From Planctomycetaceae bacterium (lineage in GTDB: Bacteria; Planctomycetota; Phycisphaerae; Sedimentisphaerales; UBA12454), in the NCBI GenBank assembly GCA_021371795.1, contig JAJFVK010000026.1:1-41653 (forward strand): a stretch of 41,653 nt of DNA, written 5' to 3'. This document shows positions 1 to 41,653 of the stretch, piece after piece. The notes below the pieces were generated by a model. The model saw only the letters and a list, made by a program, of their open reading frames with translations, had not been told where the DNA came from and did not search any database. The translations under genes and the position numbers were made by a program. The stretch's first letter is position 1. The number at the start of each line of letters is the position of its first letter.

Positions 1-45
1 CACAGAACGAATACCAAAGGTATGATACAACAGACTTGTTGACAT
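1..45 (-). CDS. ISL3-like transposase, N-terminal 15 residues only
   Basis: The reading frame starts at ATG 45-43 and reads [15 protein letters not shown] before running off the left edge of the window. That opening is characteristic of ISL3-type transposases seen in planctomycete and verrucomicrobial genomes (recognised from memory, not searched). A GGAG ribosome-binding site lies about 8 bases upstream. Nothing can be said of the catalytic DDE domain, which would lie outside the window, or of whether the element is still active. Confidence 0.6.
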
Positions 46-84
46 GGCTTTATCTCCAATAGGTGGTTTATTTTTTTCCCATCT

Positions 85-112
85 ATAATAAAGCTATGTC
101 TTTTTTTTGCAA
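85..112 (-). promoter_or_regulatory. Putative inward promoter of the insertion sequence
   Basis: On the minus strand there is TTGCAA (112-107), a 16-base spacer and TATTAT (90-85), about 40 bases upstream of the transposase start. The match to a housekeeping promoter is reasonable and the placement inside the element end is usual, but the call is by eye only. Confidence 0.4.
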
Positions 113-139
113 CCTACCAACCCATTTACCGGAAGAGCC

Positions 140-455
140 AATACATTCTGTCAATTGATCAGGGCACAACCGGAAGCCGTGCCATCGTGTACGACAAAAA
201 TGGATGCAGCGTAGCAACCGCATATCAGGAATTTCCTCAATATTTTCCCAAACCCGGCTGGGTCGAGCACGACCCGGAAGAAATATGGCAAAGCGTAAAT
301 AATTCCATCCGGAAAGTACTCGAGAAAGTACCTGCTCAATCCTCGCCGCGATTGAAGCGATATGCTACCATACAAAAGACGTTCTCGAAGCGATGCAGAA
401 GGACTCCGGTTTAAAAATCAGAGATTTAAAAATCGATGGCGGAGCCGTAGCGTAG
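140..455 (+). pseudogene. glpK: Glycerol kinase relic, IS-interrupted and internally deleted
   Basis: Two glycerol kinase segments are visible. From 142 the frame reads [18 protein letters not shown] and continues through [10 protein letters not shown], the ATP-binding N-terminus of GlpK. At about 327-338 the frame changes and the next residues (339-452) match a region some 330 residues further on in the family: [17 protein letters not shown], then a segment ending in KIDGGAVA. It stops at TAG 453-455. The central catalytic region is therefore missing and the two ends are out of frame. No start codon survives because the insertion sequence abuts codon 2 or 3. GlpK normally phosphorylates glycerol with ATP; this copy cannot. 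Confidence 0.85.
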
Positions 456-950
456 ATCCTTTTAATCCGCGGTTCACAAATCTGCAAGTTTTCAAAACAC
501 CGATTTTTCATTTTTGTTATTTCTTACGATTTCATTGACATTTTATATTAATTTACCTTATTCCAGTGCGTTCTGCTGTCGTTTTGTAATTTTTTTTGTT
601 TATGAAACTTGCGTCTTGCGCGATTTCGTTGTCAAAAACGCGCACTATCGACTATCTACTAACAACTGACAACTATATATAGTATGTTTGAAATTTTGCG
701 CACGCTAAAGCCTGCGCATAATTTGCGTAATTTGGATTTTTATATGTTTTTGACAAGAATTTTGACTGAAAAAATGAAAAATGCCTAAAACTTGCGTGGA
801 TTTAACACTGTTTTTTGCCAAAAACATGAAAAATGAAAAATTTGATAATTGCTTTTGTGATATGAAGTTGTGTCAGATTTTTAATAAAACGTGCGTCTTT
901 GTATTTTGTAAAAAAATTGCCATAAGTTCTTTATTTTCGTTTATTTTTTC
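456..950. other. AT-rich gene-free stretch
   Basis: No convincing gene was found. A 67-codon open frame at 781-984 is rich in Phe, Lys and Cys, has no ribosome site and resembles no family I know. The stretch has scattered short repeats such as AACTTGCGT-like words, an imperfect hairpin near 697-719 (TGCGC...GCGCA) and a word around 655-675 (CTAACAACTGACAACT) that recurs in inverted form near 34150. It may be decayed sequence continuing the glpK relic. Confidence 0.5.
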
Positions 951-979
951 TTGCAATAGCACGAGTTTTCTTGTAGATT
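951..979 (+). promoter_or_regulatory. Putative promoter of tRNA-Phe
   Basis: TTGCAA (951-956), a 17-base spacer and TAGATT (974-979) lie 34 bases before the mature tRNA 5' end. Spacing and position suit a housekeeping promoter; strength is moderate. Confidence 0.4.
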
Positions 980-1012
980 TTTAGTTTTCGCAGTTTCGCA
1001 AGAAAGCCGAAC

Positions 1013-1085
1013 GGGCAGGTAGCTCAGTTGGTAGAGCAATGGACTGAAAATCCATGTGTCGCTGGTTCAACTCCAGTCCTGCCCA
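1013..1085 (+). tRNA. tRNA-Phe (GAA)
   Basis: The 73-base cloverleaf has a seven-pair acceptor stem GGGCAGG/CCTGCCC and a D arm with AGCTCAGTTGGTAGAGC. The anticodon stem TGGA/TCCA has loop CTGAAAA (anticodon GAA), and the T arm carries GGTTCAACTCC. The discriminator base is A1085. No CCA is encoded. Confidence 0.95.
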
Positions 1086-1099
1086 TTTTGATAAGTTAT

Positions 1100-1134
1100 A
1101 AAAAGCCAAAGACTTAAAAGTTTTTGGCTTTTTG
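1100..1134 (+). terminator. Rho-independent terminator after tRNA-Phe
   Basis: An 11-pair stem AAAAAGCCAAA (1100-1110) / TTTGGCTTTTT (1123-1133), with the T-run forming part of the 3' arm, lies 15 bases after the tRNA and before the next gene. Confidence 0.7.
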
Positions 1135-1164
1135 TGTTTTGACTCAAAACATTAGGAGAATGAC

Positions 1165-1995
1165 ATGAAAAATAATTCATCGTTGCTAATGATCATACTT
1201 GCCTCCCTGTTTTTATCCATTAGCGTTTATGCTGAACCGGCTCTTGTATATATGACTCAAAATGACATTTTGTATCGTGACGCAAACGAAGCAAAATCAG
1301 ACACTTACATTAAGGAGCGTTGTCGGCTCGACATATACTATCCGGCCAATAAGGAGCATTTCGCGACAGTGGTATGGTTTCACGGCGGCGGCATTAAGGG
1401 CGGAAACAAAAGCATTCCAGACGAATTAAAAGAACAGGGAATCGCCGTAGTCGCGGTCAATTACCGTTTATACCCAAAAGTTAAATGCCCTGTGTATATT
1501 GAAGATGCCGCAGCAGCCGTTGCCTGGGTGTTTGAGAATATTGCAAAACACGGCGGCGACCCAAACAAAATATTCATATCCGGCCATTCCGCAGGCGGCT
1601 ATCTGGTAAGTATGGTCGGCATGGACAAAACATGGCTGGCGAAATATAACATTGACGCAAATAAAATCGCCGGCATTATTCCGTGCAGCGGTCAGATGAT
1701 AACTCACATGGTTGTCCGGGAAGAAAGAAAAATTCCTGACACACAGCCTATTATTGACCAGTTCGCACCACTGTATCATATGCGTGCGGACGCCCCGGCT
1801 TTGATTTTAATCACCGGCGACAGGAATCTGGAGTTACTCGGCAGATACGAGGAAAACGCTTATATGATGCGTATGATGAAGGTTGCAGGCCATCAAAAAA
1901 CAGAGTTGTATGAGATACAGGGACACAACCACGGCGAAATGATTAAGCCGGCATTTACCATTCTATTGAATTATCTCAAAAGTCGCGGGATTTGA
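1165..1995 (+). CDS. Secreted alpha/beta hydrolase, esterase-like
   Basis: This 276-residue protein has a signal peptide (about residues 1-23, ending VYA) and an alpha/beta-hydrolase fold of the carboxylesterase / acetyl-hydrolase type. The oxyanion-hole motif HGGG is at 73-76, the nucleophile elbow GHSAGG gives Ser142, and a likely acid and base follow as Asp219 (TGD) and His254 (GHNHG). The start ATG is preceded by AGGAGA. Family members deacetylate plant or animal polysaccharides or cleave small esters, so release of acyl groups from extracellular glycans is plausible, but the substrate is not visible. It stands alone between the tRNA terminator and the kamA leader. Confidence 0.8.
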   Translation: MKNNSSLLMIILASLFLSISVYAEPALVYMTQNDILYRDANEAKSDTYIKERCRLDIYYPANKEHFATVVWFHGGGIKGGNKSIPDELKEQGIAVVAVNYRLYPKVKCPVYIEDAAAAVAWVFENIAKHGGDPNKIFISGHSAGGYLVSMVGMDKTWLAKYNIDANKIAGIIPCSGQMITHMVVREERKIPDTQPIIDQFAPLYHMRADAPALILITGDRNLELLGRYEENAYMMRMMKVAGHQKTELYEIQGHNHGEMIKPAFTILLNYLKSRGI

Positions 1996-2056
1996 ATAAA
2001 CTGTGTATCGATGGTACCAATCTGCCTTGTTTTTATAAAAAAAATTCAAATACCTA

Positions 2057-2084
2057 TTGACAATCCAAAAATTAAGTGTATTGA
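2057..2084 (+). promoter_or_regulatory. Putative promoter of the kamA cluster
   Basis: A consensus TTGACA (2057-2062) is followed after 16 bases by TATTGA (2079-2084), a weaker -10 box. It would give a leader of about 80 bases before kamA. Confidence 0.4.
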
Positions 2085-2103
2085 AATATTAGATCATACG
2101 ATG

Positions 2104-2146
2104 AGCGGTGAATGTTGCCGCTGCTGGTTAACCCGCCAAGGCGGGT
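2104..2146 (+). promoter_or_regulatory. Structured leader of kamA, two small hairpins
   Basis: The untranslated leader holds AGCGG (2104-2108) / CCGCT (2118-2122), then a tight hairpin ACCCGCC (2131-2137) / GGCGGGT (2140-2146). A T-rich but interrupted stretch follows. It is too short for a lysine riboswitch. It could be a weak attenuator or simply a hairpin ahead of the AGGA ribosome site at 2157-2160. Confidence 0.35.
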
Positions 2147-2171
2147 GTCTTTGTTTTAGGAAAAACAGTAT

Positions 2172-3512
2172 ATGTTAAATGATGCTGATTCGTCAGCGGC
2201 TTCTGTCGAGAGTCAGGATTCAGAACCTCCGGGTAGGCCTTCGCCTGCCTGCTCCCCACAAAATTTAAATGATTTGAATAATTCTGCCGCGGATAGCGAC
2301 CCCAATGACTGGAAATGGCAGGTTAAAAACCGCATACGGTCTGCCGAGCAATTGGCAACTTATCTGCCGGGCTTGAAGCGTCCACATATTGACAGCGTTA
2401 TTCAAAAGTTCCCTATGGCTATTACGCCGTATTATGCCTCGCTGATTCGCCGGGCGGACATTTCCGACCCTGTGTTTGCGATGGCTGTCCCGCAGCCGCG
2501 TGAGCTTGTTGACCCGCTGTTTCTCTGCGACGACCCTCTGTCAGAGGACGAAGATATGCCTGTGCCGGGTATGGTGCACCGCTATCGCGACAGAGTCCTG
2601 CTTATCACAACCACGATGTGCTCGATGTACTGCCGTCACTGCACCCGCAAGAGAATCGCCGGCGCACGCGAAAGCTCCATCACCGCACAGAGAATCCGAC
2701 AGGTTACCGAATATCTCCTCGCACATCCAGAAGTAAGCGACGTAATCGTCTCAGGCGGCGACCCGCTGACAATGAGCGACGGCTCTATCGAAATGGTGCT
2801 TTCATCGCTGCGTTCTGTGCCGACTGTTCAGGTCATCCGTATCGGAACGCGCGTACCGGTCGTTATGCCGATGAGAATTACCGATAATTTGGTTAATATG
2901 CTGAAAAAATACCATCCTCTGTGGATTAACACGCATTTTAACCATCCGAACGAAATCACTCCGCAGGCCAAACAGGCCTGTGCCAAACTTGCCGACGCCG
3001 GCATTCCGCTTGGCAACCAGACGGTACTACTGGCCGGCGTAAACGATGACGTAAAGGTTATCGAACAGCTCTGCCGGGGACTGGTTCAAATGCGTGTCCG
3101 GCCGTATTATCTTTACCAGTGCGACCTTGTCCGCGGCGTTGAGCATTTCCGCACATCCGTTCGCAAGGGTATGGAGATTATGGAGTACCTCCGCGGCCGA
3201 ATCGGCGGTATCGCGATACCGACTTTCGTCGTCGATGCCCCTCACGGCGGCGGTAAAATTCCGATACTGCCAAACTACATAGTTTCGATGAGTCCTTCGC
3301 ATACGGTTTTACGAAATTATCAGGGATTGCTGGTCAATTACCCTGAACCATGCATACAATCTCTGCCTGCAAATACAACTCCTGCGGAGCAAACAGGCGT
3401 ATGGGAGCTTGCAAGCGGCAGAACAAATTTTGTCGCCCCTGCAAGAAATCACCGAATCAAACGGCACGAAAAATCTGTCGACAAAAAAACTGCCTATCTG
3501 TTTGAGCCTTAA
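2172..3512 (+). CDS. kamA: Lysine 2,3-aminomutase, radical SAM
   Basis: This 446-residue enzyme should convert L-lysine to L-beta-lysine using S-adenosylmethionine, a [4Fe-4S] cluster and pyridoxal phosphate. The radical SAM triad CX3CX2C is Cys150, Cys154 and Cys157. Asp318 (in QCDLVRG), Asp355 (VVDAP) and PLP-binding Lys362 (GGGK) have the same spacing, 37 and 7 residues, as Asp293, Asp330 and Lys337 of the clostridial enzyme. The two Asp residues bind the lysine side-chain amine there and are replaced in glutamate 2,3-aminomutases, so a basic substrate is expected. The first 45 residues are an acidic, Ser/Pro-rich, probably disordered extension. The C-terminus lacks the CxxC zinc site known from clostridial KamA. 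It leads a cluster with two ATP-grasp ligases. Confidence 0.88.
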   Translation: MLNDADSSAASVESQDSEPPGRPSPACSPQNLNDLNNSAADSDPNDWKWQVKNRIRSAEQLATYLPGLKRPHIDSVIQKFPMAITPYYASLIRRADISDPVFAMAVPQPRELVDPLFLCDDPLSEDEDMPVPGMVHRYRDRVLLITTTMCSMYCRHCTRKRIAGARESSITAQRIRQVTEYLLAHPEVSDVIVSGGDPLTMSDGSIEMVLSSLRSVPTVQVIRIGTRVPVVMPMRITDNLVNMLKKYHPLWINTHFNHPNEITPQAKQACAKLADAGIPLGNQTVLLAGVNDDVKVIEQLCRGLVQMRVRPYYLYQCDLVRGVEHFRTSVRKGMEIMEYLRGRIGGIAIPTFVVDAPHGGGKIPILPNYIVSMSPSHTVLRNYQGLLVNYPEPCIQSLPANTTPAEQTGVWELASGRTNFVAPARNHRIKRHEKSVDKKTAYLFEP

Positions 3513-3516
3513 TCTT

Positions 3517-4515
3517 ATGCCGGCAAAAAAACTGATAGGTTTCGTTTATGATTTGCGCAAGGACTACCTCGCCGAGGGATACTCCGAACAGGATGTCGCC
3601 GAGTTCGATTCCGAGAGCACAATCGACGCGATTCAGAAAACCATTGAATCGCTGGGCTATAATGTCGAACGAGTCGGCAACGCTAAATCTCTGTGCAAAA
3701 TGCTCACCGCCGGCAAACGCTGGGACATGGTTTTCAATATTGCAGAAAGCCTCGGCGGCAGATGCCGTGAATCTTACGTGCCGGCAATTCTCGAACTTTA
3801 CCAGATACCTTACACATTTTCAGACCCGCTGGTCTGCGCAACGACACTCGATAAAGCAATCGCCAAGCAGCTTGTCGCACAGGCAAACCTTGCAACGGCA
3901 AAATACGCGGTTGTCGAAAATGAAAAAGATTTAAAAAATATCAAATTGACTTACCCGCTGTTCGCCAAGCCTCTTGCCGAGGGAACAGGCAAAGGCATCG
4001 ACGGCAATTCGCACATCGAAGACGCAAAACAGTTGAAAAAGATTTGCGTACAATTATTGAAAGACTATCGCCAGCCGGTGATTGTCGAGGAATACCTGCC
4101 GGGCAGAGAATTTACAACAGCCATTCTCGGCAGCGACGCAGATGCTTATGTTCTCGGGACAATGGAAATTGAGATACGCAGCAAAGATGAGCCTGCGATT
4201 TATTCTTATGTAAACAAGGAAGAATGTGAATCGCGGATTTTTTATCACCCTGTTACAGACTCCCCCGCCTTAAAGAAGGAAGTTGAAACTTTAGCTCTTG
4301 AGTGTTATAAAGTTTTGCAGTGCCGTGACGCAGCTCGTGTCGATATTCGCTGCAACAGCGAAGGCAAACCCTGTTTTCTGGAGGTTAATCCTCTGCCTGG
4401 AATGCATCCGAGCCATTCGGACCTGCCGATGATTGCGACGCAGGAAGGAATGAGCTATGATAAGCTGATTGGCACAATTCTCGATAACGCGTTTAAAAGA
4501 GCAAAGAATGGATGA
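3517..4515 (+). CDS. D-Ala-D-Ala-ligase-like ATP-grasp enzyme 1
   Basis: I chose the ATG at 3517, four bases after the kamA stop, because the protein then opens with the usual first strand (KKLIGFVYD). An upstream in-frame start would overlap kamA. The 332-residue product has the Ddl-type N-terminal motif FNIAESLGGR (73-82) and YVPAILELYQIPYTFSD, which follows it closely. The ATP-grasp region spans about 110-310, with probable Mg ligands Asp276, Glu289 and Asn291 (FLEVNPLPGMHP). Family enzymes activate a carboxylate as acyl phosphate and join it to an amine. Given kamA, beta-lysine is a plausible substrate on either side of the bond; this is inference. True Ddl activity in peptidoglycan synthesis is less likely, since no mur genes are nearby. 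Confidence 0.8.
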   Translation: MPAKKLIGFVYDLRKDYLAEGYSEQDVAEFDSESTIDAIQKTIESLGYNVERVGNAKSLCKMLTAGKRWDMVFNIAESLGGRCRESYVPAILELYQIPYTFSDPLVCATTLDKAIAKQLVAQANLATAKYAVVENEKDLKNIKLTYPLFAKPLAEGTGKGIDGNSHIEDAKQLKKICVQLLKDYRQPVIVEEYLPGREFTTAILGSDADAYVLGTMEIEIRSKDEPAIYSYVNKEECESRIFYHPVTDSPALKKEVETLALECYKVLQCRDAARVDIRCNSEGKPCFLEVNPLPGMHPSHSDLPMIATQEGMSYDKLIGTILDNAFKRAKNG

Positions 4516-5512
4516 CATACTAATCTTACACAACACCTTCGGTCCCGCTGACGACCCGCTGTATCAAAGCAGAGCGGCCGTAATGGAGCAGGTCGATATG
4601 GTTGCCCAATCGTGCAAAAAAATAGGAATTAAATGTGCCATTCTTGAGGTAGAAAACATAACACATCTGATGAGTATCCTTGCAGGCCGAAAAGAAAAGA
4701 TAATTTTCAATCTGGTCGAGGAATTCATCGGCGATATTAAACAGGCCTGTTTCGTGCCGTTAATCTGCCAGTCATTTAATAAAAGCTGCACAGGCAGCAA
4801 GACCGCCGTTCTTATAACCGCACAGGATAAATCGCAAACAAAAAATCTGCTGACTCAAAAAGGTCTGCCGTGCCCTGTCGGCGTTACCTTTGGGCCAAAT
4901 GATAAATTCAATCCGAATCTGTTTAAAAAAGGAAAATACATAATCAAGCCCGCTCTTTCGGATGCAAGCGAAGGCATTACAACGGATTGCGTTGTGCAGA
5001 TGCCCGCAGACAGAGAAAAAGCGAAAAAGATTGTTAAGCAGATACAAAAAAAATTCAACCAGCCGGTGATTATGGAGCAATTCATCTGCGCAAGGGAACT
5101 AAATGTTTCGGTTCTCGAAAAAGACGGCAAAATTGAAGTGCTGCCGATTGCGGAGATTGATTTTTCCGCGTTTCCGAAAGATTTGCCGAAAATTGTAGAT
5201 TACGATGCGAAATGGCAAAAGGATTCTTTCGCATATAACAATACGCCACGAAAAATTCCGGCCGATTTGGATAAAAAGTTGAGTAATGAAATTGAAAAAC
5301 TTGCAGTCGGTGCGTGGAACACGTTGGGCTGCCGGGATTATGTGCGTGTCGATTTCAGACTCGATGAAGAAGACAAGCCGTATATTATTGAGATTAATCC
5401 CAATCCTGATATTTCCGCCGACGCAGGTTTTGCCGCCGCTCTGGAGGCAGCCGGCATTCCGTATGAACTTTTTGTTTTCGCGGTAATTGAAAACGCAAAC
5501 AAACGTTTGTAG
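4508..5512 (+). CDS. D-Ala-D-Ala-ligase-like ATP-grasp enzyme 2
   Basis: The start ATG at 4508 overlaps the end of the previous gene by eight bases, implying translational coupling. The 334-residue product is a diverged relative of its neighbour, with FNLVEEFIGD (67-76) in place of the Ddl signature, KYIIKPALSDASEG (143-156) as a glycine-containing ATP loop, and Asp282, Glu295 and Asn297 as probable metal ligands (IIEINPNPD). The two enzymes are not recent duplicates, so they probably catalyse successive ligations or form a heteromer. The stop codon TAG lies inside a repeat that begins at 5508, so the last residues may have been changed by that insertion. Confidence 0.78.
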   Translation: MDDILILHNTFGPADDPLYQSRAAVMEQVDMVAQSCKKIGIKCAILEVENITHLMSILAGRKEKIIFNLVEEFIGDIKQACFVPLICQSFNKSCTGSKTAVLITAQDKSQTKNLLTQKGLPCPVGVTFGPNDKFNPNLFKKGKYIIKPALSDASEGITTDCVVQMPADREKAKKIVKQIQKKFNQPVIMEQFICARELNVSVLEKDGKIEVLPIAEIDFSAFPKDLPKIVDYDAKWQKDSFAYNNTPRKIPADLDKKLSNEIEKLAVGAWNTLGCRDYVRVDFRLDEEDKPYIIEINPNPDISADAGFAAALEAAGIPYELFVFAVIENANKRL

Positions 5513-5566
5513 GGGCGAACCTATGTGTTCGCCCTTTTTGGGCAGACACATAGGTCTGCCCCTACA
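5508..5566. repeat. Double-hairpin palindromic repeat (REP/MITE-like)
   Basis: Two 27-base arms (5508-5534 and 5540-5566) pair with each other across a TTTTT loop with only four mismatches. Each arm is also a hairpin on its own: GGGCGAAC/GTTCGCCC in the first and GGGCAGAC/GTCTGCCC in the second. The mismatches between arms keep each small hairpin intact, which suggests selection or mechanism rather than chance. The TGTAGGGGC end contains the stop codon of the preceding gene. It may also act as a terminator or RNA stabiliser between the ligase and the acetyltransferase. Confidence 0.8.
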
Positions 5567-5592
5567 TTTAATAAATGCTATTGGAAATATTT

Positions 5593-6072
5593 ATGAAGAT
5601 AAAAATCAGAAAAGCAATAGCCGACGACCAAAAAACTGTTTTGGATTTTATCGTCCGAACAGATTTTTTCCGCCCTGTCGAAGTTGACATTGCCCGCGAA
5701 GTTTTTGAGGATGCTGTTTTGCAAAAGCCCGGCTGCACGTATCAGTCTTATGTCGCGGTTATGGGAAATAAAGTTGTCGGCTGGGTTTGTTTCGGAGCAA
5801 CGCCCTGCACACTGGGAACGTTTGATATTTATTGGATTGCGGTCGACCCTGATTTTCAAAAGCAGCACATTGGCTCACAACTGCTTGCCTTTGCGGAAAA
5901 AGAGATAGCCGCTCAAAAGGGGCGATTATCGGTAATTGAGACTTCCGGCTCGGAAAAATATGTGTCAACCCAGCAGTTTTACATAAAAAATGGTTACAAC
6001 AAAATGGCCGATATAGCTGATTTTTACGCACCAAACGACTCGAAACTGATTTTCACCAAAATAATCAGCTAA
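5593..6072 (+). CDS. GNAT-family N-acetyltransferase
   Basis: The product is 159 residues from ATG 5593, chosen because MKIKIRKA is the usual first GNAT strand; an in-frame ATG at 5575 would add six residues. Family features are the central strands with DIYWIAVDPDFQKQHIGSQLL, where QKQHIGS is the acetyl-CoA pyrophosphate loop (Q/RxxGxG/A type), and the C-terminal FYIKNGY motif. It should move an acetyl group from acetyl-CoA to an amine. It is smaller than AblB, which makes N-epsilon-acetyl-beta-lysine next to KamA in methanogens and some bacteria, and does not look like it. Its place after kamA and two ligases suggests it modifies the same product, although the repeat separates it from the tight overlap group. 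Confidence 0.75.
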   Translation: MKIKIRKAIADDQKTVLDFIVRTDFFRPVEVDIAREVFEDAVLQKPGCTYQSYVAVMGNKVVGWVCFGATPCTLGTFDIYWIAVDPDFQKQHIGSQLLAFAEKEIAAQKGRLSVIETSGSEKYVSTQQFYIKNGYNKMADIADFYAPNDSKLIFTKIIS

Positions 6073-6081
6073 TTTTTAATC

Positions 6082-6109
6082 TTGACAAATTTTATAGTTT
6101 AATTAAAAT
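6082..6109 (+). promoter_or_regulatory. Promoter of tRNA-Val
   Basis: TTGACA (6082-6087), a 16-base spacer and TAAAAT (6104-6109) place transcription start close to 6116, just before the tRNA at 6121. This is one of the clearest promoters in the window. Confidence 0.65.
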
Positions 6110-6120
6110 TTAATGTTTTC

Positions 6121-6194
6121 GGGCGGTTAGCTCAGTTGGCTAGAGCGCCTGCCTTACAAGCAGGATGTCACAGGTTCAAGTCCTGTACTGCCCA
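6121..6194 (+). tRNA. tRNA-Val (UAC)
   Basis: The 74-base cloverleaf has acceptor stem GGGCGGT/ACTGCCC with one G-U pair. The anticodon stem CCTGC/GCAGG has loop CTTACAA (anticodon TAC), and the T arm carries GGTTCAAGTCC. The discriminator is A6194. No CCA is encoded. Confidence 0.95.
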
Positions 6195-6216
6195 TTTTTC
6201 TGCTTTGCAGAAAAAT
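6194..6216 (+). terminator. Hairpin directly after tRNA-Val
   Basis: A perfect 10-base inverted repeat, ATTTTTCTGC (6194-6203) / GCAGAAAAAT (6207-6216) with a TTT loop, begins at the tRNA discriminator base. There is no T-run on the 3' side, so it may be a processing hairpin or a weak terminator. Confidence 0.4.
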
Positions 6217-6219
6217 AGA

Positions 6220-6321
6220 ACAGTAGAAAAGTGAAAGTTGAGAGTAGAGTAACCATAACAACTGTCGGATAGGCCAAGGCAGTGATTTATGGTTGAAGGC
6301 TTTTCTACTGTGATCTACTCT
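6220..6321 (+). repeat. Interleaved inverted repeats ahead of the S23-like gene
   Basis: Three pairs of complementary words fill the leader: ACAGTAGAAAAG (6220-6231) with CTTTTCTACTGT (6300-6311), AGAGTAGA (6241-6248) with TCTACTCT (6314-6321), and AACCATA (6251-6257) with TATGGTT (6288-6294). The first two pairs cross each other, so both stems at once would need a pseudoknot or switching. The apical 30 bases (6258-6287) are unpaired or only weakly paired. The function is unknown. Confidence 0.5.
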
Positions 6322-6346
6322 CTACTTACTACTTTCAAAAACGATT

Positions 6347-6709
6347 ATGAGCTTCGCCTTTGAAAATCTCATTGTTTATCAAAAGTCTGTCGATTTCGCG
6401 GATAACATCTGTGGGCTAACAGAGCAATTCCCAAGAGGGTTTTATTTTCTTGCTGATCAGTTGAACAGAGCCTCATTATCAATATCCACAAACATTGCCG
6501 AAGGGAACGGTCGTTTCACCAAACCTGACAGAAAACATTTTTTTGGCATCGCCAGAGGTTCTGTACAGGAATGTGTTCCTTTGCTTGAGTTGGCCAAACG
6601 AAGAAAATTAATCACAGATGACATAAACGTACAATTAAGAAATCGCCTTGAAGAAATTGCTAAAATGTTATCAGGCCTTATAAACGGACTGGAAAAAAGA
6701 GAAAAATAA
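6347..6709 (+). CDS. Four-helix-bundle protein, S23 / IVS-type family
   Basis: This 120-residue all-helical protein has the family hallmarks: FENLIVYQKSVDFA at the start, DQLNRASLSISTNIAEG (the most conserved segment, about 37-53), then FFGIARGSVQE. Relatives were first found inside intervening sequences of 23S rRNA in Leptospira and others, and as the Avd accessory protein of diversity-generating retroelements. Many are free-standing, like this one, and their function is unclear; they form pentameric, basic, nucleic-acid-binding barrels. No reverse transcriptase or template repeat is nearby. The gene lies behind a heavily structured leader, which recalls the stem-flanked IVS copies. Confidence 0.85.
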   Translation: MSFAFENLIVYQKSVDFADNICGLTEQFPRGFYFLADQLNRASLSISTNIAEGNGRFTKPDRKHFFGIARGSVQECVPLLELAKRRKLITDDINVQLRNRLEEIAKMLSGLINGLEKREK

Positions 6710-6726
6710 ATTTTATCGGAATCGCT

Positions 6727-7308
6727 ATGGATATTTTTGAAACCATCAAATCTCGTCGCAGTATCAGGCTTTTCAATCAGGAAAAATTAGACAGAAATTT
6801 TCTAATTGAATTAGTCGAAGCAGCAAGGTGCGCCCCTGCTGCGGCGAATATTCAATCACTCGAATACATCATCGTCGATGAACCAGATATGTGCAGCAAG
6901 TTATTTACCACTCTTGCCTGGGCCGGACATGTCAAACCGAAACGAAACCCGGCACCTCTGCAAAGGCCGGTCGCTTATATAATTGTCCTTGTTGACACTG
7001 AAATAAAAAAGGAAGCTCATGTAGATGCCGCCGCTGCCATAGAAAATATTTTACTGGCCGCATGGGGAAAAGGCGTAGGCTCCTGCTGGCTTGGCTCAAT
7101 TGACAGGCTGAAAATTCAGGAAATTTTAAATATCGATGAGAAATATCAAATCAATTCGGTTATTGCTCTTGGCAAACCCGCTGAAACACCCGTTATGGAA
7201 GACGCCGGCGAAAGCACAAAATATTATCTCGACGATAAAGATGTGCTGCACGTCCCCAAAAGGCCGCTGAAGAAAATCATGCATATCAACAGATTCGACG
7301 GTAAATAA
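6727..7308 (+). CDS. Nitroreductase-family flavoprotein
   Basis: The 193-residue protein opens with DIFETIKSRRSIRLF, the FMN-phosphate-binding RRSxRxF motif of the nitroreductase superfamily. It continues with AARCAPAAANIQ and AWGKGVGSCWLGSID, the second flavin-contact region. Such enzymes use NAD(P)H and FMN to reduce nitro groups, quinones or flavins; the physiological substrate cannot be told. It sits 17 bases after the four-helix-bundle gene with a weak GGA ribosome site and may share its transcript. It converges with the response-regulator operon 9 bases later. No ferredoxin extension is present. Confidence 0.85.
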   Translation: MDIFETIKSRRSIRLFNQEKLDRNFLIELVEAARCAPAAANIQSLEYIIVDEPDMCSKLFTTLAWAGHVKPKRNPAPLQRPVAYIIVLVDTEIKKEAHVDAAAAIENILLAAWGKGVGSCWLGSIDRLKIQEILNIDEKYQINSVIALGKPAETPVMEDAGESTKYYLDDKDVLHVPKRPLKKIMHINRFDGK

Positions 7309-7317
7309 CCGGCTTCT

Positions 7318-7725
7318 TTAATATTGATGCTCCGTGTCCGCATCGCCGGATACTGAAACTCCCAACGCTTTTTGAATGGCTTCTAAAAGTTCGTCAATTT
7401 CAAATGGTTTTTGAAAATACCCTACGGCACCATTTTTTAATGCATGCATTTTTGTTTCTTCAGAATCCGATGCTGTTACGATAATAATCGGCGTCATGGC
7501 AATGGTACTCAGAGCGGCAATACGTTCCATAACAACAATTCCGCTTCTCGCAGGCAAACCGATATCGAGAAGAATCAAATCGGGTCTTTCCTGTATGGCC
7601 ATCATAACAGCCGCCACAGCATCGCTGGCAGATACTACTTTATAGCCCGCTGAACGCAATTCCGCGACCAATGTCAACCGGCAGTCATTTTCATCATCAA
7701 CTATAAGTATTTTTTTCTGTTCCAT
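7318..7725 (-). CDS. Stand-alone receiver (response regulator), distal
   Basis: This 135-residue single-domain receiver has the acidic pocket IVDDEND near the N-terminus, phosphorylation site Asp54 (LLDIGLP), a Thr/Ser switch residue in IVTASD (about 84) and Lys106-Pro107 in the YFQKPF motif. There is no output domain, only a short acidic tail. It is the last gene of the kinase operon, 20 bases after the first receiver, with a GAGGGA ribosome site. It probably works as a phosphate acceptor, a sink, or by protein-protein contact, in the manner of CheY or Spo0F. Confidence 0.9.
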   Translation of the reverse strand: MEQKKILIVDDENDCRLTLVAELRSAGYKVVSASDAVAAVMMAIQERPDLILLDIGLPARSGIVVMERIAALSTIAMTPIIIVTASDSEETKMHALKNGAVGYFQKPFEIDELLEAIQKALGVSVSGDADTEHQY

Positions 7726-7745
7726 ATCATTTCCCTCTGCATTTT

Positions 7746-8120
7746 TTATTTCGAATGACTCATTGCATTTGCGATTTTTCCCCGTAATTCTATCGGGTCA
7801 AACGGCTTGGTAACATATTCGAGGATGCCGTATTTATGGGCAATATCTATATCTCTGGGGTCTGAATGCGCGGTCAGCATTATTACAGGAATATTTTTAC
7901 ATTCCGAATTACCACGTAATTCTTCAAGCATCTCAAACCCATTCATTACGGGCATACCGGCATCAAGCAGGACGAGGTCTGGTTTCTCGGCTTCTATTTT
8001 GTCCAGTCCTTCCTGACCGTTCACTGCTGTTATGACTTCATAGCCCCATTTTTTCAGACTAAATGTAACGACTCTCAAAATATCCGGTTCATCATCAACA
8101 ACTAAGATTTTATCTGGCAT
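7746..8120 (-). CDS. Stand-alone receiver (response regulator), proximal
   Basis: The 124-residue CheY-like receiver has VVDDEPD, phosphorylation site Asp53 (LLDAGMP), MLTAHSD and Lys105-Pro106 (VTKPFDP). Its ATG lies inside the 3' end of the sensor-kinase gene, a 19-base overlap, with a GGAGG ribosome site, so production is probably coupled to that of the kinase and the two are very likely partners. There is no DNA-binding or enzymatic output domain. It differs clearly from the second receiver, so the two are not a recent duplication. Confidence 0.9.
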   Translation of the reverse strand: MPDKILVVDDEPDILRVVTFSLKKWGYEVITAVNGQEGLDKIEAEKPDLVLLDAGMPVMNGFEMLEELRGNSECKNIPVIMLTAHSDPRDIDIAHKYGILEYVTKPFDPIELRGKIANAMSHSK

Positions 8121-11100
8121 GGTATCGCCTCCATAGGTAAAGTGAAATAAAATGTAGTTCCTTTTTCATATTCAGATTCTGCCCATATTTTACCGCCGTG
8201 GCTTTCTATAATTTTTTTGGAAATCACAAGGCCCAGGCCTGTTCCGCCTGTTTTTCTGAAGTTGTCTTTAGTGGGTAATTGTTCAAATTCCTTAAACAGC
8301 TTTGACATATCTTCCTGCTTGATTCCGTCTCCTGTGTCTTTGACAGCAGTGATAATATTATCATCGCTGCGGGAAGTAGTAACTTTTACGCTGCCTTTTT
8401 CGGTAAACTTAAGGGCGTTGTTTACAAGGTTGGTCAACACCTGAATGATTTTATCCTTATCAAAATTTACCATTGGAACTCCATCATCAAGCTCGATTAT
8501 AAGATCCAGGCCTTTTTCTTTTATCAGCGGCCTCATTGTTTCTTCGACGAGCTTAACAGTTTCATTTATATTTGCGGGCTTCAGATTAAAATCCATTCTG
8601 CCGGCAGTCATTTTTTGGTAATCCAGAACATCGTTTATCAATCTGGCGAGCCGGTCAACGTTTCTCTTTGCGATACCCAGAAATTCTTTCTGGTCGTCGT
8701 TGAGCGGACCGGTCATTTCGCTATATACAAGGTTTACACCTTCTTTTATAGAGGTCAAAGGCGTTCTCAATTCATGGGAAGCGGTAGAAATAAATTTTGA
8801 TTTCATTTCAACAGCCTCTTCCATTTCTTTCTCAGCTTTTTTGCGATTGGTAATATCGCTCATGGCTACAATCACATATTTACTGCCGTCCAAAACAACG
8901 GGTTCGATAATTATTTCCAGCCAGAGAGTTATCTTTTCCCCTTCCACCAAAAGTGTTGTCGGGACCTCCTCGCAATGTGAGGGTCGATCAAGGTTTAATG
9001 CTTTTACGATGGAATTGCGAATTGAGCATTTTGGGCAGGATCTGCTATGTCCACAACCTTCGGGGGTTTCAAAGGAATGGATACAACCCAGTAAATCTCC
9101 GGGCTGATCACCGAGATGATATTGGCCTATCAATTTTTCGACAACGCCGTTGATTTGTGTAACTTCCGCCTTTTCGTTGAGTAGAAGCATTCCGACTGGA
9201 GCCGCATTAAATATAGCCTTAAGGTTGTCCTTCTCGGTTTGCAACAACTTCTCCGCCTGCTTGCGTTCGGTGATGTCAAGAACAACAACAATCTCGCCGG
9301 CATTCGGATCATTTATGTCCAGCATTGATGAGCTTAACAATACATTAACTACTTTCCCGCCTTTTCGCTGCCATATCGCCTCGATACAGTCTAAACTGTT
9401 TTGCCCGAGGTTGATGTAGAGCTCTCGACCCACCCGTTCAAATTCCGCCATGTCCGGATAAAGTATCTGCGAGGATTGCCCAATTAATTCTTCAGATGTA
9501 TAACCAGATATTTCACTCATCTGGTTGTTAATTTTCCGGAAGATACGTTCCTTAATCAGCAGAATGCCTACCGGTGCTGCCGCAAATGTGCTGCTTAACA
9601 CAGCTTCGCTTTGTCGGAGAGCCGTTTCTACCCGCTTGCGTTCGGTGATGTCAAGAACGGTAACAATCTCACCGGCGTTCAAATCATTTATGTCCAGCAT
9701 CGACGATCTTAACAATACATTAACTATTTTCCCGTCTTTTCGCCGCAACATCGCTTCGATACTGTTGAACCCATTTTGTCTGAGGTTGGTGTAGAGGTCC
9801 CGGCTCACCCGTTCAAACTCCGCCATGTCCGGATAAAGCACCTGCGTTGAATGCCCAATCAATTCTTCAGATGTATAACCAGATATTTCACTCATTTGGT
9901 TATTGAGATTCTGTATGACGCGCCCTTTTGAAAGTGCTATACCAACCGGTGCTGCAGCGAAGATGGTGCGGAGCATAGTTTCGCTTTGCTTGAGAGCCTC
10001 TCCAGCCTGCTTGCGCTCGGTAATATTGTTCATCGCCATAATCACATGTTTGCTGCCATTCAAAACTATCGGTTCGATATTTATTTCCAGCCATAAATCT
10101 GTTTTTTTACCGTCTATTAAAAGCGTTGACACGACTTCTACACAGCAGGCGGACTTGTCTTTTTCCATTGCTGCTTTGGCAGCATTGCGAATCGGACACT
10201 TAGGACATGAAGTGCTATGTCCGCAACCTTCGGGGGTTTCAAAGGAATGGATACAACCCAGTAAGTTTCCGAGCTGGTCGCCGAGACTATATTGGCTTAT
10301 TAAATTTTTGATAAAACCATTGATTTTTACAACTTCCATTTTTTCATTTAGCAGAAGCATTCCTACAGGTACAACTTGAAAGACTGTTTCAAGATTTTCC
10401 TGCTTTTGCAGAAGCTGTTTCTGATTTGATATAAGTTTGTTTTCTATTATTATAATAACGACGCTGATGACACCAAAAAGCAAAAATAAAATCATATTGG
10501 CCTTACTCTGATAAGCTGCAATATAATCGCTTGGTATATACGATACAATTTTCCAGTACCGTTCACCAGTTCTGGTTTTAATATCAGAGATGTTTTCAAT
10601 TCCCAAACGTCCGAATGCAGTTTTGAGTGGATATACTGTGTTATAAACAAAAATACCTTCTTTATTTTCGAAAATACCGTCTGTTGAATTTTTTATCTTT
10701 TCCCACAGTTCGGGATTTTCTACAATCATTGAGCGGTTTTGCCGATCATTGAACATAAAGCCCCAGCATTTTTCCTGCTCGGAGTTATATAACCAGTATC
10801 CGTCTTTATTCAAAAACTGACTTTTTATATTCGAATCAAAACTTTTTTGGGAATGGTCTCCCACAACATTCAGAAGCGAAGATGCCATATAGTTAAGAAC
10901 CAGCAATCCTTTTTTTGTTCCTGATTTATCAAAAATCGGAGTCGCAAAGCGAAGCATCGGATTATACGGCATTTCGATTTGTTCATTTTCAACATTCAAA
11001 TCGAGTTTTGATATATATATCAGACCCTTATCCAGAACAATAGAGTCGGTAAAATAATATCTGCTGCTTTTGTCCTGCAATTTGTCTTCGGGACAGATTA

Positions 11101-11503
11101 CCGCTTTGTCATTTTTGAAATCTACCCTAACGATTTCCATGCCGCCGATGTCAAGTACGCGAAACTGCGAATAAATTCCACGTGCATAGCCGAAATTTAC
11201 AAACAAGTCGGTTAAATCAGAGCGTACTTTCCTGCCGGAATTATCAAAAATTTCAGTTTCTTCAGCAGAATCGGCAAGAAAGGAAATATCCTGTACAACT
11301 TCCCTCAAATAACTCTCAACGCCGATAGTCTCTCTATATATATGTATCTGTAGTTCCTTATGCAGATTATTTTTCCATATCCTCTTTTGCGCATTTACTA
11401 TGGCAAATATCGCAAAGAAAACCACAATAAATGGAAGAGTATAGAATAATATCCTCACTAATTTTTTTTTGTACCGACCGCTGGTTTCATGATTTTTAGC
11501 CAT
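8102..11503 (-). CDS. Membrane sensor histidine kinase with four PAS domains
   Basis: The 1133-residue kinase has a transmembrane helix at about 17-38, an extracytoplasmic Cache-like sensor (39-335), a second helix (336-354) and four PAS domains (about 370-497, 505-622, 630-748, 756-885). A HisKA domain follows with His910 (SHELRTP), then an ATPase domain with N box near 1025, DTGDG 1056-1060 and GGTGLGL 1086-1092. PAS1 and PAS4 both carry a Cys/His cluster (C417, H419, C427, H429, C433, C436 and C807, H809, C817, H819, C823, C826). PAS2 and PAS3 are also near copies. The clusters suggest metal, Fe-S or redox sensing (inference). It heads an operon with two receivers and is divergent from argG. 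Confidence 0.92.
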   Translation of the reverse strand: MAKNHETSGRYKKKLVRILFYTLPFIVVFFAIFAIVNAQKRIWKNNLHKELQIHIYRETIGVESYLREVVQDISFLADSAEETEIFDNSGRKVRSDLTDLFVNFGYARGIYSQFRVLDIGGMEIVRVDFKNDKAVICPEDKLQDKSSRYYFTDSIVLDKGLIYISKLDLNVENEQIEMPYNPMLRFATPIFDKSGTKKGLLVLNYMASSLLNVVGDHSQKSFDSNIKSQFLNKDGYWLYNSEQEKCWGFMFNDRQNRSMIVENPELWEKIKNSTDGIFENKEGIFVYNTVYPLKTAFGRLGIENISDIKTRTGERYWKIVSYIPSDYIAAYQSKANMILFLLFGVISVVIIIIENKLISNQKQLLQKQENLETVFQVVPVGMLLLNEKMEVVKINGFIKNLISQYSLGDQLGNLLGCIHSFETPEGCGHSTSCPKCPIRNAAKAAMEKDKSACCVEVVSTLLIDGKKTDLWLEINIEPIVLNGSKHVIMAMNNITERKQAGEALKQSETMLRTIFAAAPVGIALSKGRVIQNLNNQMSEISGYTSEELIGHSTQVLYPDMAEFERVSRDLYTNLRQNGFNSIEAMLRRKDGKIVNVLLRSSMLDINDLNAGEIVTVLDITERKRVETALRQSEAVLSSTFAAAPVGILLIKERIFRKINNQMSEISGYTSEELIGQSSQILYPDMAEFERVGRELYINLGQNSLDCIEAIWQRKGGKVVNVLLSSSMLDINDPNAGEIVVVLDITERKQAEKLLQTEKDNLKAIFNAAPVGMLLLNEKAEVTQINGVVEKLIGQYHLGDQPGDLLGCIHSFETPEGCGHSRSCPKCSIRNSIVKALNLDRPSHCEEVPTTLLVEGEKITLWLEIIIEPVVLDGSKYVIVAMSDITNRKKAEKEMEEAVEMKSKFISTASHELRTPLTSIKEGVNLVYSEMTGPLNDDQKEFLGIAKRNVDRLARLINDVLDYQKMTAGRMDFNLKPANINETVKLVEETMRPLIKEKGLDLIIELDDGVPMVNFDKDKIIQVLTNLVNNALKFTEKGSVKVTTSRSDDNIITAVKDTGDGIKQEDMSKLFKEFEQLPTKDNFRKTGGTGLGLVISKKIIESHGGKIWAESEYEKGTTFYFTLPMEAIPCQIKS

Positions 11504-11705
11504 ATTTAAATACCCGTCCTAGAAATCCACTGTTACTGTGTCCCTCGAAAGATAAAAAACCTCTGCTTGCAATTAGTTTATCGGCCTAAACGGCGGTACT
11601 ATTGCTTTGAATATCTGAAAATATTAACTTTTATTAAAGTACCAAGCTATACTTACCAGCATGTTTATTATCGGCCCTTAAGCAAAATAAACGGTAACTT
11701 GCTCG

Positions 11706-11733
11706 TTGCCAAATCATATCTAAACTGTATAAT
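11706..11733 (+). promoter_or_regulatory. Promoter of argG
   Basis: TTGCCA (11706-11711), a 16-base spacer and a perfect TATAAT (11728-11733) lie 47 bases upstream of the argG ATG, which has an AAGGA site. The rest of the 277-base divergent spacer (11504-11705) shows no gene and no riboswitch that I recognise. Confidence 0.6.
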
Positions 11734-11780
11734 CATCCACTTATTATGAGTGTTGTGTACTAATTTTTAAGGATTTTAAT

Positions 11781-12998
11781 ATGGCTAAATCATCAAATAA
11801 TAAAGTCGTTCTCGCTTACAGCGGCGGCCTGGATACAAGTGTAATTCTGCCCTGGCTCAAAGAAAACTATGGCTATGACGTTATCGCGTTCGCAGCCGAC
11901 CTCGGTCAGGAAGAGGAACTTTCCGGCATAAAGAAAAAAGCGATGCAGTCTGGCGCAATTAAGTGCATTGTAAAAGACCTTCGCAAGGAATTCGTTACGG
12001 ATTATCTCTGGCCGATGCTCAAAAGCGGCGCGATTTATGAAAACGGCTACCTGCTCGGCACAAGCATTGCCCGTCCGCTTATCGCCAAGTATCAGGTTCT
12101 CGTCGCACAGGCCGAAGGTGCTATCGGCGTAGCTCACGGCGCAACAGGCAAAGGCAACGACCAGGTGCGTTTTGAGCTTACATATATGGCGCTCGACCCG
12201 ACACTGAAAATCATCGCTCCGTGGAAAGACACGAAATTTGAACTCACAAGCCGAGAAGCGGCAATTGAATACGCAAAAGAACATCATATTCCAATCGACC
12301 AAAGCACAAAGAAAATCTATTCACGCGACCGCAACCTCTGGCACATCAGCCACGAAGGCGCAGAACTCGAAGACCCGGCAAACGAACCATTGGATCGCCT
12401 GTTTGTCTTGTCGAATCCTGTTACAAAAGCGCCGAACAAACCGGAGTATGTAACAATTGGTTTTGAAAAAGGTATTCCGGTAAGTCTCAACGGCAAAAAA
12501 ACAGACCCGGTAAAACTTATCGTCGAACTGAATAAAATCGGCGGCAAACACGGCGTAGGTCAGGCCGATATTGTGGAAAATCGTCTTGTCGGAATTAAAT
12601 CCCGCGGCGTGTACGAAACGCCGGGCGGCACAATTCTCGTCGAAGCGCACAAAGCACTGGAAACATTAACGCTCGACCGCGAAACACTGCATTATAAGCA
12701 GCAGATTGCCCTGAAATACGCTGACCTTGTTTACAATGGCCAGTGGTTCTGCAAACTGCGCCACGCTCTCGATGCGTTCGTCGATGTAACACAGCAGAAC
12801 GTAACAGGCTCGGTAAGAGTGAAACTTTATAAAGGCCGCTGCACACCCGCGGGAATAAAGAGTCCAAAGAGTCTGTACAATACAAAGATGGCCAGCTTTA
12901 CGATGGGCGATGAATATAACCCAACTGACGCGACAGGTTTCATTCGTCTGTTCGGTTTACAGATGAAAGTCGCCGGCACAGTAGATAAACAATTATAA
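11781..12998 (+). CDS. argG: Argininosuccinate synthase
   Basis: This 405-residue enzyme joins citrulline and aspartate with ATP in arginine synthesis, in the cytoplasm. It opens with the PP-loop ATP motif [10 protein letters not shown] and continues with [10 protein letters not shown], then [13 protein letters not shown] (citrulline/aspartate site) and APWKD. The length matches the bacterial type. The start is set by AAGGATTTTAAT upstream and by the family N-terminus. It has its own promoter; no other arg gene adjoins it, so argH and argF must be elsewhere. A hairpin follows the stop. Confidence 0.96.
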
Positions 12999-13002
12999 AT
13001 TA

Positions 13003-13058
13003 ATCACTGATTACACAGATTAAATGATTATTTCAGTGTAATCAGCGTAATCTGTGAT
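13003..13058. repeat. Imperfect inverted repeat between argG and the peptidase
   Basis: ATCACTGATTACACAGATT (13003-13021) pairs imperfectly with 13034-13058 (ends AATCTGTGAT). The arm is built from the word TGATTACACAG and its variants. It is the kind of dispersed intergenic palindrome often repeated around a chromosome. No T-run follows, so termination is doubtful. Confidence 0.5.
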
Positions 13059-13066
13059 ATAAAAAT

Positions 13067-14224
13067 ATGACTATGATACCGGAATGGATTACGATTACGT
13101 TTATTTTCGCTATTGGTGCGTGCGTCGGCAGTTTTCTAAATGTCGTGATATATCGCATGCCCAGGGATTTGTCGATTGTGCATCCGGGCTCGGCATGTCC
13201 GGGCTGTAAAAATCCGATTGCCTTTTACGATAACATCCCCCTGCTGTCATGGTTGCTGCTGTTGGGCAAATGCAGAAAATGCAAGACGCCGATTTCGCCG
13301 AGATATTTTATAGTAGAGCTGTTCACGGCGGTTGTTTTCGTTGGATTTTATTTGCTCTATTTCCGCGTGAATATCAGAACAGGCCTCGGCGGATTTTTAG
13401 ACACAGGTTACTTCCTGTACATTATCCAGATAATTATGTTGGCCGCATTTATCGCCGCGTCAGCGATTGACTTGGAATTACAGGTTATTCCGCTTTCGAT
13501 TTGCTGGCTCGTTACGGCAGTTGGAATTATCGGTTCGGCATTGGCTGTTTTTGTGTATGACCCTGTAATTATCAGAAGTTACGACCTGTTTCCGTCTGCT
13601 TCAGCAAAGGTTGCTGCACTCTCGGCAGGCGCATTATTGGGGTTACTAACATCTTTGCTGTTACTTTTTACAGGAATTATCAAAACAAGCTATACGCAAC
13701 AGTGTTCTGACATTCCAACCCCTGAAACTGAAAATCAGCCGCCAATAACATACAAGCACCGTCTGGAAATGTTGAAAGAGACAATATTTTTACTCCCGAT
13801 AGTGCTTGGAGCTTTCATCGCGTATAAAGTTTACGAATGGTTTCCGGGCTTTCAGAATTGGTGGATAGATTTTTCGCAAGTACCTGTCATTGCTGGACTT
13901 TTCGGCAGTTTATGGGGCTATTTCATTGGCTGTGCAGTAGTCTGGGCAACGCGTATTTTAGGCACTTTGGCTTTTGGCAGAGAGGCTATGGGGCTGGGCG
14001 ATGTGCACCTTATGGGAGCGGCGGGCGCTGTCATTGGGCCATGGCCGGTGGTAACTGCTTTCTTCATCGCGCCGTTCTTCGGACTGGTTTGGGCGTTCAT
14101 TTGTATGTTTTTTAAAAAAATACGTCAAATTCCTTATGGTCCCTTCTTGTCAATTGGCGTGTTTGTGGTTATGATTCTACACGACACGGTTATGAACTGG
14201 CTTCAGTTCGTATTTTACCGTTAA
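13067..14224 (+). CDS. Type IV prepilin peptidase (A24 family)
   Basis: This 385-residue inner-membrane aspartic protease should cleave leader peptides of type IV pilins or type II secretion pseudopilins, and often methylates the new N-terminus. It opens with GACVGSFLNVVIYRMPR. The cytoplasmic zinc loop has Cys44, Cys47, Cys69 and Cys72, and the catalytic residues are Asp135 (AIDLELQ) and Asp312 in the GLGD motif. At least seven membrane segments are visible. It is longer than the usual 250-290 residues because of an insertion around 200-275. A second in-frame ATG lies two codons in. No pilin genes adjoin it. Confidence 0.92.
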   Translation: MTMIPEWITITFIFAIGACVGSFLNVVIYRMPRDLSIVHPGSACPGCKNPIAFYDNIPLLSWLLLLGKCRKCKTPISPRYFIVELFTAVVFVGFYLLYFRVNIRTGLGGFLDTGYFLYIIQIIMLAAFIAASAIDLELQVIPLSICWLVTAVGIIGSALAVFVYDPVIIRSYDLFPSASAKVAALSAGALLGLLTSLLLLFTGIIKTSYTQQCSDIPTPETENQPPITYKHRLEMLKETIFLLPIVLGAFIAYKVYEWFPGFQNWWIDFSQVPVIAGLFGSLWGYFIGCAVVWATRILGTLAFGREAMGLGDVHLMGAAGAVIGPWPVVTAFFIAPFFGLVWAFICMFFKKIRQIPYGPFLSIGVFVVMILHDTVMNWLQFVFYR

Positions 14225-14264
14225 ATCTGAAATGGAATTTTTTTCTTTGTATAAGGAGATTGAA

Positions 14265-14939
14265 ATGTTGGCTTTGAGAAAAAATGTTGTACTGTTGACG
14301 GTTGTGCTTACTTCGGTTGCTCTGTTGGGCGGCTGTACGGATTATAAGAAAAAATATAACTCCCTGAATGTTGAGCACCAGAATCTTAAGGGATTGTATG
14401 ATAACTGCAAATCGACACTTGAAGGAAGCGCATCAGAAAAGGAAGCACTTGCAGGCAGATTAGCAGAAAGTCAGGCTGAACTTGAAAGAATGAAAAGTGA
14501 AATGGCAGGCGGGAAATCAGCCGGCGATGCTACAGGTTTCGGCGATCAATATGACGTTGACGTCAACGCTAAAGAAGGCACAATTACCGTTACACTGCCC
14601 GAAACGATTCTGTTCGATTCAGGTAAAGCGACATTAAAGGCTTCCGCAAAGGGCAATCTTGACGGAATCGTGGGCGTTCTAAAGGATAAATACAGCGGCA
14701 GACTGATTGATGTTGTCGGCAATACAGATTCAGACCCAATTAAGAAATCAAGTTGGAAAGACAACTGGGAACTGTCAGCACAAAGAGCTCTGTCAGTACT
14801 TAGACAATTAAATTCAACCGGCATTCCGGATGACAGCATCAGAGCTATTGGCTGCGGTTCAAGCAGACCTGTTGCTCCGAATTCAGGCAGCGGAAAATCA
14901 AAGAACAGAAGAGTTGAAATCGTTGTACATATGAAATAA
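14265..14939 (+). CDS. OmpA-family peptidoglycan-binding lipoprotein
   Basis: The start at ATG 14265 is chosen because AAGGAG lies just ahead and a lipoprotein signal then follows directly; an upstream in-frame ATG at 14232 has neither. The 224-residue product has a lipobox LLGG with Cys24, a coiled-coil stretch (about 30-82, KYNSLNVEHQNLKG and repeats) and a C-terminal OmpA-like domain (about 95-220). That domain has the features ILFDSGKATLK, GNTDSDP, LSAQRALSVL and KNRRVEIVV, which bind peptidoglycan in Pal and OmpA. It probably tethers the outer membrane or lipid layer to the cell wall, or serves as a cell-envelope spacer. A strong terminator follows. Confidence 0.88.
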   Translation: MLALRKNVVLLTVVLTSVALLGGCTDYKKKYNSLNVEHQNLKGLYDNCKSTLEGSASEKEALAGRLAESQAELERMKSEMAGGKSAGDATGFGDQYDVDVNAKEGTITVTLPETILFDSGKATLKASAKGNLDGIVGVLKDKYSGRLIDVVGNTDSDPIKKSSWKDNWELSAQRALSVLRQLNSTGIPDDSIRAIGCGSSRPVAPNSGSGKSKNRRVEIVVHMK

Positions 14940-14973
14940 TACCGTTTAAAGAACGGATTTAATAAACGGTTCT

Positions 14974-15005
14974 ACAGTCCCGGCGAAAGTCGGGACTGTT
15001 TTTTT
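14974..15005 (+). terminator. Rho-independent terminator of the OmpA-like gene
   Basis: A nine-pair GC-rich stem, ACAGTCCCG (14974-14982) / CGGGACTGT (14991-14999), is followed by seven T residues. Confidence 0.85.
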
Positions 15006-15263
15006 ATGACATCAATTAATTCGAGAACTACTCTGAAAAATAAAAATGTCATACAAATGTGCAAAATGCGGTTATCCAGATGGTTAAAAGAGGTATGAAA
15101 ACTTGAAGAATGGGGTGGTTTAAGAATACATAATTTCGAAACCACGCAACAAGGTAATTTGCCGCAGAGGGATTCAGGAGCAAAATAGTGGCTGATATTG
15201 CAAAAAGATTTGAGAATAAAGTTATATGCCCTGCCAATGGCAAAATTAAGGAGAACATTACCT
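15006..15263. other. Spacer with a micro-ORF and a hairpin
   Basis: A 13-codon frame at 15046-15087 reads MSYKCAKCGYPDG, which looks like the first knuckle of a zinc ribbon. It may be a relic or chance; no ribosome site precedes it. Further on, GTGGTTT (15115-15121) pairs with AAACCAC (15139-15145). I see no other gene. The promoter for the large secreted protein downstream probably lies here but is not obvious. Confidence 0.3.
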
Positions 15264-17792
15264 GTGAAAAAAATAAATAATTTATTACTGTTAATCTTAT
15301 TTTTGTTTGCCTTCAATTCTGCCAATGCCGCTGAATCATCGGACACAAATAATGTTTCGCTTCGAGTTGACGGCAATAAAACTTCCGGCTTTTATGTAAC
15401 CATTCTCGCGGAGAAAACGGCTGTCAATAGTCAATCCCAATGCGGCGAGTTTTCAGCGTGGTTTCAAAATGCCGAAGCGAGCGTAAAGGATGCAGTAGAA
15501 AACTGGAAAGCAACTGAATGGAAAGGCAATTCTTCACACGTCGAACTGACCGGCAAAGTTGAGCTGAAATTCGTTGTTGACCTGTACATAACCGTTATTT
15601 ACGACATCATAAACGAACACGTTGTTCGCAAACGAATAGATTTTTACCAGGCCGATATGCCGGTTATTTTCCTGAAGATAACAAACCGTATCGAACCGGC
15701 AACTGCACCGATAAATTATTGGAGTTTCGACCAGCCAGATTGCAACGGCGGCAATTTACGAGACCTCTTTCCCGCTATCGGCTATAGAACCACCGACGGC
15801 CTGACCATCGGCCTTTTGGCTGATGCGGGCTTTAAAAATCATTATACGCGTATATTCCGCAGACGGCCGGAAGCAAACACGCAAGGCGGACTGACAGACC
15901 TCAAAGAACTGCCGGATGCCAGACTATTTGAGATATGCCGGCCGAAAGAACGAGCAGTAGGCAATAACTATATAAGTCAGACCTTTGGCGAAATCCTTTA
16001 CAAGGATGAAACATCAACACAGGAACAACCAAGCGAAATCAAAGAAAACTTTAAAGTCTTCGGCCAATGCCAGGCGATTGTAAAAAATGGAGAATTTTGT
16101 GTAAACGGTGTCGCTGAACAAAAAGGCCACGGCGGAATATCACTGCCTGTAATCATAGACGAAGAAGGATTCTACACAATTCGGTTTAAATATCGTTCCA
16201 CCGACAAATTAGCCACACGGTTGTGGATGATGGATAAGAATAGAGATGTTGTAAAAGAACTGGCTCTAACCTTTGACGCGATTCCAGAATCAAACGACTG
16301 GGCGGTTTTTGAAAAAGATTTTTGTTTGGTAAATGCTCTGGACTGTCCGGTTGAATTGTTTGTATCCCGTGACTGGAACAACAAAACCGGTAAATACGAT
16401 TTCGCGTTTAAAAATCTCGAAATTCGCCGTAATAAAACAGCCTCAAAACCATTTGACCGGCTGACAATCGGCCAGAAACTTGAAAAAACAGTTTTCATTT
16501 TCGTTGATGATAAACTCAAAAATACAATGCACGATTTGCGACTGGCTTCACAAATTTATCTCGCTGAAGGACTCGGTTTCAAAGGCGGCCAAACTGAAAA
16601 AGTTTTTTACGCGACACTGATGTCCCTGATGTGGATTACGGAGCCTTTTGATTTTCAGCCTCACTCTGTACCCAGCATTTATTACGCTCCAGATATGTAC
16701 AATCGCGACAGCGCTTATTCCTTATGGGCATGTTACAATCGCGAATTGAATGAAAAGATTTTTCTTCGATGGGGAGCTTCGCAGGGACCTGACGGGGCAA
16801 TAAGTACCATTATTACTCCACAGATGGGCGCCATCGAAAAAAAATCCAATGAAGCCACACCTGAATGGCTGATGTGGGCAATGATTAACCGACGGCGTTA
16901 TAACACAGTGCTGCCGATGGAGCGTATAATTAAAGCCGCACGATATTGTATGGACACTTTCGACCCCGACAGAGACGGCATTTGCCGAGCGAAATTTGTG
17001 ATGGGGATGAACGATATTGTTGATTATCCTGAATGGACTGAAAACCTTGCTATCAATCAGGGCGTTTGGGCGGTAACGCTTCGTGTTATAAAAGAATTGA
17101 ATATTCCGGAAATCAGCAAAACTATATCCGAAGAATACATCGAAAAAGCCGAAGATGCTTACCGAAGCTACTATAACCCAGACAAAAAATTATTTTGCCC
17201 GAGTCATTCAATTGATGACGTGATATGCCTTGACAGTTTGCATCCTGAATATATGTCGTTATGGCTGTTCGGCCGAAAAATTCTTACGGATGAAATGGTT
17301 GTGAACACATTAGAGCAGGTTCCGCTCTTTTGGCCGCGAGAAGATGCGCCTTTCCCGGCAGAAGGCAAAAAAGGCGTTATCGCTCCCATTACAATCTGGT
17401 TGAAAAAAGACGCTCCGAACGGCTGGAGTTATTTTACTGATAAATACTATCCTGTGATGAATGAAGAATTCGGAAAAACGTATGCCGACCATGCCTGCGA
17501 TGGAATGTACTACAACGGAGGCAGTTGGCTGCGTCCGGAGATATTGGCTTATGCTGCCGGCAAGATGCACGGCTGGAAAAAAGCCGATGCAAGAATCGCA
17601 AATCGTCTCTGGGCTGAAATAAATCTATGTGAAAATTTTCCCACAAGTCAGGAATATCTGGCCACTACTAAAGCCAACGCAAATAAATGTTATCATCGCG
17701 TATTTTGCTGGAACGTATTTGCGCTGCAGGCACTGGAAATGATTGGCCAGCGAACACCACAAATGGATCCGGACTACATAAAGAATAAATAA
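15264..17792 (+). CDS. Large secreted protein with six-hairpin glycosidase-like domain
   Basis: I start it at GTG 15264 because AAGGAG precedes it and a clean signal peptide follows (KKINNLLLLILFLFAF, cleaved after ANA). The ATG at 15237 has no ribosome site. The 842-residue protein has an N-terminal beta-rich half (to about 420). The C-terminal half is alpha-helical with motifs of (alpha/alpha)6-barrel glycoside hydrolases: SLMWITEPFDFQP, YNRDSAYSLWACYNRELNEKIF, NLAINQGVWAVTLRVIK and YNGGSWLRPEI. I cannot assign a GH family. Candidate acids lie around the DRDG and DYPEW segments, but the catalytic pair is not certain. It may attack an extracellular polysaccharide. It stands alone, without transporter or regulator genes. 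Confidence 0.6.
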   Translation: MKKINNLLLLILFLFAFNSANAAESSDTNNVSLRVDGNKTSGFYVTILAEKTAVNSQSQCGEFSAWFQNAEASVKDAVENWKATEWKGNSSHVELTGKVELKFVVDLYITVIYDIINEHVVRKRIDFYQADMPVIFLKITNRIEPATAPINYWSFDQPDCNGGNLRDLFPAIGYRTTDGLTIGLLADAGFKNHYTRIFRRRPEANTQGGLTDLKELPDARLFEICRPKERAVGNNYISQTFGEILYKDETSTQEQPSEIKENFKVFGQCQAIVKNGEFCVNGVAEQKGHGGISLPVIIDEEGFYTIRFKYRSTDKLATRLWMMDKNRDVVKELALTFDAIPESNDWAVFEKDFCLVNALDCPVELFVSRDWNNKTGKYDFAFKNLEIRRNKTASKPFDRLTIGQKLEKTVFIFVDDKLKNTMHDLRLASQIYLAEGLGFKGGQTEKVFYATLMSLMWITEPFDFQPHSVPSIYYAPDMYNRDSAYSLWACYNRELNEKIFLRWGASQGPDGAISTIITPQMGAIEKKSNEATPEWLMWAMINRRRYNTVLPMERIIKAARYCMDTFDPDRDGICRAKFVMGMNDIVDYPEWTENLAINQGVWAVTLRVIKELNIPEISKTISEEYIEKAEDAYRSYYNPDKKLFCPSHSIDDVICLDSLHPEYMSLWLFGRKILTDEMVVNTLEQVPLFWPREDAPFPAEGKKGVIAPITIWLKKDAPNGWSYFTDKYYPVMNEEFGKTYADHACDGMYYNGGSWLRPEILAYAAGKMHGWKKADARIANRLWAEINLCENFPTSQEYLATTKANANKCYHRVFCWNVFALQALEMIGQRTPQMDPDYIKNK

Positions 17793-18091
17793 TAGCATAG
17801 TAGGTAAAATTATGATCTGAAAATCAAGGGAGCCTATTCCGCAAGCGGGATGACCTCTTGCATGTCATCACTGTAAAACCTCATAAAACACAGTTTAGAT
17901 GTATTAAGCAGGTCAAAACAAGCTAAAATAGATTGGCACTGGTTTCAGAGCAGTCCCAGGATATTATGGCACTCATAGCAGGATAAAGAATACGCAAACT
18001 TACGATTTTCAACAATACGAGATTATATTGAGGTCGTTGCATCGTGATATGGAGGCCGAAAAAATTTAAAATTATAACCCAAATTCATAAC
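17793..18091. other. Gene-free spacer before greA
   Basis: No gene is supported. A 22-codon open end around 18012-18068 reads DFQQYEIILRSLHRDMEAEKI and then stops; it has no start and may be a relic. The rest is AT-rich without a clear hairpin. Confidence 0.4.
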
Positions 18092-18120
18092 TTGACCATT
18101 TTAGGCAAATTTGTTATTTT
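18092..18120 (+). promoter_or_regulatory. Promoter of greA
   Basis: TTGACC (18092-18097), a 17-base spacer and TATTTT (18115-18120) would start transcription near 18127, about 46 bases before the greA start. Confidence 0.55.
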
Positions 18121-18172
18121 GTTCAGATATGAAAATAGTGTTTAATTTTATATGTGGAGGTGTATTTCGGAA

Positions 18173-18655
18173 ATGATAGAGCTTGTACCAATATCATTGA
18201 CAGGTTTTAGTAAACTTATGGAAGAAATGGCTCAACTCGAAAAAGAAGCGGCTGAACTGCGGAAGAGAGTCAGTGAAGCCCGTGAAATGGGCGATTTAAA
18301 GGAAAACGGCGAATATATTTACGGCCGGCAGGAATTGGGCTTTATCGAAGGCCGACTCGGCGAATTGAGGACCAATATAAACCGGTCGGAAAAAATCGAT
18401 TGTACAAAAGTTCAATGCGACAAAGCCGTCTTCGGCACAGTAGTAACTCTGGTTGACCAGAATACCAAAGAGAAAGTTACTTATCAATTGCTGGGGCCAA
18501 ACGATGCCGACCTCGACGCAGGAAGCATCTCCATCTACTCACCCGTAGGCGATGCTGTCCACGGCCTTGCTGTGGGCGATAAAGGAATGGTAAAAAAGCC
18601 GAAGGGCGAATTTCATTTTGAAGTTGTCGAAATCACTAAATCACAGATTGAGTAA
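18173..18655 (+). CDS. greA: Transcription elongation factor GreA
   Basis: The 160-residue protein rescues backtracked RNA polymerase by stimulating transcript cleavage. It has the N-terminal coiled coil (about 8-75) with EAREMGDLKENGEYIYGRQE at the tip, where the two acidic residues of GDLKENxE act at the active site. The C-terminal FKBP-like domain contains YQLLGPNDADLDAGSISIYSPVGDA. I prefer ATG 18173 (MIELVPIS, as in the family) to the in-frame ATG at 18152, since GTGGAGG lies between them. That ribosome site is some 13 bases from the start, slightly far. Convergent with fabF across a shared terminator. Confidence 0.93.
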   Translation: MIELVPISLTGFSKLMEEMAQLEKEAAELRKRVSEAREMGDLKENGEYIYGRQELGFIEGRLGELRTNINRSEKIDCTKVQCDKAVFGTVVTLVDQNTKEKVTYQLLGPNDADLDAGSISIYSPVGDAVHGLAVGDKGMVKKPKGEFHFEVVEITKSQIE

Positions 18656-18691
18656 TATTCCAATTTAAAATTTAATATTTTGAACGCATAA

Positions 18692-18721
18692 AAAAACCCT
18701 GCCACATCTGACAGGGTTTTT
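18692..18721. terminator. Bidirectional terminator between greA and fabF
   Basis: AAAAACCCTG pairs with CAGGGTTTTT across about ten bases, with A- and T-runs on the outer sides, so it can stop transcription from both convergent genes. Confidence 0.8.
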
Positions 18722-18741
18722 AATATATAATCTTTCAACTT

Positions 18742-19989
18742 TTATATCCTACCGACAACGAGGCAGGCATTGTGACCGCCGAAGCCAAATGAATTGCTGG
18801 CGGCATAATTAATTTTTCTTTCCTTGGCAACCTTTGGTACGAAATCAAGTTTCGGATCGCACTTGGGGTCAACATTATCAAGATTAATCGTCGGATGAAT
18901 AATCGACTTTTCTATCATCTTGCAGGTTGCTACAAGCTCAATAGCGCCGCTTGCACCCAGCGAATGACCCATAAGACTCTTTGTAGAGCTAATGGAAAGC
19001 TTATAAGCGTGGTCGCCAAAAACTTTCTTTATCGCCGTTGTCTCGGCAATATCGTTAAGTTCAGTGCTTGTGCCGTGCGCGTTGATGTAATCAAATTTTT
19101 CCTTTGGAATACCGGCCTGCTTTATCGCCAGCTCAATAGCCCTTACCGCGCCTTCACCTTCCGGCGATGGTGCTGTAATATGATGAGCGTCGGCTGTGGC
19201 GCCGTAGCCGAGCAGCTCGGCGTAAATTTTTGCTCCGCGTTTTTTGGCGTGTTCATATTCTTCGAGAACAACCGCCCCCGCTCCTTCAGCTATGACAAAA
19301 CCATCACGACCGACATCAAACGGCCTTGACGCAGTTTCCGGTGAATCATTGCGTGTACTTAATGATTTCAACGCACAGAACGAACTAAGACCGACAGGAG
19401 ACACCGCAGCTTCAGAGCCGCCTGTAATAACAAGGTCACTTCTGCCATCGAGAATGTTATAAAACGCTTCGCCGATTGAATGTGATGCCGAAGCGCACGC
19501 AGTAACAACACAAAAATTCGCAGCCTTAAGACCGTACATCATTGAAATAGTACCGCACGCGGCGTTGCCCATAAGTTTGGGAACCGTAAACGGTGAAACC
19601 ATTCTCGGACCTTTGTTCAGCAATCTAATGTGCTGTGTTTCAATTTCCTGAATTCCGCCGATGCCGCTGCCGTAAATACAGCCGCAACGATCGAGGTCTG
19701 CTTTGGAAAAATCAATTCCACAATCTTTAACAGCCTGGATAGCAGATGCCACCGCAAGCTGACAGAACCTGTCCATCCGCTTGCCTTCACGATGTTCGAC
19801 AAACTGGGTGATGTCGAAATCTTTCGCTTCGCCGCCAAATCGCGTTGAAAACTGTGAAACATCAAAGCTGGTGATTGCCGCTACTCCGTTTTTACCCTTG
19901 ACTGCCGCATCGAAAAAAGTTTCGACAGAGACACCAATAGGTGTAACACAGCCCAGGCCCGTAATTACTACTCGCCGTTTGTTCATCAT
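18742..19989 (-). CDS. fabF: 3-oxoacyl-ACP synthase II
   Basis: The 415-residue condensing enzyme extends acyl-ACP with malonyl-ACP in fatty acid elongation. The Cys-His-His set is seen in VVTACASASHS (nucleophile Cys), NAHGTSTELND (His) and KSLMGHSLGASG (His), with the family opening RRVVITGLGCVTPIG. Two adjacent in-frame ATGs at 19989 and 19986 could serve as start. It is the last gene of the fatty-acid operon, 11 bases after acpP, the common acpP-fabF pairing. The length is normal. Confidence 0.96.
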   Translation of the reverse strand: MMNKRRVVITGLGCVTPIGVSVETFFDAAVKGKNGVAAITSFDVSQFSTRFGGEAKDFDITQFVEHREGKRMDRFCQLAVASAIQAVKDCGIDFSKADLDRCGCIYGSGIGGIQEIETQHIRLLNKGPRMVSPFTVPKLMGNAACGTISMMYGLKAANFCVVTACASASHSIGEAFYNILDGRSDLVITGGSEAAVSPVGLSSFCALKSLSTRNDSPETASRPFDVGRDGFVIAEGAGAVVLEEYEHAKKRGAKIYAELLGYGATADAHHITAPSPEGEGAVRAIELAIKQAGIPKEKFDYINAHGTSTELNDIAETTAIKKVFGDHAYKLSISSTKSLMGHSLGASGAIELVATCKMIEKSIIHPTINLDNVDPKCDPKLDFVPKVAKERKINYAASNSFGFGGHNACLVVGRI

Positions 19990-20000
19990 GTCTGCCTGAA

Positions 20001-20264
20001 CTATGCTTGTTCTTTTTGTTTTAATACGCTGACGATGTAATCGATAGCAGCGCCTACAGTCTGAATCTTCTCAGCTTCTTCGTCTGGAATGCTCGTATCG
20101 AACTCATCTTCAAACTCCATAACAAGCTCAACAGTATCCAGTGAGTCGGCGTTAAGGTCGTTGATGAACGAAGTCTCACGTGTAATCGTGGACTCTTCCG
20201 CACCCATCTGTTCTGCTACTATCTTGATAACCTTTTTTTCTATACTTTGGACGTCAATACTCAC
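20001..20264 (-). CDS. acpP: Acyl carrier protein
   Basis: The 87-residue acidic protein carries fatty acyl chains on a phosphopantetheine arm at Ser41 in the ADSLDTVEL motif. It starts with GTG (20264-20262) behind a good AAGGAG site; no ATG fits. It lies between fabG and fabF. The 147-base gap to fabG contains a candidate promoter of its own, which would allow the higher expression that ACP needs. The C-terminal KQKEQA tail is slightly longer than in E. coli. Confidence 0.96.
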
Positions 20265-20343
20265 TTTTCAACTCCTTGATTAAAAAAAATATCCTAAATT
20301 AACAATTCCTATATCTTTTATACCGTCTGATTATTAGGGCGGT

Positions 20344-20372
20344 AATATAACTGCCAACGCTGTTTCTTGCAA
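20344..20372 (-). promoter_or_regulatory. Putative internal promoter ahead of acpP
   Basis: On the minus strand, TTGCAA (20372-20367), a 17-base spacer and TATATT (20349-20344) lie about 80 bases before acpP. A small hairpin (AATACC/GGTATT) just after fabG precedes it. Confidence 0.45.
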
Positions 20373-20411
20373 TCATTTTTTTATTTAATACCAGCAGGTA
20401 TTTTAATCCCA

Positions 20412-21152
20412 TTACATCGCCATTCCGCCATCGACCTGCAAAACCTGTCCATTAACATAGCCGCTGTCGTCACTTGCAAGAAAAGCTACCGCTTTGGCAA
20501 CATCTTCCGGCGTACCCAATTTTTTAGCCGGGATGATGGCCATAGCCGCTTCCTTAACCATATCCGGCAAAATAGCAGTCATATCAGTCAAAATGAAGCC
20601 CGGAGCTACGCAATTGGCGGTAATGCCCTTCTTTGCGACTTCACGGACGACCGATTTTGTCATACCGATAAGGCCTGCCTTGCTTGCAGCATAATTCGCG
20701 CTGCCGGCCTGGCCCATAATGCCCGCGATCGAACTGATGCTGATAATTCTGCCGAATTTATTGCGAATCATCGGCCTTAATGCCGCCCTTGTCGCCATAA
20801 ACGCAGCACGCAGGTTTACGTTCATCAGAATATCATATTCGTCATCGCTCATCTGCATCATTAATCTATCTCTTGTAATACCTGCGTTATTTACAAGGAT
20901 ACCGATACCATTGTACTCTTTTGAAAGCTCTTCCATAACTTCGTTGAGCTTGTCTGTTTTCGTAATATCAACGCATTTGGTAATTACGCTGTAACCGGCT
21001 TCGCTGCAAACTTTTTCAAGTTCTTTAAGCTGTTCTGCGTTTAAATCCAGACCGGCAACAATTCTGCCCTGCTTGAGCAGTTCCATCACAATCGCCCTGC
21101 CTATTCCACGTGCGGCACCTGTTACAACCGCTAATCTTTTTTCTTCAGCCAT
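20412..21152 (-). CDS. fabG: 3-oxoacyl-ACP reductase
   Basis: The 246-residue short-chain dehydrogenase reduces 3-oxoacyl-ACP with NADPH. The nucleotide-binding motif TGAARGIGRAI is near residue 11, NNAG is near 90, and the catalytic Ser-Tyr-Lys appears as ISSIAG followed by YAASKAG. The ending GQVLQVDGGMAM is typical of FabG. It lies 3 bases after fabD with a CGGAG ribosome site, inside the operon plsX-fabH-fabD-fabG-acpP-fabF, which supports this role over other SDR functions. Confidence 0.95.
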   Translation of the reverse strand: MAEEKRLAVVTGAARGIGRAIVMELLKQGRIVAGLDLNAEQLKELEKVCSEAGYSVITKCVDITKTDKLNEVMEELSKEYNGIGILVNNAGITRDRLMMQMSDDEYDILMNVNLRAAFMATRAALRPMIRNKFGRIISISSIAGIMGQAGSANYAASKAGLIGMTKSVVREVAKKGITANCVAPGFILTDMTAILPDMVKEAAMAIIPAKKLGTPEDVAKAVAFLASDDSGYVNGQVLQVDGGMAM

Positions 21153-21155
21153 TAT

Positions 21156-22091
21156 TTACTCCGTTAATTTCTTCATACTTTCAACATCATTTACATTTAC
21201 AATATCCGTTCTCCTGCTGATTCTTCTCATCAATCCTGTAAGCACTTTGTTCGGTCCGATTTCGTAAAATTTCGTTACGCCATCGGCCAGAAGTTTTTCC
21301 ATACACTTCTGCCAAAGCACCGCGCCTGTCAACTGCTTTACAAGTCCCTGTGCAATCTCATCTTTATTCCAATAATATTCCGCGTTCACATTCGCGATTA
21401 CAGATATATCTTTCGGGTCGTTGATTTTGCATTGAGCAATCGCCTGTTTGAGTTCTTCAGCGGCAGGCTTCATCATTTCAGAATGAAACGCACCGGCAAC
21501 TTTCAGCTCAATCGCCTTCATTGCTCCGTATTTTTCAGCGAGTCCAAGCGCACGTTTGCACGCGTCAACCGCTCCGGTAATAACAATCTGTCCCGAGCAG
21601 TTAAAATTCGCACAGCTCAAAAGCTCGCCCTGCGATGCTTCCGCACAAAGCTTTCCGACAACGTCAGCTTCAAGGCCGATGATGCTTACCATCGAACCCT
21701 TTGTTGCGTCAGCCGCGGCCTGCATTGCCTGTCCGCGTTTCTGCACAAGTTTCAGGCCGTCTTCAAAACTGATTAAGCCTGCTGCATACAACGCTGTGTA
21801 CTCGCCGAGACTTAGCCCCGCGGTTACGTTCGCCGGTTTGAGCAGACCTTTCGATTTAAGAACTTCCAGAACTGCGACAGACATTGCGAAAATCGCCGGC
21901 TGGGAAATCGTCGTTGAGTTAAGTTTGTCTTCCGGCCCTTCAAAACAAATTTGCGAAAGAGCAGAGCCTGTGATTGCGTCCGCTTTGTCGAAAAATTCCT
22001 TAGCTATCGGTTCGGCAGCATAAAAGTCCTTGCCCATGCCTACCAACTGTGCGCCCTGACCCGGAAATATGTATGCAATTTTTTCTGACAT
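21156..22091 (-). CDS. fabD: Malonyl-CoA:ACP transacylase
   Basis: This enzyme loads malonyl groups onto ACP. It has the family opening KIAYIFPGQGAQ, the nucleophile motif GLSLGEYTAL with its Ser, and the conserved AGAFHSEMM with the catalytic His. I start it at ATG 22091 because a GGGAAG site precedes it and the family N-terminus follows at once. An in-frame TTG at 22112 would overlap the fabH stop. The product is 311 residues, normal for FabD. Confidence 0.95.
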   Translation of the reverse strand: MSEKIAYIFPGQGAQLVGMGKDFYAAEPIAKEFFDKADAITGSALSQICFEGPEDKLNSTTISQPAIFAMSVAVLEVLKSKGLLKPANVTAGLSLGEYTALYAAGLISFEDGLKLVQKRGQAMQAAADATKGSMVSIIGLEADVVGKLCAEASQGELLSCANFNCSGQIVITGAVDACKRALGLAEKYGAMKAIELKVAGAFHSEMMKPAAEELKQAIAQCKINDPKDISVIANVNAEYYWNKDEIAQGLVKQLTGAVLWQKCMEKLLADGVTKFYEIGPNKVLTGLMRRISRRTDIVNVNDVESMKKLTE

Positions 22092-22108
22092 CTTCTTCCC
22101 TGACAAAA

Positions 22109-23122
22109 TCAAAATTCAATAACGTTAGCGCCCCAAGTCAATCCACCGCCGAACGCGACAAGCAGAACAATATCGCCTTTTTTGATTCTGCCCTGCCGAA
22201 CGCTTTCATCAAGAGCGATAGGGATCGATGCTGCCGAGGTGTTTCCGTACTTATCTATATTTATAAAAACTTTTTCATCCGCAAGTTCAAGTCTCTTTGC
22301 GACAGACTCGATAATTCTTGCGTTCATCTGGTGTGGTATAAACATATCTATATCGCTGACCGACAGATTGCAGTCTTTCAGACAGGTTTCAACAGTTTCG
22401 ATAATTTTGCGAACTGCCATTTGATAAACTTCTCTGCCGTTTATTTTCATATAGACAGAATTTGGGTCTTCCAAAGGCTTGCTTACGGGGTTTCTGCTTC
22501 CGTACGCCGAGCAGTATAATGACTTCCAGCCCGAACCATCGGCACCGCAAGTACTGTAAAATATGCCTTTTGAACCGGCCGCATCACCTTTTTTAATAAT
22601 CGCAGCGCCTGCCCCATCGCCGAAGAGAATACAGCTTTTTCTGTCTTTGTAATCTGTAATTTTACTAAGTGTCTCGGCACCGATAACAAGTACGTTATCG
22701 TATTTGCCCGAAGTAACAAACTGCTGCGCGATGCTCAAGCCATAAACGAAACCGCTGCACGCAGCCGAAATATCGAACGCCCAGGCGTTTTTCGCTCCGA
22801 GCATATCCTGCACAAAACAGGCCGTCGACGGAAACACCATTTCAGGTGTAATCGTCGCGTTAACAATCATCTCGATATCTTCAGGTGCTATCTTCGCGCT
22901 TTCGATGGCTCTTTTCGCAGCTTCCGTTGCCAGCAGTGCTGTCGATTGATTTTCATTTGCTATATGACGGACTTTGATTCCTGTTCTGGTTGTAATCCAC
23001 TCATCGTTGGTTTCGACCATTTTTGTCAGATCATCATTCGTGAGCTGTTTTTCAGGTATGAACGAACCAGTGCCGGCAATCACAGCCCTAAACATGGAAT
23101 CAGATGTTTTGATAATGTTCAT
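22109..23122 (-). CDS. fabH: 3-oxoacyl-ACP synthase III
   Basis: FabH starts fatty acid synthesis by condensing acetyl-CoA (or a branched acyl-CoA) with malonyl-ACP. The Cys-His-Asn set is visible in DISAACSGFVYG, PHQMNARI and YGNTSAASIP. The start is uncertain among three in-frame ATGs (23137, 23122, 23095). AAGGG five bases ahead supports 23122, used here, which overlaps the 3' end of plsX. Alignment to the family opening (AVIAGTGSFIPE) fits 23095 as well. With 23122 the protein has 337 residues. Confidence 0.94.
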   Translation of the reverse strand: MNIIKTSDSMFRAVIAGTGSFIPEKQLTNDDLTKMVETNDEWITTRTGIKVRHIANENQSTALLATEAAKRAIESAKIAPEDIEMIVNATITPEMVFPSTACFVQDMLGAKNAWAFDISAACSGFVYGLSIAQQFVTSGKYDNVLVIGAETLSKITDYKDRKSCILFGDGAGAAIIKKGDAAGSKGIFYSTCGADGSGWKSLYCSAYGSRNPVSKPLEDPNSVYMKINGREVYQMAVRKIIETVETCLKDCNLSVSDIDMFIPHQMNARIIESVAKRLELADEKVFINIDKYGNTSAASIPIALDESVRQGRIKKGDIVLLVAFGGGLTWGANVIEF

Positions 23123-24134
23123 CGACGCCCTTAACATTTGTTGTTGCCAGGTATTCTTTTATTTTGTCATTGATTTGCATTTTGTGGAATTTACGTACCG
23201 CGTTAATCGCATTCTTTATAGTTCTTGCCTTGCTCGAACCGTGACAAATCATCACTGTACCATTCACGCCCAGCAGCGGTGCGCCGCCGTATTCGTGATA
23301 ATCGTACTTCTGATACATCTTCATCATCACAGGCCTGAACTTCAGAGCAAGAATCATAGATTGATTCATCAACTCGTGCTTGATAACCTTAAAGAGGCCG
23401 TCAACCAAACCTTCGGTAAGCTTCAAAACGACATTACCGACAAAACCATCGCATATCGCAACATCGCATTTGCCTTTGAAAATATCACGACCTTCGATGT
23501 TGCCGATAAAATTGATTTTTGAATCGCTTCTGATTAACTCTCTTGCCTTTTTGACTACTTCGCTGCCTTTAGCCTCTTCTTCACCTATACTCATAATGCC
23601 CACGCGAGGATTCTCGATTCCGAGAACGTGCCTGGAGTACATCGAAGCCATAATCGCGTACTGATAAAAATTCATCGGCTTGCAGGAAATATTCGCGCCA
23701 ACATCGCACATCGTTACCGGCCCTTCGAAAGTCGGAAAAACAACCGCAATGCCCGGCCTGTTCACGCCTTCAATGTTTCGCATTCGTAACTGACTTGCCG
23801 CAACGCACGCGCCGGTATTGCCGGCTGAAATAACCGCGTCCACTTCACCCTCTGCCGCCATTTTGTTCATAATAGCGATAGAACTGTTGCGTTTCTTTCG
23901 CAGAGCTTCAACTGGAGATTCGTCCATCCCGATAATTTCAGGTGCGTTGACGATTCGGATTACATCCGCGTATTTCTTGAGGTCTTTGGGGCCAATTTTT
24001 GATTCGATAACTTCAGCAGGTCCGAGCAGGATTAGACTATCACCTTTCTCGATATACTGTATCGATTCTATAACACCGGCCAGAATTTCATCCGGTGCAA
24101 AATCGCCGCCCATGGCGTCAATTGCGATTCGCAT
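23100..24134 (-). CDS. plsX: Phosphate acyltransferase PlsX
   Basis: The 344-residue enzyme makes acyl-phosphate from acyl-ACP, the first step of the PlsX/PlsY route to phospholipids. Family features are MRIAIDAMGGDFAPDEI at the start, SAGNTGACVAAS, GANISCKPMNF and DGFVGNVVLKLTEG. It starts 2 bases after the rpmF stop with an AGGAG ribosome site and overlaps fabH, so the operon is tightly coupled. The rpmF-plsX-fabH order is the standard bacterial one. Confidence 0.96.
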   Translation of the reverse strand: MRIAIDAMGGDFAPDEILAGVIESIQYIEKGDSLILLGPAEVIESKIGPKDLKKYADVIRIVNAPEIIGMDESPVEALRKKRNSSIAIMNKMAAEGEVDAVISAGNTGACVAASQLRMRNIEGVNRPGIAVVFPTFEGPVTMCDVGANISCKPMNFYQYAIMASMYSRHVLGIENPRVGIMSIGEEEAKGSEVVKKARELIRSDSKINFIGNIEGRDIFKGKCDVAICDGFVGNVVLKLTEGLVDGLFKVIKHELMNQSMILALKFRPVMMKMYQKYDYHEYGGAPLLGVNGTVMICHGSSKARTIKNAINAVRKFHKMQINDKIKEYLATTNVKGVDEHYQNI

Positions 24135-24136
24135 TG

Positions 24137-24328
24137 TTAGGCATTCTCCTCGGATTTTGCAAGTTTAAGTGTGATTTTTGAGTTCACATAACCGCAATTC
24201 GAGCAGGCTGCGTGCGGCAGTTTGGGACTGCTGCACTTTTTGCATACTGATAAGTTCACAGCTTTTAAAGCCTGATGACTTCTTCTTGAATGTGTCCGTG
24301 TTTTACTGGTTTTTTTTGCCGGTAACAT
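24137..24328 (-). CDS. rpmF: Ribosomal protein bL32
   Basis: The 63-residue basic protein is a component of the large ribosomal subunit. It has the family opening (MLPAKKTSKTRTHSRRSHQ, residues 1-19) and an intact zinc ribbon of four cysteines, Cys29, Cys32, Cys42 and Cys45, the zinc-binding form. The C-terminal acidic KSEENA tail is short. It is the first gene of the fatty acid operon, which links ribosome and membrane synthesis. Its leader contains an early terminator. Confidence 0.94.
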   Translation of the reverse strand: MLPAKKTSKTRTHSRRSHQALKAVNLSVCKKCSSPKLPHAACSNCGYVNSKITLKLAKSEENA

Positions 24329-24436
24329 CTATAAATTCTCCGGTTAAAGGTTTATTTATACAGTTTTGCCCGCAGGCAATTCCACAGTTTTTAGCTTTAT
24401 ATCCTAAGCTTTTATTTTACTACCATAAAGGTTATT

Positions 24437-24465
24437 AAAAAAAACAATCCCGCTCAAACGGGATT
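24437..24465 (-). terminator. Terminator within the rpmF leader
   Basis: Read on the minus strand, AATCCCG (24465-24459 side) pairs with CGGGATT (ending 24446) over a six-base loop and is followed by eight T residues (24444-24437). It lies about 110 bases ahead of rpmF, downstream of a strong promoter, with no other minus-strand gene upstream that it could serve. Confidence 0.75.
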
Positions 24466-24518
24466 CGGGCGTGTTCTCGCCATTTACAGGCCTGTTAGTG
24501 CCACATTGCTCAGAATTT
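24437..24518 (-). ncRNA. Predicted short leader RNA / attenuator upstream of rpmF
   Basis: A strong promoter (24525-24553) and a terminator (24437-24465) bound an RNA of about 80 bases that has no open frame of note. Within it are a second hairpin, GGCG/CGCC around 24468-24482, and a palindrome ACAGGCCTGT (24486-24495). The palindrome could pair in alternative ways. It is either an attenuator for the rpmF-fab operon or an independent small RNA. I recognise no Rfam family in it; the boundaries are inferred. Confidence 0.45.
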
Positions 24519-24524
24519 TCGCAT

Positions 24525-24553
24525 ATTAAAGTTTAGTTTGCCTCCATTGTCAA
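24525..24553 (-). promoter_or_regulatory. Strong promoter of the rpmF leader transcript
   Basis: On the minus strand, TTGACA (24553-24548), an exact 17-base spacer and TTTAAT (24530-24525) form a near-consensus housekeeping promoter, with predicted start near 24518. It points at the early terminator and then rpmF. Confidence 0.7.
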
Positions 24554-24735
24554 GGACAATTTTTTACAGATATACAGCCAATAAAGATATTTTTTTGCTT
24601 TATTTTTTTAAAAAAACACATATCACCAATACCACTTTTTTACTTTTTTATTCTGCAAGTTCCCTTATTATGGTGCCATTATGCTTTTCGTTACTTATTT
24701 GAGATTATGTATTATTTTACAATTCAGGAATTAAA

Positions 24736-25323
24736 ATGGTGAATTTATTTATAAATACCCTAATTAAAATGTTCTTTCTGCTAACACCATTTTTCGTAAT
24801 GTCGATGGTGTTATCGATGACACGGACACTATCGGCACATGCCCGCAGAACTATAGTCATACGCACAATTCTGGCAATATTGGTTATAGCTTTCATACTG
24901 TTTTATTTCGGGAATATCATATTCAAGCTCCTCGGTATCACTCTCCAGTCATTTCAAATTGGAGCAGGCGCCCTGCTGTTTCTGTCTGCGGTATCGCTTG
25001 TTCAAACCCATCAACCGCCGGCCGCATCTGAAGCGGAAGACATATCCGTTGTGCCTCTGGCCATACCGCTTACAATCGGGCCGGGAACAATTGGAACATT
25101 GCTTGTTATGGGTACGGAAATCAGCGGTACTGCAAAAATTGTCGCCAGTTCAGCTTTATTCTGTGCCATTATGCTCGTAGGTTTTATCCTTTTGGGGGCA
25201 TCACAACTGGAAAAAATTCTCGGCTCAAAAGGAATTTCAGTTCTTACGAAACTGACAGGTCTGGTACTTTCAGCACTGGCGGCACAAATCGTATTCACAG
25301 GGATAAATACCTTCGGCCGTTAA
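24736..25323 (+). CDS. MarC-family integral membrane protein
   Basis: The 195-residue protein has six predicted membrane helices and the family pattern: FFLLTPFFVMSM early, then the loop PLAIPLTIGPGTIGTLLV, the most conserved segment (about 107-124). The family was named from the E. coli mar locus, but a role in antibiotic resistance was not upheld, and the true function remains unknown. AGGA lies before the ATG. It is transcribed divergently from the rpmF operon across 407 bases, most of which hold the rpmF leader. The first conserved helix pair has MVNLFINTLIKMFF, slightly shorter than usual. Confidence 0.88.
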   Translation: MVNLFINTLIKMFFLLTPFFVMSMVLSMTRTLSAHARRTIVIRTILAILVIAFILFYFGNIIFKLLGITLQSFQIGAGALLFLSAVSLVQTHQPPAASEAEDISVVPLAIPLTIGPGTIGTLLVMGTEISGTAKIVASSALFCAIMLVGFILLGASQLEKILGSKGISVLTKLTGLVLSALAAQIVFTGINTFGR

Positions 25324-25434
25324 ACTTCAACACGCAAACACAACCAATCTTATCCTTATATCTCAAAATAAGGTATTGGATTATTGAATTTTCCTATTGA
25401 AAGATGGACAAAAATAGGTTATCTTTCGCTGTTT

Positions 25435-26286
25435 ATGGCAAGAAATCCCAGACAAGCTGCGCTTTACGAAGTTATAAACAGGAACAGGTTTAAGGATGCA
25501 CAGCAAAAGGCACTGGATCGAATCGGAGTAAAACCGACCGTTCAGCCGCCCGCGCAAGTCGTTGAACAACAAAAGGTTGCGGAAGAACCTGTGAAAATTG
25601 AACCTGTTGAAATCAAGCCTGTTCAGCTTGAGCCTGTAGTAACTGAAGCCGTTAAAGAAGTTGCTAAAGAACCTGTTAAAGCGGAAACTATAACAAAACC
25701 CGCCAGACAAGAAGCCGTTTGGACCGGCAGACAGAAGCCTGTGCGGATATATCCCGACAGGATTGAGTTATGTCTTTCGTGGCAGATAGCGGGATTGAGT
25801 GTATTGGCTTTAGCGGCGATTTTTTTGGTCTTTTTCAGATTGGGCCGGATGAGTACATCTGCCAAACCTGAAGAAAAGCAGCCGCCGGCGGCAATCAGGC
25901 TTGACGATATTAAGCCGACGGTTCCGGTGGTGGTTAATACCGCCCCTGCCGTTGCTGAAGCGAAAACGCCAAAATTAGTCGAGCCGATGGGCGATAACGC
26001 GATTGTGATTGCAAGCTATAATGTGCAGTCGCATCTGGAGCCGGTTAAAGCGTATTTTGCTCAATATGGAATAGCGACCGAAATTATTAAATCGGACCAG
26101 AACCGCAGTTATCTTTTGGTAACGCAGAATCGCTATGACAGTATCAACAAAGCCGGCACTGATGGCTATGAAATGAAAAAGAAAATTATGTCCGTTGGTG
26201 CGAATTATAAATCGCCGCCAGGTTCGGGACTTGAGTCTTTTGGCCCCAAGCCGTTCCAGGACGTATACGGAATGAAAGTTAAATAG
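25435..26286 (+). CDS. SPOR-like single-pass membrane protein
   Basis: The start ATG 25435 is the only ATG in frame that gives the whole protein; a TTG lies 17 codons upstream. The 283-residue product has a cytoplasmic N-terminus beginning ARNPRQAALYEVINRNR. A Pro/Val/Glu-rich linker (about 35-90) follows with repeated EPV or KPV words (EPVKIEPVEIKPVQLEPV), then a membrane helix (about 114-136). The outer C-terminal domain (about 205-283) looks like SPOR: AIVIASYNVQSHLEPVKAYF, then YLLVTQNRY. SPOR domains bind denuded peptidoglycan at division sites. The layout fits a division or wall-remodelling protein; family assignment is tentative. It is followed by an AT-rich repeat tract and the small basic protein gene. 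Confidence 0.6.
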   Translation: MARNPRQAALYEVINRNRFKDAQQKALDRIGVKPTVQPPAQVVEQQKVAEEPVKIEPVEIKPVQLEPVVTEAVKEVAKEPVKAETITKPARQEAVWTGRQKPVRIYPDRIELCLSWQIAGLSVLALAAIFLVFFRLGRMSTSAKPEEKQPPAAIRLDDIKPTVPVVVNTAPAVAEAKTPKLVEPMGDNAIVIASYNVQSHLEPVKAYFAQYGIATEIIKSDQNRSYLLVTQNRYDSINKAGTDGYEMKKKIMSVGANYKSPPGSGLESFGPKPFQDVYGMKVK

Positions 26287-26325
26287 ATTTAATATTTAAA
26301 ATTTGATATTTAATATTTTAAAGGA
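26287..26325. repeat. AT-rich intergenic word tract
   Basis: The spacer is composed of TTTAATATTT / AAATTTGATATTT words. Similar tracts occur at 18661-18681 and 33063-33095, and a related GATTT-rich one at 26652-26680, always between plus-strand genes or after a stop. These may be degenerate copies of a dispersed short repeat or simple AT bias. Confidence 0.35.
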
Positions 26326-26331
26326 AAGAAA

Positions 26332-26652
26332 ATGTCAATTGATCGTTCACTGAAACTTAAGGGTGCTTTAGTAAGGCATCGCAATGTTCTTACACGTGCA
26401 GAAAGACTTAAACGTCTGAAAGAAGAAGAAAGATGGGAAGAAGGCAAAAGCGTGTTTGGCCTCACGAAAGTAGCGAATAGAAAAATGGCTGTGAAGAAGA
26501 AAGAGCCCAAGGGCGCAGCAGCAGCCGCTGAAGCAGCACCAGCGGCAGGCGCAGCACCGGCAGCAGCAGGTAAAGCAGGCGCACCAGCAGCTAAAGGCGC
26601 AGCTCCGGCAGGTAAAGCGGCTCCGGCAGCCAAACCGGCAGGCAAAAAATAA
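26332..26652 (+). CDS. PVC-type small basic protein with Ala/Pro/Lys tail
   Basis: The first 52 residues (SIDRSLKLKGALVRHRNVL, then RAERLKRLKEEERW and SVFGLTKV) match the small basic protein family known from Chlamydiae, Verrucomicrobia and Planctomycetes (TIGR04137 in my memory). These are abundant, basic and of unknown function, with a suspected ribosome link. Residues 53-106 are a low-complexity tail of Ala, Pro, Gly and Lys, including PAAKGAAPAGKAAPAAKPAG, resembling histone H1 tails. Most family members lack so long a tail, as far as I recall. GGAAAG precedes the ATG. A terminator follows. Confidence 0.82.
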   Translation: MSIDRSLKLKGALVRHRNVLTRAERLKRLKEEERWEEGKSVFGLTKVANRKMAVKKKEPKGAAAAAEAAPAAGAAPAAAGKAGAPAAKGAAPAGKAAPAAKPAGKK

Positions 26653-26682
26653 TCTAAAATTTCAGATTTGAGATTTTTAACT

Positions 26683-26718
26683 ATAACCAATAACCAAAAT
26701 GATTATTGGTTATTTTTT
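26683..26718 (+). terminator. Terminator of the small basic protein gene
   Basis: ATAACCAATAA (26683-26693) pairs with TTATTGGTTAT (26703-26713) and runs into a T-stretch to 26718. The aminotransferase start follows 15 bases later, so that gene would need its own promoter or read-through. Confidence 0.6.
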
Positions 26719-26732
26719 GTACGGACATTTTT

Positions 26733-27842
26733 ATGAAAAATTATCTCGCAGACAGAACCAGACTTATTGACGCCAGCGGTATAAGAAAAGTTTTCAATCT
26801 TGCCGCGACAATGAAAGACCCTATCAATTTTTCGATTGGCCAGCCGGACTTCGATGTGCCCGAAGCGCTCAAGGAAGTTGCTATCGACGCCATCCGACAC
26901 GGCAAAAACAAATACACACAAACGGCCGGCGACCCTGCCCTGTGCGATAAAGTCGCGACATCGGTAACAAAAGACACCGGCTGGAAAGACCCCGCTATTC
27001 TTTTCGCAAGCGGCGTCAGCGGAGGATTGCTTCTGGCGATTATGGCTCTTATCAATCCCGGCGATGAGGTCATTATCCCCGACCCATATTTCGTGATGTA
27101 CAAACATCTGGTTCACCTGCTCGGCGGAAAATGCGTATTCATTGACACATATCCGGATTTCAAACTGCATCCGGAAAAAATCGCGGACAAAATCTCCGAC
27201 AAAACCAAACTTATTATTATCAACTCGCCAAACAATCCGACAGGCGCAGTTTACAGTGCCGAAGAACTCAAAGCATTTGCGGAAATAGCTGCAAAAAGAG
27301 ATACGCTTGTTCTGTCGGACGAAATTTACGACAGATTCTGCTACGACGGCAAATACACCAGTATGGCTTCGATTTATCCGAACACCATTCTTATGAAAGG
27401 CTTCAGCAAGAGCTATGCGATGACCGGCTGGCGGCTTGCGTATGTCGCGACTCCTTCGCATTTGAAACCGATAATCGAGGAGATGACAAAGATTCAGCAA
27501 TACACTTTCGTCTGCGCACCATCGCCATTCCAGCAGGCAGCAATTGCCGCTCTGGACTATGATATCAGCGATTTAATCGGCGGCTACAAAACCAAACGCG
27601 ATATCTATTATAAAGGTATGAAAGACAAATTCGAGCTGGTCAAACCGGCAGGCGCATTTTACTCTTTCGTAAAAGCGCCCGGCGGAAACAGCACGGCATT
27701 TGTCGAAAAGGCAATCAAGAACAACGTTCTGATTATTCCCGGCAACGTATTCAGCCAAAAAGACACACATTTCAGGCTGTGCTTCACGACCACCAACGAC
27801 AAATTAATAAGAGGCACGGAAATTTTAAGCAAACTGGTTTAA
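26733..27842 (+). CDS. Class I/II aminotransferase (aspartate aminotransferase-like)
   Basis: This 369-residue PLP enzyme opens with the substrate-loop type RTRLIDASGIRKVFNLA and FSIGQPDFDVPE. It carries NSPNNPTGAVYS, SDEIYD (the PLP-pyridine Asp and Tyr) and FSKSYAMTGWRLAY, where Lys forms the Schiff base. This is the fold-type I subfamily that includes bacterial AspC-type and alanine/aromatic aminotransferases; the exact amino acid is not decidable by eye. The start is taken at ATG 26733, since the upstream in-frame TTG lies in a terminator stem. No biosynthetic partner adjoins it. It might feed the aspartate family encoded 10 kb away, but this is not supported by linkage. Confidence 0.88.
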   Translation: MKNYLADRTRLIDASGIRKVFNLAATMKDPINFSIGQPDFDVPEALKEVAIDAIRHGKNKYTQTAGDPALCDKVATSVTKDTGWKDPAILFASGVSGGLLLAIMALINPGDEVIIPDPYFVMYKHLVHLLGGKCVFIDTYPDFKLHPEKIADKISDKTKLIIINSPNNPTGAVYSAEELKAFAEIAAKRDTLVLSDEIYDRFCYDGKYTSMASIYPNTILMKGFSKSYAMTGWRLAYVATPSHLKPIIEEMTKIQQYTFVCAPSPFQQAAIAALDYDISDLIGGYKTKRDIYYKGMKDKFELVKPAGAFYSFVKAPGGNSTAFVEKAIKNNVLIIPGNVFSQKDTHFRLCFTTTNDKLIRGTEILSKLV

Positions 27843-27853
27843 TGCTATTATCG

Positions 27854-27881
27854 TTGATTATGATAAATTTTGAGATATAAT
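27854..27881 (+). promoter_or_regulatory. Promoter of the MNT/HEPN pair (leaderless)
   Basis: TTGATT (27854-27859), 16 bases and a perfect TATAAT (27876-27881) end only 7 bases before the ATG at 27889. Transcription would begin at or next to the start codon, giving a leaderless mRNA. There is no ribosome site. Confidence 0.6.
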
Positions 27882-27888
27882 CATTATT

Positions 27889-28209
27889 ATGGTCAGTTTC
27901 GATAAATCAGTTCTGAATAAATGCAAAACAGCGGTACAAAAAATAGTACCGGACGCTGATATTATATTATTTGGTTCTCGTGCAAGAGGTCAGGCTGAAG
28001 AATTATCCGATTATGACCTTTTGATTCTTGTGAACCAAAAATCAGACGTATCCCTGAACGAAAGAATTCTCGACGAAATTTACCCAATCGAACTCGACAC
28101 CGATGCAATGATAAGTTTCGTTGTTCAAAGCAGAGATATATGGAATAGTCCCCTGTCGCGAGCAACACCATTCCATAAAAACATAGACAGAGAAGGAATT
28201 GCCGTTTGA
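27889..28209 (+). CDS. MNT-type nucleotidyltransferase, antitoxin-like
   Basis: The 106-residue minimal nucleotidyltransferase has the GSX10DXD active-site signature: Gly29-Ser30 (FGSRARG), Asp41 and Asp43 (SDYDLLI), and a third acid near 70-72 (ELDTDAM). In MntA/HepT systems the protein adds AMP units to the HEPN toxin and silences it. The stop overlaps the start of the HEPN gene by four bases, so the two are co-translated. Its promoter sits so close that the mRNA is probably leaderless. Role as antitoxin is inferred from pairing. Confidence 0.85.
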   Translation: MVSFDKSVLNKCKTAVQKIVPDADIILFGSRARGQAEELSDYDLLILVNQKSDVSLNERILDEIYPIELDTDAMISFVVQSRDIWNSPLSRATPFHKNIDREGIAV

Positions 28210-28607
28210 CAAAAGAACTGAAAGAACTGGCAAAATACAGACTCGAAAGAGCGTTCCAGACTCTTGAGGAAGCCGAATTGCTGTTCAATTCAGGTTACAC
28301 AAACACCTATGTCAATAGATTATATTATGCTTGTTTTTATGCTGTTTCCGCAGTACTGATTTGTCATGAAAAATCCACGAGCAAACACAGCCATTTGAGA
28401 GCCATTCTGCACAAAGATTACATTAAAACAGGACTGTTATCGAAAGAGGCAGGCAAACACTTTGACCTTTTGTTTCAAAGCCGGCAAACTGGCGATTATG
28501 TTGACAATGCCGTTTTCAACCCGGAAGAAGTCAAAGACTGGCTTGACAAAACAAGACAATTTGTCAGCCAAATACAAAAATACCTCTCTGGAAATTCCAG
28601 CATTTAA
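28206..28607 (+). CDS. HEPN-domain protein, toxin-like partner of MNT
   Basis: The start is TTG 28206, overlapping the MNT stop (TTGA). The 133-residue helical protein matches the HEPN group once called UPF0332: KYRLERAFQTLEEAELLF, NRLYYACFYAVSA and LFQSRQTGDYVDN. The typical RX4-6H ribonuclease motif of other HEPN toxins is not evident. Instead the family has the R..GDY segment, so RNase activity is uncertain. It converges with the GH89 gene, 7 bases apart with no terminator visible between them, so the 3' ends may interact. Confidence 0.83.
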   Translation: MTKELKELAKYRLERAFQTLEEAELLFNSGYTNTYVNRLYYACFYAVSAVLICHEKSTSKHSHLRAILHKDYIKTGLLSKEAGKHFDLLFQSRQTGDYVDNAVFNPEEVKDWLDKTRQFVSQIQKYLSGNSSI

Positions 28608-28614
28608 ATCCTCA

Positions 28615-30855
28615 TTATTGTTTTTGCGTATTATTCGCATCCGGACAATTGTTAATTCTGTCGGCATATTTGTCGTACATCTTTTTGGCAATCACAAAAC
28701 TATCGCCTGAAGGTTTGTCGGCAAAATGATTGTTCGCCTGTGTCCAGTTCCATTCGAAATCTGCTATCCTTTCGGCGAATTTCTTCTCATCTAATTTTTT
28801 GCCTGCCTGCATTGCGGTTCTGACTTCGGTTATGAGCAGGTTCCATCGACCGTAATAATAATCGCCTAACAAACCGGCCCAATGACGATTTGCATAATCG
28901 TTCAGCAGACGCCCTTTTTGACCCCATGTCGTTAAAATATTTCTTGCGTTTTGCTCATAATATTTCTGCTCTGATTTATTTTTGCCAAAACTTTTGGCAT
29001 CTGCAATCCATGCCCCCAGAAGCATTTCAGGTCTGGTCGCGGCTATCGAATCGACATCCCTTATAATACCCAAAAATTCGTTGGCCTTTTGCTCAAACAG
29101 TTCTTTTTCGCCCGCTTCATACGCGGCGGTCATTGCGTCCCTGACACAAAACGCATAATTGCCCATAGCCTGACAGACAACACTGACAAGGTCGTGCCTG
29201 TAACTGTCTCGGCCGGTTTCAGACGTTTCCAGCATTAACTGCCAGACTTTCAGCAAATCCTTATTGTCATAATATATTTTCGCGTTTGTAAACGGACCTC
29301 CGTACCCTTTCAAAACCGGACGCGCGGGCAGTATGGTACTGGCGTGTGAAGTACTATAAGAGACATAAACCTTGTCCTTGAAGATTTGCCATGCCTGCTG
29401 CAATTTTGCGTCAGTTTCTCCGCAACGTCTGTCGGCAAATTTAGTTATCCATGTATTCGTATCCGGCGGCGTCGCGTGCCAGGGTCTTTCCAAAACAAAA
29501 TCCCACATCACCACATTTGGATTAAGCGCCTCGAGCGTCGAGCCAACACCTTTGATATTTGCAGCGTTTGCATCAGTAAAAACATTTGCCATCCATCGGC
29601 TGACCTCGTCGACATTGCCGACAATCGAAGTTGAACCGCCGAAATTGCCGAGATAGCACCAGATATAGGGCTGACCATAGAAAGCATTTGTCGTTTTCCA
29701 GAGTTCCTGATTTTCGCAGTAATAATCCAGCAGAATCATTTTATCCTGCGGCACGGCTTTAACCATCGCTTCGATGCGCGGCGGCGTCCAGTCTTTACGC
29801 TGGTAATAGAACAGCCAGGCCATTTGCACCCACGTCGCATCTTTGTCAACCTGTGTCATTGAACTGTAAATAGTTTTCGCGACAGAAGCCAGATACTCCG
29901 GCTCCCAGCTTGGCGGAACCATTTCATTAAACGGGTCTGCACCGTAAAAATGGTCGGTGCCGAACGCTTTGGTCTGCTCTTCGAGATAAACTTTTTGTAT
30001 CTTCGTAAAAAGCGGTTCCGTCTGGTCAAGGAAATAAGTATTATATTCTTCACTAAATTCGCACCACGGAGCTAACTTTGTGATTTTCACCTGTGGATTT
30101 AATTCTTTCAGCGCAGCCGGTACATGGCCTGCAAACGCGGTTAACAAAGGTTTCATCCCAAGCTGGCGTTGACGTTTCAATATCTTTTTCTGAAGTTCAA
30201 ACTGCCTGTCGATATAACTTTGCGGCAGCGGCCCGCCCCATTTATCGATATTGGCCATTTGATGCCACGGTAAATGCGCAGGCCCTGTGAAATAACTTCT
30301 GATCTGCTCGTCAGTCAGCCCGAATTGTTTCCAGACTCTCTGCCAAATAGCTTCCTGACCCGTAACAGCCAGCGGCATATTAACGCCATTCAGTGCCATC
30401 CAGTCAATCAGCCGTTCCCATTTCTCCCAGCCCCACCACGGCATCGTGTAGCCAAAAGTGCAATAATTGAGGAAAAACCTGTACTCGCAATTACAGTTCT
30501 GGCGAACTTTTTCCGGCACTTTCGGCATACTGTCCGGCACCTGCACAGGACTTGGGGCGTACCATGAAACTGATGTGTTGCAGTAATATTTGAGGAACCA
30601 GTTTAAACCGACAGCCTGCGACAAGACGTTGTTGCCGCGGATAATCAATTTATCGTCCACGCTTTGCAGTTCAAACACGTCTTTGCCGCTGTCAGCAGCA
30701 ATCGTCTCGAACTTTATCGCGTTTTTCCATTGGGGTACTAAACGTTGCACCAAATCATAAACGGCTGAATTGCTGTCTGATTGTGAAGATGCCAAAGAAT
30801 TGCCTATGAAAACAAAAGATAAAGCAAATAAAAAGATTGCCAGCTTCCTGTTCAT
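28615..30855 (-). CDS. Secreted alpha-N-acetylglucosaminidase (GH89)
   Basis: The 746-residue protein has a signal peptide (about 1-22, ending SLA) and the three-part NAGLU layout: a small N-terminal domain, a TIM barrel and a helical C-terminal domain. Diagnostic stretches are MPWWGWEKWERLIDWMALNG, VTGQEAIWQRVW, GPAHLPWHQM and DPFNEMVPP. The last holds one catalytic Glu; a second probably lies in WDFVLERPW. GH89 enzymes release alpha-linked GlcNAc from heparan-type chains or from GlcNAc-alpha-1,4-Gal mucin caps. It has an AGGTGG ribosome site. It may act with the other secreted glycan-active proteins of the window (1165, 15264), although the genes are not linked in operons. Confidence 0.94.
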   Translation of the reverse strand: MNRKLAIFLFALSFVFIGNSLASSQSDSNSAVYDLVQRLVPQWKNAIKFETIAADSGKDVFELQSVDDKLIIRGNNVLSQAVGLNWFLKYYCNTSVSWYAPSPVQVPDSMPKVPEKVRQNCNCEYRFFLNYCTFGYTMPWWGWEKWERLIDWMALNGVNMPLAVTGQEAIWQRVWKQFGLTDEQIRSYFTGPAHLPWHQMANIDKWGGPLPQSYIDRQFELQKKILKRQRQLGMKPLLTAFAGHVPAALKELNPQVKITKLAPWCEFSEEYNTYFLDQTEPLFTKIQKVYLEEQTKAFGTDHFYGADPFNEMVPPSWEPEYLASVAKTIYSSMTQVDKDATWVQMAWLFYYQRKDWTPPRIEAMVKAVPQDKMILLDYYCENQELWKTTNAFYGQPYIWCYLGNFGGSTSIVGNVDEVSRWMANVFTDANAANIKGVGSTLEALNPNVVMWDFVLERPWHATPPDTNTWITKFADRRCGETDAKLQQAWQIFKDKVYVSYSTSHASTILPARPVLKGYGGPFTNAKIYYDNKDLLKVWQLMLETSETGRDSYRHDLVSVVCQAMGNYAFCVRDAMTAAYEAGEKELFEQKANEFLGIIRDVDSIAATRPEMLLGAWIADAKSFGKNKSEQKYYEQNARNILTTWGQKGRLLNDYANRHWAGLLGDYYYGRWNLLITEVRTAMQAGKKLDEKKFAERIADFEWNWTQANNHFADKPSGDSFVIAKKMYDKYADRINNCPDANNTQKQ

Positions 30856-31011
30856 TTAAGTCCACCTTTTTCCAGAGGTTACAAATCATATATCCATTTA
30901 ACAGCACCGTGAGACTGTTAGTTTAATTAAATTAAATCTGCTGTCAATTCATTAAAAAAACAATGTGGATTTTTCTTGTACCGTCAGCTAATACAAGTTA
31001 AAATTGCTCCA

Positions 31012-32559
31012 ATGCGAACAAAATTACTTTTCATTTTGTTGTGTGTGGTTTTTATCACCTCTATTATCAAGGCGGACTTGGATACTGTTTCGCTGTTTGA
31101 CCCGAATCTTGCATCCGATTCAAATCAGGTAAAAGCAGCAATTATCACCTGCACGGGTCTTATCGATGACGGTCTTTATTCATCAATTAAACGCAGGGCA
31201 AACTCCGCTGTCGAAATGGGCGCGAACTATATTATCCTCGAAATCGAAACCTACGGCGGACTAGTCAAGAGCGCCGACGATATTTCAAAATTCCTCATTC
31301 TCGAACTATCCAAAAAAGCACGAACCGTCGCTTATGTCAATACCGAGGCAATTAGCGCAGGCGCGATGATTAGCGTTTCCTGCCAGGACATAATTATGCG
31401 TGGCAACACGACTATCGGCGATTGTGCACCGATTCAAATGGGCGGCGAAGGTATGCCCGATGTCGAACGCGAAAAGACCGAGAGTTTTGTTCGCGCGGTT
31501 TTCGAGCGGGCTGCGCAGGCGAATAATTATCCCGAACCGCTGCTCGAAGCGATGGTCAGCAGACATATTAAAGTCTGGCGTGTAAAAAATCTCGAAACAG
31601 GCAATTATGAATTTTTCAAAGATGAAAATCTGCCGAAAAACATCAATGTTTATGATATAAACAAAAAGGAACTCATCGACAGCGAGCAGGAGATTCTCAC
31701 GCTCACCGCGCGAAAGGCTCTTGAATACGGCGTTGCGAGGGCGATTGTAAAAGATGCCAACGAGGCTTTGGCGTTTCTGGCCGAACGCGACAGCGTAAAA
31801 TTTACCGAGCCGATGATTCGTCTTGAGCCGAACTGGTCGGAGCAGCTTGTAAGAATGTTAAATCATCCATCTTTCAGCGCGATTTTGCTTATGGTCGGAA
31901 TGCTGGCGGTTTATATGGAGTTGAAATCTCCGGGCGTTGGTCTGCCGGGACTGCTTGCGATTGTTTGCTTTGCGATTATTTTCGGCAGCAGATTTCTGAC
32001 CGGTATGGCGACGTGGTGGGAAGTCGCTGTTTTCGCGGTCGGCCTTATTCTGCTGGCGATTGAAATTTTCATCCTGCCCGGCTTCGGCGTCGCGGGCGTA
32101 CTTGGCATTTTGTTTATGCTCGTCAGCATTTTCGCTATTCTCGTGCCGAACAGACCGGACGAACTGCCCTGGCCGAAACCTGATTTGAATAATTCGCAAT
32201 GGAATTTGCTCTCAAGCGGCGCGGGCGGATTTATGCTCGGCTTTTTTGGTTTCGCGGTCGTGGCATACATTTTATCAAAATTTCTGCCAAAGACCATTTT
32301 TTTGAAAAATCTGGTACTTGCTCCCGCGCAGCCCGGCGTTAAAATGAAAGCGGAAGTAACGACACTGCCGGAAAAAGAAACCAATCTCGAAATCGGAATG
32401 ACAGGTGTTGCGATTACGATACTCCGCCCTGCCGGCAAAGCAAAATTCGACGATGCAATGGCCGATGTTGTCGCCGAAGGCGATTATATACAAAAAGATA
32501 AACCTGTTAAGATTGTTCAGATTCAGGGCAGCAAAATAGTTGTCCGGGAAATTATATAA
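31012..32559 (+). CDS. NfeD-like protein with ClpP-class protease domain
   Basis: I start it at ATG 31012 because a signal peptide follows (MRTKLLFILLCVVFITSI). The 515-residue protein has a ClpP/SppA-like serine protease domain (about 40-245), with nucleophile Ser115 in TEAISAGAMIS and likely general base Lys155 or a close neighbour. Four to five membrane helices (about 275-420) and a C-terminal OB-fold (about 450-515, GMTGVAITILRPAGKAKF) follow. This is the long NfeD form, whose archaeal homologue cleaves the C-terminus of a stomatin. Here the stomatin-like partner is the flotillin downstream. No classical ribosome site is evident. Confidence 0.9.
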   Translation: MRTKLLFILLCVVFITSIIKADLDTVSLFDPNLASDSNQVKAAIITCTGLIDDGLYSSIKRRANSAVEMGANYIILEIETYGGLVKSADDISKFLILELSKKARTVAYVNTEAISAGAMISVSCQDIIMRGNTTIGDCAPIQMGGEGMPDVEREKTESFVRAVFERAAQANNYPEPLLEAMVSRHIKVWRVKNLETGNYEFFKDENLPKNINVYDINKKELIDSEQEILTLTARKALEYGVARAIVKDANEALAFLAERDSVKFTEPMIRLEPNWSEQLVRMLNHPSFSAILLMVGMLAVYMELKSPGVGLPGLLAIVCFAIIFGSRFLTGMATWWEVAVFAVGLILLAIEIFILPGFGVAGVLGILFMLVSIFAILVPNRPDELPWPKPDLNNSQWNLLSSGAGGFMLGFFGFAVVAYILSKFLPKTIFLKNLVLAPAQPGVKMKAEVTTLPEKETNLEIGMTGVAITILRPAGKAKFDDAMADVVAEGDYIQKDKPVKIVQIQGSKIVVREII

Positions 32560-32570
32560 AAGGATTTTAA

Positions 32571-33059
32571 ATGATTTGGTGGATAGTAATAGCTTTAATA
32601 CTCATCATCATTTGCGGAATACTGTTCGCGGTAGAGTTTTTTATTCCGAGTTTTGGCTTGATATTTATGTTGGCGGTCTGCTTTTTGGCCGGCGGTATTT
32701 CAATCTTCTTTAAAATAAGTACAAACGCAGGCTGGCTCGGCGTGGTTGTATCGGCGATTCTCGTACCGGCGGTGTTTTTTATCTTTTATAAAATTCTGCC
32801 GCATACAAGCGCAGGAAAATCGTTGATGCTCGATGCGCCGAAAGGCAAAAAGACCGGCGAAGGTATTCCCGATTCCGAGCAGTTGCAACACCTGTTAGGC
32901 CAAAACGCGACGGCTGCAAGTCCGCTGCGGCCGGTAGGAATGTGTGAATTCGATGGGAAAAGGTTTGAATGTGTCGCTGAAAGCGGATATGTTGAGAAAG
33001 GCAAAAACGTAAAAGTTATAAAAGTTGAAGGAACACAACTTACAGTAAGAGAAGTATAA
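32571..33059 (+). CDS. Short NfeD-like membrane protein
   Basis: This 162-residue protein has two or three membrane helices in the first 80 residues (WWIVIALILIIICGILFAVE, then FMLAVCFLAGGISIFF) and a C-terminal OB-fold (about 105-162, ASPLRPVGMCEFDGKRFECVAE). It lacks the protease domain, as in short NfeD forms. It follows the long form by 11 bases with an AAGGA site and precedes floA. The pair of NfeD proteins next to a flotillin is a known bacterial arrangement. Confidence 0.88.
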   Translation: MIWWIVIALILIIICGILFAVEFFIPSFGLIFMLAVCFLAGGISIFFKISTNAGWLGVVVSAILVPAVFFIFYKILPHTSAGKSLMLDAPKGKKTGEGIPDSEQLQHLLGQNATAASPLRPVGMCEFDGKRFECVAESGYVEKGKNVKVIKVEGTQLTVREV

Positions 33060-33111
33060 AAAAATTAATTTTGATATTTGATATTTAATTTTCTTAGGAA
33101 GGGATTTTAGA

Positions 33112-34146
33112 ATGAATATTTTAAGTTATGCTTTATTGGCAGGAGGAGTGCCCATCAGCCTAAAAGGCCTGGGCTTTATTGTTCTTCTTGTATTTGCTTT
33201 TATCTTTCTTTTGATAATACTGGCTTATGGCAAATTGTGGCTGCAGGCCAAATTATCAGGTGCACCGGTTTCGTTCGGCGAGCTTGTCGGTATGACGCTT
33301 CGTAAAGTCGATTCACGAACAATCGTACAAAGCAGAATCACCGCGGTTCAGGCAGGCCTTGATTTGAGTCAGAGGGACCTTGAAAGCCATTATCTTGCCG
33401 GCGGAAGAGTGCCAAATGTTGTGCGGGCTTTAATCGCCGCTGACAGGGCAAATTTAAATTTAACTTTCAAGATCGCAACAGCAATCGACCTTGCCGGCCG
33501 AGATATTCTCGACGCGGTTCAGACTTCGGTTAATCCGAAAGTTATCGATTGCCCAGACCCTGCAAAAGGCCGCGAAACAGTTGACGCGGTTTCACAGGAT
33601 GGCATTCAGTTAAAAGCGAAAGCGAGAGTAACGGTTCGTACGAATCTTCAGCGGCTTATCGGCGGTGCAACCGAGCCGACAATTATCGCTCGTGTCGGCG
33701 AAGGCATCGTTACAACTATCGGCAGCGCAATCTCCCACAAAAGCGTACTCGAAAATCCTGACAATATTTCAAAGCAGGTTCTGGCAAAAAGTCTCGATGC
33801 CGGAACAGCGTTTGAAATTCTCTCGATTGATATCGCGGACATCGACGTCGGCGAAAACATCGGTGCAAAACTGCAGGCCGCACAGGCGGAAGCAGACCTT
33901 GCGAGAGCACGCGCAGAAGCCGAAAAACGCAGAGCTATGGCTGTCGCACGCGAACAGGAAATGAGGGCGCTGGTTCAGGAAAACCGTGCAAAGGTTGTTC
34001 TGGCAGAGGCTGAAGTTCCGCTGGCAATGGCCGAAGCGTTCAGAAAAGGCAACCTCGGCATTATGGATTATTACAAAATGAAAAATATCGTGGCCGATAC
34101 CTCGATGAGAGAAAACATTGCAAAGCCGCAGAAGAAAGAAGAATAA
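33112..34146 (+). CDS. floA: Flotillin-like protein FloA
   Basis: The 344-residue protein has an N-terminal membrane hairpin or helix (about 17-45, [21 protein letters not shown]). An SPFH/PHB-like region follows with [25 protein letters not shown] (positions about 63-87) and [15 protein letters not shown]. The Ala/Glu-rich helix (about 255-315, [18 protein letters not shown]) drives oligomerisation. In Bacillus FloA forms membrane foci that organise lipid-linked proteins and fluidity. The AGGAAGG ribosome site is strong. The operon with two NfeD genes supports the assignment. Confidence 0.94.
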
Positions 34147-34179
34147 CTTAAATAGTTGTTAGTTGGTAGTCGTTAGTTT

Positions 34180-34833
34180 ATGAATATTGAAATACAATAT
34201 GTTCTTGCAAAAAGTGAAGGCTGGGAACAGCTTATCATACTGGCGGTAATATTCGGCTTTGCCATCCTGAAGAAAGTCTTTTCAGCGATAAAAGATTATT
34301 CAGAGCAACATAGCGATTCTTCGGACGATTCAACGGCGTATGAAGAACTGCCGAAACATAAACCTGCTTATCATGCAACTCATACCTATGATAAAAACGC
34401 GTTCAAAACCATTGAGCAGATAAGGGATGAGAGAGCGGCCGCAATCAGGGCAAGGTACGGCATTCCTGAACCAGGTCGTCCCAAGCCGCAGATTCCTATG
34501 GCAGATGAACCGCCGCCGCTGGAAGAAGAACCGATTCGCGAGCACATGTTCGAGCCGCCGCCTGTTCGCATAGAGCCGCCGGCATACATTCCGCAAAAGC
34601 CAAAGAAAATGCACGTTGCTGCCCCGCCGCGTCAGCCGGAATATGTTCAGCCGGCTTATGTCATGTCGGCAGCAATGCAGTCTGTTCCGCAGGCAAAAAA
34701 ACACAAGCATACAGAACACGCCGCCGAAGTACAAAGAGAGACGCTGATTAGTTTATCTTCGCCGCAGGATTTGCGAACCGCGATTTTGTATCAGGAAATT
34801 CTCGGCAAGCCGCTGGCATTGAGAGAAAATTAA
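34180..34833 (+). CDS. Hypothetical Pro-rich membrane protein
   Basis: I do not recognise a family. The 217-residue protein has one predicted membrane helix at about 17-33 (LIILAVIFGFAILKKVF), then a cytoplasmic, proline- and histidine-rich stretch (about 55-175: EPPPLEEEPIREHMFEPPPV and similar). A C-terminal motif reads SSPQDLRTAILYQEILGKPLALRE (about 192-215). That last motif is common to small planctomycete membrane proteins of unknown role, as far as I recall. It lies 33 bases after floA, so it may belong to that operon and to the same membrane-organising function. Confidence 0.6.
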   Translation: MNIEIQYVLAKSEGWEQLIILAVIFGFAILKKVFSAIKDYSEQHSDSSDDSTAYEELPKHKPAYHATHTYDKNAFKTIEQIRDERAAAIRARYGIPEPGRPKPQIPMADEPPPLEEEPIREHMFEPPPVRIEPPAYIPQKPKKMHVAAPPRQPEYVQPAYVMSAAMQSVPQAKKHKHTEHAAEVQRETLISLSSPQDLRTAILYQEILGKPLALREN

Positions 34834-34876
34834 TCAAGAATTTTCCCAGACACAGGATAGCTGCAACCAAAAATAA

Positions 34877-34967
34877 GTTGTCGTAGGCAGCGGTAACGGT
34901 AACGTTGCGTTCTCGGTTGTGGGTTTGGTGTTTCGTTGACATAACACGAACACCAAATAACGACAAC
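34877..34967. repeat. Nested inverted repeats after the floA operon
   Basis: An outer stem GTTGTCG (34877-34883) / CGACAAC (34961-34967) encloses an inner stem TTTGGTGTT (34924-34932) / AACACCAAA (34949-34957). No T-run follows, so a terminator is unlikely; it could be a dispersed repeat or an RNA element. Confidence 0.4.
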
Positions 34968-35007
34968 AAAACCTTACCGATACCCCTACCCAAACCTATA
35001 AAAAAAA

Positions 35008-35056
35008 TATCTCGTGAAGCGATTTTCGAGATACACTTCACGAGATACGAGATACT
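35008..35056. repeat. 12-bp palindrome arms with CGAGATAC repeats
   Basis: TATCTCGTGAAG (35008-35019) is perfectly complementary to CTTCACGAGATA (35036-35047). The word CGAGATAC occurs three times on the plus strand (35027, 35041, 35049). It sits just after the 3' end of the minus-strand protease gene and the plus-strand floA set, and could act as a two-way terminator-like hairpin. Confidence 0.5.
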
Positions 35057-35065
35057 TTAGTTTAT

Positions 35066-36523
35066 TTACTCATCAAGTTTCACTACGATATATCTGGAAA
35101 CATCACCCTGACGAACATAGAACAGGAGTGAATTTCCGCCTTTCTTGACAGCCGCCCAAAACTCGTCAACGTCTTTAACTTTCTGGCGATTGACTTCGAT
35201 AATTAACGTGCCTGCCACAATTTGCGATTCTTCAGCAGGCGAACCTTCTCCAACTTCGGTAACGATAACGCCTGTTTCGCCTTTATAGTCAAATTTTTGA
35301 GCAAGCTCGTCTGTAAGATTCTGAACCGTTATGCCAAGTTTTTCAGAGGCCTCCTGTGCTTCTTCTTTTGCGATTTCTTTGCCCGGCCGTGCCGCAAGTT
35401 CAATCGTAAATTCTTTTTCTTTGCCGTCTCTGATCACAGCTAATTTTAATTTTGTTCCCGGTGCAAGTTTTGCCACTTCATTTCTGAAACCGTCCCAGGT
35501 TTCAATTTCCCTGCCGTCTTTTTTGATAATGATATCGCCCTTTTGCAGTTCGGCTTTTTCAGCAGGACTGTCTTTTACCAGACTATCAACGAGAACGCCT
35601 TTCTTTACATCTTTTGCGCCAAGCAGCTCCGCCATTTCAGGCGTTACATCTTTGCCGAAAATTCCGATGTAGCCTCGTGTAACTTTTCCATCTTTGGCAA
35701 TCTGCTCGTAAACATATTTGGCGATATTGATTGGCACAGCAAAACCGATTCCCATATATCCGCCGCTTGAGCTGTATATCGCGGAGTTTATGCCGACAAC
35801 TTTTCCATCGATATTAATCAGCGGGCCGCCTGAATTGCCGAAGTTAATGGCGGCGTCAGTCTGAATAAAATCCTGAAACTGAACATCTGGCAGACCAAGA
35901 TTCGTCCTGCCCTTGGCTGAAACAATGCCTGACGTTACGGTATGGCTCAAACCAAAAGGATTGCCGATTGCCAGCACCCACTGGCCGACACGAAGTTTAT
36001 CTGAATCGCCAAGTTCGGCAAAAGGCAGGTCTTTAGCGTCAACTTTAATAACCGCAATATCTGTTTCAGGGTCTGTGCCTACAACTTTTGCTTTCAGTTC
36101 TCTATCATCTGAAAGTTTTACTGTAATTGTATTGGCGTCTTTTACAACGTGATTATTGGTAAGAATATAACCGTCGGCAGAGATGATAAAACCAGAACCC
36201 TGTCCCCTGCGAACCTGCTTGCGCTCTTTCGGCTGCTGTTGTTGCGGCTGCTGACGCTGACGCATCTGCGGTCCGAAAAATCTCTGGAAAAACTCATCAT
36301 CTTCGAATGGATTAAAATATTGAAGCTTTTGTGTGTATGTCTGCTCTGTACTAATGAACACAACGGCCGGACTGACCTTTTCCGCTATGTCGGCAAATGC
36401 TTCGCCGGTATTACGCAAAGTTTCAATATCCGCTTTTTTGTCAGGAGCCGCCTGACATAATGGCGACAAAATAGAAATGGTTAAAATTGATAGAAACACC
36501 AATAAAGTCTTTTCACGTTTCAT
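35066..36523 (-). CDS. DegQ/HtrA-type periplasmic serine protease
   Basis: I start it at ATG 36523 because a GAAAGGA site precedes it and a signal peptide follows (MKREKTLLVFLSILTISI, cleaved after QA). The 485-residue product has the trypsin-like domain with His125 (NNHVVKD), Asp155 (TDIAVIK) and Ser231 (GNSGGPL), and two PDZ domains (about 275-360 and 390-480). A Gln-rich loop (about 89-97) near the catalytic domain recalls the LA loop of DegP. These enzymes degrade or refold misfolded envelope proteins. It is longer than a DegS form, which lacks the second PDZ. It is divergent from the RluA-type gene. Confidence 0.94.
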   Translation of the reverse strand: MKREKTLLVFLSILTISILSPLCQAAPDKKADIETLRNTGEAFADIAEKVSPAVVFISTEQTYTQKLQYFNPFEDDEFFQRFFGPQMRQRQQPQQQQPKERKQVRRGQGSGFIISADGYILTNNHVVKDANTITVKLSDDRELKAKVVGTDPETDIAVIKVDAKDLPFAELGDSDKLRVGQWVLAIGNPFGLSHTVTSGIVSAKGRTNLGLPDVQFQDFIQTDAAINFGNSGGPLINIDGKVVGINSAIYSSSGGYMGIGFAVPINIAKYVYEQIAKDGKVTRGYIGIFGKDVTPEMAELLGAKDVKKGVLVDSLVKDSPAEKAELQKGDIIIKKDGREIETWDGFRNEVAKLAPGTKLKLAVIRDGKEKEFTIELAARPGKEIAKEEAQEASEKLGITVQNLTDELAQKFDYKGETGVIVTEVGEGSPAEESQIVAGTLIIEVNRQKVKDVDEFWAAVKKGGNSLLFYVRQGDVSRYIVVKLDE

Positions 36524-36707
36524 CCAGTTAGTCCTTTCAAAAATACTCATACTCTAAAAATATATAACAAGAATCAGATACGTAATTCAAAAACAATTGT
36601 TCAGTCATTAGTTATAATCGTATTTTTCCCCAATAGTTCTATACCTGTTTTTACCCTAAAAGGAGAATTTAGCATAAATATTTACTTACCAACGACTTGC
36701 ATTTTAA

Positions 36708-37502
36708 ATGAAATATGATATATATTTAGGGATGGAAATAATATATCAGGACAACGACATATTGGCGATTGATAAGCCCGCCGGCGTAAGCGTTACCCAC
36801 GACCGCGGCGGAAACGACAGCATTATAGAATTGATTCAGCGAAAGCCCGGCTTTGAAGACACGCTTGTCGTCCACCGGCTCGACAAAGACACCAGCGGAA
36901 TAATGGTACTGGCAAGAAACGCTGATTCGCATCGGCGTTACTGTCAGCTTTTCGAAGAATCCCAAGTCAGAAAAATTTATCTGGCACTGGTAACCGGCAT
37001 ACCTGATGGAACCACCGGCGAAATTGACGCCCCGCTTATGCAGGACAAAAAAGACGTACTAAAAATGTCGGTTGATATGAAAAAAGGCAAAGAATCGCAG
37101 ACCCGCTGGCAGCTTTTGGCTGATTTTGGCAGAGTATCCCTCGTCGCCGCCCGCCCGCTGACAGGCAGAACGCATCAGATTCGCGTGCATTTTCAATACG
37201 CAGGTTTCCCATTAGCCATTGACCCGTTATACAGCGGCAATGAGCCGATTATGCTTTCGAGTTTCAAATCTAAATACAAGCTCGGCAAATTCGCCGAGGA
37301 AAAACCGCTAATCGAAAGATTAACGCTTTGCGCGTATGAGCTGGAGATAGAAAACCATCACTTTATCGCGCCGGTAGAGAAAAAACTCAAGGCAACGATA
37401 AAAATGCTCAAAAAATATAGCTCAAAGAAAAATTCCTCATTCCTGAACGAGGAGCATTTCGAGCAGATTCTGGCCTCAAAGCCCTTGACACTCGATATTT
37501 GA
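36708..37502 (+). CDS. RluA-family pseudouridine synthase
   Basis: This 264-residue enzyme isomerises uridine to pseudouridine in rRNA or tRNA. The motif VVHRLDKDTSGIMV contains catalytic Asp59, preceded by DILAIDKPAGVSV and followed by RPLTGRTHQIRVHF. There is no N-terminal S4 domain, so it resembles the RluA/RluC-short type; the target nucleotide is not evident. ATG 36708 is used, but ATG 36732 (MEIIYQDNDIL) also fits the family opening. It is followed by hom 63 bases on. Confidence 0.9.
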   Translation: MKYDIYLGMEIIYQDNDILAIDKPAGVSVTHDRGGNDSIIELIQRKPGFEDTLVVHRLDKDTSGIMVLARNADSHRRYCQLFEESQVRKIYLALVTGIPDGTTGEIDAPLMQDKKDVLKMSVDMKKGKESQTRWQLLADFGRVSLVAARPLTGRTHQIRVHFQYAGFPLAIDPLYSGNEPIMLSSFKSKYKLGKFAEEKPLIERLTLCAYELEIENHHFIAPVEKKLKATIKMLKKYSSKKNSSFLNEEHFEQILASKPLTLDI

Positions 37503-37565
37503 TTTTGCTTGATTATCGGGCATTTTTTTGATAACCTTTTATCCCAACATAACTTGAGAGACTTT

Positions 37566-38882
37566 ATGGCTGATAAAACAATAAAAATTGGATTAATAGG
37601 ATTTGGAACCGTCGGCAGCGGAGTCGCAAAGATTCTGCTTGAAGATTCCGATTACATCAAAGCAAGAACCGGCATCAAACTTGAGCTTGCCAAAATCGTC
37701 GACGTGGACACCACAAAAGAACGCCCTGTCAAACTTCCTGCAGGAATTCTGACAAGCGACATAAACAGCATACTCAACGATAAAGAGATTCAAATCGCTA
37801 TTGAGCTTGTAGGCGGAACAAAAATCGCAAAAGACATTCAGTTAAAAATGCTCGCCGCCGGCAAAGATGTCATTACCGCAAACAAAGCGCTGCTGGCAGA
37901 ACACGGCAGCGAACTTTACACAGCCGCTCACAAAGCCGACAAGTGCATCGCATTCGAAGCGAGCTGCGCAGGCGGAATCCCGATTATCTCCGCGATACGA
38001 ACCGGCCTTGCCGCAAACAGAATCAAAGCTATTTATGGCATCGTGAATGGAACGTGCAATTATATCCTCACGAATATGACGAACAAGAACGAAACCTTCC
38101 GCGCCGCTCTCAAACAGGCGCAGGAAAAAGGTTACGCCGAGGCAGACCCGACGCTCGACATCAGCGGCGGAGATTCAGCGCACAAACTTGCGATTCTTTC
38201 GTCAATCAGTTTCGGCAGCGAGATTTTGCCGGAAGATATTTTCGTCGAAGGCATTGAAAACGTCGATATCGCAGATATTCGCTATGGCAAGGAAATGGGC
38301 TATACGCTCAAACTGCTGGCTATCGGCCAAAGAACACCAGAAGGCAAAATTTCTCTGCGGGTTCATCCGTCGTTCATTTCGTCGGAAAGCGCGCTTGCAC
38401 GTGTTGACGGCCCGTTCAACGCTGTCAGTATTTTCGGCCACGCAGTCGGCCAGACGATGTTCTATGGCCGCGGAGCCGGAATGATGCCGACCGCCTCGGC
38501 GATTGTCGCCGACATTATCGAAGTGGCGATGGGCAACTCCAAAAAACTTTTCGAGCATCTTACGCTTGAGCCGAGAGATAAAAATACAATCGCAAACATC
38601 AACGAACTGATGAGCAGGTTTTATATCAGGCTTCGCGTTTCAGATAAGCCCGGCGTTTTCGCGCAAATTACGTCTATTCTTGCAAAGCGCGAAATAAGCC
38701 TTTCGGGCGTACTCCAGCACGAAGAGCAGCATTCGAACAACGTTGTTTCTGCGATTATAATTACGCATCAGACACAGCAGAAAAAAGTTACCGCCGCTTT
38801 GGCTGATTTCAAAGAACTTGAAATAGTTAAAAGCGAACCGGTCTGCATAAGGATTGTAGATATTCCACAGGATAGTGAATGA
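37566..38882 (+). CDS. hom: Homoserine dehydrogenase
   Basis: The 438-residue enzyme reduces aspartate semialdehyde to homoserine in threonine and methionine synthesis. It shows the nucleotide-binding GFGTVGSGV near the N-terminus, then VTANKALLAEHG, FEASCAGGIPII and YAEADPTLDISGGDSAHKLA (catalytic-domain hallmark). A C-terminal ACT domain (about 350-430, LRVSDKPGVFAQITSILAK) points to threonine feedback. The start ATG 37566 gives the family N-terminus; an upstream TTG is ignored. It overlaps the next gene by four bases (ATGA), within an aspartate-family operon. Confidence 0.95.
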   Translation: MADKTIKIGLIGFGTVGSGVAKILLEDSDYIKARTGIKLELAKIVDVDTTKERPVKLPAGILTSDINSILNDKEIQIAIELVGGTKIAKDIQLKMLAAGKDVITANKALLAEHGSELYTAAHKADKCIAFEASCAGGIPIISAIRTGLAANRIKAIYGIVNGTCNYILTNMTNKNETFRAALKQAQEKGYAEADPTLDISGGDSAHKLAILSSISFGSEILPEDIFVEGIENVDIADIRYGKEMGYTLKLLAIGQRTPEGKISLRVHPSFISSESALARVDGPFNAVSIFGHAVGQTMFYGRGAGMMPTASAIVADIIEVAMGNSKKLFEHLTLEPRDKNTIANINELMSRFYIRLRVSDKPGVFAQITSILAKREISLSGVLQHEEQHSNNVVSAIIITHQTQQKKVTAALADFKELEIVKSEPVCIRIVDIPQDSE

Positions 38883-40063
38883 AGTATGTATTGATAATAC
38901 CAGATGGCGCAGCAGATGAACCGATAGAACAATTCGGCGGCAAAACCGTTTTCGAAGCGGCCGACATTCCCAACATCGACAACATCAGCAAGACAGGCAA
39001 ATTGGGACTTGTCCAGACAGTTCCCGAAAAAATGCCGCCCGGAAGTGACGTCGCTATGATGAGCCTGCTCGGCTACGACCCGAACAGATATTACACCGGC
39101 AGAGCGCCGCTCGAAGCCGTCGCGATGAACATTCAGCTTGAGCCGACCGATTGGGTCTTCAGGTGCAATCTCGTCACAATCGCCGATAACAAAATGGCTG
39201 ACCACAGCGCAGGACATATTTCGAGCCCCGAAGGCGCAAGAATTATCGAAGACATGAACAAAGCCCTCGGCAGTGATAAAATAAAATTTTACCCCGGCGT
39301 AAGCTACCGTCATCTTTGCGTAATCAAGGGAATGGATTTTGACGTTTACACAGAACCGCCGCACGACATCATCGGCCAGTCTGCGGAGAAAAATCTGCCT
39401 CGCGGCAAAAACGCGGAGATACTGACCGAGTTGATGGCGAAGTCGAAAGAGATTTTGGCCGAACATGAAATAAATAAAATTCGCAAAGACCTCGGCGAAA
39501 ATCAGGTCAGTTCTATTTGGCTCTGGGGTCAGGGCAAAAAAGCTTCGATGGATAGTTTCCAGAGCCGATTCGGTTTAAGAGGCACAACGATTACTGCCGT
39601 TGACCTCGTCCGCGGCATTTCGAAGCTGATTGGTTTTGATTTGGTTAAGGTTGAAGGCGCAACAGGTTTCGCGGATACGAATTACAACGGCAAAGCACAG
39701 GCGGCGATTGACGCGTTGGAAAAATATGATTTCGTATTTATACATATCGAAGGCCCGGACGAAGCCGGCCACGCGGGAAATGCGGAGCTGAAAAAATTAG
39801 CTGTCGAGCGTATTGACAAGTATGTAGTCGCTCCGGTATATAATGCCCTGCAAAAATACGATAGCTGGCGGATGCTGGTTATGCCAGACCATCCGACGCC
39901 CTGCAAAGGTCAGGCGCATACTGGCGGGCCGGTGCCTTTTGCGATGGCAGGAACTGGCGTAAGACCCCTGCTCAGCAAACCGTTTACAGAGAATTTTGCA
40001 GCCCAGTCGGGTTTGAAAATAGAAAAAGGTTATGAATTGATGGAATACTTTTTAAAGAGCTAA
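38879..40063 (+). CDS. Proposed homoserine kinase, ApgM-like metalloenzyme
   Basis: The 394-residue protein belongs to the alkaline-phosphatase-like superfamily near archaeal-type 2,3-bisphosphoglycerate-independent phosphoglycerate mutase. It shows VLIIPDGAADEP with the metal Asp, PPGSDVAMMSLLGYDP (phospho-Ser/Thr segment), HIEGPDEAGHAGN and MPDHPTPC (metal ligands). In many genomes that lack ThrB it lies next to hom and lysC and is annotated as the proposed homoserine kinase (TIGR02535). The four-base overlap with hom, and lysC next, strongly suggests that role here. The alternative, a true phosphoglycerate mutase, cannot be excluded from sequence alone. Confidence 0.85.
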   Translation: MKYVLIIPDGAADEPIEQFGGKTVFEAADIPNIDNISKTGKLGLVQTVPEKMPPGSDVAMMSLLGYDPNRYYTGRAPLEAVAMNIQLEPTDWVFRCNLVTIADNKMADHSAGHISSPEGARIIEDMNKALGSDKIKFYPGVSYRHLCVIKGMDFDVYTEPPHDIIGQSAEKNLPRGKNAEILTELMAKSKEILAEHEINKIRKDLGENQVSSIWLWGQGKKASMDSFQSRFGLRGTTITAVDLVRGISKLIGFDLVKVEGATGFADTNYNGKAQAAIDALEKYDFVFIHIEGPDEAGHAGNAELKKLAVERIDKYVVAPVYNALQKYDSWRMLVMPDHPTPCKGQAHTGGPVPFAMAGTGVRPLLSKPFTENFAAQSGLKIEKGYELMEYFLKS

Positions 40064-40088
40064 TACAACTTTAGGAACATAATATTTT

Positions 40089-41342
40089 ATGGCTAAGAAA
40101 AAAGAACTTGTAGTACAGAAATTCGGCGGCACTTCGGTCGCCAACGCAGAACGCATAAAAAAAGCTGCGCAAAGGGCTATCAATGAAGTCAAACAGGGCA
40201 GAAACGTCATTATGGTCGCTTCCGCCCGCGGCAAGCAGACCGACGAGCTGATTAGGGATGCGATGGAAGTAAATCCAAATCCGCCAAAGCGTGAGATGGA
40301 TCAGCTTTTGAGCACAGGCGAGCAGCAGACAGTTTCGCTGATTGCAATGGCTATCGAAGCGATGGGACAAAAAGCTATTAGTTTCACCGGCGCGCAGATT
40401 CGTATGCTCACAGACAGCGTACATACAAAGGCCAGAATTAAAAGTATCGATACAAAACGACTGAAGAAAGCTCTCGATGAAGGCAATGTTGTTATAGTTG
40501 CCGGCTTTCAGGGCATTGACGAAAACGAAGACGTCACAACACTCGGCCGAGGCGGTTCAGACACAAGCGCTGTCGCGCTGGCAGCGGCGATGAAGGCTGA
40601 TATATGCGATATTTATACTGACGTTGACGGCGTTTACACCACAGACCCGCGAATCTTCAAAGAAGCGGTAAAGCTCGAGCAGATCAGCTACGATGAAGTT
40701 CTCGAAATGGCAAGCCTCGGCGCAGGCGTTATGCACGGCAGGTCGATTGAATTCGGCAAAAAATATAATGTAATCATACATGTCAGAAGCAGTATGTCAG
40801 ATAAAAAAGGTACTTTAATTACTCATGAGGTCCCGCAAATGGAAGGAATACTTGTATCCGGAGCGACGATTGAAAAGAATCTCGCTAAAGTCAGCTTAAT
40901 CGGCGTCAACAACAAACCAGGCAACGCGGCAAAGGTTTTCGCGCATCTTGCGTCAGCGAAAGTCTGCGTAAACGATATTATTCAGACCGAAGTCAGCAAG
41001 CAGAAGGCGAACATTTCATTCACAGTCAGCAAGAATGATTTCAGCGACGCTAAAAAGGCCGTTGAGGGAATCAAAGAGAAAGTCGGCTGCGAAGGCGTTT
41101 TCTTTCGCGATGATATCGCTGAAGTTTCAATTATCGGCGTCGGTATGCGAACACATTACGGCGTTGCAAATATGATGTTCAGCACGCTTGCGAAAGAAAA
41201 AATTAATATCGATTCGATTACCACAAGCGAAATCAGAATAAGCTGCCTCGTTGACAAAGTTCAGGGCGACAATGCTCTGATTGCCGTTTGCAAAGCGTTC
41301 GAACTCGATAAACCCGTCGATAAACGCAGTTACGTAAAATAA
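40089..41342 (+). CDS. lysC: Aspartate kinase
   Basis: The 417-residue enzyme phosphorylates aspartate, the entry into lysine, threonine and methionine synthesis. It opens with VVQKFGGTSVANAERI, the family ATP motif, and has GFQGIDENEDVTTLGRGGSDTSA and DVDGVYTTDPRI. Two ACT domains (about 260-335 and 340-410) would bind lysine or threonine. No lysine riboswitch is visible ahead of it. AGGA lies 13-16 bases before the start, a little far. It completes a hom / homoserine-kinase / lysC run, the order seen in many planctomycetes and delta-proteobacteria. Confidence 0.95.
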   Translation: MAKKKELVVQKFGGTSVANAERIKKAAQRAINEVKQGRNVIMVASARGKQTDELIRDAMEVNPNPPKREMDQLLSTGEQQTVSLIAMAIEAMGQKAISFTGAQIRMLTDSVHTKARIKSIDTKRLKKALDEGNVVIVAGFQGIDENEDVTTLGRGGSDTSAVALAAAMKADICDIYTDVDGVYTTDPRIFKEAVKLEQISYDEVLEMASLGAGVMHGRSIEFGKKYNVIIHVRSSMSDKKGTLITHEVPQMEGILVSGATIEKNLAKVSLIGVNNKPGNAAKVFAHLASAKVCVNDIIQTEVSKQKANISFTVSKNDFSDAKKAVEGIKEKVGCEGVFFRDDIAEVSIIGVGMRTHYGVANMMFSTLAKEKINIDSITTSEIRISCLVDKVQGDNALIAVCKAFELDKPVDKRSYVK

Positions 41343-41653
41343 AAAAATAGGCACAAAGACACTAATAAAATGAATATTGAATATTGTAGATTGTCGCAGA
41401 CCACCGAGTCTTTAGGATTTTTGCTCCTTGAACGCAAAAATCAGAGGGGGAAGATTATTGTAAATATCACGCCGAAGGCGTTCCTTAAATCTTCATTCTT
41501 CAATCTTAAATCTTAAGGCCACCTCTAAAAATCGCATTTTAGAGGCATAATTTTCAGTTAAACTTTTTTAGGTAAATTTTTGAAACTTTTATCACAAAAT
41601 TACGGTTTTTTCTGTCAAAATAATGGCACTTTACTTCTGCACCGCTCGGCAAA
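41343..41653. other. Gene-free tail with three small hairpins
   Basis: I see no gene in these 311 bases. GATTTTTGC (41416-41424) pairs perfectly with GCAAAAATC (41434-41442). CGCC/GGCG form a tiny hairpin near 41470. CCTCTAAAA (41522-41530) pairs with TTTTAGAGG (41537-41545), followed by an interrupted AT stretch; this last hairpin may terminate lysC. Confidence 0.45.

Follow-up and report, generated by a model that had tools for sequence, protein, structure and literature searches.

Upstream of rpmF, which we take from sequence knowledge to be the gene of ribosomal protein L32, the minus strand of the window (the whole stretch of DNA analysed, 41,653 nucleotides) carries a promoter, a GC hairpin and eight T residues, all of them where an initial annotation of this DNA had placed them. 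The locus thereby raises the question whether this arrangement attenuates the genes that follow or delimits a separate small RNA. These genes have the order rpmF-plsX-fabH-fabD-fabG-acpP-fabF on the minus strand (the last six names likewise presumed from knowledge of such proteins). In this operon one ribosomal protein is combined with six genes for making phospholipids and fatty acids, and a terminator in front of the whole set would be one point at which ribosome and membrane supply are controlled together.

Materials and Methods

Close relatives of plsX were found encoded in planctomycete MAGs with labels including Sedimentisphaerales and Anaerohalosphaeraceae. plsX was present in 58 of the 59 genomes searched (none in G005) and in 12 of 13 in the window's own family, f1. 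The regions upstream of rpmF were read in 57 genomes; no rpmF was found in one plsX-positive genome (locus L070). Leaders were anchored on TTGAC, so that TTGAC is present in 57/57 by construction, and the anchor was picked by hand where several TTGAC occurred. For the motif counts in family f6, 29 leaders were used of the 35 f6 genomes with rpmF; left out were L091, L092 and L098, which have no usable TTGAC, and three without a locus.

Terminators were scanned for with a lax rule and with a strict rule, the latter demanding a stem energy of -8 or lower and six T in seven and being set after the relatives had been seen. The lax scan used wrong anchors for L060, L061, L064 and L067, the strict scan the right ones. 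Promoter-like sites were scanned for with a consensus and with a matrix, the matrix scan being reported for the four top-scoring sites of each species.

Organization of the locus

The features of the locus are collected in Table 1. The rpmF start codon lies at 24328 on the minus strand, preceded by GGAG at 24341-24338, and the T-run is separated from GGAG by 96 bases and from rpmF by 108 gene-free bases, more than in most relatives. The initial annotation had noted that no gene of the same strand lies between promoter and rpmF, in agreement with the window's ORF list, which holds no minus-strand ORF of at least 40 amino acids there. The gene upstream of rpmF (24736-25323), presumably encoding a MarC-like membrane protein, is divergently oriented, so that no upstream operon reads into rpmF.

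Table 1. Features of the rpmF leader and operon, in positions of the window.
Feature	Position	Strand	Basis or remark
-35 element TTGACA of promoter P1	24548..24553	-	sequence; order-wide pattern
-10 region of P1: TTTAAT, 17-base spacing (24530-24525), or TAATAT, 19-base spacing (24528-24523)	24523..24530	-	sequence; matrix from relatives
Hairpin H1, GGC-8-GCC	24489..24502	-	fold; stem same in L003; overlaps palindrome 24495-24486
Hairpin H2, GGCG-6-CGCC	24468..24481	-	fold; GGCG and CGCC invariant in 8 aligned leaders
Putative intrinsic terminator: stem of 8 pairs, loop of 4 bases, then G and eight T	24437..24465	-	terminator scans; stem comparison
rpmF (presumed ribosomal protein L32)	24137..24328	-	first gene past the terminator
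plsX, fabH, fabD, fabG, acpP, fabF (presumed)	18742..24134	-	same strand, after rpmF

Two further observations concern the surroundings of rpmF. The segment between T-run and rpmF (24345-24436) holds about 70 bases extra compared with the nearest relative, L003, including a TTGCC-TGCG-GGCAA hairpin, and a second copy of the sequence from terminator to rpmF was not found in its own genome. In L005, L007 and L009 a counterpart of the window gene 25384-26286 seems to occupy the place of the MarC-like gene beside rpmF.

The promoter of rpmF

The pattern CTTGAC[AT]-N16..18-TA[TA] was found in 49 of the 57 rpmF upstream regions (0.24 in shuffles), and a looser promoter pattern in 54 of them (6.6 in shuffles), the usual form in the relatives being TTGACA-N17-TATTTA or TATTAA. 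The window misses both patterns owing to its -10, and in this part it is two bases shorter than its nearest relative. The initial annotation had described P1 as a near-consensus TTGACA-N17-TTTAAT promoter; the -35 element and the spacing are indeed as read directly on the minus strand, but the -10 is weaker than claimed, since TTTAAT is without the usual A at position 2 (the consensus scan demands that A, so that the site is unlisted) and the best -10 according to the matrix built from relatives is TAATAT at 19 bases.

Using a matrix from the other species, P1 of the window scored 16.0 as compared to a shuffle maximum of 11.1, and under leave-one-out matrices P1 was the top site of all 12 f1 species and outscored every one of 60 shuffles. 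No second promoter-like site above shuffles was seen among the best four sites per species in these 12. Between terminator and rpmF no site in f1 exceeded the shuffles either, the top one scoring 5.9 in L011 (shuffle maximum 12.8), and in the window's 108 bases past the T-run the best score was only -2.0. By the consensus scan promoter-like sites over 9 kb were no commoner than in shuffles (19 vs. 16.4). From these sequence comparisons P1 is the conserved and the only visible promoter of the rpmF operon.

The leaders of family f6 (e.g., L053, L071, L075, L090) contain TTTAC[GT]-N14-TGnTA about 50 bases downstream of P1, at constant spacing, in 27 of 29 cases (0.095 in shuffles). The motif is absent from all f1 leaders and resembles a promoter of the extended -10 kind, which would be the second one for rpmF. 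The reading of a motif as an RNA shared with family f6 was rejected, the motif being promoter-like.

The predicted terminator and its distribution

On the minus strand the terminator hairpin AATCCCGTTTGAGCGGGATT (24465-24446) is followed by G and then by eight T (24444-24437). Strict terminators between promoter and rpmF were found in nine of the 12 f1 leaders, against 1.92 expected from shuffles, an excess with a P of about 2e-6 that treats species as independent and is for this reason overstated. Two of the other leaders, L007 and L010, have a terminator by the lax rule only, and L022 by neither rule. Outside f1, strict terminators occurred in the single f2 leader (0.23 expected) and in 5/13 f6 leaders (2.55 expected), and were absent from the leaders of f3 (0/5), f5 (0/1), f4 (0/12) and f7 (0/13). 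Family f4 and f7 leaders, with 0/25 strict terminators together, are also shorter, and the comparison with shuffles is therefore the fairer control.

The leader terminator recurs at the same place within f1, and does not do so in f3, f4, f5 and f7. Missing conservation of the stem upstream of rpmF in relatives had been named beforehand as one result that would refute the idea; the idea withstood this test within f1 but not across the order. Because the terminator sequences differ between species groups, it is the position that has been kept and not one inherited sequence. In seven of the nine strict f1 cases only 31-48 bases lie between the end of the stem and the rpmF start codon, too few to accommodate another promoter, and expression of the operon would therefore need read-through.

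The lax scan did not discriminate, since most long leaders and likewise their shuffles yielded hairpins, and in the window 22 of 100 shuffles were equally good; terminator-like sites over 9 kb numbered 16 as compared to 8.6 in shuffles. Among the other 32 window genes tested, with gene starts set by hand, four have a strict terminator at most 250 bases upstream; in three of these cases it follows a gene on the same strand or a tRNA, where a terminator is expected. The weight of the predicted terminator is in its conservation; the window alone would be a weak case.

Structure of the leader and candidate regulators

The whole leader of the window does not fold better than shuffled sequence (z -0.81; 36 of the 200 shuffles were as good). 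The comparison with L003 is more specific to the stems: H1, H2 and terminator together have 30 stem bases, none of them changed, versus 13 of 58 other bases (Fisher P 0.003), and of the unpaired bases from H1 to terminator 9 of 27 differ in the same species pair (P 0.0005). In five other species (L005-L009) H1, H2 and a longer terminator can be aligned with 94.4% of cells paired; covariation in this five-sequence alignment was not above shuffles.

A model built from these five sequences (R1) did not bear out one RNA family for all leaders, as it matches L011 well (E 0.0005), L010 and L003 weakly (E 0.21 and 1, respectively) and the leader of the window not at all. Besides rpmF leaders, R1 matched one such leader on its opposite strand (E 0.014), and its remaining matches had E of about 0.1 or more. 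Reuse of the element at other genes was likewise rejected using the H2 pattern, which was found at five rpmF sites (0-1 mismatch) and at three sites elsewhere (two mismatches), as compared to three for reversed-pattern controls. Searches of the window and 20 related loci against Rfam gave no match at gathering score, and below this threshold chance-level matches alone (E 0.34 or more). In two rpmF leaders, L022 (1118-1306) and L011 (2721-2992), a direct repeat of about 30-35 bases was observed, different in each.

The initial annotation had proposed that the palindrome ACAGGCCTGT (24495-24486) could provide an alternative fold, a proposal that we do not follow, given that the leaders of L003 and L004, the two nearest relatives, lack the palindrome. 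No conserved antiterminator or alternative pairing was noticed when the folds of the window leader and its relatives were inspected by eye, the leaders of L013 and L021 in this set having been cut at a wrong TTGAC anchor. For rRNA mimicry, the best matches in the leader were mostly no better than those of shuffled queries, the lowest being 8 and 9 of 100. Such mimicry is not obligatory for the binding of a ribosomal protein to its own leader. A leader peptide was rejected, since the 9-codon ORF at 24483-24454, which overlaps H2 and terminator, has its ATG in just three of the 12 f1 leaders (L002, L003 and L010). Antitermination via boxA was rejected as well: the 16S leader of the same genome has GCTCTTTGACAAGTTAACAG, which was not seen in the window's rpmF leader, and boxA-like letters in the rpmF leaders of relatives are within the 3' arm of the terminator, too late to act. 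Ahead of the 16S genes of the order a boxA-like G[TC]TCTTT...AAGTTAACAG is found in most cases (L105, L101-L104, L108), with GCTCTTTGACAAGTTAACAG as the version of the window's own genome.

Interpretation of the element

In our view the element probably serves the rpmF-plsX-fab operon as a leader terminator (attenuator). P1 would drive the operon, and its transcript would form two small hairpins and then the intrinsic terminator, where a share of the polymerases would halt after about 80 bases while the remainder would continue into rpmF and the fatty-acid genes. That termination occurs and is partial we infer from the sequences. More tentatively, read-through may be regulated by something that binds the leader, with L32 as the first candidate purely for its analogy to the ribosomal-protein leaders in parts of a published account (PMC7247131). 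A fixed leaky terminator that only sets the level is just as possible. Counted against attenuation are the unremarkable fold of the whole leader, the indiscriminate lax scan and the late choice of the strict rule, the three f1 leaders that fail this rule, the lack of covariation above shuffles in the five-sequence alignment, the failure of R1 to match the window, the lack of a conserved antiterminator in the folds inspected, and the other families of the order, which have the promoter without a strict terminator. A rather improbable extension would be a lineage-specific regulatory RNA that serves L32 and the fab genes alone as their attenuator, the read-through into this ribosome and membrane operon being set by L32 itself or else by a lipid or growth signal.

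The initial annotation had left the choice between an attenuator and a small RNA, and it is the former that the conserved, sole visible promoter and the nine terminators in 12 f1 leaders suggest. Were the element a separate small RNA, some 80 bases long, P1 and the terminator would be its own signals, which form a complete unit for such an RNA, and rpmF would be transcribed from another promoter downstream, for which the 108 bases between T-run and rpmF in the window offer more space than in most relatives. These bases, however, hold nothing promoter-like next to the score of P1, the relatives have no room for a promoter past the terminator, and the DNA has neither a second copy in its own genome nor an Rfam match. 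We regard this reading as unlikely because the rpmF of most relatives would be left promoterless. A short terminated RNA is expected as a by-product even if the element is an attenuator.

That the hairpin is terminator-like by chance, or a relic without effect, would agree with the window's own weak statistics (site counts, whole fold and lax scan), yet it recurs in the family at the same position with different sequences and its stems are unchanged between the window and the nearest relative, which makes this quite unlikely. Still more doubtful is the reading of hairpin and T-run as a processing site or a U-rich stretch enhancing translation: the T-run is near the Shine-Dalgarno sequence in relatives and some hairpins are long, but intrinsic terminators usually take the form of a stable hairpin directly before six to eight T, and in the window the T-run is far from GGAG. 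In summary, we favour an attenuator, or else a leaky terminator of fixed strength, over a separate small RNA because of the conserved promoter, the f1 terminators near the start codon and the unchanged stems.

Comparison with known systems

The action of L10(L12)4 on B. subtilis rplJL is reportedly an example of attenuation in a ribosomal-protein leader. Terminators in the leaders of ribosomal-protein and translation operons are, according to the parts of the literature considered, a known kind of element (PMC2965389, PMC7247131). The ribosomal-protein leaders (r-leaders) described in PMC7247131 resemble the present case in that the leader of a ribosomal-protein gene is structured, and in the sections considered a conditional terminator is among their known mechanisms. 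They differ in that the part of the table considered contains no leader bound by L32, rpmF appearing there only under an L31 leader in Corynebacteriaceae; in the rpmF leader described here rRNA mimicry was looked for and not found. The rimP-leader and the rpsL-leader (PMC2965389) likewise feature a terminator close to the leading gene of an operon related to the ribosome, the rimP-leader being without an obvious larger sensor in the parts of that source considered, and rpmF, L32 and planctomycetes have no occurrence in the text on these leaders.

In the E. coli yceD-rpmF-plsX-fab cluster rpmF is similarly co-transcribed with plsX and fab genes, but from several promoters, and the portion of the source considered mentions no leader terminator (PMC3896788). 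Neither an L32 leader nor a leader terminator before rpmF was found in Rfam or in the portion of the literature searched, and one targeted literature search found no papers on transcript ends in this group. The probable attenuation of this operon in a family of uncultured planctomycetes would represent an ordinary type of control, at a gene for which no description of it was found.
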